Assembly (NCBI RefSeq): GCF_004402695.1
Contig: NZ_SOFL01000005.1
Coordinates: 335 to 64,334, forward strand
Reading direction: 5' to 3'
Length of the DNA stretch: 64,000 nucleotides
Source: Cryobacterium adonitolivorans
GTDB lineage: Bacteria > Actinomycetota > Actinomycetes > Actinomycetales > Microbacteriaceae
Positions 1 through 64,000 of this stretch are shown here, piece by piece. The number at the start of each line of letters is the position of its first letter. Position 1 is the stretch's first letter. Both the position numbers and the translations under genes were made by a program. Below the pieces are notes generated by a model. The model saw only the letters and a list, made by a program, of their open reading frames with translations. It was not told the DNA's origin and did not search any database.

Positions 1-393
1 GCCCGCCGTGGTGGCTGTCAGACGCAGTGCACCGGCGGCTTCGGCGGCCATGCACCGGCGGGAGAGTTCTTCGTCGTCCCAGGCCGGGCCGTGCGCGCCG
101 GTGTCGGGATCGTTCCGGCCGGACTCGACAGGGTCACCGCCCAGGGCCGCGATAATGCGCGGCTCATGGCCGAGCCGGTCCAGCTGCGCGAGCAGGCGGG
201 TGCGCTCGGCGTAACCAGCCGCGATGGTCTTCTCGTTCTCGATCAGCGGGTTGATGACGGCGCTGATCGCGGCCGCTATCGGGTCAACCGCCGGGTCGGA
301 GGCTGGTTCGGCGGCGGCATTCGATATCTCGGCAGCCGCGGGGTCCGCGGCGTCATCGGGGGTGTCTCCGGGTGTGGCAGCTGAGGTGGCCAT
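1..393 (-). CDS. DUF222/HNH-endonuclease-like protein, N-terminal part
   Basis: The frame is open from an ATG at 393 to the left edge, so only the first 131 residues are present and the gene is cut by the window. The N-terminus is an Ala/Asp/Pro-rich low-complexity stretch of about 45 residues. It is followed by a helical segment with 'AERTRLLAQLDRL' and then 'AAEAAGALRLT' near the cut. This arrangement resembles the start of the DUF222 domain found before HNH nuclease domains in multicopy actinobacterial proteins. The HNH part would lie outside the window, so nuclease activity cannot be judged. Family assignment rests on recognition of a short stretch and is tentative. Confidence 0.5.
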   Translation of the reverse strand, partial: MATSAATPGDTPDDAADPAAAEISNAAAEPASDPAVDPIAAAISAVINPLIENEKTIAAGYAERTRLLAQLDRLGHEPRIIAALGGDPVESGRNDPDTGAHGPAWDDEELSRRCMAAEAAGALRLTATTAG

Positions 394-554
394 AGGGACA
401 GTGAACCACCCACCACCGACACTCAAAGGCCCCACAAACCAGCTGTGGAAAGGTCGTAAAAGACCGGCCTGTGGAGGAGGGGCACCGTGCCAGTCGTGGA
501 GTGTGGACAGCAAATTCTGGGTCCCTCAGAGACAGCGGGAACCGCTTTATCCAT

Positions 555-932
555 CTACCCTTCGCGGGCGCAGTGGATGCAGAGTTTCGCCGCCGGGCGG
601 GCCTCGAGCCGCTCGCGGCCGATCGGTTCGCCCCGGCGCAGGCACCGGCCGTAGCTGCCGTCGTCGATGCGCAGCAGGGCGGCGTCGATGGCGGCCAGGG
701 ACGCGGCCAGTTCGGCGTGCACCCCCGCCCGGAGCGACCACTCGTCGGAGAGGGTCGGGCCCTCCGGGTCGTGCTCGTCGTCGGCATCGCCGCCGCTGCG
801 TGCCGCGCGCACGGCGTTCAGGGTGTCACCCTGCCGGCCCAGCTCCAGCTCGAGGTCGCGGCGCTGCCGACGCAGCAGCCCGCCGAAGTGGGCGATGGCC
901 CTCGTGCTCAGCGCAGGCACCGGCTCAGCCAC
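555..932 (-). CDS. DksA/TraR-family zinc-finger-like protein (degenerate finger)
   Basis: This 125-residue protein has a helical N-terminal part, an acidic middle (about residues 48-58) and a C-terminal DksA/TraR motif 'YGRC...GEPI...RLEARP...C..C'. Family members bind the RNA polymerase secondary channel or are small proteins of unknown role. The C4 zinc site is incomplete: Cys97, Cys118 and Cys121 are present, but the expected second cysteine is Arg100. The GTG start at 932 lies only 2 nt after the stop of the upstream molybdoprotein gene, so the two are probably translated in a coupled way. Specific function is unknown. Confidence 0.8.
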   Translation of the reverse strand: MAEPVPALSTRAIAHFGGLLRRQRRDLELELGRQGDTLNAVRAARSGGDADDEHDPEGPTLSDEWSLRAGVHAELAASLAAIDAALLRIDDGSYGRCLRRGEPIGRERLEARPAAKLCIHCAREG

Positions 933-934
933 TC

Positions 935-2539
935 TCAGGAGACCGACACGCTGATCTCGTGCAAGCCGGTGGCGCCATCAGGTGCCACATCGGCGAGCTT
1001 GCTGGTCTGCACCAGGCCGTTGGCGTCCGTGGCCCGCACCCGAAGGGTGTGTGAGCCGCCGGTGGCCGGCCAGTCCCAGCGCCACTGCCGCCAGGTGTCG
1101 ACGGAGATCGCGTCGGCCAGGGTCGCGGCGTTCCAGTTGCCGCCGTCCACCTGCACGTCGACGGCCGAGATACCCACGTGCTGGCTCCACGCGACGCCGG
1201 CCACCGTCACGGTTCCGGCGGCGACGGTCGCGTTCTCGCGGGGCACGTCCACGCGGGAGGACAACTTCACCGGTCCCTTCTCCGACCAGCCGCGAGTGGA
1301 CCAATAGGCCGTCTCCTGGCCGAACCTGGTGACCACCAGTTCGGTGACCCATTTCGTCGCCGACACGTATCCGTACAGGCCCGGCACCACCATCCGCACC
1401 GGGTAGCCGTGCTCGAGCGGCAGCGGGTCGCCGTTCATGCCCACCGCGAGGATCGAGTTGCGGTCGTCGGTGAGGGCCTCGAGCGGGGTGCTGGCGGTCC
1501 AACCGTCCTGGCTGCGGGACAGCACCATGTCGGCCTCGGCGAGCGGCCTGGCGCGTGCGAGCAGTTCGCGGATCGGGTAGCCCAGCCAGACGGCGTTGCC
1601 GATCAGGTCGCCGCCCACGTAGTTCGACACGCAGGCCAGCGTGGTGGTGCTCTCCTCAAGCGGCAGGGCCAGCAGCTCGGCGAAATCGATCTCCACCTCG
1701 TTCTCGACCAGTCCGGTGATCTTCAGGGTCCAGGCCGACGGGTCGATGCGCGGCACCGAGAGGGCGGTGTCGATGCGGTAGAACTCGGCGTTGGGGGTGA
1801 TGATCGGCGTGAGGCCGTCGATCTCGAACGATGCCCCGGCGGGGACGGGCGCGCCCGGCACGGCCGCGGGTGGCAGGGTGAACAGCGCCCTGGCGGCATC
1901 CGCTGCCCGGCTGCCTGCAGTGAGCAGCTGGCCGCCGATCGCCGCGAGTACGCCGACACCGGCGCTGACGCCCGTGTAGGCGAGAAACCGGCGCCGGTCC
2001 AACGCGGCCCGCGCTGCTGCTGCCGGCGTGACGGATGCCGCTGCCGCGGGTGCCCTGCCGGCGCGCAGCCTGTTGGTGAGCATCGTGAGTACCAGGGCCG
2101 CCACCACCATCGCCAGCACCGGCGGCACGGCGTCGAACGGGGACGCCCCGGCGCGGGTGAGCGCGGCGGCGAGCGCGACCAGGCCTGCGGCCACGATCAC
2201 GAACCGGCCGAATGGCGGCCGACGGTATTCGAGGATGCCGGCCAGCGCCGCCAGGACCGCCGCGACCAGGGCAATGAAGACGAGCAGCGCGACCTTGTCG
2301 CCGGTGCCGAACAGCGAGATCACCAGCTCCTTGACCCAGGCCGGTGCCAGGTCGATCAGGAGCGCACCGACCACCAGCACCGGGCTGGCACCTGGCGCGA
2401 TGAGCCCGGCGGCAAGTTCGGCGAGGCCGAAACCGGCGAGCACGGCCGCCAGGCCGGCGAGCGCAGCCAGCCAGGTCGTTCCCCGGCCGAGCGCTGCCGC
2501 GGAAACACCGGCCGACGAGGGAGGCAACGGGCTAGACAT
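935..2539 (-). CDS. Membrane-fused molybdopterin-dependent oxidoreductase (sulfite-oxidase family)
   Basis: The 534-residue protein begins with about four transmembrane helices (residues about 20-170). A twin-arginine-like 'RRRFLAYTG' and a further hydrophobic helix follow. The rest is a sulfite-oxidase-type molybdopterin domain (from about residue 240), with the probable molybdenum-ligand cysteine in 'LACVSN' near residue 300, and a C-terminal Mo-co dimerisation domain with 'GVAWS...V..VDGG.W'. Known relatives (YedY/MsrP or plant-type sulfite oxidase) act on sulfur or nitrogen oxides or oxidised methionine; the substrate here is unknown. The catalytic part should be outside the membrane. The ATG at 2539 follows a TATGCT -10 by 6 nt, suggesting a leaderless mRNA. 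Confidence 0.85.
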   Translation of the reverse strand: MSSPLPPSSAGVSAAALGRGTTWLAALAGLAAVLAGFGLAELAAGLIAPGASPVLVVGALLIDLAPAWVKELVISLFGTGDKVALLVFIALVAAVLAALAGILEYRRPPFGRFVIVAAGLVALAAALTRAGASPFDAVPPVLAMVVAALVLTMLTNRLRAGRAPAAAASVTPAAAARAALDRRRFLAYTGVSAGVGVLAAIGGQLLTAGSRAADAARALFTLPPAAVPGAPVPAGASFEIDGLTPIITPNAEFYRIDTALSVPRIDPSAWTLKITGLVENEVEIDFAELLALPLEESTTTLACVSNYVGGDLIGNAVWLGYPIRELLARARPLAEADMVLSRSQDGWTASTPLEALTDDRNSILAVGMNGDPLPLEHGYPVRMVVPGLYGYVSATKWVTELVVTRFGQETAYWSTRGWSEKGPVKLSSRVDVPRENATVAAGTVTVAGVAWSQHVGISAVDVQVDGGNWNAATLADAISVDTWRQWRWDWPATGGSHTLRVRATDANGLVQTSKLADVAPDGATGLHEISVSVS

Positions 2540-2545
2540 GGCCTC

Positions 2546-2551
2546 AGCATA
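2546..2551 (-). promoter_or_regulatory. -10 element (TATGCT) of the molybdoprotein gene
   Basis: Read on the minus strand, TATGCT ends 6 nt before the ATG at 2539. This spacing puts the transcription start at or next to the start codon and predicts a leaderless transcript. The overlapping GAGG could alternatively act as a weak Shine-Dalgarno if transcription starts further upstream. Confidence 0.5.
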
Positions 2552-2594
2552 GGTTCGCGCGCTGGGAGATGTGCGGGCAAAAGTACTGGACCGG

Positions 2595-2691
2595 CCTTAC
2601 GAAAGCCTTACGTGAGTGAGTCGGGCGCCTCCGTGAGTCGGGCGGGAGTCAGGGTTACGGCGGTGTTACGAACACGAGAACGTTGCGGGAA
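2595..2691. promoter_or_regulatory. 11-bp-phased direct-repeat array, operator candidate
   Basis: CTTAC occurs at 2596 and 2607. GTTAC follows at 2654 and 2665, continued on the same 11-bp step by GAGAA at 2676 and GGGAA at 2687. Between the two groups, the 12-mer GTGAGTCGGGCG is repeated at 2616-2627 and 2633-2644. Pentamers with 6-nt spacers are the geometry used by OmpR/PhoB-fold regulators. The GTNAC-n6-GAAAC half-sites of actinobacterial GlnR are the closest pattern I know. The array sits between divergent genes, so it may control the molybdoprotein, the polysaccharide operon or both. Confidence 0.45.
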
Positions 2692-3024
2692 CCGCTAGGT
2701 GGATCATGGCTGTGCGTTCTACGGTGAGACCTACCCGCCACGACGAACGGTCGAACCCGACCTCCCCGTTCGCCGTCTACGCCGTCCCTTGGCACCTCGA
2801 CGCTCCATCCGCTCCAAGATCTTCGCAGGACCCCGATCCCGATGGATCCCGCGACACCACGGACGCCGAAGCCCACTTCCCTCCCGCCAGCACCCACTGG
2901 CGGTCGGTTTGTCGTGTGCGCTCCGGCTCTATCGCCCAGCAGTTCGAATCAGCTTCTCCGCGAACCTCGCCCGAGATCCCGTTCGCGAACCCCGGACCCG
3001 AATCCGGCACGGAAAGAGAGACGG

Positions 3025-4737
3025 ATGACCACCCTTCATCCCAGCCCTGGCGTTCCCAGCACCGCCGAGTCCAGTGTGGATTCTGTGGTGCCGCCCGAGG
3101 CCATGCATCGAATTCCCGCCCACAAAATGCCGATCGACGCCGGACGGGGCCGGCCCGCGCCAACGGGTCACGCCCACTCGCCGTCGCTCGTGATGCTGGT
3201 GCTGATCGCCACAGTCGGCATCCTGGCCTACGCCCACTTCCTGCTCGATCCGGCCAGCCGCGGCGACTGGTTGCCGTATTCGCTGGTCATCGTGGCCGAG
3301 TCGATCTTGATCTTCCAGGCGCTACTGTCGATGTGGACGATCTTGTCCGGGTCGAGCGACCCGCGGGAGTTCAACGTGCACCAGGCCCAGGCGACCCTGG
3401 TCCACAGTCGATCCGTCGCCAGGGATGGTCTGGGGGACGCGCCCGAACGGTGGCCCCTGCGTCTGGGTGAGCACCCGGCCACCATCGACGTGTTCGTCAC
3501 GACGTATGGCGAGGACCTCGACGTGATCCGAACGACCGTGACTGCGGTGCGCGCGATGCACGGCGAGCACCTCACCTGGGTGCTGGACGACGGCCGCTCG
3601 GATGAGGTCCGTGATGTGGCCGCCGAGCTGGGCGTGCGCTACCTGCGCCGGCTGAGTTCGAACGGCGCCAAAGCGGGCAACGTCAATCACGCGCTCACAG
3701 TGAGCACCGCGGAGTACTTCGTGATCTTCGACGCGGACTTCGTGCCCAAGCCGGAGTTCCTCATCGAGACCGTGCCGTTCTTCATCGATGACAAGGTCGC
3801 CTTCGTGCAAACCCCACAGGCCTACAGCAACCTGCACAATGTCATCTCCCGCGGCGCCGGCTACATGCAGGCCGTCTTCTACAGGTTCATCCAGCCCGGC
3901 CGCAACCGGTTCAACGCTGCGTTCTGCGTGGGCACCAACGTGATCTTCCGTCGAGATGCCATCAACGACATCGGCGGCATGTACACCGACTCCAAGTCCG
4001 AAGACGTCTGGACGTCGCTCAAGCTGCACGAGCGGGGCTGGAAGACCATCTACATCCCCACCGTGCTGGCAACCGGGCACGCGCCGGACACCGTGGAGGC
4101 GTACACCAAGCAGCAGCTCCGCTGGGCCACGGGAGGCTTCGAGATCCTTCTGCACAGCAACCCGCTCAGCCCTCGCCGCCGCCTCACCTTCGACCAGCGT
4201 CTGCAGTACCTGGTGACGGCATCCTTCTACCTCACCGGGATCGCGCCGCTGTTGCTGTTGTTGGTGCCGCCGCTGGAGATCTACCTCGACCTGCAACCGA
4301 TGAACCTCTCCACGACGGTGGTGACCTGGCTGCTGTACTACGCGGGCTTCTACCTGATGCAGGTGCTCCTGGCGTTCTACACGATGGGATCATTCCGCTG
4401 GGAGACCCTGATGCTGGCCACGGCATCGTTCCCCATCTACGTGGCAGCGCTGATCAACGTCCTGGTTGGCAAGGAACAGCACTGGAGCGCCACGGGCGAT
4501 CGATCCCGGGTGAGATCGCCGTTCAACTTCATGATTCCGCAGGTACTGTTCTTCGTGTTCCTCCTGCTCACGTCGGTGGTGGCGGTGTGGCGTGACCAAT
4601 CGATCGGCACCCTCACCCTGGCCACGGCATGGAATGTGACCAATACGGTGATCCTCGGCACTTTCGTCGGCACGGCGCTGCTTGAGGCGCACGGCGCACG
4701 TCGCGCCCGCGCCCTGACCCGGAAGATGGTGTCCTGA
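3025..4737 (+). CDS. Cellulose-synthase-like family 2 glycosyltransferase
   Basis: This 570-residue inner-membrane processive glycosyltransferase has two N-terminal transmembrane helices, a cytosolic GT-A domain and about five C-terminal helices. The catalytic signatures of BcsA-type synthases are all visible: DDG, DAD ('IFDADF'), SED ('SKSEDV', in place of TED) and Q-Q-L-R-W. A 'CVGTN' motif replaces the cellulose-synthase FFCGS region. No PilZ domain follows the last helices, so direct c-di-GMP control is not evident. The ATG at 3025 has a purine-rich ribosome site; an upstream in-frame ATG at 2842 would add a non-conserved Pro/Arg-rich stretch. The stop overlaps the next start (ATGA at 4737). 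The polymer is unknown; the GH81 partner suggests a beta-1,3-glucan. Confidence 0.85.
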   Translation: MTTLHPSPGVPSTAESSVDSVVPPEAMHRIPAHKMPIDAGRGRPAPTGHAHSPSLVMLVLIATVGILAYAHFLLDPASRGDWLPYSLVIVAESILIFQALLSMWTILSGSSDPREFNVHQAQATLVHSRSVARDGLGDAPERWPLRLGEHPATIDVFVTTYGEDLDVIRTTVTAVRAMHGEHLTWVLDDGRSDEVRDVAAELGVRYLRRLSSNGAKAGNVNHALTVSTAEYFVIFDADFVPKPEFLIETVPFFIDDKVAFVQTPQAYSNLHNVISRGAGYMQAVFYRFIQPGRNRFNAAFCVGTNVIFRRDAINDIGGMYTDSKSEDVWTSLKLHERGWKTIYIPTVLATGHAPDTVEAYTKQQLRWATGGFEILLHSNPLSPRRRLTFDQRLQYLVTASFYLTGIAPLLLLLVPPLEIYLDLQPMNLSTTVVTWLLYYAGFYLMQVLLAFYTMGSFRWETLMLATASFPIYVAALINVLVGKEQHWSATGDRSRVRSPFNFMIPQVLFFVFLLLTSVVAVWRDQSIGTLTLATAWNVTNTVILGTFVGTALLEAHGARRARALTRKMVS

Positions 4738-5468
4738 TGACCTGGGCCAATCGGTTCAAGCTCTTCTTCGGCCTCGTCGCCGTCGTCGGCATCGTCGCGG
4801 TCCTCACGCTCGTGTTCAACCAGCGACAGGCCCAGGTGATGAGCGCCTCCGCCTCGATCCAGGCGGCGGAGTATCCGGTGGGCTCCGACTATGGCGGAAC
4901 CGTGCTGGATCGGCTCGTCGACGACGGCGACCTCGTGCGCGCCGGCCAGCCGCTGTTCACCCTGCAAAGCCCCACCCTGCAAGCCGACCTTGCCGAAGGG
5001 CTGGTCACGGTCGACAGTGTGGCCTACTCGGTCGGCGACGACGGCGTGCTGACCCTGACCGCCTCCGTCGATGGCACCCTCACCGACATCACCACCGAGC
5101 GCGGGTCCTTCGTGCAGGCCGGCCAGGTGCTCGCCGTCATCGACCAGACCGGATCCCTGTTCGTGTCGGCCGACTTCGTGCTCACCAGCGGCGATTACGC
5201 GCGGATCGAACCCGGCGCCGCCGTCGACATCGTGCTGCCCAACCAGACCCGGGTGGCCGGCACCATGGACACCCTGGACGTGCAGACGGCCGACGGCCAG
5301 GCCGAGACCACGGCGAAGGTCGTGAGCCCGGACCTCGTCGACGGCGCCGCCAACGGGCTCATCGCTCCCGGCACTCCGGTGACGGCGACGATCGCGTTGC
5401 GCGACGACGGCCTCCTCGCCGGCGCCAGCGACGGCCTGTTCGGCTTTCTGCGAACGATCGGCCTGTGA
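4737..5468 (+). CDS. HlyD/Alg44-like membrane-anchored lipoyl-domain protein
   Basis: The 243-residue protein has one N-terminal transmembrane helix (residues about 8-28) and an extracytoplasmic part with two biotinyl-lipoyl half-motifs: 'GGTVLDRLVDDGDLVRAGQPL' and 'GTLTDITTERGSFVQAGQVL'. There is no long coiled-coil hairpin between them, unlike classical HlyD adaptors. The shape matches the C-terminal domain of Alg44 and similar accessory subunits that sit beside GT2 synthases and guide the nascent polymer. Its start overlaps the synthase stop by 4 nt and its stop overlaps the GH81 start, so the three products are probably made in fixed proportion. Confidence 0.75.
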   Translation: MTWANRFKLFFGLVAVVGIVAVLTLVFNQRQAQVMSASASIQAAEYPVGSDYGGTVLDRLVDDGDLVRAGQPLFTLQSPTLQADLAEGLVTVDSVAYSVGDDGVLTLTASVDGTLTDITTERGSFVQAGQVLAVIDQTGSLFVSADFVLTSGDYARIEPGAAVDIVLPNQTRVAGTMDTLDVQTADGQAETTAKVVSPDLVDGAANGLIAPGTPVTATIALRDDGLLAGASDGLFGFLRTIGL

Positions 5469-7543
5469 GCGTGCGGAGAACGAGAAGCACCGTCGCCGTG
5501 GCCGCCGCGCTCGTGATCGTCGCCGCTCTCGCAGCGTGCACCCCGGCGGATGCCCCGCGCGCCGCCGGCACCGCGGCGGCGAGCCCCGGCGCGGACATCT
5601 TCCCCAGCGCGGAGGTGACGCCGCTCGTCGACGCCGTTCCCCAGCGGAGCGTGAAGCCACTCCCGGCGGCGCGCCTCGCCGACGGGCTGATCCCGCCGAC
5701 CAGCCGGTGGTTCTCCGGCCTGGTCTTCGGCGAGGAATCGATGCCGGTGTTCCCGCTGCCGCTGACCTTCCAACTCACCGACACCGGCTTCTCCTTCGGA
5801 CTGCCGGAGGTGTCGACCGACCCCGCCGTGATCCGGGGCGGTTTCGCCGGGCAGATCGGCGTGCAGGTCGGCCCCGACGACACTGCCATGGAGCAGAAGG
5901 TGACGGCCTACGACGAGGCATCCGTCACCATCGGGCAGTTTCTCGATGGCGCTCAGGTCGGCCGGACGGTGATCGCCGAAGGGTCGCCGTTCGTCTCGTT
6001 CACGGCCACGGAGGACGTCGACCTGGCCATGCCGACGGCCTTCACCGAGGCCACCGGGGCCGACGGCGGCGCCTGGACCGTCGACGTGGCAGGTGACACC
6101 TACGGCCTGGTCAGCGGCGGCACGCTCTCGGCCGGTACCGACCTGACCCTCGCGGCGGGCGAGTCCGCGACCTGGTTCGCCCTGCCACCCGACGGCGCGC
6201 TCGATACCTTCGTGGCGGCAGCGGGCCACCCGGTCACCGGCACCCGCGTCGAGTACCAGGCGGGCACCGATACCGCCACCACGACCATCCACTACGTCAC
6301 CAGCGATGGCGGCGACACCCTGATCGCCGCAATGCCCCACCAAACCGCGGGACGTGCCGCTGAATCTGACTGCGACGCAGGCGAATACCCGAGCATCTAC
6401 GGTGTGCTGGCAGTGTGCCGGGGCTCGAAGCTGAGCTGGTCGGTGCCCGCAGTCGCACCCAGCGGTGCCCTGGACCTTTCGTCCCTCGGCGACGAGGACC
6501 GCGCACGTCTGGCCGACCAGGTGCGCGCGGATGTGGCGGCCACCAAGACCTTCGCGGCCGACACCTACTTCGGCGGCAAGTCCCTCTACCGGGCCGCCAA
6601 CCTGCTCGAGGTGGCCAGGCAGGTGGGCGCCGACGATTCGGTGGCCACGCTCACCGAACGGCTCAGCACCGCCCTCGACGACTGGACGGACCCCGACGGC
6701 TGTGCCCTGCGTACCGAACGGTGCTTCGTCTACGACCCGGACGCGAAGGGGATCGTGGGCCTGGCCACCTCGTTCGGCTCTGAGGAGTTCAACGACCACC
6801 ACTTCCACTACGGCTACTTCTTCTATGCCGCGGCGGTGGTCGCCGCCGACAACCCCGAGGCTGTTCAACGCTGGGCGCCTGTGCTGAACCTGCTCGCCGC
6901 CGATCTCGCCTCCAGCGGAGGCAGCGACCTCTTTCCCGCCCGGCGGGTGTTCGACGCCTACGCCGGCCACTCCTGGGCCAGCGGCACCTCGCCGTTCGGC
7001 GACGGCAACAACCAGGAGTCCAGTTCGGAGGCCGTGACCGCCTGGAACGGGTTGGCCCTCTGGGCCGCCGTCAGCGACCAGGCGAACCTCACCGCCGCGG
7101 CCGAGTGGATGCTCTCCAGCGAGGCGGCGTCCTCCCGCGCCTACTGGACAGACTTCGACCTGGACGAGCCGGTCTACCGGGGATTCGACCACACCGTCAC
7201 CTCGCTGGTCTGGGGCGGCAAACGCGACTACGCCACCTGGTTCAGCGCCGAGCCCAGCGCCATGCTGGGCATCCTGGTGCTGCCGATGAGCCCCGTCGCC
7301 GGGTACCTCGGCGGCGACCCCGACCGGGTGACGGCGAACCTCGCCGACGCCCTGTCGAATGACAACTACGACGTGATGTTCGGCGACTACCTGCTGATGT
7401 ACGCCGGTCTGCGCGGCCCGGAGGCCGCATCCGCCGCCCTGACTGTGGCCGAGAAGCTGCCGGAGGAACGGATCGACGACGGCAACAGCCGCAGCTACCT
7501 GCTGGCCTGGCTGATGCGGTGGAGGACGCCGACGGTCGGATAG
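5465..7543 (+). CDS. GH81 endo-beta-1,3-glucanase, lipoprotein
   Basis: The 692-residue protein starts with a signal peptide ending in the lipobox L-A-A-C, so it should be tethered outside the membrane. The catalytic half carries GH81 hallmarks: 'FNDHHFHYGYF' with the conserved Asp, 'AGHSWASG', and 'NNQESSSEAVTAWNG' with the conserved Glu pair. Family members cleave internal beta-1,3 bonds in laminarin- or curdlan-type glucans. The GTG at 5465 overlaps the upstream stop (GTGA). A hydrolase in the same operon as a synthase recalls BcsZ in cellulose operons and AlgL in alginate operons, where it trims or clears polymer. This pairing is the main clue to the product of the GT2. Confidence 0.88.
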   Translation: MSVRRTRSTVAVAAALVIVAALAACTPADAPRAAGTAAASPGADIFPSAEVTPLVDAVPQRSVKPLPAARLADGLIPPTSRWFSGLVFGEESMPVFPLPLTFQLTDTGFSFGLPEVSTDPAVIRGGFAGQIGVQVGPDDTAMEQKVTAYDEASVTIGQFLDGAQVGRTVIAEGSPFVSFTATEDVDLAMPTAFTEATGADGGAWTVDVAGDTYGLVSGGTLSAGTDLTLAAGESATWFALPPDGALDTFVAAAGHPVTGTRVEYQAGTDTATTTIHYVTSDGGDTLIAAMPHQTAGRAAESDCDAGEYPSIYGVLAVCRGSKLSWSVPAVAPSGALDLSSLGDEDRARLADQVRADVAATKTFAADTYFGGKSLYRAANLLEVARQVGADDSVATLTERLSTALDDWTDPDGCALRTERCFVYDPDAKGIVGLATSFGSEEFNDHHFHYGYFFYAAAVVAADNPEAVQRWAPVLNLLAADLASSGGSDLFPARRVFDAYAGHSWASGTSPFGDGNNQESSSEAVTAWNGLALWAAVSDQANLTAAAEWMLSSEAASSRAYWTDFDLDEPVYRGFDHTVTSLVWGGKRDYATWFSAEPSAMLGILVLPMSPVAGYLGGDPDRVTANLADALSNDNYDVMFGDYLLMYAGLRGPEAASAALTVAEKLPEERIDDGNSRSYLLAWLMRWRTPTVG

Positions 7544-7573
7544 CGGAGTCGGATAGGGGAGGATTGGGGGATC

Positions 7574-10087
7574 ATGGCAACCCTCACCGCCCTCCCGCAC
7601 GTCACCGACCCCGACCAGCTTTTCGAGGCATTCGAATCCTGGGCGTCGGATGCGGGCCTGCGGCTGTACCCGGCGCAGGAGGAAGCGGTCATCGAGATCG
7701 TGTCGGGGGCGCACCTGATCCTCTCCACCCCCACCGGCACTGGCAAGTCCCTGGTGGCCGTCGGTGCGCACTTCGCCGCCCTCTCGGCCGGCAAGCGCAG
7801 CTTCTACACCGCCCCGATCAAGGCGCTTGTGAGCGAGAAGTTCTTCGCCCTGGTCGAGATCTTCGGCGCCGAGAACGTGGGCATGATGACCGGCGACTCG
7901 TCGGTCAACTCCGACGCCCCGATCATCTGCTGCACCGCCGAGATCCTCGCCAACCTGGCCCTGCGCAACGGCGAGGACACCCCGGTCGACCAGGTCGTGA
8001 TGGACGAGTTCCACTTCTACTCCGACCCCGACCGCGGCTGGGCCTGGCAGGTGCCGTTGTTGCTGCTGCCGCGGGTGCAGTTCATCCTGATGTCGGCCAC
8101 CCTCGGCGACGTCACCGACATCGCCGCCGACCTGTCCCGCCGCACCAACCGCGACACCGCCGTCGTCACTGGCGTGGAGCGTCCGGTTCCGCTGCATTAC
8201 TTCTACGAGACCACCCCGGTGCACGAGACCGTGGAGGACCTGCTCAAGACCGGTCAGGCGCCCGTCTACATCGTGCACTTCGCCCAGGCCGCCGCCCTCG
8301 AACGGGCCCAGGCGCTCTCCAGCGTGAAGGTCGTCACCAAGGAGCAGAAGGAGGCCATCGCCGAGCTCATCGGTGAGTTCAGGTTCACCACCAGCTTCGG
8401 CAAGACGCTCTCCAGGCTCATCCGGATGGGCATCGGTGTGCACCACGCCGGCATGCTGCCCAAGTACCGCCGCCTGGTGGAGCAGCTCGCCCAGCGGGGC
8501 CTGCTCCGGGTGATCTGCGGCACCGACACCCTCGGCGTCGGCATCAACGTGCCCATTCGCAGCGTGCTCTTCACCGCGCTGACCAAGTACGACGGCGTCA
8601 AGATGCGCCAGCTCAACGCCCGTGAATTCCACCAGATCGCCGGCCGGGCCGGCCGGGCCGGTTTCGACACCGCCGGCACCGTGATGATCCAGGCGCCCGA
8701 CCACGAGACCGAGAACCTCAAGGCCATTCAGAAGGCCGGCGACGACCCCAAGAAGAAGCGCAAGATCATCCGCAAGCGTGCCCCCGAGGGCTTCGTCTCC
8801 TGGGGCGAGCCGTCGTTCCGGCGCCTTGTGGACGCCGAGCCGGAGACCCTCACCTCGAGCATGCAGATGACCAGCGCCATGCTGATCAACGTGATCGCCC
8901 GCGGCGGTGACGCGTTCGCGAACGTGTACTCGCTGGTGTTCGACAACCACGAACCGTGGAAACGCCAGCTCGCCCACGCCCGACGGGCCCTGGGCATCTA
9001 CAAGACCCTGCGCGCGGCCGGGATCGTGGAGCAACATTTCGACGAGCTCAACGACCGGGTGGACATCCGCCTGACCGTCGATCTGCAGGCGAACTTCGCG
9101 CTCAACCAGCCGCTGTCGCCCTTTGCGCTGGCCGCGTTCGACCTGCTAGACATCGAGGCGCCCACCTACGCCCTCGACATGATCTCGGTGCTCGAATCGA
9201 CCCTCGACGACCCGCGTCCGGTGCTGATGGGCCAGCAGTTCGCGGCCCGCGGCGAGGCCGTGAACGCCATGAAGAGCGAGGGCATCGAATACGACCAGCG
9301 GATGGAGCTGCTCGAGGAGATCACCTGGCCCAAGCCGCTCGACGAGCTGCTCAGCTACGCGTTCGAGACCTACAAGCAGTCCCAGCCCTGGATCGCCGAC
9401 TTCCCGCTGCGACCCAAGACCGTGGTGCGCGACATGTACGAACGGGCCATGTCGTTCGGCGAGTTCGTGGCCTACTACAAGCTCGCCCGCAGCGAGGGAG
9501 TGGTGCTGCGCTACCTCTCGGATGCCTACCGGGCCGCCCGGCAGACCATCCCTGACGAGGCCAAGACCGAAGACCTGCTCGACCTGATCGAGTGGCTCGG
9601 CGAGCTCGTGCGGCAGGTGGACTCCAGCCTGCTCGACGAGTGGGAGGAACTCATCCACCCCGACCTGGCCGCGCACGAAAGCACCGCGAACGCCGTGGTG
9701 CCACCCGCGCCGCACCGGCTCACCACCAACACCCGGGCGTTCCGGATCCTGGTGCGCAACGAGCTGTTCCGACGGGTGCAGCTGGCCGCGCTGGAGAATT
9801 ACGACGCCCTCGGCGACCTCGACCGCGACAGCGGCTTCGGGGCGGATGCCTGGGCCGACGCCATGGACGGCTACTACGCCGAACACGACGAGTTGCTGGC
9901 CGGGGCGAACGCCCGCGGCGCCGGGTTGCTCATCCTCGACGAGGGCGCCACGGTCTGGACCGCCAGGCAGATTTTCGACGACCCGGCCGGCGACCACGAC
10001 TGGGGTATCAGCGCCACTATCGACCTCGCCGAGAGCGACGAGGCCGGCTTCGCCGTGCTGCAGGTGACCGGGATCAACCGGCTCTAG
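7574..10087 (+). CDS. Ski2-like DEAD/DEAH-box helicase with DUF3516-type C-terminus
   Basis: This 837-residue superfamily 2 helicase has Walker A 'TPTGTGKS', motif II 'DEFH', motif III 'SATL' and motif VI 'HQIAGRAGRAG'. The C-terminal half (from about residue 430) is the long helical extension seen in actinobacterial DUF3516 helicases. Ski2-like enzymes unwind RNA or structured nucleic acid; the target of this branch is not established. The ATG at 7574 is preceded by GGGGGA. The gene follows the GH81 gene by 30 bp but is probably not functionally linked to it. The Lrp-type gene starts 21 bp downstream. Confidence 0.88.
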   Translation: MATLTALPHVTDPDQLFEAFESWASDAGLRLYPAQEEAVIEIVSGAHLILSTPTGTGKSLVAVGAHFAALSAGKRSFYTAPIKALVSEKFFALVEIFGAENVGMMTGDSSVNSDAPIICCTAEILANLALRNGEDTPVDQVVMDEFHFYSDPDRGWAWQVPLLLLPRVQFILMSATLGDVTDIAADLSRRTNRDTAVVTGVERPVPLHYFYETTPVHETVEDLLKTGQAPVYIVHFAQAAALERAQALSSVKVVTKEQKEAIAELIGEFRFTTSFGKTLSRLIRMGIGVHHAGMLPKYRRLVEQLAQRGLLRVICGTDTLGVGINVPIRSVLFTALTKYDGVKMRQLNAREFHQIAGRAGRAGFDTAGTVMIQAPDHETENLKAIQKAGDDPKKKRKIIRKRAPEGFVSWGEPSFRRLVDAEPETLTSSMQMTSAMLINVIARGGDAFANVYSLVFDNHEPWKRQLAHARRALGIYKTLRAAGIVEQHFDELNDRVDIRLTVDLQANFALNQPLSPFALAAFDLLDIEAPTYALDMISVLESTLDDPRPVLMGQQFAARGEAVNAMKSEGIEYDQRMELLEEITWPKPLDELLSYAFETYKQSQPWIADFPLRPKTVVRDMYERAMSFGEFVAYYKLARSEGVVLRYLSDAYRAARQTIPDEAKTEDLLDLIEWLGELVRQVDSSLLDEWEELIHPDLAAHESTANAVVPPAPHRLTTNTRAFRILVRNELFRRVQLAALENYDALGDLDRDSGFGADAWADAMDGYYAEHDELLAGANARGAGLLILDEGATVWTARQIFDDPAGDHDWGISATIDLAESDEAGFAVLQVTGINRL

Positions 10088-10108
10088 CCGCCGAGACGAG
10101 GAATTCGC

Positions 10109-10591
10109 ATGGATGCACCGAAGAAGCGACTGGCCGTCCCCACGGATTCCCTCGACACCGTGGACTGGGGCCTGCTCGGGCTGCTGCGCTCCAACGCACG
10201 CCTGTCCAACGCCGCCCTGGCGGCATCGGTGGGTATCGCCGCATCCACCTGCCTCGAACGGGTGCGTTCGCTGGTGAACCGCGGGGTTATCCGCCGGTTC
10301 ACGGTGGACGTCGACCCGGCCGCGCTGGGGCTTGGCGTGCAGGCCATGATCAGCATCAACATCCACTCGGGCGCCCGGTCGCAGATCACCCCGTTCGCCA
10401 CCCGCATCCGTGACCTGCCCGAGGTGGTGCAGTTCTTCTTCGTGGGCGGCAACGAGGACTTCCTCGTGCACGTGGCCGTGCGGGACACCGCCGGGCTGCG
10501 CCGTTTCGTGGTCGACAACCTCTCGGCCGACCCTGTCGTGGCGGCCACCCGCACCAGCGTCATCTTCGACCACGTGACGCCGCCGCTCTAG
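10109..10591 (+). CDS. Lrp/AsnC-family transcriptional regulator
   Basis: The 160-residue protein has an N-terminal winged helix-turn-helix ('LDTVDWGLLGLLRSNARLSNAA..ASVGIAASTCLERV') and a C-terminal RAM ligand-binding domain ('VVQFFFVGGNEDFLVHVAVRD'). Members sense amino acids or related small molecules and bind DNA as oligomers. The ATG at 10109 has a GAGGAA ribosome site 7 nt upstream. It follows the helicase gene by 21 bp on the same strand, so co-transcription is likely. The effector and target genes cannot be told from sequence. Confidence 0.9.
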   Translation: MDAPKKRLAVPTDSLDTVDWGLLGLLRSNARLSNAALAASVGIAASTCLERVRSLVNRGVIRRFTVDVDPAALGLGVQAMISINIHSGARSQITPFATRIRDLPEVVQFFFVGGNEDFLVHVAVRDTAGLRRFVVDNLSADPVVAATRTSVIFDHVTPPL

Positions 10592-10632
10592 CCGCCACCG
10601 CCCGCCTCCCATCCCGCGCGCGTCGCCGGACC

Positions 10633-10700
10633 CAACTGTTCCCGAATCGGACTTTTACGGCCGGTGTGCGGGGCACAATTGTCCGGACGGGGAACAGTTG
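10633..10700. repeat. 68-bp palindromic interspersed repeat, copy A
   Basis: This imperfect inverted repeat has 27-nt arms beginning CAACTGTT and ending AACAGTTG around a 14-nt GC-rich loop. It matches the element at 37403-37470 over its full 68 bp with 10 differences by my count. Two of these change both partners of an arm pair (positions 9/60 and 15/54 of the element) and keep pairing. It lies in the 147-bp gap between the Lrp gene and the oxidoreductase gene. It encodes no transposase. Confidence 0.8.
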
Positions 10701-10726
10701 TGGGCGGCGGGCACAGCGAACCGGCG

Positions 10727-10732
10727 TAACCT
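10727..10732 (+). promoter_or_regulatory. -10 element (TAACCT) of the Gfo/Idh/MocA gene
   Basis: TAACCT ends 6 nt before the ATG at 10739, and no Shine-Dalgarno is visible there. This supports a leaderless transcript and supports ATG 10739, with its proline-rich extension, as the true start. Confidence 0.5.
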
Positions 10733-10738
10733 CGGGCC

Positions 10739-11923
10739 ATGGCATCTTCAAACACTCAGCCGGAATCCCCGATCAACACGCCGAAGCCGGCACCCAGGCC
10801 GGGCCCGCGGCCCGGCCCCGGCCCGCAGCACGGCGCACAGCCGGACCCGCAGCGGGATGCACAGCCGGCTGGGCGGCCGGCTGTGGCCGCGCTGACCGGG
10901 CCCATCCGCGCCGCCGTCATCGGCTTCGGGCTCTCCGGCCGCGTCTTCCACGCGCCGTTCCTCGCGGCCAACCCCGACTTCTCGCTCGAGGCGATCGTGA
11001 CCGGCGACCCGGAGCGCGGCGCCAGGGCGACCGAGAGCTACCCCGGCGTGCGGATCGTGCCCACCGCCGAGGCTCTGTTCGCCCGGGCGGCCGACCTCGA
11101 CCTTGTCGTGATCGGCACCCCGCCGGACACCCACGTTGCACTGGCCAACGCCGCCCTCGATGCGGGCCTTGCCGTCGTCATCGACAAGCCGTTCGCGGTG
11201 GATTCCGAGCAGGGCTGGGCGCTGCTGAACCGGGCCGAGAGCCTGGGGCTGCCGCTCACGGTGTTCCAGAACCGCCGCTGGGACGGCGACTTCCTCACCC
11301 TGCAGGCCCTCCTGGCCGATGGCGCCCTCGGCGACGTCTACAGGTTCGAGTCGAGGTTCGAGTTCTTCAAGCCCGGAACCCCGCGCAGTTGGAAGGCCGG
11401 GGCGACCCCTGCCGCGGGCGGCGGCGTGCTCTACGATCTCGGCGCGCACCTGATCGACCAGGCCGTGCTGCTGTTCGGCCCCGTCGATGACTTCACCGCC
11501 GAACTGTCCACCCGCCGCCCCGGCGGCGCCGCCGACGACGACTCGTTCGTGTCGCTGCACCACGGCTCCGGGGTGCGCTCGCACCTGTGGGTGAGCTCGT
11601 TCGCCGCACAGGCCGGCCCGCGGTTCAGGGTGCTCGGCTCGGCCGCCGGCTACACCAAGTGGGGAGTGGACGGCCAGGAGGCCGCCATCCAGGCCGGCAA
11701 CCTGCCCAGCGACGCGGACTTCGGACTCGAACCCGAAGCCACCTGGGGCCGGCTCGGCGCTGACGGCGCCAGCCAGGTCGTTCCGACCCAGCGCGGCCGT
11801 TACACGGCCTTCTACGAGGGCCTGGCGAACGCGTTGCTGCGCGGAGCCCCGTTGCCGGTGAACGCGGTCGAATCGGCGCACACCATCGAGCTGATCGAAC
11901 GCATCCACGCCTCCGTGAGCTGA
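10739..11923 (+). CDS. Gfo/Idh/MocA-family NAD(P)-dependent oxidoreductase
   Basis: The 394-residue protein has a Rossmann fold beginning 'AAVIGFGLSGRVFHAPFL', the family lysine in 'VIDKPFA', and a C-terminal alpha/beta domain with 'GGGVLYDLGAHLIDQA'. Such enzymes oxidise or reduce sugars, inositols and related polyols; the substrate is unknown. The first about 50 residues are an unusual Pro/Gly/Gln/Ala-rich extension absent from typical family members. A GTG at 10883 would remove it, but the -10 element at 10727-10732 favours the ATG at 10739. It converges on the LysM gene. Confidence 0.88.
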   Translation: MASSNTQPESPINTPKPAPRPGPRPGPGPQHGAQPDPQRDAQPAGRPAVAALTGPIRAAVIGFGLSGRVFHAPFLAANPDFSLEAIVTGDPERGARATESYPGVRIVPTAEALFARAADLDLVVIGTPPDTHVALANAALDAGLAVVIDKPFAVDSEQGWALLNRAESLGLPLTVFQNRRWDGDFLTLQALLADGALGDVYRFESRFEFFKPGTPRSWKAGATPAAGGGVLYDLGAHLIDQAVLLFGPVDDFTAELSTRRPGGAADDDSFVSLHHGSGVRSHLWVSSFAAQAGPRFRVLGSAAGYTKWGVDGQEAAIQAGNLPSDADFGLEPEATWGRLGADGASQVVPTQRGRYTAFYEGLANALLRGAPLPVNAVESAHTIELIERIHASVS

Positions 11924-11925
11924 CC

Positions 11926-11974
11926 CGCGCCGGACCGCGCCGCGCCGGACCGGGCCGGACCGGGCCGGGCCGGG
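11926..11974. repeat. GC-rich CCGGACCG-type simple repeat between convergent genes
   Basis: Degenerate tandem copies of CGCCGGACCG and GCCGGACCGG fill the space between two convergent stop codons. The repeats are self-complementary and could fold into GC hairpins, so they may end transcription in both directions. There is no U-tract, which makes this weak as a classical terminator. Confidence 0.4.
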
Positions 11975-11977
11975 TGA

Positions 11978-12430
11978 TCAGCCCGTCTTGGTCCAGTCAA
12001 GGTTGATAACCTGTCGGAGGTAGATGTCCTCGCCGAGCCCCGAGACCTTCGGGTTCATGCGCAGGAGTTGCTGCATCGGCAGGTCGAAGCGCTGGGCGAT
12101 GTCGAAGAACGAGTCGCCCTCGATCACGGTGTAGCTGATCGGGCTGCCGGCGCCGTCGTAAACCGGCGCTGCCTGGGCGCCCGGAATCGCGCCGAGGTCG
12201 ACGGCGGGGCCCTCCGGAATGGGCTCGGCCGGCACCTCGGGGTTCGCAATGGGGTCTGGGGCGGGCGCCTCGGCCACCGGCGGCGGTGTGGGGGTCGGTG
12301 TCGGTGTGGGGGTCGGCGTGGGTGTCGGTGTCGGCGTCTGGGTGACCACAACCGTCGCCGTCACCGTCGGCGCCGGCGCGGCAGCACAGCCGGCCAGCGC
12401 CAGGCCACCGACCAGCATTGCCGACAGCAT
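11978..12430 (-). CDS. LysM-domain lipoprotein
   Basis: The 150-residue protein has a short hydrophobic leader ending in the lipobox LAGC, a Thr-Pro repeat linker (residues about 30-52), a Pro/Ala/Glu-rich segment and a C-terminal LysM domain ('YTVIEGDSFFDIAQRFDLPMQQLLRMNP'-type pattern, residues about 99-145). LysM binds peptidoglycan or chitin-like glycans, so this is probably a cell-wall-bound surface lipoprotein. The ATG at 12430 gives a leader with no basic residue. The frame stays open upstream with an Arg-rich stretch but offers no standard start codon, so the true N-terminus is uncertain. Confidence 0.82.
   Translation of the reverse strand: MLSAMLVGGLALAGCAAAPAPTVTATVVVTQTPTPTPTPTPTPTPTPTPPPVAEAPAPDPIANPEVPAEPIPEGPAVDLGAIPGAQAAPVYDGAGSPISYTVIEGDSFFDIAQRFDLPMQQLLRMNPKVSGLGEDIYLRQVINLDWTKTG
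12286..12341. repeat. Hexanucleotide repeat encoding a Thr-Pro linker
   Basis: About nine units of GGTGTC/GGTGTG/GGCGTC-type hexamers encode the (Thr-Pro)n linker of the LysM lipoprotein. Units are in frame, so gain or loss of copies would change linker length without breaking the gene. Confidence 0.75.
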
Positions 12431-12802
12431 GACGCCCCGCGGGGTCGGCCGGGCGCGGGCGGCGCGGTGCGGAGCAGGTGGGCGCTGAGCACGTGTGAGC
12501 GAAGCGGCCGACTGCGGTGAATGGTTGAGAACGTTGATGGTGTACCCCCGAGAAGATAGTTTAGGTCAGGGATTCTCCCGGCACTGCCGACGTGCTGTGC
12601 CTAAAACGGGGGGCAGCACGCCGTGGCCCCAGGCCGCCGCTGGGACGGCTTCGGGTCGGCACGGGAAACTTGGCCACAACCCCGACCCCGGAGTTCGGGT
12701 TCGGGGTCATCGTGGTCGGGGGCCGGCGGCAGCAGCTCGTCGGGGGGGATCCCCAGGCGGCGGTGGCGGAGGAGGCCGCTGACCCGACGAGCAGGAGCGC
12801 GC
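12431..12802. other. 372-bp intergenic region without a recognised gene
   Basis: This lies between the LysM gene and the serine dehydratase gene, both on the minus strand. Two inverted repeats are visible: GTGCTG/CAGCAC near 12590-12618, and GACCCCG (12684-12690) with CGGGGTC (12702-12708). A minus frame reading '..LLRHRRLGIPPDELLPPAPDHDDPEPE' runs to a stop near 12600. It has G/C-rich third positions but no family resemblance and could be a gene remnant or chance. I see no convincing complete gene. Confidence 0.4.
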
Positions 12803-14182
12803 TCAGCACTCGATGACGTTGACCGCGAGGCCGCCTTCGCTGGTCTCCTTGTACTTGGTCATCATGTCCAGGCCGGTCTGCCGCATCGTCTCGATGACGG
12901 TGTCGAGCGACACCAGGTGGGTGCCGTCGCCGTGCAGCGCCAGGCGCGCCGCCGACACGGCCGTCGACGCGGCGATGGCGTTGCGTTCGATGCAGGGCAC
13001 CTGAACGAGCCCGCCGACGGGGTCGCAGGTGAGGCCGAGGTGGTGCTCCATCGCAATCTCCGCGGCGTTCTCCACCTGGCGCGGGGTTCCGCCGAGCACC
13101 GCGCAGAGCGCCCCAGCGGCCATGGCGCAGGCCGAGCCGACCTCGGCCTGGCAGCCGCCTTCGGCGCCGGAGATCGAGGCGTTCGCCTTGACCAGGGAGC
13201 CGATCGCCACCGCGGTGAGCAGGAACCGGCGGATGCCGGCCGTGTTCGCGCCGGGGACGAAGCGCAGGTAGTAGTGCGCGACGGCGGGGATGATGCCCGC
13301 GGCGCCGTTGGTGGGGGCCGTGACGACGCGGCCGCCGGAGGCGTTCTCCTCGTTCACCGCGAGGGCGAATGCGTGCAGCCACTCGGTCGAGGTGTCCCGC
13401 TCGCGCTGGTGCATACCGTCGTATTCCTCGAGCTGCATACGGATCGCGGAGGCGCGGCGTTTGACGCCGAGGCCGCCGGGCAGGGTGCCGGACGCGTCCA
13501 GGCCGGCCTCGACGCAGGCGTGCATGGTCGCCCAGATCGCGTCCAGCCCGGCGTCCAGCCTGTCGGTGCCGTGGATGGCCTCCTCGTTGGCGCGGGCGAC
13601 GTCGCTGATGCCGATGCCGTTGCTGTCGCAGAGCGCCAGCAGGGCGGCGCTGGAGGCGTACGGCATCGGCTGGGCCACCGTGGCTGCGGGCCGGATCGGG
13701 TCGCCGTCGCGGCGGATGAAGCCGCCGCCGATGGAGTAGTAGGTCTCCTCGAGCAGGGCAGGGGCGCCCGGGTCGTCGCTCCAGGCCGAGAGCGTCATCG
13801 CGTTGGGGTGCCCGGGCAGCCGGGTGCGCGGTTCGAAGACCACATCGCTCTTCTGCACGGCCACCGAGTGGCTGCCGTTCAGCAGCAGGGTGGCCTCGTC
13901 GGCGAGGTCGACCCAGCGGTTGCGCACCTCGGCGGGGTCACAGGCCTCGGGAGTGAAGCCGGCCAGTCCCGCCAGGATCGCGTCGGGGGTGCCGTGGCCG
14001 AGACCGGTGGACCCGAGCGAGCCGAACAACGAGCAGCGGATTCGGCGCACCTCGGGCAGCCGCCCGGTGTCGGCGAGGTGTCGCGCGAAGGCCAGGGCGG
14101 CCCGCATCGGGCCGACCGTGTGGGAACTGGATGGACCGATTCCGATGGAGAAGAGGTCGAGAGCCGATACGTACGCAGTCAC
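12803..14182 (-). CDS. sdaA: L-serine ammonia-lyase, iron-sulfur type, single chain
   Basis: The enzyme deaminates L-serine to pyruvate using a [4Fe-4S] cluster. The 459-residue chain has the N-terminal beta domain ('LFSIGIGPSSSHTVGPMRAA') and the C-terminal alpha domain ('EGGCQAEVGSACAMAAGAL', 'CDPVGGLVQVPCIERNA'), with the cluster-binding cysteines present. I place the start at GTG 14182. It lies 7 nt after a TACGAT -10 and gives the family-typical N-terminus 'TAYVSALDLF'; the ATG at 14191 falls inside that -10 element. It lies next to the broken WYL gene on the same strand. Confidence 0.93.
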   Translation of the reverse strand: MTAYVSALDLFSIGIGPSSSHTVGPMRAALAFARHLADTGRLPEVRRIRCSLFGSLGSTGLGHGTPDAILAGLAGFTPEACDPAEVRNRWVDLADEATLLLNGSHSVAVQKSDVVFEPRTRLPGHPNAMTLSAWSDDPGAPALLEETYYSIGGGFIRRDGDPIRPAATVAQPMPYASSAALLALCDSNGIGISDVARANEEAIHGTDRLDAGLDAIWATMHACVEAGLDASGTLPGGLGVKRRASAIRMQLEEYDGMHQRERDTSTEWLHAFALAVNEENASGGRVVTAPTNGAAGIIPAVAHYYLRFVPGANTAGIRRFLLTAVAIGSLVKANASISGAEGGCQAEVGSACAMAAGALCAVLGGTPRQVENAAEIAMEHHLGLTCDPVGGLVQVPCIERNAIAASTAVSAARLALHGDGTHLVSLDTVIETMRQTGLDMMTKYKETSEGGLAVNVIEC

Positions 14183-14189
14183 ACGCTCC

Positions 14190-14195
14190 ATCGTA
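14190..14195 (-). promoter_or_regulatory. -10 element (TACGAT) of sdaA
   Basis: On the minus strand, TACGAT is followed by GGAGCGT and the GTG start. The arrangement nearly repeats the TACGATGGAGT-GTG context of mazG at 46175-46186. A leaderless transcript is likely, and the element decides between the two possible start codons. Confidence 0.55.
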
Positions 14196-14204
14196 CGCTG
14201 GCGG

Positions 14205-14851
14205 TCAGCCCAGGGCGGCGCGAACCCGGTCCGCCTGGTCGCGCAGGAACCCGAGAACCTCCGCCGAGGCCTCCACGGTGTACGGCACAGTATCGGGAAT
14301 CCAGAGCAGGTCCGTGGCGAGGCCGGCCAGGTGGTCGCTCGTGATCGGCCACGCTGTCTGGGCCGCGGGCGTCAGGTCGCGGGGTGGGAACATCACCCGG
14401 GTCTGCTGCAATGCCTGGATGCGGTCGAGCCTGAAGGTGCGCCAGTAGGTGCGGGCGAGGTCCCAGGCCACCAGGTACCACCGGCGCCCTTGGGGCACCA
14501 GTATGTGCGGCTCGGCGCTACGGGAGGATTGCCGGCCGGACGCGGCCGTGTAGCCGAATCGGATCCGTTCGCTGTCCCGGCAGCTCAGAGCCAGCTGGGC
14601 CAGAAGGTCGGCATCCACCGTGGGCCCCTGCCCCGGAGCGCCGGCGGCAGCACCTGCTCGAGCTTGGCCAGGGCTCTCAGAGTGGTGTGTTCGGAGCCGC
14701 GCAGGCCTGCGGCGGCCTGGGAGCGCAGGCCCACGGCGATGGCGACGCCCTCGTCGTCGGTGAGCAGCAGGTCGGTCACGCCCAGCCTGTCGGCGAGTTT
14801 GCGGCTGGACCAGTGCCGGTGAGGCTGGATGAAGACGGCCGCAGCGGTCAA
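14205..14851 (-). pseudogene. WYL-domain transcriptional regulator, deleted and frameshifted
   Basis: Two overlapping minus frames together spell a WYL regulator. The 14851-14585 frame has '..HWSSRKLADRLGVT' joined directly to '..LLLTDDEGVAIAVGL' and 'LRALAKLEQVLPPALR'. The recognition helix and the stretch up to the linker are missing, about 40 residues compared with relatives. Near 14620-14640 the frame shifts: the WYL domain continues in the 14618-14205 frame ('DADLLAQLALSCRD', 'RRWYLVAWDLARTYWRTFRLDRI'). Without a complete winged helix the product could not bind DNA normally. Extent of the 5' end is approximate, because it runs into the permease remnant. Confidence 0.8.
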
Positions 14852-14996
14852 CCCGCTCAGTTATGTGGTGCAGGCCGAACGTGACCTGTTCGCCGGCCAG
14901 CTGGCCACGCCCGCGGTGGTGGGCGGGTTCGTCGCCGCCACCGCGACGGCCGTGATCGGGCTGTGGGTCGGCATCCGGGCGATGCGGCGGTCGTAA
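14829..14996 (+). pseudogene. C-terminal remnant of an ABC-2 type permease
   Basis: A 55-codon frame reads 'NPLSYVVQAERDLFAGQLA' and then one hydrophobic helix ending 'GLWVGIRAMRRS' and a stop. This is the characteristic tail of DrrB-like drug-exporter permeases, which are normally about 250 residues. No upstream permease coding or ATPase is present, and the fragment begins inside the decayed 5' end of the WYL gene. A deletion probably removed the body of the exporter and the start of the regulator together. The ATG at 14829 is likely fortuitous. Confidence 0.65.
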
Positions 14997-15015
14997 GCCG
15001 GAGCCGGCGGGACGG

Positions 15016-15606
15016 TCAGCGAATGGTCTTGCGCGCCGTGATCTGCCCGGTGTCGAAGCCGAGCAGGTGCAGGCCGCCGTGGAAGCGGGCGTGCTCGATC
15101 TTGATGCAGCGGTCCATCACGATGGTGAGACCCTTCGACTCGCCGTACTCGGCGGCCTCCTGGTTCCAGATGCCCAGCTGCACCCACACAGTCGGCGCGC
15201 CCATCGCGATGGCGTCGTCGATGACCTGCGGGATGTCGGACGCCTTGCGGAAGACGTCGACGATGTCGGGCACCTCGGGGAGCGACGCCAGGTCGGGGTA
15301 GGCCTTCTGGCCCAGGATGGTGTCGGCGCGGGGGTTGACGAAGTAGACCCGGTAGTCGCTTGACTGCTGCATGTAGGTACCCACGAAGTAGCTGGACCTG
15401 GCCGGGTTCGGGGAGGCACCCACGATCGCGATCGACTTCGCGCGGCGCAGGATGCCCAGGCGCGCCTTGGCGTCCGGGCCCTCCCAGGTGCGCTGGGTGC
15501 GCAGCAGCCTGGCCAACGGGGAGTCGGCGGGAACGTTGCAGCTGAGCCCATTGGTCAGCTGCACCTGTTCGGTGGCGGTGGCGGTGTCCGTGGTCACTGC
15601 GCTCAC
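15016..15606 (-). CDS. CoA-binding domain protein (YccU-like)
   Basis: This 196-residue cytosolic protein has a Rossmann CoA-binding domain ('ILRRAKSIAIVGASPNPARSS', 'VYFVNPRAD', 'VWVQLGIWNQEAA', 'VMDRCIKIEHAR'). The family is related to the CoA-binding part of succinyl-CoA synthetase but lacks its catalytic subunits; its role is not established. It starts with GTG at 15606, overlapping the stop of the sulfhydrylase gene (GTGA), so the two are co-translated. Co-occurrence with a PLP sulfhydrylase hints at a link to sulfur or methionine metabolism. Confidence 0.85.
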   Translation of the reverse strand: MSAVTTDTATATEQVQLTNGLSCNVPADSPLARLLRTQRTWEGPDAKARLGILRRAKSIAIVGASPNPARSSYFVGTYMQQSSDYRVYFVNPRADTILGQKAYPDLASLPEVPDIVDVFRKASDIPQVIDDAIAMGAPTVWVQLGIWNQEAAEYGESKGLTIVMDRCIKIEHARFHGGLHLLGFDTGQITARKTIR

Positions 15607-16904
15607 TGGGTTCCTCCCGTGGCGGCGGCCTGGCTGAGTGCCTGGTCGAGATCGTAGATGATGTCGTCGACATCCTCAATGCCCACGCTGATGCGCACCA
15701 GGCCGGCCAGCACGCCGGCGTCGGCGAGCTGCTGCTCGCTGAGCTGGGCGTGGGTGGTGGAGGCCGGGTGGATGACGAGGGTCTTGGCGTCGCCGATATT
15801 GGCCAGGTGGCTGGCCAGGTCGACGGATTCGATGAAGGTGCGGCCGGCGTCGCGGCCGCCCTTGACACCGAAGCTGAACACCGAGCCCGGGCCCTTGGGC
15901 AGGTACTTGAGGCCGCGCTCGTAGTGCGGGTGGCTGGGCAGGCCGGCCCAGTTGACGAAGTCGACGCGCGGGTCTGCGTCCAGCCACTCGGCCACGATGC
16001 GGGCGTTGTCCACGTGCGCCTGCAGCCGGTAGGGCAGCGTCTCGACACCCTGGGCGAGCAGGAAGGCAGAGTGCGGGGCGAGGACGGGGCCGATGTCACG
16101 CAGCTGCTCGGCGCGGAGCCGGGTGAGGAAGGCGTACTCGCCGAAGTTGCCCGACCACTCCAGGCCGCCGTAGCTGGACACCGGCTCGGTGAAGAGCGGG
16201 AACTTGGCGCTGTGCCAGTTGAACCGGCCGCTCTCGACGACCACACCACCGAGGGTGGTGCCGTGGCCGCCGAGGAACTTGGTGGCGGAGTGGATGACGA
16301 TGTCGGCACCCCACTCGATGGGCCGGCAGAGGTACGGCGTGGCAATGGTCGAGTCGATGATCAGCGGGATGCCGGCGGCGTGCGCCACGGCGGCGAGGCC
16401 CTCGATGTCGGCGACCTCACCGGACGGGTTGGCCACGGTCTCGGCGAAGATCAGCTTGGTCTTGTCCGTGATCGCGGCAGCGTAGTCGGCAGGGTCGGCG
16501 GACTGCACGAAGGTGGTCTCCACGCCGAACCGGCGCAGGGTGACGTCGAGCTGGGTGATCGAGCCGCCGTAGAGGTTGGCGCTGGAGACGATGTGGTCGC
16601 CAGCGCCAGCGAGGCTGGCGAAGGTGATGTACTGGGCGGCAAGGCCCGATGCCGTGGCGACGGCGCCCAGGCCGCCCTCGAGGCTGGCGATGCGCTCCTC
16701 GAACGCGGCCACGGTGGGGTTCGACAGCCGTGAGTAGACGTTGCCGTACTTCTGCAGGGCGAAGCGGGCCGCGGCATCCGCGGTGTCGTCGAACACGAAC
16801 GCGCTGGTCTGGTAGATGGGCAGGGCCCGTGCTCCAGTCACAGCGTCGGGGATGTTCCCGGCGTGGATTGCCCTGGTCGTGAAGCCGTACTCGCGATCTG
16901 CCAT
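15603..16904 (-). CDS. metY: O-acetylhomoserine sulfhydrylase (Cys/Met-metabolism PLP enzyme)
   Basis: The 433-residue PLP enzyme makes homocysteine from O-acetylhomoserine and sulfide in direct-sulfhydrylation methionine synthesis. Features are the N-terminal 'TRAIHAG..PD..TGARALPIYQTSAFVF', 'YSRLSNPT', the aspartate region 'IIDSTIATPYLCRPIEWGADIVIHSATKFLGGHG' with its PLP lysine in 'SATKFLGGHG', and the C-terminal 'RISVGIEDVDDIIYDLDQAL'. Length fits the MetY rather than the shorter MetB/MetC group. It sits between a putative sulfur-anion exporter and the CoA-binding protein. A 64-bp upstream gap is too short for a typical SAM riboswitch. Confidence 0.9.
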   Translation of the reverse strand: MADREYGFTTRAIHAGNIPDAVTGARALPIYQTSAFVFDDTADAAARFALQKYGNVYSRLSNPTVAAFEERIASLEGGLGAVATASGLAAQYITFASLAGAGDHIVSSANLYGGSITQLDVTLRRFGVETTFVQSADPADYAAAITDKTKLIFAETVANPSGEVADIEGLAAVAHAAGIPLIIDSTIATPYLCRPIEWGADIVIHSATKFLGGHGTTLGGVVVESGRFNWHSAKFPLFTEPVSSYGGLEWSGNFGEYAFLTRLRAEQLRDIGPVLAPHSAFLLAQGVETLPYRLQAHVDNARIVAEWLDADPRVDFVNWAGLPSHPHYERGLKYLPKGPGSVFSFGVKGGRDAGRTFIESVDLASHLANIGDAKTLVIHPASTTHAQLSEQQLADAGVLAGLVRISVGIEDVDDIIYDLDQALSQAAATGGTQ

Positions 16905-16968
16905 GCAGTTACGCTACCCGTCCGGAATGGGCGCCCCGGCCGGGCGGCGTAACAGAGCGCCACACGGC

Positions 16969-17976
16969 TCAGCTGAGGCGCACGGCGGCCAGGGCCAGGG
17001 CCGCGATGAGCAGCCACGAGGCCAGGCCGACACCCAGCGCCCGGCCGCCGGTGCGCACGAGGTCGGTCAGGCGCACGGCGGTGCCCAGACCGAACAGTGC
17101 CATCGCCAGCAACACGGTCTGCACCAGGTCGGCGGCGTCAAGCACCGTCGGGGGCACCGGAACGAAGGTGCGCACGAGCACCATGACCAGGAAGCCCGCG
17201 ACGAAGAGGGGCACCACCGGGGGACGCCGGACGGTGCGATCGATTTGGCCTCCCGGCGCCGCACCGGCCGCCACGGCCACCCGCCGGCGCTCGTACACCG
17301 CAACGCCCGCCACGAGCGGCGCCAGCATCAGCACCCGGGTGAGCTTGACGACCACGGCCACGGCGAGGGCCGCCGACCCGGCGATCTGCGCCGTGGCGAC
17401 GACCTGGCCCACATCGTGCACGCCGGCGCCGACCCAGTGGCCGAACTGCAGGTCGGTCAGGCCCAGCGGATGCCAGAGCAGCGGCAGCACGCCGATCGCG
17501 AGGGTGCCGCACAGGGTGACCAGCGCCACCGGGGTGGCGGTCTCCCGGTCCCTGGCCTTGACCACGCCGCTCATCGCGCCGATCGCAGAGGCGCCGCAGA
17601 CGGCGAAGCCCGTGGCGATGAGCAGCGGCTGGTGGCCGAGCAGGCCGACCCGGCGGCCGAGCCACAGGGTGCCGAAGAAGGTCAGCACCACGATGAGCAC
17701 GGTGCTGGTGATCGTGATCCAGCCCAGACCGATGATGTCCACGAGACTGAGCTTGAGGCCGAGCAGCACCACCCCCAGGCGCATCAGCCGATTGGCTGCC
17801 AGCGTCAGCCCGGGGGAGAGCACCCCGGTGAGCGCCGGGCGCAGCACGGGCAGCTGCCCCACCACGATGCCCAGCAGCACGGCCGCGGTTAGCAGCGGCA
17901 CCGCGGGGACAACGGCGTGCACGCCCCACGCCACGAGCGCGGCGCCCGCGGCCAGCGCAACTCCTCGCATCCACAT
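16969..17976 (-). CDS. YeiH-family putative sulfate exporter
   Basis: This is a polytopic membrane protein of about ten helices, of the UPF0324/YeiH family, with 'LMRLGVVLLGLKLS', 'FAVCGASAIGAMSGV', 'VGAGVHDVGQVVATA' and 'FGLGTAVRLTDLVRTGGRAL'. Family members are annotated as sulfate exporters; direct evidence is thin. I place the start at ATG 17976 (335 residues), 7 nt after TAAAGT; the ATG at 17994 is upstream of that -10 and less likely. It lies 64 bp upstream of metY on the same strand, consistent with a sulfur-related unit. Confidence 0.82.
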   Translation of the reverse strand: MWMRGVALAAGAALVAWGVHAVVPAVPLLTAAVLLGIVVGQLPVLRPALTGVLSPGLTLAANRLMRLGVVLLGLKLSLVDIIGLGWITITSTVLIVVLTFFGTLWLGRRVGLLGHQPLLIATGFAVCGASAIGAMSGVVKARDRETATPVALVTLCGTLAIGVLPLLWHPLGLTDLQFGHWVGAGVHDVGQVVATAQIAGSAALAVAVVVKLTRVLMLAPLVAGVAVYERRRVAVAAGAAPGGQIDRTVRRPPVVPLFVAGFLVMVLVRTFVPVPPTVLDAADLVQTVLLAMALFGLGTAVRLTDLVRTGGRALGVGLASWLLIAALALAAVRLS

Positions 17977-17983
17977 TGGGTCA

Positions 17984-17989
17984 ACTTTA
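17984..17989 (-). promoter_or_regulatory. -10 element (TAAAGT) of the YeiH gene
   Basis: On the minus strand, TAAAGT is followed by 7 nt and the ATG at 17976. The same hexamer and spacing precede the GntR-type gene at 39744, which supports leaderless starts for both. Confidence 0.45.
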
Positions 17990-18005
17990 CCCATCGGCGA
18001 GGGTG

Positions 18006-19106
18006 TCAGCGGTGGTGGAAGCGCTGCACCATCGGGCAGTCGAACGGGTCGCGGGCGGCCAGGCCCACCTTGTTGAGATAGGCGACGACGATGCCGTAAG
18101 ACTCGAACAGGCCGGTCTCGGTGTAGAGGATCTTGTTCGACTCGCAGTATTCCTTGGTGATCTCCTGCGCCTTGCGCAGGTGAGGGCGGGCCATGTTCGG
18201 GAACAGGTGGTGCTCGACCTGGTAGTTCAGGCCGCCCATGAAGGTGTCCATGAAGGTGCCGCCGCGGATGTTGCGCGACGTGAGCACCTGGCGACGCAGG
18301 AAATCGACCTTGCTCTCGTGCGGCAGCTGCGGCATGCCCTTGTGGTTGGGGGCGAAGGAGGCGCCCATGTAGACACCGAAGACGGCCATCTGCACGCCGA
18401 CGAAGGCGAACGCCATGCCCAGCGGCAAGAAGTAGAAGATGACGCCCAGGTAGATGACGATACGGCTGGTGAGCATGGTGATCTCGAGCCAGCGCTTGTC
18501 GACCTTGCCCTTGCCAAAGACGGTCTTGAAGCCGTGGATGTGCAGGTTGATGCCCTCAAGCGTGAGCAGCGGGAAGAACAGGTAGCCCTGCTTGCGGGTG
18601 ATGAAGGAGGTGAGCCAGTTGACCTCTGAGGCATCCTTCTCATTGAAGCGGATCACGTCGGGGTCGATGTCGGGGTCCTTGCCCACCACGTTGGGGTTGG
18701 CGTGGTGGCGGCTGTGCTTGGTCATCCACCAGGCGTAGCTGATGCCGACGAAGAGGTTCGCGAGGATGCGGCCGGCCCGGTCGTTGGCGGGGCCGGACTG
18801 GAAGACCTGGCGGTGCGACGCCTCGTGGGCGAGGAACGCGAACTGGGTGAGGATGATGCCGAGCACGCCGGCGATGATCAGCTGGTACCAGGAGTCGCCG
18901 AGCAGCACGAAGCCGACGCCGAGGCCCGCGGTGATCAGCACCAAGGCGGCGAAGACGCCCCAGTAGAAGCCCGTACGGCGGCCGAGCAGACCGAGATTGC
19001 GCACGGTGTGCAGCAGGGAGGAGTACTCGGTGGTGGGGTTCTTGGAGTCGCCACCCTTGCGAGTGCGGACAATACGTACCGTGGGTGCGGCAGATGCTTC
19101 CGACAT
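18006..19106 (-). CDS. Membrane fatty-acid desaturase
   Basis: The 366-residue integral membrane di-iron enzyme has three histidine boxes: HEASH, HSRHH and 'QVEHHLFP'. Hydrophobic segments lie between them. The QVEHH third box places it in the front-end/linoleoyl-type desaturase family, here without a fused cytochrome b5. It introduces double bonds into acyl chains and so raises membrane fluidity. In a psychrotolerant organism this would help growth in the cold. The regiospecificity is not predictable from sequence. The stop lies 29 bp upstream of the YeiH start. The 190-bp region upstream is relatively AT-rich and probably holds the promoter. Confidence 0.9.
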   Translation of the reverse strand: MSEASAAPTVRIVRTRKGGDSKNPTTEYSSLLHTVRNLGLLGRRTGFYWGVFAALVLITAGLGVGFVLLGDSWYQLIIAGVLGIILTQFAFLAHEASHRQVFQSGPANDRAGRILANLFVGISYAWWMTKHSRHHANPNVVGKDPDIDPDVIRFNEKDASEVNWLTSFITRKQGYLFFPLLTLEGINLHIHGFKTVFGKGKVDKRWLEITMLTSRIVIYLGVIFYFLPLGMAFAFVGVQMAVFGVYMGASFAPNHKGMPQLPHESKVDFLRRQVLTSRNIRGGTFMDTFMGGLNYQVEHHLFPNMARPHLRKAQEITKEYCESNKILYTETGLFESYGIVVAYLNKVGLAARDPFDCPMVQRFHHR

Positions 19107-19296
19107 GAGGCCTTTGGTTTGTATCTGGACTTCTCAGTCGGTTATAGAGCAAACACTCGTCAAGCAGATACCGGCCATCCTACGGGTTCAGGGCTCAAAA
19201 ACCCCTCGAATTCACACGCCTTTAACAGGGGATGTATTCCAATTTCGGCATATGTCGCGAGACATGCACGCGCTGCAATAGGAGCGTTGATGCTGG

Positions 19297-20808
19297 TCAG
19301 CGCCAGCTCGGCAGCCAGATGTGCGCCTGCCAGAACGCGAACGGGACCTGGGCACCGGTCCAGAGCGGGAAGTAGTAGGCGCTGACGATCGTGGCCAGGG
19401 CCAGGAACACCGCCACGATCGCCCGGCCGGAGCCGCTCTTGAGGAGCAGGCCGATCACCAGGGTGAGGCCGAGGATCAGGTACGGCTCGAACGCGATCGT
19501 ATAGAACTGGAACACCGTGCGGTTCAGGTACATCAGCCAGGGCAGGTAGCCCGCGACCACACCCATCAGGATCAGGCCGACCCGCCATTCCCGGTAACGC
19601 ACGAGCCGGTAGGTCAGGTACAGGATGGCGGCGGTGGCCGCCCACCAGATCAGAGGGTTGGCGATGCCGGTGATGGCCTCTGAGCAGGTGGCGTACCCGC
19701 AGCCGTTCTCACCCAGGGACGAGCCCTGGTAGTACATGCTCGTGGGCCGGCTCATCAGCAGCCAGGTGAGGGGGTTGGCCTGGTACGGATGCGGGGTGAC
19801 CAGGCCGACGTGGTAGCCGTAGGCGGCCGACTGGTAGTGCCAGAAGCTCTGCAGGCTGTGCGGCACCCAGGCGAGAGCACCGGTCCAGGCCTGCCCGGCC
19901 TGATCTGCCCAGTCCCGGTAGTAGCCGCCGCGGGTGAGGAACCAGCCGGTCCACGAGACCAGGAAGGTCAGCACGGCCACGGGCACCAGGAGCAGGAAGG
20001 TCACCGGCCCCTGCTTGAGGATCGCGCCGCTGGCCCAGAACGGCAGCCCCGCCCGACGGCGGGCGAGCGCGTCGACCACCACGAGATAGATGCCGAAGGC
20101 GGCCAGGAAGTAGGCCCCCGACCACTTCACCGAACAGGCCAGACCGAAGGCCAGGCCCGCGGCCAGCACCCACGGCCGCCACCAGAGCGCGGGGCCCCAG
20201 GTGGGCTCGATCTCGTTGTCCCGCTTCTCGTTCAGCCACTCCCCGAGGCGGGCCCGGTGGTGATCCCGGTCCATCAGCACCGCGCCGAAGCCGAGCAGGG
20301 AGAAGAACATCACGTAGTTGTCGAGCAGCGCCACCCGGCTCATCACGATGGCGTTGCCGTCGATGGCGAGGAGGAAACCGGCGATCGTGCTCAGCAGCAC
20401 CGAGCCGAAGAGCTTCTGGGCGATCAGCATGAGCAGCACGACGGCGAGCAGCCCGACCAGCGCCGTCACGACCCGCCAGGCGAAAGGGTTGTCGGCGCCG
20501 AATGCCGCCAGCCCCAGGGCGATCAGCCATTTGCCGAGCGGCGGATGCACCACGAACGACGGTGCGGTGCCGAAGATATTGCTCTGCCCGGCGGCGAACA
20601 GGGCGTCGGCTCCATCCGGCCAGGTGGACTCGTAGCCGTTGTTGAACAGGCTCCAGGCGTCCTTCACATAGAACGTCTCGTCGAACACCAGCGTGCCGGG
20701 GTGGCCGAGGTTCCAGAACCGCAGGACGCCCGCTAGCAGCACCACCAGCACCGGACCGGCCAGGCGAACCCACCGGTGGGCCCACAGGGCGCTCCAACGG
20801 TCGGTCAC
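19297..20808 (-). CDS. pmt: Dolichyl-phosphate-mannose-protein mannosyltransferase (GT39)
   Basis: This is a polytopic GT39 enzyme of about 503 residues, with the family acidic motif in 'VFDETFYVKDAWSL' just after the first helix, 'HPPLGKWLIALG', and 'RVALLDNYVMFFSLLG'. Actinobacterial Pmt transfers mannose from polyprenyl-phosphate-mannose to Ser/Thr of secreted proteins during Sec export. In-frame GTG starts at 20808, 20838 and 20859 are all possible. I chose 20808 because it leaves room for a promoter facing the divergent rsmI, but no ribosome site decides. The head-to-head arrangement with rsmI is common in this group. Confidence 0.9.
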   Translation of the reverse strand: MTDRWSALWAHRWVRLAGPVLVVLLAGVLRFWNLGHPGTLVFDETFYVKDAWSLFNNGYESTWPDGADALFAAGQSNIFGTAPSFVVHPPLGKWLIALGLAAFGADNPFAWRVVTALVGLLAVVLLMLIAQKLFGSVLLSTIAGFLLAIDGNAIVMSRVALLDNYVMFFSLLGFGAVLMDRDHHRARLGEWLNEKRDNEIEPTWGPALWWRPWVLAAGLAFGLACSVKWSGAYFLAAFGIYLVVVDALARRRAGLPFWASGAILKQGPVTFLLLVPVAVLTFLVSWTGWFLTRGGYYRDWADQAGQAWTGALAWVPHSLQSFWHYQSAAYGYHVGLVTPHPYQANPLTWLLMSRPTSMYYQGSSLGENGCGYATCSEAITGIANPLIWWAATAAILYLTYRLVRYREWRVGLILMGVVAGYLPWLMYLNRTVFQFYTIAFEPYLILGLTLVIGLLLKSGSGRAIVAVFLALATIVSAYYFPLWTGAQVPFAFWQAHIWLPSWR

Positions 20809-20877
20809 ACGATCGTTCGCAGGGTGGGTGAGGAGCACCTGACCATCGTAGTGAGCCACTGCTGCGAGACTGAGACC

Positions 20878-21753
20878 ATGATCATTCTGGCTGCCACTCC
20901 CATCGGAAACCTCGGGGACGCCTCGACCCGCCTGATCGAGGCGCTGCGCACCAGCACCGTCATCGCCGCCGAGGACACCCGGGTGACCGTGCACCTGCTC
21001 AAGGCCCTCGGAGTGGAGAACCGGCCCCGGCTGATCGCCCTGCACGACCACAACGAGCGCGGCAAGGCCGCCGAACTCGTCGAACTCGCCCGCGACACCG
21101 ACCTGCTCGTGCTCAGCGATGCCGGCATGCCCACGGTCTCCGACCCCGGCTTCCACCTGGTGGATGCCGCTGTCGCCGCCGGCGTGACCGTCACGGCGCT
21201 GCCCGGCCCGTCGGCCGTGCTCACCGCGCTGGCCGTCTCCGGCCTGCCCACCGACAGGTTCACCTTCGAGGGCTTCCTGCCTCGCAAGCACGGCGAGCGG
21301 ATGCAGGCGCTGCGCGAGGTGGCCACCGAACGCCGCACCATGGTCTTCTTCGAATCGCCCAACCGGCTCGCCGCCTCGCTCACCGACCTCGCCGCCGCGC
21401 TGGGCGCCGACCGCCGCGTGGTGGTCTGCCGGGAACTGACCAAGTTCTACGAAGAGGTCAAGCGGGGCACCGCCGCGGAACTGGCCGAATGGGCCGCGGA
21501 GGGCGTCCGCGGCGAGATCTGCATCGTGGTCGCCGGGGCAACCCCCCGGGTGCTTGACCTGGCCACCGGGGTCGAAGAGGTTCTGGCCCTGGTCGCGGCC
21601 GGTGCACGCCTGAAGGACGCCGCGGCCGACGTGTCCGCCGCATCAGGGCTCGGCAAGCGCGACCTCTACGAGGCCGCGCTCACCGGCAAGGCCGCCGGTG
21701 CCGGGTCGCCCCGCCAGAAGGCCGCCCCGCAGCCCGAGTTGCCGCTGGACTGA
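20878..21753 (+). CDS. rsmI: 16S rRNA (cytidine1402-2'-O)-methyltransferase
   Basis: The 291-residue SAM-dependent enzyme methylates the ribose of C1402 in the 16S rRNA decoding centre. The tetrapyrrole-methylase-like fold shows 'LAATPIGNLGDASTRLIEAL', 'AEDTRVT', 'LSDAGMPTVSDPG', 'ALPGPSAVLTALAVSGL' and 'FFESPNRL'. The C-terminal tail is Ala/Pro/Gln-rich. The ATG at 20878 is the family start; the frame continues upstream without conserved sequence. It is divergent from the mannosyltransferase gene and upstream of metG. Confidence 0.95.
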   Translation: MIILAATPIGNLGDASTRLIEALRTSTVIAAEDTRVTVHLLKALGVENRPRLIALHDHNERGKAAELVELARDTDLLVLSDAGMPTVSDPGFHLVDAAVAAGVTVTALPGPSAVLTALAVSGLPTDRFTFEGFLPRKHGERMQALREVATERRTMVFFESPNRLAASLTDLAAALGADRRVVVCRELTKFYEEVKRGTAAELAEWAAEGVRGEICIVVAGATPRVLDLATGVEEVLALVAAGARLKDAAADVSAASGLGKRDLYEAALTGKAAGAGSPRQKAAPQPELPLD

Positions 21754-21809
21754 GCCGGTGCCGGGCAGCAGCGCGGCGTAACAGGGTCTGGCGCCTCCGC
21801 AGGTCCCCA

Positions 21810-21815
21810 TAAGAT
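21810..21815 (+). promoter_or_regulatory. -10 element (TAAGAT) of metG
   Basis: TAAGAT ends 6 nt before the ATG at 21822, with no Shine-Dalgarno between. This implies a leaderless metG transcript and argues against the GTG at 21816 as the start. Confidence 0.6.
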
Positions 21816-21821
21816 GTGAGC

Positions 21822-23384
21822 ATGTCCGACGGCTCATCTTTTTACATCACCACGCCTATTTTCTATGTGAATGATGTCCCGCACATCGGGCACGCCTACA
21901 CGGAGGTGGCCGCGGATGTGCTTGCCCGCTGGCACCGCCAGCGCGGGGAGGACACCTGGCTGCTCACCGGCACCGACGAGCACGGCCAGAAGATCCTGCG
22001 CACCGCCACGGCCAACGGAGTCACTCCCAAGGAGTGGGCCGACCGTCTGGTCGAGACCGCGTGGAAGCCGCTGCTGAAGACCGTCGACATCACCAACGAC
22101 GACTTCATCCGCACCACTGACGTGCGCCACGAGGTGAACGCGCAGAAGTTCCTGCAGCACCTCTTCGACGCCGGCCACATCTACACGGGCGAGTACGAGG
22201 GCTTCTACTGTGTGGGCTGTGAGGAGTACAAGCAGCCCGGTGACCTCGTCGACGGCGCCGGCGAATACACCGGCCAGCAGGTCTGCGCCATCCACTCCAT
22301 CCCCGTCGAGCTGCTGCACGAGAAGAACTACTTCTTCCGCATGAGCACCTTCACCGACCGGCTGCTGGCCATGTACGAGGCCAACCCCACCTTCATCCAG
22401 CCCGAATCCGCCCGCAACGAGGTCATCTCCTTCGTCAAGCAGGGCCTGAGCGACCTGTCGATCTCGCGGTCGAGCTTCGACTGGGGCATCAAGGTGCCGT
22501 GGGACGACAGCCACGTCGTCTACGTCTGGTTCGACGCGCTGCTCAACTACATCACCGCCGCCGGTTACGGCCAGGACGACGAGAAGTTCAGCCGGCTCTG
22601 GCCCGCCACGCACATCGTCGGCAAGGACATCCTGCGCTTCCACGCCGTCATCTGGCCCGCGATGCTGCTGGCCGCCGGACTGCCCGTGCCCACCCAGGTG
22701 TTCGGCCACGGCTGGCTGCTCGTCGGCGGCGAGAAGATGAGCAAGTCCAAGCTCACCGGCATCGCACCGAACCAGATCACCGACACCTTCGGTTCCGACA
22801 CGTTCCGGTACTACTTCATGCGCGCGATCAGCTTCGGCCAGGACGGCTCCTTTTCCTGGGAGGACCTGTCCGCCCGCTACCAGTCCGAGCTCGCCAACGG
22901 CTTCGGCAACCTCGCCTCCCGCGTCATCGCCATGGTCGTGCGCTACTGCGACGGCGAGATCCCGGGCGTCGGCACACCCACCGAAGCGGATGCCGCCATC
23001 CGCGAAACCGAGATCCGGGTCACCCAGGTCGCCGACGCGGCCATCGACAGGCTCGCCCTGCACGAGGCCCTCGCCGCTGTGTGGGAGCTCGTTGATGAGC
23101 TCAACGGCTACATCACCACGCAGGAACCGTGGGCGTTGGCCAAGAACCCCGACGACCGCGAACGCCTCGAAACGGTGCTGCACACCGTGGTGCGCGGGCT
23201 CGGCACCCTCGCCGTGCTGCTCTCCCCGGTGACCCCGCAGGCCACCGCGACGCTCTGGGCCGCCCTCGGTGGCACCGGGCTCGTGCAGGATCAGCCGATC
23301 GACCGGGCCTGGGAATGGACCGGCGGCACCCACGTCTCGCCGCTGGCCGCCTTGTTCCCGCGCATCGAGGCCACTGTTGGCTAA
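21822..23384 (+). CDS. metG: Methionyl-tRNA synthetase
   Basis: The 520-residue class I synthetase has the HIGH motif in 'DVPHIGHAYTEV', KMSKS in 'GEKMSKSKLTG', a C-x2-C knuckle ('YCVGCEEY') and the helical anticodon domain ('NGFGNLASRVIAMV', 'YITTQEPWALAKN'). It lacks the C-terminal dimerisation domain, as is usual in actinobacteria. It charges initiator and elongator tRNA-Met. ATG 21822 is chosen because of the TAAGAT -10 immediately upstream. The last 8 nt overlap the TTG start of tatD. Confidence 0.97.
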   Translation: MSDGSSFYITTPIFYVNDVPHIGHAYTEVAADVLARWHRQRGEDTWLLTGTDEHGQKILRTATANGVTPKEWADRLVETAWKPLLKTVDITNDDFIRTTDVRHEVNAQKFLQHLFDAGHIYTGEYEGFYCVGCEEYKQPGDLVDGAGEYTGQQVCAIHSIPVELLHEKNYFFRMSTFTDRLLAMYEANPTFIQPESARNEVISFVKQGLSDLSISRSSFDWGIKVPWDDSHVVYVWFDALLNYITAAGYGQDDEKFSRLWPATHIVGKDILRFHAVIWPAMLLAAGLPVPTQVFGHGWLLVGGEKMSKSKLTGIAPNQITDTFGSDTFRYYFMRAISFGQDGSFSWEDLSARYQSELANGFGNLASRVIAMVVRYCDGEIPGVGTPTEADAAIRETEIRVTQVADAAIDRLALHEALAAVWELVDELNGYITTQEPWALAKNPDDRERLETVLHTVVRGLGTLAVLLSPVTPQATATLWAALGGTGLVQDQPIDRAWEWTGGTHVSPLAALFPRIEATVG

Positions 23385-24357
23385 CGATTCAGCCGACTCC
23401 ACCCACATCCGCTCGCGCGAGGCCACCGCCGGCCGCGACCTCGTTTACCCGCCGGCACCGGTGCCGCTGGTCGTCGGCGTCTACGACAACCACACGCACC
23501 TCGACCCTTCGACAAGCTCAGGGCGGCGGTTGTCCGATGGTGCGTCTCCGCTTTCGGTCGCCGAGCAGCTCGACCTGGCCTCCAGCGTGGGCGTGCGCGG
23601 CGTCATCCAAGTGGGCACCGACGTGGCCACCTCCCGCTGGTCGGCCGAGATGGCGGCCCGTGAGCCGCGGATGCTCGCCGCCGTCGCCATCCACCCCAAC
23701 GACGCGCCGGAGCTGGAGATCGCCGGCACCCTCGACGAGGGCCTCGCGGTGATCGACGAACTCGCCGGCCGGCCCCGGGTGGTCGCCATCGGCGAAACCG
23801 GCCTGGACTTCTACCGCACCGCCCCCGACGGCCGGGCGGCCCAGTTCCGGTCGTTCGAGGCGCACATCGAGATCGCCAAACGGCACGGCCTCGCCCTGCA
23901 GATCCACGACCGGGACGCCCACGACGAGGTCGCTCGGACCCTGTTGCGGGTCGGCGCCCCGGAGCGCACAGTCTTCCACTGCTTCTCCGGCGGTGCCGAG
24001 CTGGCCCGGCTCTGCGCCGACCAGGGCTGGTATATGTCCTTCGCCGGCCCGGTGAGCTTCAAGAACGCCGTCACGCTGCGTGAAGCTCTCGACGTGGCCC
24101 CGCGCGCACTGCTGCTGGTGGAGACCGACGCGCCGTACCTCACGCCCACCCCGCATCGCGGTCGCCCCAACGCACCGTATCTGCTGCCGCACACCCTGCG
24201 CGCCATGGCCGAGCACTTGCAGACCGATGTCTCCGTGCTCGCCGCCCAGATCACCTCGAACACTGAACTCGTCTACGGCCGCTGGGACGCGGAACCCGTG
24301 GTGTTGACCGACACCCCCCGAGACCCCCGCATCAGCCCGGCCGGAGGCCTCGCATGA
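23377..24357 (+). CDS. tatD: TatD-family metal-dependent hydrolase
   Basis: The 326-residue TIM-barrel metallohydrolase has 'DNHTHLD', 'AIGETGLDFYR', 'LQIHDRDAHDEV', 'HCFSGG' and 'LVETDAPYLTP', covering the expected His, Asp and Glu metal ligands. TatD enzymes are 3'-5' exonucleases or deoxyribonuclease-like repair proteins. The start is TTG 23377, overlapping the metG stop, and the stop overlaps the ksgA ATG (ATGA), so three genes are coupled. Directly after HTHLD there is an in-frame insert that contains the dispersed repeat at 23505-23523 and reads 'PSTSSGRRLSDGA', unlike relatives. Confidence 0.93.
   Translation: MANDSADSTHIRSREATAGRDLVYPPAPVPLVVGVYDNHTHLDPSTSSGRRLSDGASPLSVAEQLDLASSVGVRGVIQVGTDVATSRWSAEMAAREPRMLAAVAIHPNDAPELEIAGTLDEGLAVIDELAGRPRVVAIGETGLDFYRTAPDGRAAQFRSFEAHIEIAKRHGLALQIHDRDAHDEVARTLLRVGAPERTVFHCFSGGAELARLCADQGWYMSFAGPVSFKNAVTLREALDVAPRALLLVETDAPYLTPTPHRGRPNAPYLLPHTLRAMAEHLQTDVSVLAAQITSNTELVYGRWDAEPVVLTDTPRDPRISPAGGLA
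23505..23523. repeat. Short interspersed repeat CCCTTCGACAAGCTCAGGG inside tatD
   Basis: The 19-mer CCCTTCGACAAGCTCAGGG lies in frame near the 5' end of tatD and encodes 'PSTSSG'. I recognise this imperfectly palindromic sequence from memory as a short dispersed element in many GC-rich bacterial genomes. It usually lies between genes and occasionally within them. There is one copy in this window. Confidence 0.6.
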
Positions 24358-25226
24358 CCGACTCTGCCCACCACTCTGCCAAAGAGCCCGCCGCCCTGCT
24401 CGGGCCGGCCGAGATCCGCGACCTCGCCGAGATGCTCGGGGTGAACCCGACCAAGAAGCTCGGCCAGAACTTCGTCATCGACCCCAACACCGTGCGGCGC
24501 ATCGTCAAGGTCGCCGCCGTGCAGCCCGATGAAACCGTGGTGGAGGTGGGCCCGGGGCTGGGTTCGCTCACCCTGGGGATCCTCGAGGCGGGCGCCGCCG
24601 TCGTGGCCGTCGAGATCGACGACCGCCTCGCCGAGCAGCTGCCGCTCACGGTGCAGCTGATGCAGCCCGGCGCCGCGCTCACCGTCATCCGTGCCGACGC
24701 GCTGAAAATCGCCGAACTGCCCGGTGACCCCACTCGCCTCGTGGCGAACCTGCCCTACAACGTGTCGGTGCCGGTGTTGCTGCACCTGCTCGAGCACTTC
24801 GCGTCCATCCACGCCGGTGTGGTGATGGTGCAGGCCGAGGTGGGCGAGCGCCTCGCCGCGACGCCGGGCTCGAAAATCTACGGCAGCCCCAGCGTCAAGG
24901 CCGCCTGGTACGGGCAGTTCCGCACCGCCGGAAAGGTCAGCCGGCAGGTGTTCTGGCCGGTCCCCAACGTCGACTCCATCCTCATCGCATTCGAACGGCG
25001 CACCGAGGCGCTCGAATCCGAGCAATTGCGCCTGGCGACGTTCGCCCTGGTGGACGGGGCCTTCCAGCAACGCCGCAAGATGCTGCGCCAGTCCCTGTCG
25101 GGCGTGCTCGGCGACTCGGCCCAGGCGACGGCGGTGCTCACCGCGGCCGGAATCGACCCTACCGAGCGCGGCGAGCAGCTCACCGTCCACGATTTCCTGG
25201 CCATCGCCCGATCCTGGCTGGCCTAG
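24354..25226 (+). CDS. rsmA: 16S rRNA (adenine1518/1519-N6)-dimethyltransferase
   Basis: The 290-residue KsgA-type enzyme dimethylates two adjacent adenines in helix 45 of 16S rRNA late in small-subunit assembly. Motifs are 'LGQNFVIDPNTVRRIV', SAM-binding 'VEVGPGLGSLTLGIL', 'VAVEIDDRLAEQL' and the catalytic 'NLPYNVSVPVLLHLL'. Its ATG overlaps the tatD stop. The ispE gene follows after 9 bp, and an internal -10 element lies over the rsmA stop codon. Confidence 0.96.
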   Translation: MTDSAHHSAKEPAALLGPAEIRDLAEMLGVNPTKKLGQNFVIDPNTVRRIVKVAAVQPDETVVEVGPGLGSLTLGILEAGAAVVAVEIDDRLAEQLPLTVQLMQPGAALTVIRADALKIAELPGDPTRLVANLPYNVSVPVLLHLLEHFASIHAGVVMVQAEVGERLAATPGSKIYGSPSVKAAWYGQFRTAGKVSRQVFWPVPNVDSILIAFERRTEALESEQLRLATFALVDGAFQQRRKMLRQSLSGVLGDSAQATAVLTAAGIDPTERGEQLTVHDFLAIARSWLA

Positions 25227-25229
25227 GTT
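25224..25229 (+). promoter_or_regulatory. -10 element (TAGGTT) of ispE over the rsmA stop
   Basis: TAGGTT includes the rsmA TAG stop codon and ends 6 nt before the ispE ATG. It could give ispE an extra, leaderless transcript inside the operon. The overlapping AGGA could instead serve as a closely spaced ribosome site. Confidence 0.4.
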
Positions 25230-25235
25230 AGGAAC

Positions 25236-26171
25236 ATGACCACCACGGCGACCTCACCGGTTGTGCATGCGCGGGCCCCGGGCAAAATCAACGTCTTCCT
25301 CAAAGTGGGTGCCGTGATGGACGACGGTTACCACGATCTCGCCACGGCGTTCCAGGCCGTCTCCCTCTACGAAGACGTTCGAGCCCGCGCCTCCGACGAC
25401 TTCAGCGTCGAATTCACCGGGTCTGTCGATTCGTCGGCCCTGGCCGTCGACGGCAGCAACCTCGCGATCAAGGCGGCCCGGGCGTTGGCCAGGGCCACCG
25501 GATTCGCCGGCGGGGTGCACCTCGAGATCGACAAGAACGTGCCCATCGCCGGCGGCATGGGCGGCGGCTCGGCGGATGCCGCGGCCACTCTGCTCGCCTG
25601 CGACGCGCTCTGGGGGACCGAGCTCAGCAAGGAGGAGCTGCTGAAGATCGCGGCAACCCTCGGCGCCGACGTGCCGTTCGCGTTCACCGGCGGCACCGCC
25701 ATCGGCACCGGTCGCGGCGACCAGCTGAGCCCCGCGCTGGCCAAGGGCACCTTCCACTGGGTGCTCGCCCTTGCCGAGTTCGGCATGTCGACACCCTCGG
25801 TGTACAGCGAGCTGGACCGGCACCGCACCCGGCACGCCCAGGACATCTTCCCCGCCCAGCAGCAGCCCACCGTGGACTCGGACGTGCTGCAGGCCCTGCG
25901 CGCGGGGGACCCGGCCATGCTCGCCGACACGATGCACAACGACCTGCAGGCCCCCGCGCTGCAGCTGGCGCCCGGCCTGGGCCGGGTGCTCGAACTCGGC
26001 GAGGCCAACGGAGCGCTGGCCGGCATCCTCTCGGGTTCCGGTCCCACCGTGGCGTTCCTGGTGCCCGACCTGGATGCCGGCCTCGAACTGACGGTGGCGC
26101 TCAGCGCCGCCCGGCTGAATGTGGTGCGCGCGACCGGCCCCGTGCACGGCGCCCGAATCCTCACCTCCTAG
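25236..26171 (+). CDS. ispE: 4-diphosphocytidyl-2-C-methyl-D-erythritol kinase
   Basis: The 311-residue GHMP kinase phosphorylates CDP-ME in the MEP isoprenoid pathway. It has '[12 protein letters not shown]', the glycine-rich ATP loop '[17 protein letters not shown]' and the C-terminal '[14 protein letters not shown]'. The order tatD-rsmA-ispE followed by an ABC-F gene is the usual actinobacterial neighbourhood. It is cytosolic. Confidence 0.96.
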
Positions 26172-26228
26172 CCGTACGCAGCGGGCACCGTCGCCGACGA
26201 GGCGGTCAGGGCTCTCAGCTGCGGGGGA

Positions 26229-26234
26229 TAGGCT
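26229..26234 (+). promoter_or_regulatory. -10 element (TAGGCT) of the ABC-F gene
   Basis: TAGGCT ends 8 nt before the ATG at 26243 and no ribosome site is visible. This is one of the series of apparent leaderless starts in the window. Confidence 0.5.
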
Positions 26235-26242
26235 CGAACCCT

Positions 26243-28048
26243 ATGGCACATTTGCTCGGGGCCGAGTCCCTGCACCTCGAATTTCCCACCCGCGTCATCT
26301 TCGACAGCGTCACCGCCGGACTGAACGAGGGTGACCGCATTGGCATCGTCGGCCGCAACGGCGACGGCAAGTCCACCCTCCTGCGCCTGCTCGCCGGCCG
26401 CATGGAGCCCGATTCCGGCCGGGTGACCCGCCGACGCGGCGTCACCATCGGCGTGCTCGACCAGTCCGACGACCTCGTCAACGGCCAGACCGTGGGTCAC
26501 ACCATCGTCGGCGGCATCGACGAGCACGTCTGGGCGGGCGACTCGAAGGTGCGCGACGTCATCGCCGGCCTCGTGCGCGACATCCCCTGGGACACCCTCG
26601 TCGACGACCTCTCCGGTGGCCAGCGCCGCCGGGTGGCCCTCGCCCAGGTTCTCATCGGCGACCACGACGTGGTCTTCCTCGATGAGCCCACCAACCACCT
26701 CGACGTTGAGGGCATCTCCTGGTTGGCCGGCCACCTCAAGAACCGGTGGGCCCAGAACTCCGGCGGCCTCGTGGTCGTCACCCACGACAGGTGGTTCCTC
26801 GACGAGGTCTGCAACATGACCTGGGAGGTGCATGACCGCCTGATCGAACCGTTCGAGGGTGGTTACGCCGCCTACATCCTGCAGCGTGTCGAGCGCGACC
26901 GGATGAGCAGCGTGATGGAGGGCAAGCGCCAGAACCTGATGAAGAAGGAACTGGCCTGGCTCCGCCGCGGCGCGCCCGCCCGCACCGCCAAGCCCAAGTT
27001 CCGCATCGACGCCGCCAACGAACTGATCGAGAACGAGCCGCCGCCCCGCGACACCGTGTCGATGCAGTCGATGGCCATGCAGCGCCTCGGCAAGGACGTC
27101 GTCGACCTCGTCGACGTCTCCGTCGCCTTCGGCGAGAAGACCGTGCTCAACAAGGTGACCTGGCTGATCGCGCCGGGCGAGCGCACCGGCATCCTCGGCG
27201 TCAACGGCGCCGGCAAGTCGACCCTGCTCAACCTCGTGGCCGGCACCCTCGCGCCCGACAGCGGCAAGGTCAAGCGCGGCAAGACCATCAAGGTCGCCGT
27301 TCTCACCCAGCAGCTGTTCGAGCTCGACGACATCCGCAACGACAGGGTCAGCGACGTCATCGCCCGCCAGCGCACCTCGTACATGGCCGGCGGCAAGGAG
27401 ATCACGCCCGGCCAGATGCTCGAGCGCATGGGCTTCATGAGCGCCCAGCTCTCCACTCAGGTCAAGGACCTCTCCGGTGGGCAGAAGCGCCGCCTGCAGC
27501 TGCTGCTGATAGTGCTGGACGAGCCGAACGTGCTCATCCTCGACGAGCCCACCAATGACCTGGACACCGACATGCTCGCGGCCATGGAAGACCTGCTGGA
27601 CTCCTTCCCCGGCACGCTGCTCGTGGTCTCGCACGACCGCTACCTGATCGAGCGTGTCACCGACAACCAGTACGCGGTCTCCGACGGCGGCTTCCACCAC
27701 CTGCCCGGCGGTGTCGACCAGTACCTCGAGCTGCGTAAGCGCCAGGTCGCCGGCGGCGCCTTCACGGCGGATGCGGCGTCGCCGACGTCCGCCACGGTCA
27801 AGGGCTCCGGCAAGCCGGCCCTCGGCGGCGCCGAGCTGCGCAATGCGCAGAAAGAGCTCGCCTCCATCGACCGCAAGGTCGCCAAGCAGCAGGCCAAAAT
27901 CAAGGAACTGCACAACACCCTCGCCGCGCACGACCAGAGTGACTACGCGGGCCTGGGCACGCTCACCGCCGAGGTCGCCGCGGCCGAGGACGCCGTCGCC
28001 GGCTTCGAAACCCGCTGGGTGGAACTCTCGGTGCTGCTCGAAAAGTGA
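26243..28048 (+). CDS. ABC-F family ATPase
   Basis: The 601-residue protein has two ABC ATPase domains and no transmembrane segments. Walker A motifs are 'GRNGDGKST' and 'GVNGAGKST', signatures 'LSGGQRRR' and 'LSGGQKRR', and Walker B regions 'VVFLDEPTNHLD' and 'VLILDEPTNDLD'. The interdomain linker is charged and helical (residues about 210-275) and a C-terminal coiled coil follows (about 535-600). ABC-F proteins act on the ribosome in translation control or antibiotic protection. This housekeeping position after ispE suggests a translation factor, but the subfamily is uncertain. Confidence 0.92.
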   Translation: MAHLLGAESLHLEFPTRVIFDSVTAGLNEGDRIGIVGRNGDGKSTLLRLLAGRMEPDSGRVTRRRGVTIGVLDQSDDLVNGQTVGHTIVGGIDEHVWAGDSKVRDVIAGLVRDIPWDTLVDDLSGGQRRRVALAQVLIGDHDVVFLDEPTNHLDVEGISWLAGHLKNRWAQNSGGLVVVTHDRWFLDEVCNMTWEVHDRLIEPFEGGYAAYILQRVERDRMSSVMEGKRQNLMKKELAWLRRGAPARTAKPKFRIDAANELIENEPPPRDTVSMQSMAMQRLGKDVVDLVDVSVAFGEKTVLNKVTWLIAPGERTGILGVNGAGKSTLLNLVAGTLAPDSGKVKRGKTIKVAVLTQQLFELDDIRNDRVSDVIARQRTSYMAGGKEITPGQMLERMGFMSAQLSTQVKDLSGGQKRRLQLLLIVLDEPNVLILDEPTNDLDTDMLAAMEDLLDSFPGTLLVVSHDRYLIERVTDNQYAVSDGGFHHLPGGVDQYLELRKRQVAGGAFTADAASPTSATVKGSGKPALGGAELRNAQKELASIDRKVAKQQAKIKELHNTLAAHDQSDYAGLGTLTAEVAAAEDAVAGFETRWVELSVLLEK

Positions 28049-28213
28049 GTCAACAGTTTCACCACCGGCACCCCCGGTTGCTCGACCCGCCGCCGAGCTC
28101 GCAGATTCTGTGACTGGGCGGCTTTCGTCGAAGTATCTGTGACGTTCCGTGTCCGAGCGGCGCACGGCGTGACCGAGCTGCGACTACCGTAGAAGAGTGC
28201 CACGCGACGCTGC

Positions 28214-28254
28214 GGCACAGAATCCCCACGCGTTGACCCGTGGTTGCCTGTGCC
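28214..28254 (+). promoter_or_regulatory. Structured leader hairpin upstream of metQ
   Basis: The outer stem GGCACAG/CTGTGCC (28214-28220 with 28248-28254) encloses an internal loop, the inner stem CCACG/CGTGG (28226-28230 with 28239-28243) and an 8-nt loop. It lies about 90 nt before the metQ GTG in the 297-bp gap after the ABC-F gene. Methionine importers are often riboswitch-controlled, but I cannot match this to a known SAM riboswitch core. A cis-regulatory role is inference. Confidence 0.35.
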
Positions 28255-28345
28255 TGAAACGACTGTGTCGTGTGCGACGCCACCGCCTGCACCGGGCGGA
28301 TGCCAGACCAGAGCGACAACGACACGAAACGTGGAGATCAGCAGC

Positions 28346-29251
28346 GTGAAGAACAGCAGCCTCAAGAACAGCAGCCTGAAGAAGAGCCTCCTGGCCGCCC
28401 TGGCGCTCGGCGCCAGCGTGACCCTGCTCGCCGGCTGCGCCGGTGGCGCCGGCGGCGACGACGAGACCGTGAAGATCGGTGTCGTCGGGGCCAGCGACCC
28501 CTACTGGGCCGACTACACCGAGGCTGCCGCCGAAGAGGGCATCACCGTCGAGGTCGTCGACTTCGCCGACTACAACCAGCCCAACCCGGCCCTGACCAAC
28601 GGCGACATCGACATCAACCAGTTCCAGCATCTGGTCTACCTGGCCGACTACAACGTCTCCAGCGGCGAAGACCTCACGCCCGTCGGCGCGACGGCCATCT
28701 ACCCGCTCGGCCTGTACTCCACCAAGGTCACCGACGTGGCGGACCTGGGCAAGGGCGACACGGTGGCCGTGCCCAACGACGCCAGCAACCTGGCCCGCGC
28801 GCTGCTCGTGCTGCAGAGCGCTGACCTGCTGACCCTCAAGGACGGCGGCACGATCTTCTCCACCCTCGACGACGTCGACACCGAGAAGTCCCTCGTCACC
28901 GTCACCGCGCTCGAGCCCTCCCTCACCGCGACGTCGCTGCCCGACGTGGATGCCGCGATCATCAACAACGACTTCGTGGAGAAGGCCGGCCTCAAGTTCG
29001 AGGACGCCCTCATCAAGGACGACCCCTCCGACGAGTCCGCACTGCCGTACGTGAACGTGTTCGCCGTGCGCGCCGAAGACAAGGACAACGAGACCTACGC
29101 CAAGCTCGTCGACATCTTCCAGACCACGACGGCCGTCACCGACGGCCTGCTCGAGGTCTCCGGCAACTCCGCGGTCCTGGCCACCACGCCGCCCGCCGAC
29201 CTCCAGTCCGCGCTGGCCACGGTCGAGAAGGACACCGCAGCCCAGAAGTAA
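28346..29251 (+). CDS. metQ: MetQ/NlpA-family methionine-binding lipoprotein
   Basis: The 301-residue solute-binding lipoprotein has a signal peptide with basic 'KKSLL' and lipobox 'LLAGC', then the NlpA fold ('VKIGVVGASDPYWADY', 'EVVDFADYNQPNPALTNGDIDINQFQH', 'GDTVAVPNDASNLARALL'). GTG 28346 is chosen because GGAGA lies 9 nt upstream. It follows the N-terminal repetition 'KNSSLKNSSLKKS', encoded by near-tandem AAGAACAGCAGCCTC units. It delivers methionine to MetNI, encoded downstream past an intergenic hairpin. Confidence 0.93.
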   Translation: MKNSSLKNSSLKKSLLAALALGASVTLLAGCAGGAGGDDETVKIGVVGASDPYWADYTEAAAEEGITVEVVDFADYNQPNPALTNGDIDINQFQHLVYLADYNVSSGEDLTPVGATAIYPLGLYSTKVTDVADLGKGDTVAVPNDASNLARALLVLQSADLLTLKDGGTIFSTLDDVDTEKSLVTVTALEPSLTATSLPDVDAAIINNDFVEKAGLKFEDALIKDDPSDESALPYVNVFAVRAEDKDNETYAKLVDIFQTTTAVTDGLLEVSGNSAVLATTPPADLQSALATVEKDTAAQK

Positions 29252-29260
29252 GCATTTCCC

Positions 29261-29298
29261 GGCCGGCCGCCCCTCCCCGTGAGGCGCGGCCGGCCTTT
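29261..29298 (+). terminator. Intergenic attenuator hairpin between metQ and metN
   Basis: GGCCGGCCGC (29261-29270) pairs perfectly with GCGGCCGGCC (29286-29295), followed by TTT. A partial terminator here would give more binding protein than membrane transporter, as is common in such operons. Confidence 0.6.
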
Positions 29299-29322
29299 CC
29301 CCGTTCCAACCGAAGGATCTGC

Positions 29323-30363
29323 ATGACCGCTCAAACCCCACTCGTGGAACTCCGCAACGTCAGCAAGGTGTACCCGGCCACCGTCAAGGGCGCCCCGGAT
29401 GTGACGGCGATCGACGACGTGAGCATCAGCATCGACGCCGGCGACGTCTACGGCATCATCGGCTACTCCGGTGCGGGCAAGAGCACCCTGGTGCGTCTGG
29501 TGAACGTGCTCGAGCGGTCAACCGCCGGCCAGATCTTCATCGACGGCCGGGACGTCGCCCAGCTGCCCGAACGCGACCTGAGGCCGGTGCGACTGGGCAT
29601 CGGCATGATCTTCCAGCAGTTCAACCTGCTGAACTCCCGCACCGTCGCCCGCAACGTGGCGTACCCGCTCGAGGTGGCCGGCCGCGACAAGGCCGAACGC
29701 ACGAAGCGTGTCGCCGAGATGCTCGACTTCGTGGGACTGGCCGACAAGGCCGGCGCCTACCCAGACCAGCTCTCCGGCGGGCAGAAGCAGCGGGTGGGCA
29801 TCGCCCGCGCCCTGGCCTCGTCGCCGGCGCTGCTGCTGGCCGATGAGGCCACCAGCGCCCTCGACCCCGAGACCACCAACGAAGTGCTCGAACTCCTCAA
29901 GCGGGTCAACCGCGAGTTCGGCGTCACCATCATCGTCATCACCCACGAAATGGATGTCATCCAGACGCTGGCCACCAAGGTCGCCGTGATGGACCAGGGC
30001 CGCATCATCGAGCGCGGCGATGTGTTCGACGTGTTCTCGAACCCGCAGCAGGCCGCATCCGCGCGCTTCGTCTCGACCGTGGTGAAGGGGCTGCCGTCCA
30101 GGCCCGAGCTGGAGGTGCTCCGCGGCCGGCACAGCGGCCGCATCGTGACCCTCGCGTTCCGCAGCGACACGGTAGACCAAACCCAGGTGTTCGGCGAACT
30201 GTCCCGCGACGGGATCGCCTTCCAGGTCGTCTACGGCGGCATCAACGAAATCCAGGGGCGCCCGTTCGGGCACCTCACCCTCGCGCTGACCGGCGACGAC
30301 GTGACCATCGACGCCGCACTCGACCGGGTGCGCGCGCTCACGACAGTCACCGAGGTGCGCTGA
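29323..30363 (+). CDS. metN: Methionine ABC importer ATPase
   Basis: The 346-residue protein has an N-terminal ABC ATPase domain with Walker A 'GYSGAGKST', signature 'LSGGQKQR' and Walker B 'LLLADEATSALDPETTNEVL'. A C-terminal NIL domain (residues about 265-346) follows; in MetN it binds methionine and inhibits transport. The start ATG follows GAAGGAT. The metI gene starts 2 nt after the stop. Confidence 0.95.
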   Translation: MTAQTPLVELRNVSKVYPATVKGAPDVTAIDDVSISIDAGDVYGIIGYSGAGKSTLVRLVNVLERSTAGQIFIDGRDVAQLPERDLRPVRLGIGMIFQQFNLLNSRTVARNVAYPLEVAGRDKAERTKRVAEMLDFVGLADKAGAYPDQLSGGQKQRVGIARALASSPALLLADEATSALDPETTNEVLELLKRVNREFGVTIIVITHEMDVIQTLATKVAVMDQGRIIERGDVFDVFSNPQQAASARFVSTVVKGLPSRPELEVLRGRHSGRIVTLAFRSDTVDQTQVFGELSRDGIAFQVVYGGINEIQGRPFGHLTLALTGDDVTIDAALDRVRALTTVTEVR

Positions 30364-30365
30364 CC

Positions 30366-31025
30366 ATGGACGGACTCATCACTCTTCTGCCCCAACTGTG
30401 GGTAGCCGCATGGGAGACCCTGTACATCGTGGGCCTCACCCTGCTCCTCGGCGGGTTCGGCGGCCTGATCGCTGGCCTTGGCCTCTACCTCACCCGGGCG
30501 GGCAGCATCCTGGCCAACCGGCCCGTGTTCGGCGTGCTCAACGTTCTCGTGAACACCATTAGGCCCATCCCGTTCATCATCTTCCTGGCCGCCGTGCAAC
30601 CGCTCACCCGCGCCGTGGTGGGCACCGGTATCGGCAACAACGCCATGATCTTCACGATCGCCCTCGCGGCGATGTTCGCGATGGCGCGCATCGTGGAGCA
30701 GAACCTGCTCACCGTGACGCCCGGCGTGATCGAAGCGGCCCGCAGCGTCGGCGCCGGGCCCGTGCGCATCATCTTCACTGTGCTGCTGCCCGAGGCGTTG
30801 GGCCCGCTGATCCTGGGCTACACGTTCATCTTCGTGGCGCTGGTGGACATGTCAGCGGTTGCCGGCTACGTCGGCGGCGGCGGCCTGGGCGCGTTCGCGC
30901 TGCTCTACGGTTGGCGCCAGTTCGACCCCGTCGTCACCTGGGCCGCCGTGCTGCTGATCATCATCTTCGTGCAGGTTGTGCAGTTCCTCGGCAACCGGCT
31001 GGCCCGCAAGGCCCTGCGCCGCTGA
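30366..31025 (+). CDS. metI: Methionine ABC importer permease
   Basis: The 219-residue permease has about five transmembrane helices. The ATPase-docking loop is 'EAARSVGAGPVRIIFTVLLPEALGPLI'-like, and family sequence 'NTIRPIPFIIFLAAVQPLTRAVVGTGIG' precedes it. It pairs with MetN and MetQ to import L- and D-methionine. The stop is 3 nt from the convergent MarR-type gene, with no obvious terminator between. Confidence 0.95.
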   Translation: MDGLITLLPQLWVAAWETLYIVGLTLLLGGFGGLIAGLGLYLTRAGSILANRPVFGVLNVLVNTIRPIPFIIFLAAVQPLTRAVVGTGIGNNAMIFTIALAAMFAMARIVEQNLLTVTPGVIEAARSVGAGPVRIIFTVLLPEALGPLILGYTFIFVALVDMSAVAGYVGGGGLGAFALLYGWRQFDPVVTWAAVLLIIIFVQVVQFLGNRLARKALRR

Positions 31026-31028
31026 GCG

Positions 31029-31520
31029 CTAGTCGAAGTCCAGGCTGAGGCGGCGGAGGAGCGCGGCCAGCCGCTCCTGGTCGGCGGCCGGCAGGCTGGC
31101 CAGCAGGGCGGCCTCGGCGTCGACCAAGCGGGTGATGGCGGCATCCACCCGGGTCAGGCCGCCCGCGGTCATGCCCACGAAGATGCCGCGGCCGTCGTTG
31201 GGGTCGGTGCGCCGGGTGACCAGGCCGCGCTCGACCAGCCTGTCGATTCGGTTGGTCATGGTGCCGCTGGAGACCAGGGTCTGCTGCAGCAGCAGCTTCG
31301 GGCTCAGCTCGAACGGGGCGCCGGCCCGGCGGAGCGCCGACAGCACGTCGAATTCCCAGGAGTCCAGCTCCGAGCGGGAGAAGGCGGTGCGGCGGGCGCG
31401 GTCCAGGTGCTTGCTCAGCCGGGCGACGCGGGAGAAAACCTGAAGGGGAGCAAAATCCAGGTCAGGGCGCTCCCGCAACCACGCATCAACGATCCGGTCG
31501 ACTTCGTCATTGGCAGGCAT
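31029..31520 (-). CDS. MarR-family transcriptional regulator
   Basis: The 163-residue winged-helix protein carries 'LDSWEFDVLSALRRAGAPFELSPKLLLQQTLVSSGTMTNRIDRLVERGLVTR' followed by the wing 'DPNDGRGIFVGMTAGG'. The start is ATG 31520; the frame is open much further upstream but without family sequence. It is convergent with metI and divergent from tRNA-Gln-glmU. MarR proteins usually repress a nearby efflux or detoxification gene; no such gene is adjacent, so the target is unknown. Confidence 0.88.
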   Translation of the reverse strand: MPANDEVDRIVDAWLRERPDLDFAPLQVFSRVARLSKHLDRARRTAFSRSELDSWEFDVLSALRRAGAPFELSPKLLLQQTLVSSGTMTNRIDRLVERGLVTRRTDPNDGRGIFVGMTAGGLTRVDAAITRLVDAEAALLASLPAADQERLAALLRRLSLDFD

Positions 31521-31624
31521 CCGTCCATTATCCGGTTTTCGAAGACGCCGGAAACCGCAGATGACGCACGGGTGCCCGCGCATCTGGCAGACTTGACTCC
31601 GTTGCCCGGCCCAGGTCGAAGCAA

Positions 31625-31696
31625 TCCGCCGTGGTGTAATGGCAGCACGACAGCCTTTGGAGCTGTTAGGTCTAGGTTCGAGTCCTGGCGGCGGAG
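31625..31696 (+). tRNA. tRNA-Gln (anticodon TTG)
   Basis: The acceptor arms TCCGCCG (31625-31631) and CGGCGGA (31689-31695) pair perfectly. The anticodon arm is ACAGC-CTTTGGA-GCTGT with TTG at loop positions 34-36. The T-arm contains GGTTCGAGTCC. CCA is not encoded. It lies 33 bp upstream of glmU on the same strand. Confidence 0.95.
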
Positions 31697-31728
31697 CTCT
31701 TGTGTGAGAACCCGTTGAGAGGACCCCC

Positions 31729-33156
31729 GTGACCGATTCCCGCCTCGCCATCATCGTGCTGGCCGCCGGCCAGGGCACCCGCATGAAGTCCAGCCTGCCC
31801 AAGCTCATGCATCCGCTGGCCGGACTGCCGATCATCAGCCACGTTCTCGCCACGGCCAGGGCACTGGATGCCGCGCACGTGATCACGGTGCTCCGGCACG
31901 AGCGGGAGCGCCTCGCCGAGCTCGTCGCCTTCGACCTGCCGGAGAGCCTGCTCGTCGACCAGGACGAGGTTCCCGGCACCGGCCGTGCCGTGCAGCAGGC
32001 CGTCGACTCTCTGCCGGCCGACTTCGACGGTGATGTGCTCGTGATCAGCGGTGACGTGCCGCTGCTGAACGCCGCCACCCTGGCCAACTTCATCGAGGCG
32101 CACCGCGAACGCGCCGAGGTGGCCGCCACCGTGCTCTCGGCGTTCCCGACCGACGTCACCGGCTACGGCCGCATCATCCGTGGGGACGACGGCAGCTTCG
32201 ACCGGATCGTGGAGCACAAGGACGCCAGCGACGACGAACGCGCCGTTGACGAGATCAACGCCGGCGTCTACGTCTTCGGTCTGAGCGCACTGCGCGACCA
32301 GCTGGCCAGCCTCACGACCGACAACGTGCAGGGCGAGAAGTACCTCACCGACGTGATCGGGCTGCTCCGCGCCGCCGGGTCAGAGGTGCGGGCCGTGCCG
32401 GTGGCGGATGCCTGGCTCGTCGCCGGCATCAACGACCGGGCCCAGCTCAGCGACACCGCCGCCAAGCTCAACGCCGTCATCGTGCGGGGCTGGCAGCTGG
32501 CCGGCGTGACCGTGCAGGACCCGGCCACCACCTGGATCGACCTCAAGGCCACGCTCGCGAACGACGTGACGCTGCTGCCCGGCACCCAGATCCTCGGCTC
32601 CACCACGGTGGCCACCGGCGCGATCATCGGCCCGGACACCACCCTGCTGGACTGCGAGATCGGCGAGGGGGCCACGGTCAAGCGCACCGACGGCACACTC
32701 GCGGTCATCGGCGTCGGCGCCACCGTCGGCCCGTTCGCCTACCTGCGTCCGGGCACCTGGCTGGGCGCAGACGGCAAGATCGGCACCTTCGTGGAGACCA
32801 AGAACGCCGTCATCGGCGAGGGCAGCAAGGTGCCGCACCTTAGCTACGTCGGCGACGCCACGGTCGGGGTGCACTCCAACATCGGCGCGGGTACGATCTT
32901 CGCGAATTACGACGGAGTGACCAAGAACCCATCGGTGATCGGGTCGCATGTGCGCACCGGGTCGCACAACGTGTTCGTCGCGCCGATTAGAATTGGTGAC
33001 GGAGCCTACACGGGCGCCGGCACCGTGGTCCGTAAGGACGTGCAGGCCGGGGCGCTCGCGATCAACGTGGCTCCGCAACGCAATATGGTCGGTTGGGTAG
33101 AGACCAACAGGCCGGGAACAGACGCGGCGACAGCCGCGTCACAGAGCGGAGACTAG
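31729..33156 (+). CDS. glmU: Bifunctional GlcNAc-1-P uridyltransferase / glucosamine-1-P acetyltransferase
   Basis: The 475-residue protein makes UDP-GlcNAc for peptidoglycan. The N-terminal pyrophosphorylase domain has 'LAAGQGTRMKSSLPKLMHPLAG' and 'VLVISGDVPLL'. The C-terminal left-handed beta-helix acetyltransferase domain has hexapeptide repeats and 'GTFVETKNAVIGEGSKVPHLSYVGD'-type sequence. The GTG at 31729 has GAGAGGA upstream. The prs gene begins immediately after the stop. Confidence 0.96.
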   Translation: MTDSRLAIIVLAAGQGTRMKSSLPKLMHPLAGLPIISHVLATARALDAAHVITVLRHERERLAELVAFDLPESLLVDQDEVPGTGRAVQQAVDSLPADFDGDVLVISGDVPLLNAATLANFIEAHRERAEVAATVLSAFPTDVTGYGRIIRGDDGSFDRIVEHKDASDDERAVDEINAGVYVFGLSALRDQLASLTTDNVQGEKYLTDVIGLLRAAGSEVRAVPVADAWLVAGINDRAQLSDTAAKLNAVIVRGWQLAGVTVQDPATTWIDLKATLANDVTLLPGTQILGSTTVATGAIIGPDTTLLDCEIGEGATVKRTDGTLAVIGVGATVGPFAYLRPGTWLGADGKIGTFVETKNAVIGEGSKVPHLSYVGDATVGVHSNIGAGTIFANYDGVTKNPSVIGSHVRTGSHNVFVAPIRIGDGAYTGAGTVVRKDVQAGALAINVAPQRNMVGWVETNRPGTDAATAASQSGD

Positions 33157-34134
33157 GTGCCTGGAATCAAGAGCAGCGGCGAGAAGAAATTGGTGCTCAT
33201 CTCGGGGCGAGCACACCCACAACTCGCGATCGACATCGCCGCAGAACTTGGTTCGGAGCTGATCCCCACCGACGCACGCACCTTCGCGAACGGCGAGATC
33301 TACGCCCGCTTCGACGAGAGCGTGCGCGGCGCCGACGCCTTCGTCATCCAGTCGCACACCAACCCGATCAACGAGTGGCTGATGGAACAGCTCATCATGG
33401 TTGACGCGCTCAAGCGCGCCTCGGCCAAGCGCATCACCGTGGTCGCCCCGTTCTACCCGTACGCCCGTCAGGACAAGAAGGGCCGCGGCCGCGAGCCGAT
33501 CTCCGCTCGCCTCGTCGCCGACCTGTTCAAGGTTGCCGGCGCCGACCGCATCATGTCGGTCGACCTGCACGCCGCACAGATCCAAGGCTTCTTCGACGGA
33601 CCCGTCGACCACCTCTTCGCCATGCCGGTGCTCCTCGAGCACTTCCGGGCCAAGCTCGACCCGTCGACCCTCACCATCGTGTCGCCGGACATGGGTCGCG
33701 TGCGTGTCGCCGACATCTGGAGCGACAAGCTCGGCGCCCCGCTGGCCATCATCCACAAGCGCCGCGACCCGCTGGTGCCCAACCAGATCACCGTGCACGA
33801 GATCGTCGGAGAGGTCAAGGGCCGGGTCTGCCTGATCGTCGACGACCTGATCGACACCGGTCGCACCATCGTCCAGGCCGCCGAGGCCCTGCGGGCCGCC
33901 GGCGCCATCGGTGTCGTTGTCGCCGCGACGCACGCCGTGTTCAGCCCGCCCGCGCTCGAGCTGCTGCAGAACGAGGCCATCCAGGAAGTCGTCGTCACCG
34001 ACACCCTGCCGATCCCCGAGGACAAGCGCTTCCCCACGCTGACCGTGCTGCCGATCGCGCCGCTGCTGGCGCGCGCCATCCACGAGGTCTTCGACGAGGG
34101 ATCCGTCACGTCGATGTTCGAGGGCGCTGCGTAA
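33157..34134 (+). CDS. prs: Ribose-phosphate pyrophosphokinase
   Basis: The 325-residue enzyme makes PRPP from ribose-5-phosphate and ATP for nucleotide, His and Trp synthesis. It shows 'NGEIYARFDESVRGADAFVIQS', the catalytic flexible loop region 'YARQDKKGRGREPISAR', 'SVDLHAAQIQGFF' and the PRPP loop 'LIVDDLIDTGRTI'. The GTG at 33157 directly follows the glmU TAG, with GGAGA as ribosome site inside glmU. A terminator hairpin follows at 34158. Confidence 0.97.
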   Translation: MPGIKSSGEKKLVLISGRAHPQLAIDIAAELGSELIPTDARTFANGEIYARFDESVRGADAFVIQSHTNPINEWLMEQLIMVDALKRASAKRITVVAPFYPYARQDKKGRGREPISARLVADLFKVAGADRIMSVDLHAAQIQGFFDGPVDHLFAMPVLLEHFRAKLDPSTLTIVSPDMGRVRVADIWSDKLGAPLAIIHKRRDPLVPNQITVHEIVGEVKGRVCLIVDDLIDTGRTIVQAAEALRAAGAIGVVVAATHAVFSPPALELLQNEAIQEVVVTDTLPIPEDKRFPTLTVLPIAPLLARAIHEVFDEGSVTSMFEGAA

Positions 34135-34157
34135 GCATCCGCTCTCAGTAGGCAGCT

Positions 34158-34187
34158 GGCCGGTCCCGTTCTCGGGCCGGCCTTCTG
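34158..34187 (+). terminator. Terminator hairpin after prs
   Basis: GGCCGG-T-CCCG (34158-34168) pairs with CGGG-CCGGCC (34173-34182) around TTCT, followed by TTCTGTG. It ends the glmU-prs unit and lies just before the convergent DUF1905 gene, for which it may also work in reverse. Confidence 0.7.
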
Positions 34188-34191
34188 TGTT

Positions 34192-34491
34192 TCAGAGCAC
34201 GAGTTCGACGGTGACCGTCGCCGTGTCGCCCACGTCGATTCCCTCGGCCTGGCGGATGGCCTTCTTCACCGGCAGCACGAACCTGCCCGTTACGCTCTCG
34301 GGGAAGATCGAGGTGGCCCACGTGGAGTCGTTGAGGGTCACCCGCACACGTTGTGAGCCGAACCCGACGCGCAGTCCGTCGGTGAGTTCCCGGATCTCCT
34401 CTGACTGGTCACCGGGCATCGAGACGAACACCCACGCGTTCATGCTCTCGGTGTTCCACAGCGCCGTCGTGAAGGTGAAGGTGGGTCCCAT
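34192..34491 (-). CDS. DUF1905-domain protein
   Basis: The 99-residue protein matches the DUF1905 pattern: an N-terminal beta strand 'FTTALWNTESMNAWVFVSMP', a helix 'EEIRELTDGL', 'VRVTLNDSTWATSIFP' and 'GRFVLPVKKAIRQAEGIDVGD'. The family is predicted to be a small beta-barrel with no known enzymatic role. In larger relatives it is joined to a YdeI/OmpD-associated domain, absent here. It is followed by a small membrane protein on the same strand, 34 bp upstream. Confidence 0.82.
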   Translation of the reverse strand: MGPTFTFTTALWNTESMNAWVFVSMPGDQSEEIRELTDGLRVGFGSQRVRVTLNDSTWATSIFPESVTGRFVLPVKKAIRQAEGIDVGDTATVTVELVL

Positions 34492-34525
34492 CGGATGCCT
34501 GTCGTCGGCAGTTGGACTGCGCGGG

Positions 34526-34888
34526 CTAGGAGACGCTGGTGGCCGGAGGGCGGAACGGGCCCGGGATGATGCCCAGCGGGAGGACGAAGGTCTGGCGTTC
34601 GTTCTGGTCGATCGCGTAACACTGCCAGCCGAAGCCGCCCGACCCGACCAGCTCGAACCGGGCGTCGATGCCCTCGGAGAGCGGGTAGTAGCGCGACACA
34701 GCCGCGGCGCAGGCCCGGGCCGCCGTGGCCGAGGCGATGCTCAGGGTGGTCAGCACCCCTGGCACGAGCAGGGCGACCAGGCCGAGGATCACGGTGATGC
34801 GCATGAGCAGCACCATCCGCCGGCCGCGGAGGGGCCGGGAGGAATCCGTCGGTTCGTAGCCGGAGAGTTCGGGGTGAAAATCGCTCAT
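34526..34888 (-). CDS. Small single-pass membrane protein of unknown function
   Basis: The 120-residue protein has a charged cytosolic N-terminus with 'RPLRGRRM', one transmembrane helix (about residues 27-50) and an extracytoplasmic domain with two cysteines ('ARACAAAV' and 'WQCYAID') that could form a disulfide. I recognise no family. It shares strand and direction with the DUF1905 gene downstream, and the ATG at 34888 is the only reasonable start. It looks like a genuine lineage-specific protein. Confidence 0.65.
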   Translation of the reverse strand: MSDFHPELSGYEPTDSSRPLRGRRMVLLMRITVILGLVALLVPGVLTTLSIASATAARACAAAVSRYYPLSEGIDARFELVGSGGFGWQCYAIDQNERQTFVLPLGIIPGPFRPPATSVS

Positions 34889-34965
34889 GGGTGCCCTCCA
34901 GTAAATCAGACTGCGCCGGATTGAGGGTGCCCGATTGCGGATGCCTGCAGTTCACCTCGTGGCCG

Positions 34966-34971
34966 TACGCT
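34966..34971 (+). promoter_or_regulatory. -10 element (TACGCT) of the APC permease gene
   Basis: TACGCT ends 6 nt before the ATG at 34978. It decides the start against an upstream in-frame ATG at 34891 and predicts a leaderless transcript. Confidence 0.55.
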
Positions 34972-34977
34972 GGCCGC

Positions 34978-36255
34978 ATGAGCGCAGCGGATCGGCGGGA
35001 GGGACACGGCACCCTCCAGCGGCACCTCGGCACCGGCGGTGCGACCATGCTGGGCCTGGCCGCCATGATCGGTGCCGGAGTGTTCTTCGTGTGGGTGCCG
35101 GCGGCGGCGGCGGCCGGCTCCGGCCTGCTCGTCGGGCTCGTCCTGGCAGGGCTGGTCGCCTCGCTCAACGCCCTGAGCTCAGCGCAACTGTCGATGAGCC
35201 ATCCGGTGTCCGGGGGAGCCTACGCGTTCGGGCGGGCGACCCTCGGTGCGTGGTGGGGGTTTTCCGCCGGCTGGTTGTTCCTGGCCGGCAAGACCGCCTC
35301 TGCCGGCGCCATCGCCTCGATCCTGGGCGGCTACCTCTGGCCTGAGCAGGCTCGGCCGGTGGCCGTGCTGGCGATCCTCGTGCTTGGCGCCGTCAACCTG
35401 GCCGGCATCCGCAGCACCGCCAGGCTCAGCGCCGTGGTGGTGTTCCTGGTGCTCGGAGGTCTGCTCGTGCTGGTGATCGTGGTGGCTGCCGGTCTGGCCC
35501 GCGGGTCGCTCAACGCCTCGTTCGACACCGGGTCGCTGCTGGAGGGCGGCGGGGCGGGCATCCTGCAGTCGGCCGGGTTGATCTTCTTCGCGTTCGCCGG
35601 CTATGCCCGCATGGCCACGCTGGGGGAGGAGGTGCGCGCCCCCCGCCGCACCCTGCCCCGCGCGATCCTGACGGCCCTGGGCCTCACCCTGGCGGTGTAC
35701 GGGGTGATCGGCCTGCTCTGCGTGGTCGTGCTCGGGCCGGCCGGCCTGGCGGCCTCTGTCTCGCCGCTGGCCGACCTCGTCGGCGGCGCCGAACCGTGGA
35801 CCGGCATCGTGCGGGTGCTGGCGACCATCGCCTGCCTGGGCTCCCTCTCGGGCATCCTGGCCGGCCTCAGCCGCACCGGGCTGGCGATGGCGAGGGAAGG
35901 CGACCTGCCGGGCGCGCTCAGCCGCATCTCTCCCGGCCGGCACTCCCCGGTGACGGCGGAGGTGGCCATCGGCCTCGTCGCGGTGCTCGGCGTGCTGGTG
36001 CTGGACCCCGCCCAGCTGGTGGGTTTCTCGGCCTGCGCGGTGCTGGTCTACTACGCGATCGCGCACCTGGCCGCCCTGAGGCAGCCCAGCGAGCAGCGCT
36101 GGCTTGCCCGCTGGGTGCAATACGCGGGCGTGGCCGGCTGCCTGCTCCTGGCGGCAACGCTGCCCTGGCCCGGCGTCGTCGCCGCGTCTGCGTGGCTGGC
36201 CGTGGGCCTGCTCGGCCGGGCCCTGCGCCTGGCCCTGGCCGCCCGCCGCCCCTGA
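34978..36255 (+). CDS. APC-superfamily amino acid permease
   Basis: The 425-residue polytopic transporter has about eleven or twelve helices. It opens with the APC signature 'LGTGGATMLGLAAMIGAGVFFVW', followed by 'HPVSGGAYAFGR', 'FFAFAGYARMATLGEEV' and 'SRTGLAMAREGDLPGALSRI'. It probably takes up amino acids or amines by proton symport; the substrate is unknown. It is slightly shorter than typical APC proteins (450-500 residues), with a short C-terminus. Confidence 0.9.
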   Translation: MSAADRREGHGTLQRHLGTGGATMLGLAAMIGAGVFFVWVPAAAAAGSGLLVGLVLAGLVASLNALSSAQLSMSHPVSGGAYAFGRATLGAWWGFSAGWLFLAGKTASAGAIASILGGYLWPEQARPVAVLAILVLGAVNLAGIRSTARLSAVVVFLVLGGLLVLVIVVAAGLARGSLNASFDTGSLLEGGGAGILQSAGLIFFAFAGYARMATLGEEVRAPRRTLPRAILTALGLTLAVYGVIGLLCVVVLGPAGLAASVSPLADLVGGAEPWTGIVRVLATIACLGSLSGILAGLSRTGLAMAREGDLPGALSRISPGRHSPVTAEVAIGLVAVLGVLVLDPAQLVGFSACAVLVYYAIAHLAALRQPSEQRWLARWVQYAGVAGCLLLAATLPWPGVVAASAWLAVGLLGRALRLALAARRP

Positions 36256-36435
36256 CCCGCCCGCCGCCGCCGCCCTGCCCTTCGCCTCGGGCTAACAGAA
36301 GTGGGCGGACCGGCCGTTCGGCGGGTCCTCGGCGTGGGTCGGCGGCTCGGCCTCCACAGGCTGCCGGCTGCGTGATTGTGCACAGGCGGCAGTAGGTTTC
36401 CGTGGCTTCAGTGCGCCGGATGTGACGCTCCAGCC

Positions 36436-37392
36436 ATGACTGTTGACCGGTTGGACCCACAGACGGGCCTGTTTCTCGTGAAGAAGATCGGTGTGAGCGA
36501 CACCGACGCCCGTCAGGCCCGCCGGGAGGTCGACCTCGGCCAAGCCATCCGGCTTCGTCGCGGCGTGCTGACGACGGCGGAGCGTTGGGCGGCCCTCGGC
36601 CCCGGCCACAAGTACCTGGACCGCATCCGGGCCGTTGTCGAAACCAGGAGGCTCGACCCCGTGGTCAGTCATCAGTCTGCGGCCGCGCTCTGGGGAATCC
36701 CGCTCGGCGGCGCCTGGCCGCGGGCCGTGCACGTTCTGGTGCGGCCGGAGTCGCATGCGCGCAGCAAAAACGGTGTGCTCGTGCACCGCACCGAGTTCGA
36801 CTGGGAGGAGATCGTCGAGATCGATGGAATGCTCGTCACCAGCCCGGCGCGCACATTGCTCGACCTCGCCAGAACCGTGAGCTTCGCGGATGCCGTCGTG
36901 GCGCTCGATCACGCTCTCAATCCGGATCGCGCGGATCCGCGGGTGCTCGTGTACGCCGAGGAGCTGTCCGAGACACTGGCCAGGGTCGGCTCGGCGCGCG
37001 GGCAGGTCAGGGCGCAGCGAGCCATCGACTTTGCCCGACCGAACGCGGCCAACCCGGGGGAGTCGCTGAGCCGGGTCGCGATCTTCGAGCTGGGCTTTCC
37101 CGACCCTGAACTGCAGGTACCGCATCGGAACCCTCGTGGCGGCTGGTACTTCACTGATCACGAGTGGCGTGCGTCGCTGCTGATCGGGGAATTCGATGGA
37201 AAGGGCAAGTACCTGAAGGAAGAATACCTGCGCGGTCGGAGTCCCGGAGAGGTCGTCTATGAGGAGAAGATTCGCGAGGACCACCTGCGCGCCGAGGGCT
37301 TCACCGTGGTGCGCTGGGGATGGGCCGAGCTGACCGATCGGGCGACGCTGCGGCGCATTCTACGGGGCGCCGGGCTGCCGGTCATCCGCTGA
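36436..37392 (+). CDS. AbiEi-like winged-helix protein with Vsr/DUF559-like nuclease fold
   Basis: The 318-residue protein has an N-terminal region like actinobacterial 'AbiEi antitoxin domain' proteins ('GVSDTDARQARREVDLGQAIRLRRGVL', then 'PVVSHQSAAALWGIPL' and 'VHRTEFD.EEIVEIDGMLVTSPARTLLDLAR'). The C-terminal part resembles the PD-(D/E)XK fold: 'GESLSRVAIFELGFPDPELQ', 'IGEFDGKGKY' and 'EEKIREDHLRAEGFTVVRWGW'. Possible catalytic residues Glu, Asp and Lys are present. No partner toxin gene is adjacent. Such proteins are numerous in Microbacteriaceae and their role is unknown. ATG 36436 was chosen as the start of the conserved part. Confidence 0.7.
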   Translation: MTVDRLDPQTGLFLVKKIGVSDTDARQARREVDLGQAIRLRRGVLTTAERWAALGPGHKYLDRIRAVVETRRLDPVVSHQSAAALWGIPLGGAWPRAVHVLVRPESHARSKNGVLVHRTEFDWEEIVEIDGMLVTSPARTLLDLARTVSFADAVVALDHALNPDRADPRVLVYAEELSETLARVGSARGQVRAQRAIDFARPNAANPGESLSRVAIFELGFPDPELQVPHRNPRGGWYFTDHEWRASLLIGEFDGKGKYLKEEYLRGRSPGEVVYEEKIREDHLRAEGFTVVRWGWAELTDRATLRRILRGAGLPVIR

Positions 37393-37402
37393 CCCACCCC
37401 AA

Positions 37403-37470
37403 CAACTGTTGCCCATGCGGACTTTTGCGGCCGGCGTGCGGGGCGCAAATGTCCGCACGGGCAACAGTTG
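37403..37470. repeat. 68-bp palindromic interspersed repeat, copy B
   Basis: The 27-nt arms (CAACTGTTGCCC... and ...GGGCAACAGTTG) match at 25 of 27 positions around a 14-nt loop. It is the better-paired of the two copies; the partner is at 10633-10700. It lies between the convergent stop codons of the AbiEi-like gene and gnd, so it may also end transcription there. Confidence 0.85.
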
Positions 37471-37506
37471 CCGGGCGGGTGTGCGGGTGGTGCGGGGGAC
37501 GAGCCT

Positions 37507-38958
37507 CTAGTGCGAGGAACCCTCTGTGACGATCTCGGTGCGGTCGCCGGACCAGAGGGTGTGGAAGGTGCCGTCCTTGTCGGTGCGCTTGTAGGTGTGC
37601 GCTCCGAAGAAGTCGCGCTGGCCCTGGGTGAGGGCAGCGGGAAGGCGGTCAGCACGCAGGCTGTCGTAGTACGCCAGCGACGAGGCGAAAACCGGCGCGG
37701 GGATGCCGGCGTGGGCAGCGTCGGCGACAACGTTGCGCCAGGAGTCCTGCGCCGTGGCGACAACATCGGTGAAGAACGGGGCGGTGACGAGCGAGACAAG
37801 TCCCGGGTTCTCGGTGTACGCCTCGGTGATGCGGTTGAGGAAGCGGGCGCGGATGATGCAGCCACCGCGCCAGATCTTCGCGATCTCGCCCTTCTTGATG
37901 TCCCAGTTGTACTGCTCGGCGCCGGCGACGATGGCGTCGAAGCCCTGCGAGTAGGCGATGACCTTGGACGCGTAAAGCGCCTGGCGGACACCCTCGATGA
38001 AGCCATCGACGTCTTCGACGGGGTTGGCGGTAGGGCCGGGGAGAGCGGCGGCGGCGGCGCGCTGTGCGGGCTTGGAGGAGACGGAGCGGGCGAACACGGC
38101 CTCGGCGATGCCGGAGACGGGGATGCCGAGGTCGAGCGCTGTCTGCACGGTCCACACGCCGGTGCCCTTGCTGCCGGCCTGGTCGAGGATGACGTCGACG
38201 AGCGGCTTCCCGGTCTCCGCGTCGACCTGCTTGAGGACCTCCGCTGTGATCTCGATGAGGTAGCTTTCGAGGTCGCCCTTGTTCCACTCGGTGAAGATCT
38301 CGGAGATCTCGGCCGGGGTCTTGCCGGTTCCGCGACGGATCAGGTCGTACGCCTCGCCGATGAGCTGCATGTCGGCGTACTCGATGCCGTTGTGGATCAT
38401 CTTGACGAAGTGGCCGGCGCCGTCGGTGCCCACGTGGGTGACGCAGGGCACGCCGTCGACGACCGCGGCGATGGACTCGAGGATCGGGCCGAGGGTGACG
38501 TACGCCGAGGCGCTGCCGCCGGGCATGATGCTCGGGCCCTTGAGGGCGCCTTCTTCGCCACCGGAGATGCCGGCGCCGACGAAGTTGATGCCGGTCTCGC
38601 GGACAGCCTTCTCGCGGCGCAGGGTGTCGGTGAACAGGGCGTTGCCGCCGTCGACGATGATGTCGCCGGGCTCGAAAAGCTCGGTGAGCTGGCTGATCAC
38701 GGCGTCGGTGCCCGTGCCGGCCTGCACCATGATGATGGCGGTGCGGGGGGCCTTGAGTGAGGCGACGAACTCCTCGATGGTCTCGGAGGCGACGAAGCCG
38801 GCCTCGGGGTGCTCATCGGTGAGCAGCCGGGTGCGTTCGGGTGAACGGTTGTAGACGGCCACGGTGTTGCCTTCGCGGCTGGCGAGGTTGCGGGCGAGGT
38901 TGGAGCCCATCACCGCCAGTCCGACAACGCCGATGTTTGCTGAACCGGTTTCTGACAC
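37507..38958 (-). CDS. gnd: 6-phosphogluconate dehydrogenase, decarboxylating
   Basis: The 483-residue enzyme converts 6-phosphogluconate to ribulose-5-phosphate, CO2 and NADPH in the oxidative pentose phosphate pathway. It carries 'GVVGLAVMGSNLARNLA', 'GISGGEEGALKGPSIMPGG', 'HFVKMIHNGIEYADMQLI' and 'WRGGCIIRARFL'. GTG 38958 is chosen because GGGAGA lies just upstream; an in-frame ATG at 38997 would add 13 residues with no ribosome site. A GntR-type gene lies 72 bp upstream on the same strand, with a palindrome between them. Confidence 0.96.
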   Translation of the reverse strand: MSETGSANIGVVGLAVMGSNLARNLASREGNTVAVYNRSPERTRLLTDEHPEAGFVASETIEEFVASLKAPRTAIIMVQAGTGTDAVISQLTELFEPGDIIVDGGNALFTDTLRREKAVRETGINFVGAGISGGEEGALKGPSIMPGGSASAYVTLGPILESIAAVVDGVPCVTHVGTDGAGHFVKMIHNGIEYADMQLIGEAYDLIRRGTGKTPAEISEIFTEWNKGDLESYLIEITAEVLKQVDAETGKPLVDVILDQAGSKGTGVWTVQTALDLGIPVSGIAEAVFARSVSSKPAQRAAAAALPGPTANPVEDVDGFIEGVRQALYASKVIAYSQGFDAIVAGAEQYNWDIKKGEIAKIWRGGCIIRARFLNRITEAYTENPGLVSLVTAPFFTDVVATAQDSWRNVVADAAHAGIPAPVFASSLAYYDSLRADRLPAALTQGQRDFFGAHTYKRTDKDGTFHTLWSGDRTEIVTEGSSH

Positions 38959-38996
38959 GTGTTCTCCCTTAGATCTGTGAGTTGTGATCATGTTCA

Positions 38997-39019
38997 AGAT
39001 TAGTGGCTTGCGTAAGCCA
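38997..39019 (-). promoter_or_regulatory. gnd promoter with overlapping palindromic operator
   Basis: On the minus strand a -10-like TAATCT (39002-38997) is preceded directly by the perfect palindrome TGGCTT-ACGC-AAGCCA (39004-39019), which would lie between the -35 and -10 regions. A repressor bound there would block polymerase. The GntR/FadR-type product of the next gene is the obvious candidate ligand-responsive repressor. Confidence 0.5.
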
Positions 39020-39030
39020 TGTAATCATAT

Positions 39031-39744
39031 TTATAGCGCGGAGGCCGAACCACCGGCCCAGGTCGGCTGCACCTCGGCGTAGGTGCGGCGCATGATCAGC
39101 TCCATCGCCTCCCGGGCCTTCTGCGGTTGCGCGCCCGAAATCGCCTCGGCGACCTCGGCGTGCAGCTGCAGGGTGTTCTCGTGCGGGTGGTCCGGCATCA
39201 GGCCCAGGTCGGTGCGACCGGACAAGACCGCAGCGACGGCTCCGTCGAGCTTGGCGAACATCTCATTGCCGGAACCCCGCAGCACCAGGCGGTGAAACCG
39301 GATGTCCAGCTCCAGGAACTGGGTCAGGTCGCCAGTGTCGCCCGCGGTGCGCATCAGCTCGGCCACGTCCAGCAGGTCGGCCGAGACCGAGGCGGCTGCG
39401 TGCCGAGCGGCCAGTTCCGCAGCCATCGGTTCCACGGCGGAGCGCAGTTCGGTCAGTGAGCGCAGCTGTTCGCCCTTGCCGGGGCCGAGCAGGCGCCACC
39501 GGATGATGGTCGGGTCGTAGGCGTTCCAGCTGGCCGGCGGCAGCACCCTGATGCCAACCCGTTTGACCGACTCGACGAGCCCCATCGACCCCAGCACCCG
39601 GATGGCCTCCCTGATGACCGACCGACTCACGCCCTGCCGGCGCTCGATCTCGTCGGAGAGCAGGACCGTTCCCGCCGGAACCGTGCCGTCGACGATGGAC
39701 CGGCCGACGTCTTCGGTCACTCGGGTGTGCAGGCTGGGCGGCAT
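39031..39744 (-). CDS. GntR-family (FadR subgroup) regulator, probable gluconate-type repressor
   Basis: The 237-residue protein has an N-terminal winged helix ('VPAGTVLLSDEIERRQGVSRSVIREAIRVLGSMGLVE') and a C-terminal all-helical FCD ligand domain ('ELDIRFHRLVLRGSGNEMFAKL', metal-binding His/Asp pattern). Position immediately upstream of gnd suggests it senses gluconate or 6-phosphogluconate. ATG 39744 is chosen because a TAAAGT -10 ends 7 nt before it. Its promoter overlaps that of the divergent rplY leader. Confidence 0.88.
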   Translation of the reverse strand: MPPSLHTRVTEDVGRSIVDGTVPAGTVLLSDEIERRQGVSRSVIREAIRVLGSMGLVESVKRVGIRVLPPASWNAYDPTIIRWRLLGPGKGEQLRSLTELRSAVEPMAAELAARHAAASVSADLLDVAELMRTAGDTGDLTQFLELDIRFHRLVLRGSGNEMFAKLDGAVAAVLSGRTDLGLMPDHPHENTLQLHAEVAEAISGAQPQKAREAMELIMRRTYAEVQPTWAGGSASAL

Positions 39745-39751
39745 GGTCGTC

Positions 39752-39757
39752 ACTTTA
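39752..39757 (-). promoter_or_regulatory. -10 element (TAAAGT) of the GntR-type gene
   Basis: TAAAGT is followed by GACGACC and ATG on the minus strand. A plus-strand TAGACT at 39763-39768 lies only 5 bp away and probably drives rplY, so the two divergent promoters overlap and may compete. Confidence 0.5.
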
Positions 39758-39905
39758 TCGCCTAGACTGTTGAGTTGAACTTCGGCGAGGGATTCGCGCC
39801 TACCGGGAAACCGGCACCAGCGAAATCCGTAATCGACGCGGCGAAAAGTCCTCTCAGGCCTTTCCTCACGCTGACATGCGTTCGAGTTGAACCAGCATCC
39901 GTACT

Positions 39906-39956
39906 GCGGGCCCAGTGCCCGTACCACCAATACGGGCACACGAGGCCCGCAAGGAG
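39906..39956 (+). promoter_or_regulatory. rplY leader hairpin directly before the ribosome-binding site
   Basis: The outer stem GCGGGCC/GGCCCGC (39906-39912 with 39944-39950) and inner stem TGCCCGTA/TACGGGCA (39916-39923 with 39931-39938) are perfectly paired around the loop CCACCAA. Between the stems is a CAG/CACGA internal loop. The Shine-Dalgarno AAGGAG (39951-39956) begins at the base of the stem. Several ribosomal proteins regulate their own mRNA through leaders that mimic rRNA; L25 binds loop E of 5S rRNA. Autoregulation here is inference. Confidence 0.6.
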
Positions 39957-39961
39957 ACACC

Positions 39962-40576
39962 ATGGCCGAGGCCAAGAACAACAACAACAAGATTTCTGCT
40001 GACGCACGCAACAGCTTCGGCAAGGGCGCGGCGCGCAAGCTTCGCGTGCTGGGCAAGATCCCCGCCGTCATCTACGGCCACGGCACCGACCCCGTGCACG
40101 TCGCCCTGCCGGCCCACGAGATCGGCCTGTTGCTGCGTCGCGCGAACGCCGTGCTCGAGCTCGACGTCGAAGGAACCACCCACTTGACCCTGGTCAAGGA
40201 CGTGCAGAAGGACCCCGTCCGCCAGATCATCGAGCACCTCGACCTCATCGTCATCCGCAAGGGTGAGAAGGTCCAGGTTGAGGTCGCCGTGCACGTCACC
40301 GGTGAGACCGCCCCCGGCACCACCGCCGACCTCGACGCCAAGACCCTGCTGCTCGAGGTTGAGGCCACGAACATCCCGCAGAGCGTGAGCGTCGACGTCG
40401 AGGGCCTCGAAGACGGCACCCTCATCCACGCCAGCGAGATCACGCTGCCCGACGGCGCGTCGCTCATCTCCGACCCCGAGATGGTCGTCATCGGCGTGCA
40501 CCTGCCCGCCGAGGAAGAAGAGGAAGAGGAGACCACCGCCGAGGAGGCTCCCGCCGAGGACGCTGCCGCCGAGTAG
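39962..40576 (+). CDS. rplY: 50S ribosomal protein L25/general stress protein Ctc
   Basis: The 204-residue protein has the N-terminal 5S-rRNA-binding L25 domain ('FGKGAARKLRVLGKIPAVIYGHG') and a C-terminal Ctc/TL5 beta domain ('VPVHV'-like 'EVAVHVTGETAPG'). An acidic Glu/Ala tail (residues about 184-204) follows. The start ATG follows AAGGAG by 5 nt. It lies 46 bp upstream of pth, the usual order. Confidence 0.95.
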   Translation: MAEAKNNNNKISADARNSFGKGAARKLRVLGKIPAVIYGHGTDPVHVALPAHEIGLLLRRANAVLELDVEGTTHLTLVKDVQKDPVRQIIEHLDLIVIRKGEKVQVEVAVHVTGETAPGTTADLDAKTLLLEVEATNIPQSVSVDVEGLEDGTLIHASEITLPDGASLISDPEMVVIGVHLPAEEEEEEETTAEEAPAEDAAAE

Positions 40577-40622
40577 TCTCCCCCCTCCAGCACCGGACAG
40601 AAACTTTTTGTAAAGGAACCCC

Positions 40623-41210
40623 CTGGACGAGAATCTCTGGCTCGTAGTCGGGCTCGGTAACCCCGGGCCCGGCTACGCCGGTAACCGCCACAATGTCGGC
40701 CACATGGTCACGGCCGTGCTCGCCGACAGGCTGCGCGCGAATTTCAAGACCCACAAGGCGAATTCCGCCGTCGCCGAGGGACGCAGCTTCCCCGGCGGCC
40801 CCAAGCTGATCCTGGCCAAGCCGAACAGCTTCATGAACCTCTCCGGCGGCCCCGTCGCGGCCCTGCTACGGTTCTACTCCCTCGACGTCTCCCGCCTCAT
40901 CGTCGTCCACGACGAGCTGGACCTGCCGTTCGACACCCTGAAGATCAAGGTGGGCGGCGGCCACGGCGGCCACAACGGGCTGCGCGACATCATCGCCGCC
41001 ACCGGCAGCAAAGAGTTCACCCGCATCCGGATGGGCATCGGCCGCCCGCCCGGCCGCCAGAACGCCGCCGACTTCGTGCTGCACGACTTCTCCAGCGCCG
41101 AGCGCACCACCCTGGGGATCATGCTCGAGGACGCGGCGGATGCGATAGAGATGATCGCCGCCGAGGGTGTCACCGCCGCCCAGCAGAAGTTCCACGCCCC
41201 CCCCGCTTAG
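40623..41210 (+). CDS. pth: Peptidyl-tRNA hydrolase, apparent CTG start
   Basis: Pth releases peptides from peptidyl-tRNA that drops off ribosomes. The conserved N-terminus 'WLVVGLGNPGPGYAGNRHNVGHM' contains the catalytic Asn (N13 here) and His (H23). It lies upstream of the first ATG at 40704 and is in frame back to a TAA at 40611. No ATG, GTG or TTG exists between that stop and the conserved part; only CTG at 40623 can start it, with AAAGGA 6 nt upstream. Later family motifs are 'LAKPNSFMNLSGGPVAALLRFY', 'LIVVHDELDLPF' and 'KVGGGHGGHNGLRDI'. Full length is 195 residues, normal for the family. Confidence 0.9.
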   Translation: MDENLWLVVGLGNPGPGYAGNRHNVGHMVTAVLADRLRANFKTHKANSAVAEGRSFPGGPKLILAKPNSFMNLSGGPVAALLRFYSLDVSRLIVVHDELDLPFDTLKIKVGGGHGGHNGLRDIIAATGSKEFTRIRMGIGRPPGRQNAADFVLHDFSSAERTTLGIMLEDAADAIEMIAAEGVTAAQQKFHAPPA

Positions 41211-41243
41211 CGCACGAGAAGATCGGGCCTGGAAAACTACCCG

Positions 41244-41249
41244 TAGACT
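41244..41249 (+). promoter_or_regulatory. -10 element (TAGACT) of mfd
   Basis: TAGACT ends 6 nt before the GTG at 41256, with no ribosome site, predicting leaderless mfd mRNA. Confidence 0.55.
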
Positions 41250-41255
41250 TGTGCG

Positions 41256-44200
41256 GTGATTCTTCAGGGCTTGATTCCGGCGCTTTCGCGTGCCTCCACG
41301 TTCGATGCCGCCCTCGCCTGCGCGGCCCGTGACGCCGACTTCTCGCTCACCGAGGGCCTCCGCGCCCCCCTGTTGGCCGCGTTGCTCGAGCAGCGCGACA
41401 GGTTGGACAAGGGCCGGGCGCTGCTGGTCATCACCGCCACCGGCCGCGAGTCCGAGGCGCTGAGGGAGAACCTGGGCTGCTTCTGCGACGACGCTGAGAT
41501 CGTCGAGTTCCCCGCCTGGGAGACCCTGCCGCACGAGCGGCTCAGCCCCAGCGCCGAGATCGTGGGCCGCCGGCTGTACGCCCTGCGGCGGATGCGTGAC
41601 TGGGAGGCCCAGGACGCGGCCACCCGGCGTCCCCTCATCGTGGTGGCCTCGGTGCGCGCTGCCCTGCAGCCCGTGGCCGACAACCTCACCGACTACGACC
41701 CGCTCGAGCTCACCGCGGGCGGCCGCGGCCACGACCTCGCCGCCATCGCCGTCGACCTCGTCAGCGTGGCATACGCCCGCGTGGACATGGTCACCCGGCG
41801 CGGTGAGTTCGCCGTCCGCGGCGGCATCCTCGACGTGTTCCCGCCGATGGCCGCGCACCCGTACCGCATCGAGTTCTTCGGCGACGAGGTCGAGCAGATC
41901 CGCGCCTTCGCGGTCGCCGACCAGCGTTCGATGCCCGAACCCGTCGAGTCGGTGACCCTCCCGCCCAGCCGTGAGCTGCTGCTCAGCCCCGCCGTGCGCC
42001 AGCGCGCCCGGGAGATGCAGCACGAGTTCCCGAGCCTGGCGGGCCTGCTCGCCAAGGTGGCAGAGGGCATCCCCGTCGAGGGCATGGAGAGCCTCGCGCC
42101 CGCCCTCGTCGACCGGCTCGTGCCCGTCACCCACTACCTGCCCCGCCAGGCCGCCGTGGCCGTGATCTCCCCGGAGCGGGTCGCCTCCCGAGCCATCAGC
42201 CTCGCCGAGACCAACCGGGAGTTTCTCTCCGCCGCCTGGAACGCCGCCACTGCCGGCGCCGAGGCCCCCATCGACCTGGCCTCCGGCGACTTCCTCACCC
42301 TCGGCACCCTCCGCGACGCCGTGCGGTACTCCGCGCCCGGCGCCCCCGCCACCGAACGGGTCTGGTGGACGATGAGCTCCTTCCAGGCCGCCCCCACCGA
42401 CATCGAGGTGCTTCCGGAGCACCGCGAGATCGACGAATTGCTCACCATCCGCATCGAGGGCGACGCCGTGCCCAGCTTCGCCGGCAGCGTCGAGGGGGCC
42501 GTCGGGCACCTGGGCGGCCGGCTCAAGGAGGGCTGGACCGTCGCCGTCGTCGCGCAGGGCGCCGGCCTGGTCGAACGCGCCGCCGACGTGCTTGCCGGCG
42601 CCGAACTGCCCGCCCGCATCGTCGAGGAGTTCCCGGCGAACCCGGAACCCGGCATCGCCTACCTGCTCAAGGCCTCCATCGCGCACGGCTTCGAGATCCC
42701 CGAGACCAGGCTCACCCTGGTCAGCGAGAGCGAGTTCTACGGCCGCACCGTCGGCTACGACGCCCGGCAGATCAAGAAGCTGGCCAGCCGGCGCAAGAAC
42801 GTCGTCGATCCGCTGCAACTGAAGACCGGCGACCACGTCGTGCACCAGACCCACGGCATCGGCCGGTTCCTCGAGCTGACCCAGCGTGAGGTCTCCAGCG
42901 GCGGCCGCAACCCGGTAAAGACCACCCGCGAATACCTGGTCCTCGAGTACGCGCCGTCCAAGCGCGGCCACGGCGGCGACAAGCTCTACGTGCCCACCGA
43001 CCAGCTCGACCTGGTCTCCCGCTACGTCGGCGGCGAGGCGCCAACGCTGTCGAAGATGGGTGGCAGCGACTGGTCGGCCGCCAAGACCAAGGCCCGCCGG
43101 GCGGTACGTGACATCGCCGTCGAGCTCGTCAAGCTGTACTCCGCGCGGATGGCCAGCAAGGGCCACGCATTCGGCCCTGACACCCCCTGGCAGCGCGAGC
43201 TCGAGGAAGCGTTCCCGTTCGCCGAGACACCCGACCAGCTCACTACCATCGACGAGGTCAAGGCCGACATGGAACGGCCCATCCCGATGGACCGGCTGCT
43301 CTCCGGCGATGTGGGCTTCGGCAAGACCGAGGTCGCCGTGCGCGCCGCGTTCAAGGCCATCCAGGACGGCAAGCAGGTGGCCATGCTCGTACCCACCACC
43401 CTGCTCGTACGCCAGCACATGGAGACCTTCCAGGAACGCTTCGCCGGGTTCCCGATCCACCTGCGGGCCCTGAGCCGGTTCCAGACCGACAAGGAGTCCC
43501 GCGAAACCGTGGCCGGCATGCAGGGCGGCACCGTCGACATGGTCATCGGCACCCACCGGCTGCTCTCGGAGAGCACCGTCTTCAAGGACCTCGGCCTGGT
43601 CATCATCGACGAGGAGCAGCGTTTCGGCGTTGAGCACAAGGACGCGCTCAAGAAGCTCAAGACCAACGTCGACATCCTCGCGATGAGCGCCACGCCCATC
43701 CCGCGCACCCTGGAGATGGCCGTCACCGGCATCCGCGAGATGTCGACCCTGGCCACCCCGCCAGAGGACCGGCACCCGATCCTCACCTTCGTCGGCCCGT
43801 ACTCCGACCGCCAGGTGGCCGCCGCCATCCGCCGCGAGCTGCTGCGCGAGGGCCAGATCTTCTTCGTGCACAACCGGGTCTCCAGTATCAACCGGGTGGC
43901 CGCGCAGCTGGCCGAACTGGTACCCGAAGCACGCATCGCCGTCGCGCACGGCCAGCTGCCCGAGGCCCAGCTGGAGCAGGTGGTGGTGGACTTCTGGGAG
44001 AACAAGTTCGACATCCTGGTCTCCACGACCATCATCGAGACCGGCCTGGACATCGCCAACGCGAACACCATCATCATCGACCGGGCCGACAAGTACGGCC
44101 TCAGCCAGCTGCACCAGCTGCGCGGCCGGGTGGGACGCGGCCGTGAACGGGCCTACGCCTACTTCCTCTACGACGAGAACAAGCCGCTGTCCGAGATCGC

Positions 44201-44891
44201 GCACGACAGGCTCGCCACGATCGCGGCCAACAACGAACTCGGCGCGGGCATGCAGGTGGCGCTGAAGGACCTCGAGATCCGCGGTGCCGGCAACCTGCTC
44301 GGCGGCGAGCAGGCCGGCCACATCGCGGGGGTCGGTTTCGACCTGTACCTGCGCATGATAGGCGAGGCCGTGTCGACCTTCCGCGGCGACGTCGCGGAGG
44401 GCCAGACCGAACTGCGGCTCGAGCTGCCCGTGGACGCGCACATCCCCGAGGAGTACGTCGACAGCGAACGGTTGCGGCTAGAGGCATACCAGAAGCTCTC
44501 CGGCGCCAGCGGGCTCGCGGCCGCCGCCGACCAGATCGGCCTGGTGCTCGAGGAACTCACCGACCGGTACGGCGAACCGCCCGAGGCCGTGACGAACCTC
44601 ATCGCCGTTTCCAGGCTGCGCCGGCACGCCCAGCAGGCCGGCCTCGGCGAGGTCGTGGCGATGGGCTCCAACCTGCGCGTCGCCCCGGTCGACCTGGCCG
44701 ATTCGATGCAGGTGCGGGTGCAACGGATGTACCCGGGCGCCAAGTACTCGGCCGCGGCCGGGTCGATGATCGTGCCGCTGCCCCGCCCGAACGGTGAGCC
44801 GCCGACCGATGCCGCGCTTATCGCGTGGACGGGCTCGCTGCTGGATGCAGTGTTTCCGCGGCCCGTCGATACTGCCGTGCCCGCACACTGA
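41256..44891 (+). CDS. mfd: Transcription-repair coupling factor
   Basis: The 1211-residue ATP-dependent translocase removes stalled RNA polymerase at lesions and recruits UvrA. In order it has a UvrB-homology module ('EFPAWETLPHERLSP', 'GEFAVRGGILDVFP'), the RNA-polymerase-interacting region with 'GDHVVHQTHGIGRF', RecG-like helicase motifs ('GDVGFGKTEVAVRAAF', 'IIDEEQRFGVEHK', 'SATPIPRTL', 'QLRGRVGRG') and the TRCF C-terminal domain. Length is typical. Its last 74 bp overlap the 3' end of nhaA on the other strand. Confidence 0.97.
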   Translation: MILQGLIPALSRASTFDAALACAARDADFSLTEGLRAPLLAALLEQRDRLDKGRALLVITATGRESEALRENLGCFCDDAEIVEFPAWETLPHERLSPSAEIVGRRLYALRRMRDWEAQDAATRRPLIVVASVRAALQPVADNLTDYDPLELTAGGRGHDLAAIAVDLVSVAYARVDMVTRRGEFAVRGGILDVFPPMAAHPYRIEFFGDEVEQIRAFAVADQRSMPEPVESVTLPPSRELLLSPAVRQRAREMQHEFPSLAGLLAKVAEGIPVEGMESLAPALVDRLVPVTHYLPRQAAVAVISPERVASRAISLAETNREFLSAAWNAATAGAEAPIDLASGDFLTLGTLRDAVRYSAPGAPATERVWWTMSSFQAAPTDIEVLPEHREIDELLTIRIEGDAVPSFAGSVEGAVGHLGGRLKEGWTVAVVAQGAGLVERAADVLAGAELPARIVEEFPANPEPGIAYLLKASIAHGFEIPETRLTLVSESEFYGRTVGYDARQIKKLASRRKNVVDPLQLKTGDHVVHQTHGIGRFLELTQREVSSGGRNPVKTTREYLVLEYAPSKRGHGGDKLYVPTDQLDLVSRYVGGEAPTLSKMGGSDWSAAKTKARRAVRDIAVELVKLYSARMASKGHAFGPDTPWQRELEEAFPFAETPDQLTTIDEVKADMERPIPMDRLLSGDVGFGKTEVAVRAAFKAIQDGKQVAMLVPTTLLVRQHMETFQERFAGFPIHLRALSRFQTDKESRETVAGMQGGTVDMVIGTHRLLSESTVFKDLGLVIIDEEQRFGVEHKDALKKLKTNVDILAMSATPIPRTLEMAVTGIREMSTLATPPEDRHPILTFVGPYSDRQVAAAIRRELLREGQIFFVHNRVSSINRVAAQLAELVPEARIAVAHGQLPEAQLEQVVVDFWENKFDILVSTTIIETGLDIANANTIIIDRADKYGLSQLHQLRGRVGRGRERAYAYFLYDENKPLSEIAHDRLATIAANNELGAGMQVALKDLEIRGAGNLLGGEQAGHIAGVGFDLYLRMIGEAVSTFRGDVAEGQTELRLELPVDAHIPEEYVDSERLRLEAYQKLSGASGLAAAADQIGLVLEELTDRYGEPPEAVTNLIAVSRLRRHAQQAGLGEVVAMGSNLRVAPVDLADSMQVRVQRMYPGAKYSAAAGSMIVPLPRPNGEPPTDAALIAWTGSLLDAVFPRPVDTAVPAH

Positions 44892-46026
44892 CCACGACGG
44901 CCGAGGCCAGGATCGCGACGCCCGAGCCCAACAGCACGGCGAGTGTGGCCTCGTCGACAACCTCGATGTTGCCCGCGAAGGCGAGCGCACCCATCAGCAG
45001 CGACACCGTGAAGCCGATGCCGCCCAGGCACGCCACCATGACGATGTCGGCGAGCTTCAGTCCGGCCTTAGACCCGCTGGGCCGGCGTGATATCAGGCTC
45101 CCGAGCGCCCCGGCCAGGGTTATCCCGATCAGCTTGCCCACGGGCAGGGCAACGAGGATTCCCCAGAACGCCGGGCTCAGTTCGGCCAAGCCCACCTGCG
45201 GGATCGCGACCAGCGCCGCCGAGAACGCGAACAACGGCAGGATCACCGCGTTGGAGTACGGCTCGAGCACGTGGCGGGTGCGACCGCCGGGCACCCGGGC
45301 CATCACCAGGCCGAGGATCACACCGGCGATGGTGGCGTGCACTCCGGACAGGTAGGTGAAGTACCACGTGGCCACGCCCAGCACCGTCAGGATAAGAACG
45401 ATCGGCCAGGTGGGTTTCCGGCCAAGCACCCACGCGGCGCGGGGCTTGAGCAGCCGGCTGGTGAGGCCGAACAGGGTGGCGGCCATGGCGGCGAAGCCGA
45501 TGTACTGCAGCTGTGGATCCTGGGTGAAGAAGAACGCGATGATCAGGATCGCCACGAGGTCGTCGAGCACCGCCAGCGCCAGCAGGAACACCCGCACCCG
45601 AGTAGGGATGCCCCGTCCGAACACCGCCAGCACTCCCAGGGCGAAGGCGATGTCGGTGGCCGTCGGCACCGGCCAGCCCGCCGCGAGCCCCGATCCCCGG
45701 GTGATCAGCAGGTAGATGCCCGCCGGAACGACCACTCCGCCAAGCGCGGCGAGGGCCGGCAGCGCGGCCTTGCCGAAGCTGTTCAGGTCGCCGATCACCA
45801 GTTCGCGCTTGAGCTCGATGGCGATGAGGAAGAAGAACACCGCGAGCAGGCCGTCACTGATCCAGTGCTTGGCGGACAGGTCGAGGCCGAAGAGCCCGGT
45901 GTTGAGGTGCGTGTCCGCGGCCTCGATGAGCGCGGGCCCGAACGACAGGTTCGCCATCACCAGGCCGAGGACTCCGGCGATGAGCAGAAACCCGGCGGCG
46001 TAGCGCTCGGATCGGATGAAGGTCAT
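44818..46026 (-). CDS. nhaA: Na+/H+ antiporter NhaA
   Basis: The 402-residue antiporter has about twelve helices. Conserved sequence includes 'FFFLIAIELKRELVIGDL', 'PTATDIAFALGVLAVFG' and 'LDDLVAILIIAFFF', carrying the paired transport aspartates. It expels sodium in exchange for protons in pH and salt homeostasis. The ATG at 46026 has AGGA upstream. The coding end, with a short hydrophilic tail, runs 74 bp into the 3' end of mfd (antisense overlap). Confidence 0.95.
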   Translation of the reverse strand: MTFIRSERYAAGFLLIAGVLGLVMANLSFGPALIEAADTHLNTGLFGLDLSAKHWISDGLLAVFFFLIAIELKRELVIGDLNSFGKAALPALAALGGVVVPAGIYLLITRGSGLAAGWPVPTATDIAFALGVLAVFGRGIPTRVRVFLLALAVLDDLVAILIIAFFFTQDPQLQYIGFAAMAATLFGLTSRLLKPRAAWVLGRKPTWPIVLILTVLGVATWYFTYLSGVHATIAGVILGLVMARVPGGRTRHVLEPYSNAVILPLFAFSAALVAIPQVGLAELSPAFWGILVALPVGKLIGITLAGALGSLISRRPSGSKAGLKLADIVMVACLGGIGFTVSLLMGALAFAGNIEVVDEATLAVLLGSGVAILASAVVVSVRARQYRRAAETLHPAASPSTR

Positions 46027-46045
46027 TCGGTGTCCTGTCCACCCC

Positions 46046-46069
46046 TGAACTACTGAACTGCTGAGCTGC
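46046..46069. repeat. Triple 8-bp tandem repeat in the nhaA leader
   Basis: TGAACTAC, TGAACTGC and TGAGCTGC follow one another without gap, about 20 bp upstream of the nhaA start. They lie downstream of a possible -35 (TTGACC on the minus strand, 46084-46089). This may be slippage or a binding site. Confidence 0.5.
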
Positions 46070-46140
46070 GGGGTCGGTTGTGGGTCAAGAGCAGCACACG
46101 CCGCCCGCCGACCAGACTTCCCGGCACACCTGTTGACAGC

Positions 46141-46186
46141 TTAGCCGGGCCGCCTACGATTTAGCTGGGCGGCCTACGATGGAGTG
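46141..46186 (+). promoter_or_regulatory. Tandemly duplicated promoter of mazG
   Basis: Two adjacent 20-bp units, 46141-46160 and 46161-46180, have the form TTAGCyGGGCsGCCTACGAT and differ at two positions. The second ends in the -10 element TACGAT, 5 nt before the GTG at 46186. The first carries an identical TACGAT 20 bp upstream. The duplication creates two -10 boxes two helical turns apart, so a leaderless and a leadered transcript could both be made. Confidence 0.6.
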
Positions 46187-46950
46187 TGACCGATTCTGCC
46201 CAGCCAGCCCCGCCCGTCGCCGAACCGACCAGCAACCTTGAGGGGCTCGTTGAGACCGTCGCCAGGCTGCGAGCCCCTGGCGGCTGCCCGTGGGACGCCG
46301 AGCAGACCCACGCGTCGCTCGTGCAGTATCTCACCGAGGAGACCCACGAGCTGATCGAGGCCATCGAGAGCGGCAGTCGGGACGACCTGCTCGAGGAGCT
46401 CGGCGATGTGCTCTACCAGGTGGTCTTCCACGCGAGCATCGCCGCCGAGACGCCCGGAGAGGGCTTCGGCATCCAGGATGTGGCGGCGCGGATGACCCAG
46501 AAAATGGTCGGCCGGCATCCGCACGTGTTCGGTGACGTGGGGCAGCGCAGCCTCGACGAGGTCGTGGCCAGCTGGGACGACGTGAAAGCGGCCGAGAAAC
46601 CGCACCGCACCAGTGTGCTCGACGGGATCCCGCAGGGGATGCCGGCGCTGGCACTGGCCGACAAGGTGCTCGGCCGGGCCCAGAAGATCGGCCTGCTCGA
46701 GACGGATGCGCCGGCCCTGCTGCCCATCGACAGTGAGGCAGAGCTCGGCCCGATCCTGCTGGCGATCGTGTCGGCGGCCAAGGCCCAGGGGCTCGACTCC
46801 GAGCGGGCCCTGCGCACGGCGCTCCGCGACCTGCAGGACGAGATCCGGGCGGCGGAACAGGACGGGCCGGACGACTCGTTCACCGAACAGGACGAAGACC
46901 AGACTGACGACCCCTCCGACGCCGGTATCATCGGCCTGCCCAGCACCTAG
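46186..46950 (+). CDS. mazG: Nucleoside triphosphate pyrophosphohydrolase MazG
   Basis: The 254-residue all-alpha NTP pyrophosphohydrolase hydrolyses (d)NTPs to NMP and PPi and helps clear damaged nucleotides. It has the first MazG domain with 'CPWDAEQTHASLVQYLTEETHELIEAI' and 'DDLLEELGDVLYQVVFHA', then 'RHPHVFGD' and 'SVLDGIPQGMPAL'. The C-terminus is acidic. Start GTG 46186 is set by the duplicated promoter and the typical N-terminus. Confidence 0.93.
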   Translation: MTDSAQPAPPVAEPTSNLEGLVETVARLRAPGGCPWDAEQTHASLVQYLTEETHELIEAIESGSRDDLLEELGDVLYQVVFHASIAAETPGEGFGIQDVAARMTQKMVGRHPHVFGDVGQRSLDEVVASWDDVKAAEKPHRTSVLDGIPQGMPALALADKVLGRAQKIGLLETDAPALLPIDSEAELGPILLAIVSAAKAQGLDSERALRTALRDLQDEIRAAEQDGPDDSFTEQDEDQTDDPSDAGIIGLPST

Positions 46951-46982
46951 GCGGAAGCTGGCGCACCGCCTGCCCCGACCGG

Positions 46983-46988
46983 TAACGT
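46983..46988 (+). promoter_or_regulatory. -10 element (TAACGT) of the ferritin gene
   Basis: TAACGT ends 6 nt before the ATG at 46995 and no ribosome site is present, as expected for a leaderless transcript. Confidence 0.55.
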
Positions 46989-46994
46989 CTGAGC

Positions 46995-47528
46995 ATGACC
47001 GAAACTTCTTTCAACGCGCTTCTGACCCAGCAAATCGGCAACGAGTTCGGGGCGTCGCAGCAGTACATCGCCATCGCCACCTGGTTCGACAGTCAGGACC
47101 TGCCCCAGCTGGCCGCACACTTCTACCGCCAGTCGGTCGAAGAGCGAAACCACGCGATGATGCTCGTCCAGTACCGCCTCGACCGGGGCCTGGAGGTCGT
47201 GATCCCCGGCATCCCCGCCGTGATCAACGGCTTCGCGAACATCGTCGAGCCGATTGCCCTGGCACTCGCGCAGGAGCAGCAGGTCACCAGTCAGATCGAA
47301 GCGCTCTTCAAGGCCGCCCGCCAGGACGGCGACGCCCTCGGTGAGCAGGCCATGCTCTGGTTCCTCAAGGAACAGGTCGAGGAGGTCGCCTCGATGTCGA
47401 CCCTGCTGACCATCGCCAAACGGGCCAAGGACGACCTCTTCGCCATCGAGAACTTCATCGCCCGCGAGCAGGTCGGCGACGCCGGCGTCGAAGCGGACGC
47501 CCCAGGCGCTGCCGGCGGCGCCCTCTGA
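46995..47528 (+). CDS. Ferritin (non-haem, BfrB-like)
   Basis: This is a 177-residue four-helix-bundle iron-storage protein. Ferroxidase ligands are visible: a Glu in helix A ('QQIGNEFGASQQYIAIATWF'), 'QSVEERNHAMMLVQYRLDRG' with Glu and His, 'ALAQEQQVTSQIEALF' and 'FLKEQVEEVASMSTLL'. It oxidises Fe(II) and stores Fe(III), limiting oxidative damage. The short Ala/Gly-rich C-terminal tail is not conserved. It stands alone between mazG and hisS. Confidence 0.93.
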   Translation: MTETSFNALLTQQIGNEFGASQQYIAIATWFDSQDLPQLAAHFYRQSVEERNHAMMLVQYRLDRGLEVVIPGIPAVINGFANIVEPIALALAQEQQVTSQIEALFKAARQDGDALGEQAMLWFLKEQVEEVASMSTLLTIAKRAKDDLFAIENFIAREQVGDAGVEADAPGAAGGAL

Positions 47529-47583
47529 CGCACCAACTCTGGGGCGGCCGGGCGGCGCCGCGCGACCTGACAGAATTGGGGGC

Positions 47584-48837
47584 ATGGCAACAGCAGTGAC
47601 CCCTCCCCGCGGCATGCGCGACTTCCTCCCGGCCGACAAGGCCACCCGCGAACGGGCGCTGGGCATCATCCGCTCCAGCTTCGCCGTGCACGGCTTCGAC
47701 GAGATCGAGACGCCCGTCATGGAGGACACTGCCAGGCTGCACTCCGGCCTCGGCGGCGACAACGAGAAGCTCGGCTTCGCCGTACTCAAGCGCGGAATCG
47801 GCCCGGCCGACCTCGTGACGGCCGCCGAGGCCGACGACCTGCTCTCGCTCACCGACCTGGGCCTGCGCTTCGACCTCACGGTGCCGCTGGCCCGGTTCTA
47901 CGCCAGCCACCGCGCCGAGCTGCCCACCGTGTTCCGCTCCATCCAGATCGCCCCGGTCTGGCGCGCCGAACGCCCGCAGAAGGGCCGCTACCGCCAGTTC
48001 GTGCAGTGCGACATCGACATCATCGGCGAGGCGGGCCCGCTCGCCGAGATCGAACTGATCACCGCCACCGTCGCCGCCCTGGACAACCTGGGCCTGTCCG
48101 GCTGCTCGATCCGCATCAACGACCGCCGCATCCTCACCGCGATGCTCGCCACCTGGGGCGTGGCCGACACCCTCACCGAACGCGCGCTGATCACCCTGGA
48201 CAAGCTCGACAAGATCGGCGTCGACGGCGTCGTCACCGAGCTCGGCGGCCTCGGCGTCGACACCACCGGCCTGGCCGACACCCTCGCGGGCTTCAGCGAC
48301 GCCGGCTGGCCAGACCCCACGGATACGCCGGCCTGGCTGGACGCCGCCGCCTACGCCGACCTCTCTCTGCTGCGGGCCGCGCTGCCCGGGGTGGCGCTCG
48401 AGTTCGATCCCACCCTGGTGCGTGGGATGGGCTACTACACCGGCACCATCTTCGAGATCAAGCACCCCGACCTGGGCTACTCGCTGGGCGGCGGCGGCCG
48501 CTACGACGGCATGATCGGCCGGTTCCTCGGCACCGACGTGCCCGCCTGCGGCTTCTCGATTGGTTTCGAACGCATCGTCGACCTGCTCGCCGGCTCCGAC
48601 GACGACACCGCCGCCGCCGTCGTGCTCGTGCACGAGAAGGATGCCGACCCGGCCGCCCTCGTCGCCCTCAAGACCGCCCTCGTGGCCGCCGGCCTCCGGG
48701 TGCGGCTGGAAAAGCGCACGAAAAACCTCAAGGCGCTGCTCGAACGGGCCGGTGCCGCGGGCTACGGCCGGTTCGCCTTCGTGACCAACGACTCTGGTGA
48801 TCCCGCCGGACTGGTCTTCAAATCGCTCTTCGACTGA
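47584..48837 (+). CDS. hisS: Histidyl-tRNA synthetase
   Basis: The 417-residue class II synthetase has motif 1 region 'PPRGMRDFLPADK', motif 2 'VWRAERPQKGRYRQFVQCDIDIIGE', the histidine motif 'LVRGMGYYTGTIFEI' (usually RGLDYYTG), motif 3 'GFSIGFERIVDLL' and a C-terminal anticodon domain. It charges tRNA-His. The ATG follows GGGGG. A hisS paralogue (hisZ) is less likely because the catalytic and anticodon parts are both complete. Confidence 0.95.
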   Translation: MATAVTPPRGMRDFLPADKATRERALGIIRSSFAVHGFDEIETPVMEDTARLHSGLGGDNEKLGFAVLKRGIGPADLVTAAEADDLLSLTDLGLRFDLTVPLARFYASHRAELPTVFRSIQIAPVWRAERPQKGRYRQFVQCDIDIIGEAGPLAEIELITATVAALDNLGLSGCSIRINDRRILTAMLATWGVADTLTERALITLDKLDKIGVDGVVTELGGLGVDTTGLADTLAGFSDAGWPDPTDTPAWLDAAAYADLSLLRAALPGVALEFDPTLVRGMGYYTGTIFEIKHPDLGYSLGGGGRYDGMIGRFLGTDVPACGFSIGFERIVDLLAGSDDDTAAAVVLVHEKDADPAALVALKTALVAAGLRVRLEKRTKNLKALLERAGAAGYGRFAFVTNDSGDPAGLVFKSLFD

Positions 48838-48898
48838 ACACGGGGTGATCCCGCGATGAACGGGACTTCAGTCCTGAGCGCGGCGGCGTGCCGATCAC

Positions 48899-50278
<1,380 letters not shown>

Positions 50279-50295
50279 TAGCCTCTGAGCAGCAC

Positions 50296-50341
50296 GGGCT
50301 CCCCGCCTCCGGACATCGTCCGGGGCGGGGAGCCCTTTTTT
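50296..50341 (+). terminator. Strong intrinsic terminator after eno
   Basis: GGGCTCCCCGCC (50296-50307) pairs with GGCGGGGAGCCC (50324-50335), with the additional inner stem CCGGAC/GTCCGG, followed by six T. This is the clearest rho-independent terminator in the window. Confidence 0.9.
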
Positions 50342-50506
50342 GTCGGCCCCTGGGGTGCTTGGCTGCGGGTTTGCTCAGGATTTGTGTTGGCGGGCCGTGG
50401 CGAACCGTGCGGGCCGAAAGATCTGGCACTCTAGAACCGGGGCATTTTGTGCGCCCCGGCGAGCATCAACCGAGCAGCCGAGCAGCCGAGCCAGACGGGA
50501 GTCACC

Positions 50507-51055
50507 GTGACCTTCACCGGCTCTGGCATGACCCCGCCCCGGCTACCCAAGCCGCACCGTTCCCAGGCGCGCGGCGTTGAGCCCCGCCCGACGGAGCAGC
50601 GGGCCGTCAAGCTCGCCATCGACGAGACCGCGGTGCGCAGCTGGCTCCGCGGCCTGCGGTTGTCGGGATTCTCCTTCGTGATGATGGGCCTCCTGGTGCT
50701 CGCTGTGGTCGTGCTCGCGCCCAGCGTGCGCACCTACGCAGAACAGCGCAAACAGATCGACCAGCTGAGCAATACCGTCGCGGCGCAGCAGGACTCGGTT
50801 GACGACCTCAAGGCGGAGCGCGAGCGGTGGAACGACCGCACCTTCGTGACCACCCAGGCGCGAGACCGGCTCTCCTACGTGATGCCCGGTGACATCAGCT
50901 TCCTCGTGATCAACGACACCGGAGCCAGCGTCGACGGCGCCGCCGACACCGCACCGATCAGCACCGCCATCCAGGACACCGACGTCGACTGGGTCGACTC
51001 GGTCTTCCGATCGGTGATGACATCCGCACTGGCCCCCCAGGAGGCAGCACAATGA
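50507..51055 (+). CDS. ftsB: FtsB/DivIC-type septum formation initiator
   Basis: The 182-residue bitopic protein has a basic Pro-rich cytosolic tail, one transmembrane helix ('FSFVMMGLLVLAVVVLAPSV') and then a coiled coil ('YAEQRKQIDQLSNTVAAQQDSVDDLKAERERWND'-type heptads). The short 'RDRLSYVMPGD' motif of the FtsB/DivIC family follows. It belongs to the FtsQ-FtsB-FtsL divisome complex. GTG 50507 was chosen because of GACGGGAG upstream. The downstream DUF501 ATG overlaps the stop region, and eno-ftsB-DUF501 order is typical of actinobacteria. Confidence 0.9.
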   Translation: MTFTGSGMTPPRLPKPHRSQARGVEPRPTEQRAVKLAIDETAVRSWLRGLRLSGFSFVMMGLLVLAVVVLAPSVRTYAEQRKQIDQLSNTVAAQQDSVDDLKAERERWNDRTFVTTQARDRLSYVMPGDISFLVINDTGASVDGAADTAPISTAIQDTDVDWVDSVFRSVMTSALAPQEAAQ

Positions 51056-51588
51056 CCCGACCGCCGTTCGACCCCGCGTCCGAGGCCGACATCAGGGCAG
51101 TCTCCGCGCAGCTCGGCCGCCCCGCGCGCAACGTGATCGGCATCGCCGCCCGCTGCATCTGCGGCGCGCCCACCGTCGTGGCCACGGCCCCGCGGCTGGA
51201 GGACGGCACCCCGTTTCCCACCCTGTACTACCTGTCGCACCCCGCCGCCACGGCCGCGCTGTCGTTCCTGGAAGCCACCCAGGTGATGAATGAGTACAAC
51301 CAGATGCTCGCCGACGACGAAGACCTGCGCTCGCACTACCGGGCCGCGCACGAGAGCTTCCTGGCCGATCGCGAGATGATCGGTGTGGTCCCCGAGCTGG
51401 CCGGAGTGTCATCCGGCGGCATGCCGGTGCGGGTGAAGTGCCTGCACGCCCTGGCCGCGCACGCCCTGGCCGCGGGTCCCGGCGTCAACCCCATCGGCGA
51501 CCTGGCCCTGCTGCGGGCCGCTTGGTCGCCCCAGGTGTGCGAATGCCTGGATTACGCTCCGCCGGCGGTCCCGCCGGCCGACGCGTGA
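51052..51588 (+). CDS. DUF501-domain protein
   Basis: The 178-residue cytosolic protein matches DUF501: 'VSAQLGRPARNVIGIAARCICGAPTVVATAPRLEDGTPFPTLYYLS', 'LEATQVMNEYNQMLADDEDL', 'MPVRVKCLHALAAHALAAGPGVNPIGD' are its conserved blocks (quoted in parts). Conserved cysteines ('CICG', 'VKCLH', 'QVCECLDY') suggest metal binding. Function is unknown, but it constantly neighbours ftsB and eno in actinobacteria. Overlaps with both neighbours (ATGA and GTGA) show a coupled operon. Confidence 0.9.
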   Translation: MTRPPFDPASEADIRAVSAQLGRPARNVIGIAARCICGAPTVVATAPRLEDGTPFPTLYYLSHPAATAALSFLEATQVMNEYNQMLADDEDLRSHYRAAHESFLADREMIGVVPELAGVSSGGMPVRVKCLHALAAHALAAGPGVNPIGDLALLRAAWSPQVCECLDYAPPAVPPADA

Positions 51589-52862
51589 GTGGCGCCGCGC
51601 GCCGCATCCTCACCGGGGTTGCGATCACCCTCTCGGCCGCCGTCGCAGTCGTGGGCGTTGTCGGTGACGCCCGCGCCGCCCGCGCCGACCAGGTGCGCGA
51701 CCTCGAATACTGGCTGAACGACTACGGCTTCAGCCAGGCCTGGAACACCACCAAGGGAGCCGGCGTCACCGTCGCCGTCATCGACACCGGCGTCGACGGC
51801 AGCATCACCGAGCTCAGCGGCGCCGTCGTCGGCGGCACCGACGTCTCCGGCGTCGGCTCGTCGAACGGCCAGACCCCGGTCGGTGCCGAGAACGAACACG
51901 GCACCCTGGTGGCGTCGCTCCTCGCCGGCCGCGGCACGCCCACCGGCGGCGGCCTGATCGGTGTGGCGCCAGAGGCGTCCATCCTCGCCGTCTCGGTGGC
52001 CTTCGGCACCAGTGATGCCGTGCTCAGCAATGACGACCAGATCGCCGAGGGCATCCGGTGGGCCGTGGACAACGGCGCCGACGTGATCAATATGTCCCTC
52101 ACCCGCAACACCCTCGACTGGCCGACCAGCTGGGACGACTCTTTCATGTACGCGTTCGAGAACGACGTCGTGGTCGTCGCTGCCGCCGGCAACCGGGGCA
52201 GCGGAACCGCCGAAGTCGGTGCTCCCGCCACGATTCCCGGCGTGCTCACCGTCGCCGGTGTCGACCAGTCCAAGGAGGCCAGCTTCGACGCCTCCTCGCA
52301 GGGCATCACCATCGCCGTGGCCGCACCGAGCGAAAAGCTCGTCGGCGTCGCGCCCGGCGGCGGCTATATGGAGTGGTACGGCACCAGCGCGGCGGCGCCG
52401 ATCGTCTCGGGACTGGTCGCCCTGGTGCGGTCGGCCTACCCGAAACTGGATGCCGCCGAGGTGATCAACCGGGTCATCGAGACCGCGAACCCCAACGGGC
52501 ACACCGTGCCGAGCCCGATCTACGGCAACGGTCTGATCGACGCCGCCGCGGCGGTTTCGGCGTTCGTGCCGAAGTCCACCGCCGCCACCCCCGCCGAGCT
52601 GCTGCAGGAGTGGATCACGCTGCACCGCCGTGCCGATGCCGAGCCGATCACCCCCACTACATCGAACACTCCGGTACCCGTCGTTCCGGACGCCGACCCG
52701 CCCCTGCCTGAACAGAACAGCGCCGCGGGCTGGCTGCCGAGCCCGCTCACGCTCACCTATGTGAGCGTGCCGCTCGCCGTGCTGGTTGGTTTTGCTATCC
52801 TAGTAACGCTGTTCGGCATTGGGGCCACGCGGCATTTCAAGCGAATTCGTTCCAAGCTCTAA
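51585..52862 (+). CDS. Membrane-anchored subtilisin-like serine protease (S8, mycosin-like)
   Basis: The 425-residue secreted protease has a signal sequence ('GVAITLSAAVAVVGVVGDARA'-type, quoted in part), an S8 domain with Asp ('VAVIDTGVD'), His ('NEHGTLVAS') and Ser ('GTSAAAPIVSG'), a Pro/Thr-rich linker and a C-terminal transmembrane helix (about 392-415) with a basic tail. This layout matches mycosins, yet no ESX/type VII genes are adjacent. The GTG at 51585 overlaps the DUF501 stop; it may act on cell-surface proteins. Confidence 0.9.
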   Translation: MSGAARRILTGVAITLSAAVAVVGVVGDARAARADQVRDLEYWLNDYGFSQAWNTTKGAGVTVAVIDTGVDGSITELSGAVVGGTDVSGVGSSNGQTPVGAENEHGTLVASLLAGRGTPTGGGLIGVAPEASILAVSVAFGTSDAVLSNDDQIAEGIRWAVDNGADVINMSLTRNTLDWPTSWDDSFMYAFENDVVVVAAAGNRGSGTAEVGAPATIPGVLTVAGVDQSKEASFDASSQGITIAVAAPSEKLVGVAPGGGYMEWYGTSAAAPIVSGLVALVRSAYPKLDAAEVINRVIETANPNGHTVPSPIYGNGLIDAAAAVSAFVPKSTAATPAELLQEWITLHRRADAEPITPTTSNTPVPVVPDADPPLPEQNSAAGWLPSPLTLTYVSVPLAVLVGFAILVTLFGIGATRHFKRIRSKL

Positions 52863-52901
52863 AATTTCGCGCATCCAATCCCTGTAGGAGGCCTTCTAAT
52901 C

Positions 52902-54356
52902 GTGCCCAAAATTCTCATCGTCGGTGGCGGCTACGCGGGTTTCTATACCGCCTGGAAGCTTGAGAAGTGGCTGCGACCCGGCGAGGCCGAGGTCACCATG
53001 GTCGATCCGCTGCCGTACATGACCTACCAGCCGTTCCTCCCTGAAGTGGCCGCAGGATCCATCGATCCGCGTCACTCGGTCGTGGCCCACCGTCGCCACC
53101 TCAAGAAGACCAATGTGCTCACCGCGAAGGTCACGAATGTGAACCACGCGGAGAAGAAGGCCACCATCACGCCGCCGGTCGGCGAGCCGTGGGTCTTCGA
53201 CTACGACATCGTCGTGGTCACCGCCGGCGCCGTGTCGCGCACCTTCCCGATCCCGGGGGTCGCTGACCAGGCCATCGGCTTGAAGACCATCGAGGAAGCC
53301 GTCGCGATCCGCGACACTGTCCTCACCAACTTCGACAAGGCGGCGCAGCTGCCCGCCGGTCCCGAGCGCGACCGCTTGCTGACCTTCGTGGTCATCGGAG
53401 GCGGCTTCGCCGGCATCGAGGTGTTCGCCGAACTGCGTTCCTTCGCCACCTCGCTGCTCACCAAGTACCCGCAGATCGCCTTCGAAGACACCCACTTCCA
53501 CCTCATCGAGGCGATGGGCCGCATCATGCCCGAGGTGTCCGAGACCACCGCGCTGTGGGTCATCAAGAACCTCGCCGAGCGTGGCGCAGAGGTACACCTG
53601 AACACCCAGCTCACTTCCGCCGTCGACGGCAAGATCGAACTCTCCACAGGGGAGACCTTCGAGACCGACCTGATCGTCTGGACCGCCGGCGTCATGGCGA
53701 ACCCCGGCATCGTGCGCAACACCGACCTCCCGGTCGAAGAGCGCGGCCGTCTGCGCGTGCGCGCCGACCTGCGCGTCGGCACCGAGGACGAGATCGTCCT
53801 CGACGCCTGGGCCGCTGGTGACGTCACTGCGGTTCCCGACCTCTCCGGAGGCGGCGTCGGCGGTTTCTGCGTGCCGAACGCCCAGCACGCCGTTCGCCAG
53901 GGCAAGCTCATGGCAAAGAACATCGTCGCGGTCCTCCGCGGCGAGGGCCCGGTCGAGTACAACCACAAGAACCTCGGAGCCGTCGCCGGCCTCGGAGTCG
54001 GTGTCGGCGCATTCCAGTCCGGCAACTTCGCCCTCAAGGGTTTCCCGGCCTGGATCGCCCACCGTGGCTACCACGGCATGGCGATGCCGAGCTGGGAGCG
54101 CAAGATCCGCGTCGTCGGCGGCTGGGTCCTGAACTTCTTCCTCGGTCGCGACATCGTGTCGCTCGAGGCCGTGCAGACGCCCCGCGCCGTGTTCGAGGAG
54201 TTCGCGTCCCGTCCGAAGCCGCCGGCAGCCGCACCCGCCGTCGTCGCCCCGGCCGCGGTCAAGGCCCCGCGTGCACCGCGCAAGCCCTCGGTGAAGAAGC
54301 CTGTCGTCGAGGTCGCCGCTGCCGACGCCGGCACGGAGACCGTCGCAGCACCGTAA
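52902..54356 (+). CDS. ndh: Type II NADH:quinone oxidoreductase
   Basis: The 484-residue single-subunit, non-proton-pumping NADH dehydrogenase has the FAD Rossmann motif 'VGGGYAGFYTAWKLEKWL', the NADH motif 'VIGGGFAGIEVFAEL', 'VWTAGVMANPG' and a C-terminal amphipathic membrane-binding region with 'WILNFFLGRD'-like sequence. The last about 50 residues are an Ala/Pro/Lys-rich low-complexity tail not needed in the family. The GTG at 52902 follows TAGGAGG. Confidence 0.95.
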   Translation: MPKILIVGGGYAGFYTAWKLEKWLRPGEAEVTMVDPLPYMTYQPFLPEVAAGSIDPRHSVVAHRRHLKKTNVLTAKVTNVNHAEKKATITPPVGEPWVFDYDIVVVTAGAVSRTFPIPGVADQAIGLKTIEEAVAIRDTVLTNFDKAAQLPAGPERDRLLTFVVIGGGFAGIEVFAELRSFATSLLTKYPQIAFEDTHFHLIEAMGRIMPEVSETTALWVIKNLAERGAEVHLNTQLTSAVDGKIELSTGETFETDLIVWTAGVMANPGIVRNTDLPVEERGRLRVRADLRVGTEDEIVLDAWAAGDVTAVPDLSGGGVGGFCVPNAQHAVRQGKLMAKNIVAVLRGEGPVEYNHKNLGAVAGLGVGVGAFQSGNFALKGFPAWIAHRGYHGMAMPSWERKIRVVGGWVLNFFLGRDIVSLEAVQTPRAVFEEFASRPKPPAAAPAVVAPAAVKAPRAPRKPSVKKPVVEVAAADAGTETVAAP

Positions 54357-54366
54357 AGTCACCGGT

Positions 54367-54392
54367 GGATGCCGCACCCCGGTGCGGCATCC
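54367..54392. other. Perfect 11-bp stem hairpin after ndh
   Basis: GGATGCCGCAC and GTGCGGCATCC pair exactly around CCCG. There is no T-tract, so it is not a canonical terminator, but it separates ndh from the tRNA gene and could stabilise the ndh 3' end. Confidence 0.6.
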
Positions 54393-54420
54393 GCTCGTGA
54401 TGCCCGGCTAGTCCGGGCGT

Positions 54421-54497
54421 GCCCCCGTAGCCCAACCGGCAGAGGCAGGCGACTTAAAATCGTCACAGTCTGGGTTCGAATCCCAGCGGGGGCACCA
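54421..54497 (+). tRNA. tRNA with UAA anticodon and short variable loop (nominally Leu)
   Basis: The acceptor arms GCCCCCG (54421-54427) and CGGGGGC (54487-54493) pair. The anticodon arm is GGCGA-CTTAAAA-TCGTC, giving anticodon TAA, which reads UUA. The T-arm is CTGGG-TTCGAAT-CCCAG, and ACCA is encoded. The variable loop is only ACAGT. Leucine tRNAs are normally class II with a long variable arm, so charging identity is uncertain, although the anticodon calls leucine. Confidence 0.85.
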
Positions 54498-54521
54498 GAG
54501 AACAACCGGCGCGATGCGCTC

Positions 54522-56828
54522 TTAGCGCCGGGTGGGGAGCACGAAGCGCTGCCAGGCCCAGGCGGTCACGCTGAGGACAGCGAAGCCGACCGCCACGAAC
54601 CACAGCAGCATCGCCGTGCCGTTGCCCGTCCAGCGCGGGAGCATGGGCGAGAGCAGGGTGAACAGGGTCAGGAAGGCCGGCACCGTGAGGGCGGCCCAGA
54701 TCGGCGGTGACCAGGCGAGGATGCTGCGTCCGCTGGTGTTGCCGATCGGGATGAGCACGAGCACGGCAGAGCCGATCGACGCCAGCACGACGGTGTTCGC
54801 GACCTCCGCGGCCAGGGCGCTGAGGAACCCGTCGGCCACCGGCAGGGTGCCGACGACGAGCAAGGCGGCCAGTCCCAGGCCGAACAGGCTGCCGGCCCGG
54901 ATGGCGGCCAGCTGGCCGCGTTGGGCCGCGCCGGGCCCTGAGCCCACGACGACGCTGCCCAGCAGGCCGAAGAGCAGGGCCGGCTGCAACTCGAACAGCC
55001 TGGAGGCGAGCGCGGTGACGGCGACGAACGCGAGATAACGCGGCAGGATCGTCGTGGTCACGTCGACGTGCAGTGCCCTGGACCCCCACCACTGCGGCAC
55101 CAGGGTGGCCACGGCGTTCACCACCACGAGGGCGAGAGTCACGGCCAGCAGGAGCCTGAGGTACGCCGGTGTGGCGGATACGGGGCCGGACAGTAGCACC
55201 AACACGGCGGCAGCGGCGACGGTGCCCCCGTACACGACCCACCGGTTGACCAGCAGGGTCGGGGCGACGTCGAATTCCTCACCGGCGCGGTTGCGGCCGG
55301 CGAGCCGGTGGCCGCGAAAGACAGGTCGACCGTTTCGGGCCCTGGTGACGGTGCCGGCCAGCAGCCGGGCGGGAACGACGAGCAGCAGCAGGGCGCCCAG
55401 GGTGAGCATCGCCGCCTGCAGCCACGGGAACTGCTCCACCGTCCAGGGCGGGATCACCGCGGTGCTGAACTGGGTGGGGTCGTTCCAGCCGCCCGGCACG
55501 GTCAGCTCTGGCGGGGCGGCTCCGGCCTGTTCGTCGCCGTCCTCCGGGACGGCCGGAAGCGGGGTGGGTGAGGCGCTGCCCGGCGTCGCCGAAGGGGTCG
55601 GCTGTGCCGTCGCCGTGGGGGCAGGCACCACGGGCGGGGCGGCCGTCGGCGTCGGTGCCCCTGTCGGTGTCGCTATCGGCGTCGGAGCCACGGAACCGAA
55701 GGTCACCCGGACCGCGGGGCTGCCGGCGCTCACGTTGCCGGCGGCATCCTGCTGCACAGCGCGCAGGTTGTACGCGCCGTTCGCGACGCCCGACCCTGTG
55801 CACGACCAGGTGCCGCCGGACACGACGGCGCTGCAGACCGAGTAGGCACCGGCGAAGACCGTGACGGTGGCCCCGTTCTCGCCCTGCCCGTAGAACGGCC
55901 CCGCGGCGGTCGCCAGGGTGGCATCGGCGACGGGATTCACTACGACGGGAGCGGCCGGGGCGTCGACGTCGAAGGTCAGGCTGACCGGCTCGCTCGCCCT
56001 CGACGACTCCGGTGCGCTGAACGGGGTCTGCTGGGAGGCGGTGATCTGCTCTGCCCCGCTCAGCACGGCGCCCTGCATCTGGCAGGCCCACGCCCCGGAT
56101 GCGTCGACGGTGAATGAGCAGCTCGCTCCGGCGGCGAGGGTGGCGGTGACCATGGCGCCGGGGTAGCCGGTGCCGCGGACGATACCGTTCGAGGAGGCCT
56201 GGCCGGTCGAGCCGCCCGTTACCGTTGGGGGCTGGAGCACCCGCACGGTGTGGGCAGCCGCGAGGCTGGAATTCCCGGTCACCACGGCCTGCAAGCCGAC
56301 GGCGGGCCCGCTGGGCAACGCCACCCCCTGGCACTGCCAGGTAGACGAGCCGTCGATGGTGACGACGCAGAGCGGAGCGCCGCCGGTGGGGGAGAACAAC
56401 GTGATCTCCTGCCCGGGGTCGCGGGTGCCGGTGACGGTGGTGCTCCCGGCCACGAAGGCGTTGGCGCCCGGGCTGTCGATGGTGGGCGCGGCGGGAGCCG
56501 GCGCGGGCGATTCCGACGGTGCCGGCGCCTCCGACGGCGCCAGCGATTCAGATGGTGACGGGGAGGTGTCTGGGGTGCCGGTTTCGGTGGGCGCGGGTTC
56601 GGTCGGGGGAGCAGGTGCCGTCTCGGTGACGATCGCCGAGGCCATCGGGGCGGTGCCGGCCGCCGAAGCCGGCGTGGCCGCGCCGGCGAGCGGACCGATG
56701 ATCACGGCACCGAGGAGGGCGGCGAGGAGGATGCCCAACGGTGCTACGCGCATCCCCGTGGGTCGCCGAAGGCCCCGACCGGTTCGAGTATTCGATCCGT
56801 GTGCGCTGGAACGGTGTGACGTGAGCAA
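54522..56828 (-). CDS. Large Ig-repeat surface/membrane protein
   Basis: The 768-residue protein has a long basic n-region and signal peptide (to about residue 57), a Pro/Thr/Ser/Glu-rich linker, and three bacterial Ig-like repeats (about 125-395) each containing a Cys pair ('CVVTIDGSSTWQC', 'CSFTVDASGAWAC', 'CSAVVSGGTWSC'). A second Pro/Thr linker follows, and then a C-terminal domain of about eight transmembrane helices (485-760). TTG 56828 is chosen because AGGGAG lies 5 nt upstream; ATG 56753 has no good site. The Ig part may be an adhesive or sensory ectodomain. Function is unknown. Confidence 0.75.
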   Translation of the reverse strand: MLTSHRSSAHGSNTRTGRGLRRPTGMRVAPLGILLAALLGAVIIGPLAGAATPASAAGTAPMASAIVTETAPAPPTEPAPTETGTPDTSPSPSESLAPSEAPAPSESPAPAPAAPTIDSPGANAFVAGSTTVTGTRDPGQEITLFSPTGGAPLCVVTIDGSSTWQCQGVALPSGPAVGLQAVVTGNSSLAAAHTVRVLQPPTVTGGSTGQASSNGIVRGTGYPGAMVTATLAAGASCSFTVDASGAWACQMQGAVLSGAEQITASQQTPFSAPESSRASEPVSLTFDVDAPAAPVVVNPVADATLATAAGPFYGQGENGATVTVFAGAYSVCSAVVSGGTWSCTGSGVANGAYNLRAVQQDAAGNVSAGSPAVRVTFGSVAPTPIATPTGAPTPTAAPPVVPAPTATAQPTPSATPGSASPTPLPAVPEDGDEQAGAAPPELTVPGGWNDPTQFSTAVIPPWTVEQFPWLQAAMLTLGALLLLVVPARLLAGTVTRARNGRPVFRGHRLAGRNRAGEEFDVAPTLLVNRWVVYGGTVAAAAVLVLLSGPVSATPAYLRLLLAVTLALVVVNAVATLVPQWWGSRALHVDVTTTILPRYLAFVAVTALASRLFELQPALLFGLLGSVVVGSGPGAAQRGQLAAIRAGSLFGLGLAALLVVGTLPVADGFLSALAAEVANTVVLASIGSAVLVLIPIGNTSGRSILAWSPPIWAALTVPAFLTLFTLLSPMLPRWTGNGTAMLLWFVAVGFAVLSVTAWAWQRFVLPTRR

Positions 56829-56829
56829 T

Positions 56830-56844
56830 GGTCTCCCTCAGACC
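56830..56844 (-). promoter_or_regulatory. Hairpin enclosing the ribosome site of the Ig-repeat gene
   Basis: On the minus strand GGTCT-GAGGG-AGACC folds into a small hairpin whose loop carries the Shine-Dalgarno, just before the TTG start. A -35-like TTGACA and -10-like TGGAAT, 17 nt apart, lie upstream. The stem could modulate translation. Confidence 0.35.
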
Positions 56845-57025
56845 ATTCCATGGGCGATGGCCCGGAATGTCAATGTGGCGCGCCCGGCCGACCCGATCCC
56901 GACGGATTTGTCGTGTCCGCTTGATCGTCCGCGCCCCTGGCCAACGAGCGGTCCGATACGCCATACTGTGCACTGGGTCAACTGCCCCACTATTCGACGT
57001 TGATGACGCAGGACGAGGTGACCAG

Positions 57026-57646
57026 GTGACACGCATCCCCGCCGTGGACCGGCGCAGCGCCCTGGTGCGCGCCGCGTTACGGGTCGTCGCCGACCGGGGC
57101 GTGGCCCAGGCCACGACTCGAGCGATCGTCGCAGAGGCCGGGATGTCGCTGGCGAGCTTCCACTACGCCTTCCAGAGCCGCGATGAGCTGATGGTCGAAC
57201 TCATCAGGCATGTCGTGGACGAGGAAGCCACCGCCGTGCTGCCCGAGCCGCCCATCGGGGAAGCCCACGAGCAGCGCGGGCGCGAGTCGCTGCGTCAGAT
57301 CCTGCGCGACGGACTGCAGCGCTACGCCGATCACCTCAGCCGCGACCCCCTGAGAGAAAAGGCCATGCTCGAACTCACCCAGTACGCCCTCAGGTCCCCG
57401 GAGCTGCACCACCTGGCCGTGGCGCAATACGAGCGCTACCACGCCCTTGCGGCGGAGGCGCTGGACGACGCGGCCCGGCAGAGCGGCTCGGTCTGGCTGC
57501 GTCCCGTCGGCGAGGTGGCGCGTCTGCTGGTCTCCCTCACCGACGGCATCACCATCGCCTGGCTGGTGGACCGGAACGAGCGTGCCACGGCGAACCTGCT
57601 CGATTTCGCCGCGGACTCCGTGGCCGCGTTGGGCCGCCCAGCATGA
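57026..57646 (+). CDS. TetR-family transcriptional regulator
   Basis: The 206-residue protein has an N-terminal TetR helix-turn-helix ('LVRAALRVVADRGVAQATTRAIVAEAGMSLASFHYAFQSRDELM', in part) and a helical ligand domain. GTG 57026 fits the family start. Its stop overlaps the ATG of the PLP-enzyme gene (ATGA), so it is the first gene of a four-gene coupled operon and probably an autorepressor responding to the pathway's substrate. Confidence 0.9.
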   Translation: MTRIPAVDRRSALVRAALRVVADRGVAQATTRAIVAEAGMSLASFHYAFQSRDELMVELIRHVVDEEATAVLPEPPIGEAHEQRGRESLRQILRDGLQRYADHLSRDPLREKAMLELTQYALRSPELHHLAVAQYERYHALAAEALDDAARQSGSVWLRPVGEVARLLVSLTDGITIAWLVDRNERATANLLDFAADSVAALGRPA

Positions 57647-58890
57647 GCCTCGACCTCTCCCTGCTGCCGACCGGCGCCGCGGATGCCGCACCGTGGCTCA
57701 GTCCGCAGGAGTACTGGCCGGGCCTGACCGAGGCCACCAGGGGCCTGGACACCCCGGTGGGCGCGCTGCACCTGGGGGCGCTGCGGCACAACACCCACGA
57801 CATGCTCGGCCGCGCCCAGGGCACCACGATCCGGGTGGCCAGCAAGTCGCTGCGGGTGCGAGGCGTGCTCGACGCCGTGCTGGCGCTGCCCGGTTACCGC
57901 GGCGTGCTCGCCTTCACCCTGGCCGAGGCGCTGTGGCTCGCCCAGACCCACGACGACATCGTGGTCGGCTATCCCAGCGTCGACAGGGCGGCGATCGAGA
58001 CGCTGGCCCGTTCGGCCGACCTGGCCGCCCGGGTGACCCTGATGGTGGATTCGATCGACCACCTCGACGTCGTCGACGCCGTGATCGCGCCGTCGCAGCG
58101 TGCGCGCATCCGGGTCTGCCTCGAACTGGACGCGTCCTGGAACGCGCCGGTGCTCGGCCACCTGGGGGTGTGGCGCTCGCCCGTGCACACCCCGGAGGAC
58201 GCCAGGGCGCTGGCCGTGGCCATCGTCTCCCGGCCCGGCTTCGAGCTGGTCGGGCTGATGGCGTACGAGGCGCAGATCGCCGGTCTCGGCGACCGGCCGG
58301 AAGGCCACCCGCTGCAGGGCGGGCTGAACCGGTGGGTGCGCACCCGGTCGATCGTCGACATCACCGCCCGGCGCGCAGCGGCCGTGGCCGCCGTGCGGCA
58401 GATCGCCGACCTCGAATTCGTCAACGGCGGCGGCACCGGTTCGCTGGAGAGCACCCACGCCGACACCTCGGTGACCGACATCGCTGCCGGCAGCGGTTTC
58501 TTCGGCGGCCACCTCTTCGACAGCTACTCGGGCTTCCGGCCGGCCCCGGCCGCCGCGTTCGCCCTCTCGGTGGTGCGGAAGCCCACCGCCTCGACGGCGG
58601 CCATGCTCGGCGGCGGCTGGATCGCCTCCGGGCCGCCGGGGGCGGACCGCTCACCGCGCCTGGTCTGGCCGGAGGGGCTGCGCCTGGTGCCCCGCGAGAT
58701 GGCCGGGGAGGTGCAATCTCCGGTCACCGGGACCGCCGCCGCCGACCTGCGGGTGGGCGAGCGAGTCTGGCTGCGGCACACCAAGTCCGGCGAGCTCAGC
58801 GAACACCTCAACGAATTCGCGTTGGTCGAGAACGGTATCGTGGTCGATATGCTGCCGACCTACCGAGGCGAAGGCAAGGCCTTCCTGTGA
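57643..58890 (+). CDS. Alanine-racemase-fold PLP enzyme (D-threonine aldolase/D-serine deaminase-like)
   Basis: The 415-residue type III PLP enzyme has the PLP lysine in 'IRVASKSLRVRGVLDAVL', the barrel sequence 'LMAYEAQIAGLGD', 'FVNGGGTGSLE', and a C-terminal beta domain with 'PREMAGEVQSPVTG' and 'RHTKSGELSEHLNEFALVENG'. Family members act on D-amino acids (aldolase or dehydratase); the substrate is unknown. The stop overlaps the oxidase GTG, consistent with a shared pathway. Confidence 0.85.
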   Translation: MSLDLSLLPTGAADAAPWLSPQEYWPGLTEATRGLDTPVGALHLGALRHNTHDMLGRAQGTTIRVASKSLRVRGVLDAVLALPGYRGVLAFTLAEALWLAQTHDDIVVGYPSVDRAAIETLARSADLAARVTLMVDSIDHLDVVDAVIAPSQRARIRVCLELDASWNAPVLGHLGVWRSPVHTPEDARALAVAIVSRPGFELVGLMAYEAQIAGLGDRPEGHPLQGGLNRWVRTRSIVDITARRAAAVAAVRQIADLEFVNGGGTGSLESTHADTSVTDIAAGSGFFGGHLFDSYSGFRPAPAAAFALSVVRKPTASTAAMLGGGWIASGPPGADRSPRLVWPEGLRLVPREMAGEVQSPVTGTAAADLRVGERVWLRHTKSGELSEHLNEFALVENGIVVDMLPTYRGEGKAFL

Positions 58891-60197
58891 CGGCCAGCGG
58901 CGCGCGCTGGCACAACTGGGCGCGCAGCGAGTCCATCGTGCCGGCCAGGGTGGAGCGGCCGACCAGCGCGGACGCCGCGCAACGCGCCGTGCTCGCCGCC
59001 GTGAAGTCGGGCGTCAGGATCAAGGCCGTCGGTGCCGGACACAGCTTCTCGGGCATCGCGGTTACCCCGGGTGTGCAACTCGACCTGGCCTGGGGCGGGC
59101 TGATCGCGGTCGACGAGGCCGCCGCCCGGGTGACCCTCGCCGCCGGCACCCGCCTGCACCAACTGCCCGCGCTCCTGGCGCCTTACGGGCTCGCCCTGGA
59201 GAATATGGGCGACATCGACAGGCAGACCATCGCCGGCGCCACCTCCACGGGCACGCACGGCACCGGCGGCGGCTTCGCCGGCCTCTCCGCCCAGATCGTC
59301 GCCGTCACCCTGGTCATCGGCGACGGCTCGGTGCTGCGCGTCAGCGAGAGCGAGAATCCCGAGCTGCTTCCCGCGGTGCGACTGGGACTCGGTGCCCTGG
59401 GCATCCTCGTGGACCTCACCATCCAGTGCGTGCCGGCCTACCTGCTGCACGCTGTCGACGCGCCGGAGCCGATCGAGGCCGTCCTGGATGGCTACCTCGA
59501 GCGCAGCGCTTCGGCCGACCATTTCGAGTTCTACTGGTTCCCGCACACCGAGACCGCCCTCACCAAGACCAACACCCGGCTGCCGCCGCGCACCGGCCGG
59601 GTGCCGCTGCGGCGGCTGAACCGCTGGGTCGAGGACGAGCTGCTCGGCAACGGGGTCTACCGCGCCACCTGCGCGGCTGGCCTGGCCATACCGCCGCTGG
59701 TGCCCCGGATGAACCGCCTCGCCGAACGGCTCACCGGCAGCCGTGACTTCACCGACCATTCGCACAAGGTCTTCGTCACGAACCGGTCGGTGCGGTTCCA
59801 CGAGATGGAGTACGCGCTGCCGCGGGACGCGGTGCCTGAGGCGCTGCGCGAGGTGCGCGCCCTCATCCAGAAGCGCGGGTGGCGCATCTCCTTCCCCCTC
59901 GAGGTGCGCTCCGCCGCGGCCGACGACATCTGGCTCTCCACCGGCTACGGCCGGGACACCGGTTTCATCGCCGTGCACCGGTACTACCGGGAGAACCCGA
60001 GAAGCTACTTCGCCGATGTCGAGGCGATTATGCGCGCGCACGACGGACGCCCACACTGGGGGAAGATGCACAACCTGGACGCGGACGCGTTCCGCCAGGT
60101 CTACCCGCGCTTCGACGACTTCCTCGCCGCGCGGGACCGGCTCGACCCGGAGCGTCGTTTCACCAACCGTTACCTGGAAAGAGTCCTCGGCAGATGA
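58887..60197 (+). CDS. D-arabinono-1,4-lactone oxidase-like FAD enzyme
   Basis: The 436-residue VAO-type flavoprotein has the FAD domain 'AVGAGHSFSGIA' with the His that in relatives bonds FAD covalently, 'GDIDRQTIAGATSTGTHGTG' as second FAD segment, and the C-terminal ALO domain with 'HWGKMH' and 'DPERRFTNRYLERVL'. Relatives oxidise aldonolactones or alditols, making H2O2. GTG 58887 overlaps the upstream stop and the last codons overlap the GH1 ATG. Confidence 0.9.
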   Translation: MTASGARWHNWARSESIVPARVERPTSADAAQRAVLAAVKSGVRIKAVGAGHSFSGIAVTPGVQLDLAWGGLIAVDEAAARVTLAAGTRLHQLPALLAPYGLALENMGDIDRQTIAGATSTGTHGTGGGFAGLSAQIVAVTLVIGDGSVLRVSESENPELLPAVRLGLGALGILVDLTIQCVPAYLLHAVDAPEPIEAVLDGYLERSASADHFEFYWFPHTETALTKTNTRLPPRTGRVPLRRLNRWVEDELLGNGVYRATCAAGLAIPPLVPRMNRLAERLTGSRDFTDHSHKVFVTNRSVRFHEMEYALPRDAVPEALREVRALIQKRGWRISFPLEVRSAAADDIWLSTGYGRDTGFIAVHRYYRENPRSYFADVEAIMRAHDGRPHWGKMHNLDADAFRQVYPRFDDFLAARDRLDPERRFTNRYLERVLGR

Positions 60198-61648
60198 GCA
60201 GCAACACCCCGGCGTCCCGCGCCTGGCAGCACCGGGCCGCCGAACTGGGCGACCGGCTCCCCACCGGCTTCCAGATCGGAACGGCCACCTCGGCCTTCCA
60301 GATCGAGGGCGGCGCCCGCGACGGCGGCCGCGGCGAATCCAGCTGGGACGCCTTCACCCGCGAGCCCGGGCGCATCCTGGACGGCCAGAACGCGTCGGTC
60401 GCCGCCGACCACGTGGGCAAGCTGACAGAGGACGTCACCCTGCTGCGCGAACTGGGCGCAGACAGCTACCGATTCTCCTTCGCCTGGCCGCGACTGCAGC
60501 CCGACGGCCGGGGATCGCTCAATCGTTCCGGTCTGGCGTTCTACGATCGGCTGCTCGACCAGTTGCTCGGCAACTCCATCAGCCCGATGGCCACCCTCTC
60601 GCACTGGGACACGCCCGCGGCGCTTCGCGGCGGCTGGCTGAACCGGGACACCGCGATGAGGTTCGGCGACTACGCCCACCAGATGGGAGAGGTCTTCGGC
60701 GACCGCATCGACCGGTGGGTCACCATCGCCGATCCGGCGACGGTGATGTTCAACGGTTATATGATCGGCGTGCACGCCCCTGGCCAGGCTCTGCTGTTCG
60801 ACGCGCTGCCGGCCGGCCACCACCAGCTGCTCGCCCACGGCCTCGCCGTGCAGGGGCTGCGCGCCGCCGACGTGCGCGGCCGGATCGGCCTCGCCAACGT
60901 GCATTCGCCGGTGCAGCCCGCCACGGACCGGGAGGCCGACCGCGACGCCGCGGCCCTCTTCGACCTGCTGCACAACCGGCTCTTCGCCGACCCGGTGCTG
61001 CTCGGCCGCTACCCGGACCCCGTCGGGGTGTTCGAGAACGAGCTGCGGTACCTGCACGAGATCGAGCCGGACGACCTGCGCACCATCCACCAGCCGCTGG
61101 ACTTCTACGGCGTGGACTACTTCCAGCCCAGCCGGGTGGCGGCCGGGCCGGCCAAGCCGGTGCGCGTGCCCGACGACCGGCCCGACGAGGAACGCCCGAT
61201 GATCAGCCGGCTGCCGTTCCACCTCACCCCCTTCCGCGAGCATCCGGTCACCGGGTTCGGCTGGCCGAACGCACCCGAGTACCTGCCGGTGCTGCTCGCT
61301 GAGCTGCGGGACCGCTACGCCGCGGCCCTGCCCCCGGTCTACCTCACCGCGGGTGGCGCGAGCTATCCCGACCGAACGGATGCGCACGGCGCGGTGACTG
61401 ATCTGGCGCGCATCGACTACCTGGCCGAGCACTTGGTGGCGGCCGTGGACGCCGTCGCCCCCGGAGGGCCCGCCGAGGGCGTGAACCTCCTCGGCTACCT
61501 GGTCTGGTCGCTGCTGGACGGCTTCGAGTGGGCCGCCGGCTACACCCAACGCTTCGGCCTGGTCTACGTCGACTTCACCGACCCCACCCGCCCCCGCACC
61601 CCCAAGCTCTCCTATACCTGGCTCCAGCAGGTCCTCAGCTCCCGCTAA
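60194..61648 (+). CDS. GH1-fold beta-glucosidase homologue lacking both catalytic glutamates
   Basis: The 484-residue protein has a complete GH1 frame: 'GFQIGTATSAFQIEGGARDGGRGESSWDAF', 'SYRFSFAWPRLQPDG', 'ATLSHWDTP', 'DFYGVDYFQPSRV', 'WSLLDGFEWAAGYTQRFGLVYVDF' (quoted in blocks). The acid/base motif TLNEP is TIADP here (Asp180, codon 60731-60733, preceded by Ala), and the nucleophile motif TENG is TAGG (Ala386, codon 61349-61351). A retaining glycosidase mechanism is therefore not expected. The reading frame is intact, so it is probably a pseudoenzyme, sugar-binding protein or enzyme with new chemistry. It is the last gene of the TetR operon. Confidence 0.88.
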   Translation: MSSNTPASRAWQHRAAELGDRLPTGFQIGTATSAFQIEGGARDGGRGESSWDAFTREPGRILDGQNASVAADHVGKLTEDVTLLRELGADSYRFSFAWPRLQPDGRGSLNRSGLAFYDRLLDQLLGNSISPMATLSHWDTPAALRGGWLNRDTAMRFGDYAHQMGEVFGDRIDRWVTIADPATVMFNGYMIGVHAPGQALLFDALPAGHHQLLAHGLAVQGLRAADVRGRIGLANVHSPVQPATDREADRDAAALFDLLHNRLFADPVLLGRYPDPVGVFENELRYLHEIEPDDLRTIHQPLDFYGVDYFQPSRVAAGPAKPVRVPDDRPDEERPMISRLPFHLTPFREHPVTGFGWPNAPEYLPVLLAELRDRYAAALPPVYLTAGGASYPDRTDAHGAVTDLARIDYLAEHLVAAVDAVAPGGPAEGVNLLGYLVWSLLDGFEWAAGYTQRFGLVYVDFTDPTRPRTPKLSYTWLQQVLSSR

Positions 61649-61663
61649 ACCCGCCCACACCTC

Positions 61664-61726
61664 CCGCGAACTGTGAGTTAAGCACCTAAAACGAGCCCGT
61701 GATGGTGCTTAGCTCACAGTTCGCGG
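61664..61726. repeat. 63-bp intergenic palindrome
   Basis: The 23-nt arms 61664-61686 and 61704-61726 (CCGCGAACTGTGAG... and ...CTCACAGTTCGCGG) match with one mismatch around a 17-nt loop. It lies in the 83-bp gap between convergent GH1 and ABC permease genes. It differs in sequence from the 68-bp pair but has the same design, and is probably a second REP-like family or a bidirectional terminator. Confidence 0.8.
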
Positions 61727-61731
61727 AGGGG

Positions 61732-62466
61732 CTAGGGGGTTCTGCGGCGCAGGGTGAGGGAAGCCAACACCACCGCGCCGGCTATCCAGGCCAGGATGAC
61801 GAGAAGCTCGCCGACCACGTAAGCGTCGTCGTGGCTTCCGGTGGCCACTGCGGTGAGGGCGTCGATGGCATGCGAGAGCGGCAGCGCGTCCCCGATCGCC
61901 TGCAGCACCGCCGGCAACTGGTCGCGGGGCAGGAAGATGCCGCCGAGCAGGATCTGCGGGAAAACCAGCAGCGGCATGAACTGCACGACCTGGAATTCAG
62001 TGCGGGCGAAGGCGCTCGCGAGCAGGCCGAGGGTGGTGCCGAGCACGGCGTCCGCGACCGCGACGGCCACCAGCAGCCAGATCGATCCGGCGATGCTCAG
62101 CCCGCAGACCGTGACGGCGAACAGCACCGCGATGCTGGACTGCAGCACCGCCAGCAGCCCGAATGCCAGCGTGTACCCGAGGATCAGGTCGCCGCGGCCC
62201 AGCGGCATCGACAGCAACCGCTCGAGGGTGCCGGTGCGGCGCTCCCGCAGGGTGGTGATGCTGGTGACCAGGAACATCACGATGAACGGGAACAGGGCGA
62301 TCATCGCCGGTCCCACGGTCTCGAACACCGCCGTGTCGGAGAAGATCCAGGCCACCAGACCGATCAGCAGGCTCGGCACGATCAACAGCAGCACGACGGT
62401 GCGCGGGTCGTGCCGGATCTGGGTGAGGACCCGGCCGGCGGTGGCGAGAGTGCGTGACACGTTCAT
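61732..62466 (-). CDS. ABC-2 type exporter permease
   Basis: The 244-residue permease has six helices, the ABC-2 pattern 'LRERRTGTLERLLSMPLGRGDLILGYTLAF' (in part) and 'LVFPQILLGGIFLPRDQLP...LPLSHAIDAL'. It is of the DrrB/YadH type that exports drugs or lipids. Its ATG overlaps the ATPase stop (ATGA). The pair forms a minimal exporter; the substrate is unknown. Confidence 0.9.
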   Translation of the reverse strand: MNVSRTLATAGRVLTQIRHDPRTVVLLLIVPSLLIGLVAWIFSDTAVFETVGPAMIALFPFIVMFLVTSITTLRERRTGTLERLLSMPLGRGDLILGYTLAFGLLAVLQSSIAVLFAVTVCGLSIAGSIWLLVAVAVADAVLGTTLGLLASAFARTEFQVVQFMPLLVFPQILLGGIFLPRDQLPAVLQAIGDALPLSHAIDALTAVATGSHDDAYVVGELLVILAWIAGAVVLASLTLRRRTP

Positions 62467-63185
62467 TCGCGCTCCTCGATGAGGGTGAGGAAGGCGGCCT
62501 CGATGTCCGTGGTGCCGGTGGCCGCGAGCAGCCCATCCGGGGTGTCGTCGGCGAGGACCTCACCTCCGCGCATGAGCAGCAGCCTGTCGCAGCGGGCCGC
62601 CTCGTCCATCACGTGGCTGGACACCAGGAGGCTTGTTCCCCCGGCCGCGAGGCGGTGGAACAGCGCCCACAGGTCACGTCGCAGCACCGGATCCAGGCCC
62701 ACGGTGGGTTCGTCGAGCACCAGCAGCTCCGGAGAGCCGAGCAGCGCCACGGCCAGCGACACCCGGCTGCGCTGCCCGCCGGAGAGCGACCCGGTCAGCT
62801 GCCCCGCATTGGGGCCGAGGTCCGTCGCCTCGAGAACCCGGCCAACGTCGGCACGGCCGGCGCCGAGCACGGCCCGGAAATAGTCCAGGTTCTGCCGCAC
62901 GGTCAGGTCGTCGTAGACGCTCGCCTCCTGGGTCACGTAGCCCACCCGCCGGCGCAGGGATGCGCTGCCGGCCGGCTGGCCGAACACCGACACCGATCCC
63001 GACTGCACGACCTGCACCCCGACGATGGCGCGCATCAGGGTGGTCTTGCCCGATCCGCTCGGGCCGATCAGGCCCACGACGAGCCCGGCGGGGATGGTGA
63101 GGGACAGCGCGTCCAACACCTTCCGGGAGCCGCGCCGCGCGTGCAGGTCGGACACCGAGACGGCCGGCTCGACAAAGTGTTCCAT
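62463..63185 (-). CDS. ABC exporter ATPase
   Basis: The 240-residue nucleotide-binding protein has Walker A 'GPSGSGKTT', Q-loop 'YVTQEASVYDDLTV', signature 'LSGGQRSR', Walker B 'LLVLDEPTVGLDP' and H-loop 'VSSHVMDEA'. It is DrrA-like and powers the overlapping permease. No regulator is adjacent; the divergent neighbour is lemA. Confidence 0.93.
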   Translation of the reverse strand: MEHFVEPAVSVSDLHARRGSRKVLDALSLTIPAGLVVGLIGPSGSGKTTLMRAIVGVQVVQSGSVSVFGQPAGSASLRRRVGYVTQEASVYDDLTVRQNLDYFRAVLGAGRADVGRVLEATDLGPNAGQLTGSLSGGQRSRVSLAVALLGSPELLVLDEPTVGLDPVLRRDLWALFHRLAAGGTSLLVSSHVMDEAARCDRLLLMRGGEVLADDTPDGLLAATGTTDIEAAFLTLIEERE

Positions 63186-63284
63186 GCCAGCATTATTCGC
63201 CGGTCAGCGGCCAAAGTCACGCCCTTCGTGAGGTGATTCCTTGGAGTGTTATGGGAAGCACATGGGAGCCCCAGCGTGCCTCGT

Positions 63285-63290
63285 TATGAT
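63285..63290 (+). promoter_or_regulatory. -10 element (TATGAT) of lemA
   Basis: TATGAT lies 43 bp upstream of the lemA ATG and is the best consensus -10 in the gap. With the AAGGAGA ribosome site this gene looks conventionally leadered, unlike several others here. Confidence 0.5.
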
Positions 63291-63333
63291 GGGGCTCTCA
63301 TCACCACAGGTTCAATCGCAAGGAGACGTCGCC

Positions 63334-63900
63334 ATGGAATGGCTCATCCCGGTCCTCATCGTTGTCGTGATTGTGGCGATCGCGGGTATCTATCTGTGGG
63401 CGACCTACAACTCGCTCATCACCCTCAAGGTGCGAGTGGATGAGGCGTGGAGCGACATCACCGTGCAGCTCAAGCGTCGTGCGGACCTCATCCCCAACCT
63501 CATCGAGACGGTCAAGGGCTATGCCGCCCACGAGAAGTCGGTCTTCGAGAACGTGACCAAGGCGCGCGCCGAGACCCTCTCCGCCCAGGGCCCGGTGGAT
63601 GCCGCCGCGGCCGAGAACCACATGCAGACCGCACTGAAGAGCATCTTCGCCGTCGCCGAGGCCTACCCTCAACTGCAGGCCAGCCAGAACTACCTGCAGT
63701 TGCAGGGTGAGCTGGTCGACACCGAAGACAAGATCCAGGCCTCGCGCCGGTTCTACAACGGTGGCGTACGCGAACTGAACACCAAGATCCAGGTCTTCCC
63801 GAACCACCTGTTCGCGAAGAACCTCGGCTTCAGCCAGCGCGAGTTCTTCGAGGTCAGCGACGCCGCGGCCATCGCCGAACCGCCCCGCGTGCAGTTCTAG
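63334..63900 (+). CDS. lemA: LemA-family membrane protein
   Basis: The 188-residue protein has an N-terminal transmembrane helix ('IPVLIVVVIVAIAGIYLWATY') and a helical bundle with the LemA core 'YNSLITLKVRVDEAWSDITVQLKRRADLIPNLIETVKGYAAHE' (in part), 'YPQLQASQNYLQLQGEL' and 'RRFYNGGVRELNTKI'. ATG 63334 follows AAGGAGA. LemA proteins occur next to HtpX-like proteases, as here, and are thought to work with them in membrane quality control. Confidence 0.93.
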   Translation: MEWLIPVLIVVVIVAIAGIYLWATYNSLITLKVRVDEAWSDITVQLKRRADLIPNLIETVKGYAAHEKSVFENVTKARAETLSAQGPVDAAAAENHMQTALKSIFAVAEAYPQLQASQNYLQLQGELVDTEDKIQASRRFYNGGVRELNTKIQVFPNHLFAKNLGFSQREFFEVSDAAAIAEPPRVQF

Positions 63901-63921
63901 CGACACCACCGAAGAGGACCC

Positions 63922-64000
63922 ATGTATAGCGCGATCGCGCGAAATAAGCGCAACACCGTCTTCATCATCGTGTTGTTCGTGTTGATCATCTCCGGGCTCG
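63922..64000 (+). CDS. M48-family (HtpX-like) membrane protease, N-terminal fragment
   Basis: Only the first 26 codons are inside the window. They read 'MYSAIARNKRNTVFII' and then a hydrophobic helix, the typical start of the M48 peptidase that follows lemA in actinobacteria. The start has GAGGA 7 nt upstream. The catalytic HExxH part lies beyond the right edge. Confidence 0.75.
   Translation, partial: MYSAIARNKRNTVFIIVLFVLIISGL

Follow-up and report, generated by a model that had tools for sequence, protein, structure and literature searches.

Pseudoglycosidases are already known, as a review sets out (PMC7828330), and the GH1 members that we met in the literature are animal proteins, namely Klotho and the first GH1 domain (GH1D1) of akuBGL. 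Alpha- and beta-Klotho contain GH1-type domains that are catalytically inactive, and a binding role is described for Klotho in the same review. The akuBGL domain of Aplysia kurodai (structure 8in1) is a GH1 barrel in which the acid/base Glu is replaced by Asp and in which its authors saw no hydrolytic activity; according to their description (PMC10619976), it keeps the nucleophile Glu404, has lost the glycone-binding site and stands in tandem with an active domain. According to the abstract of PMC6549527, discussions of pseudoenzymes mostly treat them as having arisen by gene duplication. Our searches of the open-access literature, several of them narrow, found no stand-alone bacterial GH1 pseudoenzyme.

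The window analysed here, a stretch of 64,000 nucleotides from Cryobacterium adonitolivorans, encodes a GH1 protein with both catalytic glutamates replaced. It resembles the akuBGL domain in its predicted GH1 barrel and in carrying Asp at the acid/base position, and Klotho in its GH1-type, apparently inactive domain. Unlike akuBGL, it has no Glu at the nucleophile position, and unlike the Klothos, which are tandem growth-factor co-receptors of animals, it is a single-domain bacterial protein encoded in an operon. The genes of the operon and their neighbours are the following.

56828..57646, + strand: TetR-type regulator (domain profile match)
57643..58890, + strand: PLP-type protein with an Ala_racemase_N domain, aldolase/racemase-like (domain profile match)
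58887..60197, + strand: FAD-linked sugar-lactone/alditol oxidase-like protein, overlapping the GH1 start (TIGR01679, 407.7 bits, cut-off 292.25)
60194..61648, + strand: GH1 pseudo-beta-glucosidase of 484 amino acids, catalytic Glu pair gone (open ORF)
61732..62466, - strand: ABC-2 type permease, neighbour only (domain profile match)
62463..63185, - strand: ABC ATPase, neighbour only (domain profile match)
63241..63900, + strand: LemA-like ORF (a name that we assume), synteny anchor downstream of GH1, which it adjoins in most loci

The true start of the TetR gene probably lies downstream of 56828, since TetR_N begins at residue 79. The oxidase gave a phmmer match to 2vfr, a xylitol oxidase according to its entry, and for the PLP protein no solved relative was found at E 1e-3. 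The start codon of the GH1 gene overlaps the stop codon of the upstream oxidase (ATGA).

The profile PF00232 covers residues 20-483 of the GH1 protein with 417 bits (cut-off 22.6), so that it belongs to the GH1 sequence and fold family over its full length. A single (beta/alpha)8 barrel was predicted by AlphaFold on an alignment (A1) of 116 of 121 proteins, P0045, P0054, P0071, P0078 and P0095 being omitted; a model from the single sequence was discarded because of its pLDDT of 33.5. Against the NCBIfam equivalog of GH1 beta-glucosidases (TIGR03356) the protein scored 443.5 bits, below the cut-off of 478.5. Its closest solved GH1 beta-glucosidase is Cba3 of Cellulomonas biazotea (8znv/8znw), and inspection by eye revealed no signal peptide. 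Three more full-length GH1 genes are present in the same genome, and N-E-P and T-E-N-G were read in two of them. Nearly identical loci with a name attached come from Cryobacterium sp. N22 (94% identical), C. zongtaii (93%) and C. lactosi (91%).

Compared with GH1 beta-glucosidases, the window protein has lost several catalytic-shell residues in addition to the two glutamates, at these positions.

60728..60730, + strand: Ala179, codon GCC, replacing the Asn of the NEP motif (alignment and codon reading)
60731..60733, + strand: Asp180, codon GAT, at the acid/base Glu position (homologue alignment and codon reading)
61115..61123, + strand: Asp308-Tyr309-Phe310 instead of Asn-Tyr-Tyr, a pocket motif (alignment)
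61349..61351, + strand: Ala386, codon GCG, at the nucleophile Glu position (homologue alignment and codon reading)

The strand-4 motif reads T-I-A-D-P where the acid/base Glu of T-x-N-E-P is expected, and the strand-7 motif reads T-A-G-G where T-E-x-G would hold the nucleophile. The changes Asn179 to Ala, Asn308 to Asp and Tyr310 to Phe accompany them, the last at the second Tyr of the Asn-Tyr-Tyr motif, which we take to touch the nucleophile in GH1 enzymes. Asp180 and Ala386 fall in the two Glu columns in the alignments with 120 homologues and with 96 genome loci; the open frame, the codons and the alignment columns therefore confirm the claim of an earlier sequence-only reading that both catalytic glutamates are replaced. 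The same reading saw T-A-G-G as a modified T-E-N-G, of which the replacement of Glu by Ala stands and that of Asn by Gly does not: orthologues with both glutamates (Glu/Glu) mostly read T-E-G-G, with Gly at position 387 in 76% and Asn in 14%, so only one residue truly changed. Of the 114 nucleophile-lost sequences collected below, 111 have neither Asp nor Glu in the roughly four residues to either side of the nucleophile site. The Asp/Ala pair is not a sequencing error, since it recurs in four further genomes, 90-94% identical, and in two metagenomic proteins, P0002 and P0003, which are 90% identical.

Orthologues with at least 60% identity were detected in 55 of 57 Cryobacterium genomes, the exceptions being G043, with a 41% identical paralogue only, and G055, with no match. 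Among the 54 readable loci of the genus, five are Glu/Glu and 49 have the nucleophile replaced, by Ala (21), Leu (17), Ser (5), Val (3), Thr (2) or Gly (1), and some of these rows carry a one-residue deletion whose gap was aligned at column 386 or the next column. Key catalytic residues have thus been lost relative to the glycosidase homologues, as expected of a pseudoglycosidase. The two substitutions of the window protein are not fixed as a pair in close homologues, a possibility that the earlier reading had raised: Asp/Ala occurs in 14 of the 54 loci, and Leu, Ser, Val, Thr, Gly or a deletion in others. Clades differ in the residue that replaces the nucleophile at 386, an argument against this position having gained a new function. 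One genome (G007, 83% complete) was dropped, its GH1 frame being interrupted and its nucleophile unread; the contig-edge pieces of G001 and G015 gave a nucleophile reading and were excluded from the entropy and omega calculations.

Outside the genus, 40 loci were fetched from the family. The 33 closer loci of related genera comprise 28 Glu/Glu and five nucleophile-lost genes, and the seven more distant ones (47-51% identical), all Glu/Glu, served as outgroup. The operon-type Glu/Glu proteins of Cryobacterium arcticum, Glaciibacter and related genera occupy the same locus with the same neighbours and are about 54-84% identical to the window protein, from which they differ in keeping both glutamates; an MFS gene adjoins them in 27 of 29 loci counted. 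According to the sequence-only reading, same-operon homologues that keep both glutamates would reduce the case to a recent loss. Such homologues do exist, in 5 of 54 genus loci and 28 of the 33 closer related-genus loci, but mere recent loss does not follow from them. A partial family match (G179) stayed outside the set, and nine order-level loci were used for motif and neighbours only; the nucleophile pattern matched none of the nine, so their nucleophile residue is outside the counts. At E 1e-125, 203 of 249 family genomes had no GH1 match, and lineages that first lost catalysis and then the whole gene would be invisible in such a survey.

With metagenomic proteins included, the set grew to 189 orthologues, 75 Glu/Glu and 114 nucleophile-lost. 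Trees were built without the catalytic columns. The best tree of 94 rows requires six changes of nucleophile state, and likewise six losses when regain is barred. If its 22 weak forks were all settled towards fewer events, the number could fall to four to five losses, by our reading of the tree, which is not a computed bound. A FastTree of 229 rows gives 12 losses with regain barred, taking the topology as it is and disregarding supports. Two losses of the nucleophile fall outside Cryobacterium (G207/G063/G256 and G139/G251), and within the genus several clades have lost it. The Glu/Glu protein of C. arcticum, 83-84% identical to the window protein, is nested in the strongly supported 12-row clade of the window in the 94-row tree, so that the loss in this clade was an event of its own.

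The two catalytic positions behave differently. None of the 189 orthologues has a lost acid/base residue with an intact nucleophile, and from these alignments the nucleophile therefore seems to go first, with the acid/base residue following later and mostly only to Asp. The 114 nucleophile-lost proteins have Glu (66), Asp (40), Ala (5), Ser (2) or Gln (1) at the acid/base column, a carboxylate in 106 of them. On the 229-row tree this column changed residue 15 times and the nucleophile site 31 times; scored as carboxylate or not, the acid/base column needs only four changes. The acid/base position is nearly held to a carboxylate, for which drift alone is an improbable cause; ligand binding, folding or residual chemistry could each account for it.

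The assignment of pocket positions to glycone contact or to catalysis follows what we assume from GH1 enzymology. A clade of 17 Cryobacterium genomes has Leu at position 386 throughout, in the motif L-S-L-A-G-G-A-F. All 17 retain Gln36, His137, Trp438, Glu445 and Trp446, and 14 retain Trp138; the five genomes of the window clade have all six residues. Positions Asn179, Asn308 and Tyr310 erode in both clades, and Arg93, of these two, only in the 17-genome clade, where it is kept in 8 of 17. Trp11, a candidate for a new constraint as it is invariant in nucleophile-lost and variable in Glu/Glu proteins, was rejected, since four Glu/Glu orthologues of the genus also have it and it is a mark of the genus.

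The persistent carboxylate at the acid/base column is what an altered chemistry would lead one to expect, in which a nucleophile-free GH1 protein uses that residue, for example in transfer from an alpha-configured donor or in substrate-assisted cleavage. According to PMC10591481, retaining glycosidases whose nucleophile has been mutated by engineering act as glycosynthases when supplied with glycosyl fluorides. Against this stand the parallel erosion of the catalytic shell (Asn179, Asn308, Tyr310 and partly Arg93), the shorter Asp of the window protein and the Leu of the 17-genome clade, which would fill the nucleophile site. We know of no natural glycosyl fluoride donor. Altered chemistry is thus very unlikely as an explanation, and a new reaction for the window protein, which the sequence-only reading had entertained, finds little support.

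The usual order of the cluster in the family is TetR, MFS, PLP protein, FAD oxidase and GH1. Within about 5 kb of flank, the 33 closer related-genus loci have the MFS gene upstream in 26, the PLP and oxidase genes in 28, a detected TetR gene in 21 and the LemA-like gene downstream in 26. In Pfam, the strongest match of the MFS protein is to MFS_1 (107.6 bits), and it also matches the sugar-transport family MFS_2, with 51.7 bits (cut-off 27); in NCBIfam a multidrug superfamily comes first and GPH symporters second, all below cut-off, so that a sugar role of the carrier is weakly supported. Six loci, four from the family (L149, L153, L156, L166) and two from the order (L216, L217), have no PLP or oxidase gene nearby and an MFS gene (37-42% identical) after GH1, with TetR beside three of the six. 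This arrangement suggests an ancestral cluster for uptake and cleavage of a beta-glucoside.

Within the 57 Cryobacterium genomes, the GH1 gene is retained in 55, the oxidase in 39 (40 matches, of which one was only 31% identical and was not counted), the PLP protein in 32 and the operon-type MFS gene in 8. In this genus, GH1 thus persists where carrier, PLP protein and oxidase have disappeared. The 17-genome clade has no MFS, PLP or oxidase orthologue and keeps the dead GH1 in 17 of 17 genomes; in the window clade the MFS gene is gone and the rest is kept, the sole MFS match (G017) being 35% identical.

Omega was estimated by GY+F3X4, with Nei-Gojobori as a second estimator. Five separate nucleophile-lost sets, A to E, gave point estimates of 0.046 (the window clade, n=5), 0.061 (n=15), 0.056 (n=7), 0.050 (n=5) and 0.043 (n=3), and a sixth gave 0.047 (n=6). 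Values for five sets of Glu/Glu orthologues were 0.038-0.067, and for three sets of Glu/Glu paralogues from the same species groups 0.029-0.050. The oxidase and PLP partners ranged from 0.033 to 0.092, above GH1 in sets A, C and D, whereas in set E GH1 (0.043) exceeded its partners (0.033-0.036). As controls, the ABC permease gave 0.037 and the LemA-like gene 0.008-0.016, tighter than every GH1 set. By Nei-Gojobori, the estimates came out higher while the overall pattern held: the dead GH1 sets had medians of 0.125-0.163 (all values below 0.23) against 0.089-0.097 for the Glu/Glu paralogues, and in the window clade the oxidase gave 0.205 and the PLP protein 0.192. The dead GH1 is strongly constrained, perhaps slightly less than the Glu/Glu paralogues, and these point estimates from both methods indicate the purifying selection by which a pseudoglycosidase is recognised.

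Slow decay, in which a useless gene has so far escaped stops and frameshifts, could draw on the repeated loss of catalytic residues together with that of operon neighbours, which fits the abandonment of a pathway, and on the one broken frame, that of G007; yet the PLP, ABC and LemA-like genes are also broken there, which points to sequence quality. It is contradicted by the omega values of the five sets, which lie in the same range as those of the Glu/Glu orthologues, and by the open frames in all 35 fitted nucleophile-lost sequences. We consider decay extremely improbable. A dN/dS that stays far below 1 in frames that remain open, and losses that occurred in parallel, lend good support to the view of the earlier reading that this is not simple decay, and the protein is very probably a pseudoenzyme under selection.

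The explanation that we favour, and hold to be probable, is a pseudo-beta-glucosidase that evolved repeatedly and owes its retention to a second, non-catalytic role, which may be sugar binding. In the ancestral cluster a beta-glucoside would have been imported by the MFS carrier and cleaved by GH1; hydrolysis would then have become dispensable, and a second, non-catalytic and probably cytosolic role would have kept the protein. An ancestral second function is the simplest account, because 49 genomes of the genus lost catalysis and only two are without the gene, and we regard the proposition that this function is older than the loss as evenly poised. A fuller version, in which GH1 was bifunctional before any loss and a non-catalytic, sugar-reading or partner-binding switch was under selection, so that catalysis was lost many times in parallel, is plausible at somewhat less than even chances.

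For the second role, our first candidate is that the protein, as a sensor or a partner protein, reversibly binds a sugar or glycoside in its glycone pocket, which is largely intact; we put this forward more tentatively still. For the glycone set 36, 137, 138, 445 and 446, mean retention was 0.965 and 0.974; among 100 other conserved sites it was 0.949 and 0.947, with no distinguishable difference (P 0.76 and 0.58), and in an entropy ranking the glycone contacts were likewise indistinguishable from other conserved sites. Since they are kept no better than random conserved sites, their retention may be structural rather than driven by a ligand. Conservation of the glycone contacts does not exceed that of the remaining core, which would also suit a non-catalytic scaffold or chaperone, whose barrel is kept for protein contacts, for example with an active GH1 paralogue, and whose pocket residues serve folding only. 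Paralogues with the Glu pair are present in the own genome, and the akuBGL domain, inactive with the same Glu-to-Asp change, is proposed as a possible chaperone in PMC10619976. However, the akuBGL domain is fused to its partner and has lost the glycone site, whereas the window protein stands alone and keeps it, and the carrier, the PLP protein and the oxidase cannot be required partners in the 17 genomes that keep GH1 in their absence. Scaffolding is on balance unlikely, and the readings rank with sugar binding first, then scaffolding, altered chemistry and, last, decay.

At this locus, a single syntenic bacterial gene has repeatedly lost one particular catalytic residue in situ, and its Glu/Glu orthologues are as close as 83-84% identity. 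This makes it possible to test directly in which order residues were lost, what became of the pathway and which function was retained. If the ancestor was bifunctional, the locus would offer natural replicates of the passage from enzyme to pseudoenzyme, in a fixed order.

The loss of the carrier was also compared with that of the nucleophile. In a table of 82 rows, both were lost in 46, neither in 27, the nucleophile only in 7 and MFS only in 2, which in raw counts is a strong link, with MFS absence in 46 of 53 nucleophile-lost against 2 of 29 Glu/Glu loci. The table omits the outgroup, three loci with another arrangement (G202, G252 and G296), two at contig edges (G207 and G054) and rows that were broken or fragmentary; G054, a Glu/Glu locus, is also without an MFS orthologue. 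Of the Cryobacterium genomes, three of the five Glu/Glu ones and five of the 49 nucleophile-lost ones keep the operon-type MFS gene. With four supported independent pairs, a tie between the two losses was not significant and was set aside. Many of these proteins are called beta-glucosidase or glycosyl hydrolase by their sources, and the 49 of 54 read in the genus that have the nucleophile replaced are, to judge from their residues, probably non-working.

The orthologue alignment revealed that the column at residue 180, the acid/base site, is occupied by Glu or Asp in 106 of the 114 proteins that lack the nucleophile Glu at position 386, whereas the nucleophile column changes freely.

Two features encoded on the strand opposite to the GH1 gene flank it in the window:

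54522-56828, minus strand: 768-aa protein with a Ser/Pro/Ala-rich N-terminal part, upstream of GH1
61732-63185, strand opposite to GH1: ABC exporter pair, between GH1 and the LemA-like gene

In the locus comparison, the ABC exporter pair was not detected at the GH1 locus of close relatives, such as genomes G056, G016 and G009. The C-terminal part of the 768-aa protein looks membrane-bound, and ORFs of similar appearance, as read by eye, were found upstream of GH1 in six relatives.

Additional GH1 copies were also detected in other genomes. A tandem pair lies within one operon at locus L162 (genome G092), its members sharing about 49% and 52% identity with the window protein, and four genomes of another family, f6 (G305, G323, G447 and G475), each carry two relatives of the window GH1, one of the two copies in G323 containing a TGA stop.

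In the GH1 protein of locus L063 (genome G051), residue 323 is followed by a low-complexity, glycine-rich insert about 65 residues long; the reading frame is open. In the sister genomes G001 and G015, the contigs stop close to the position of this insert.
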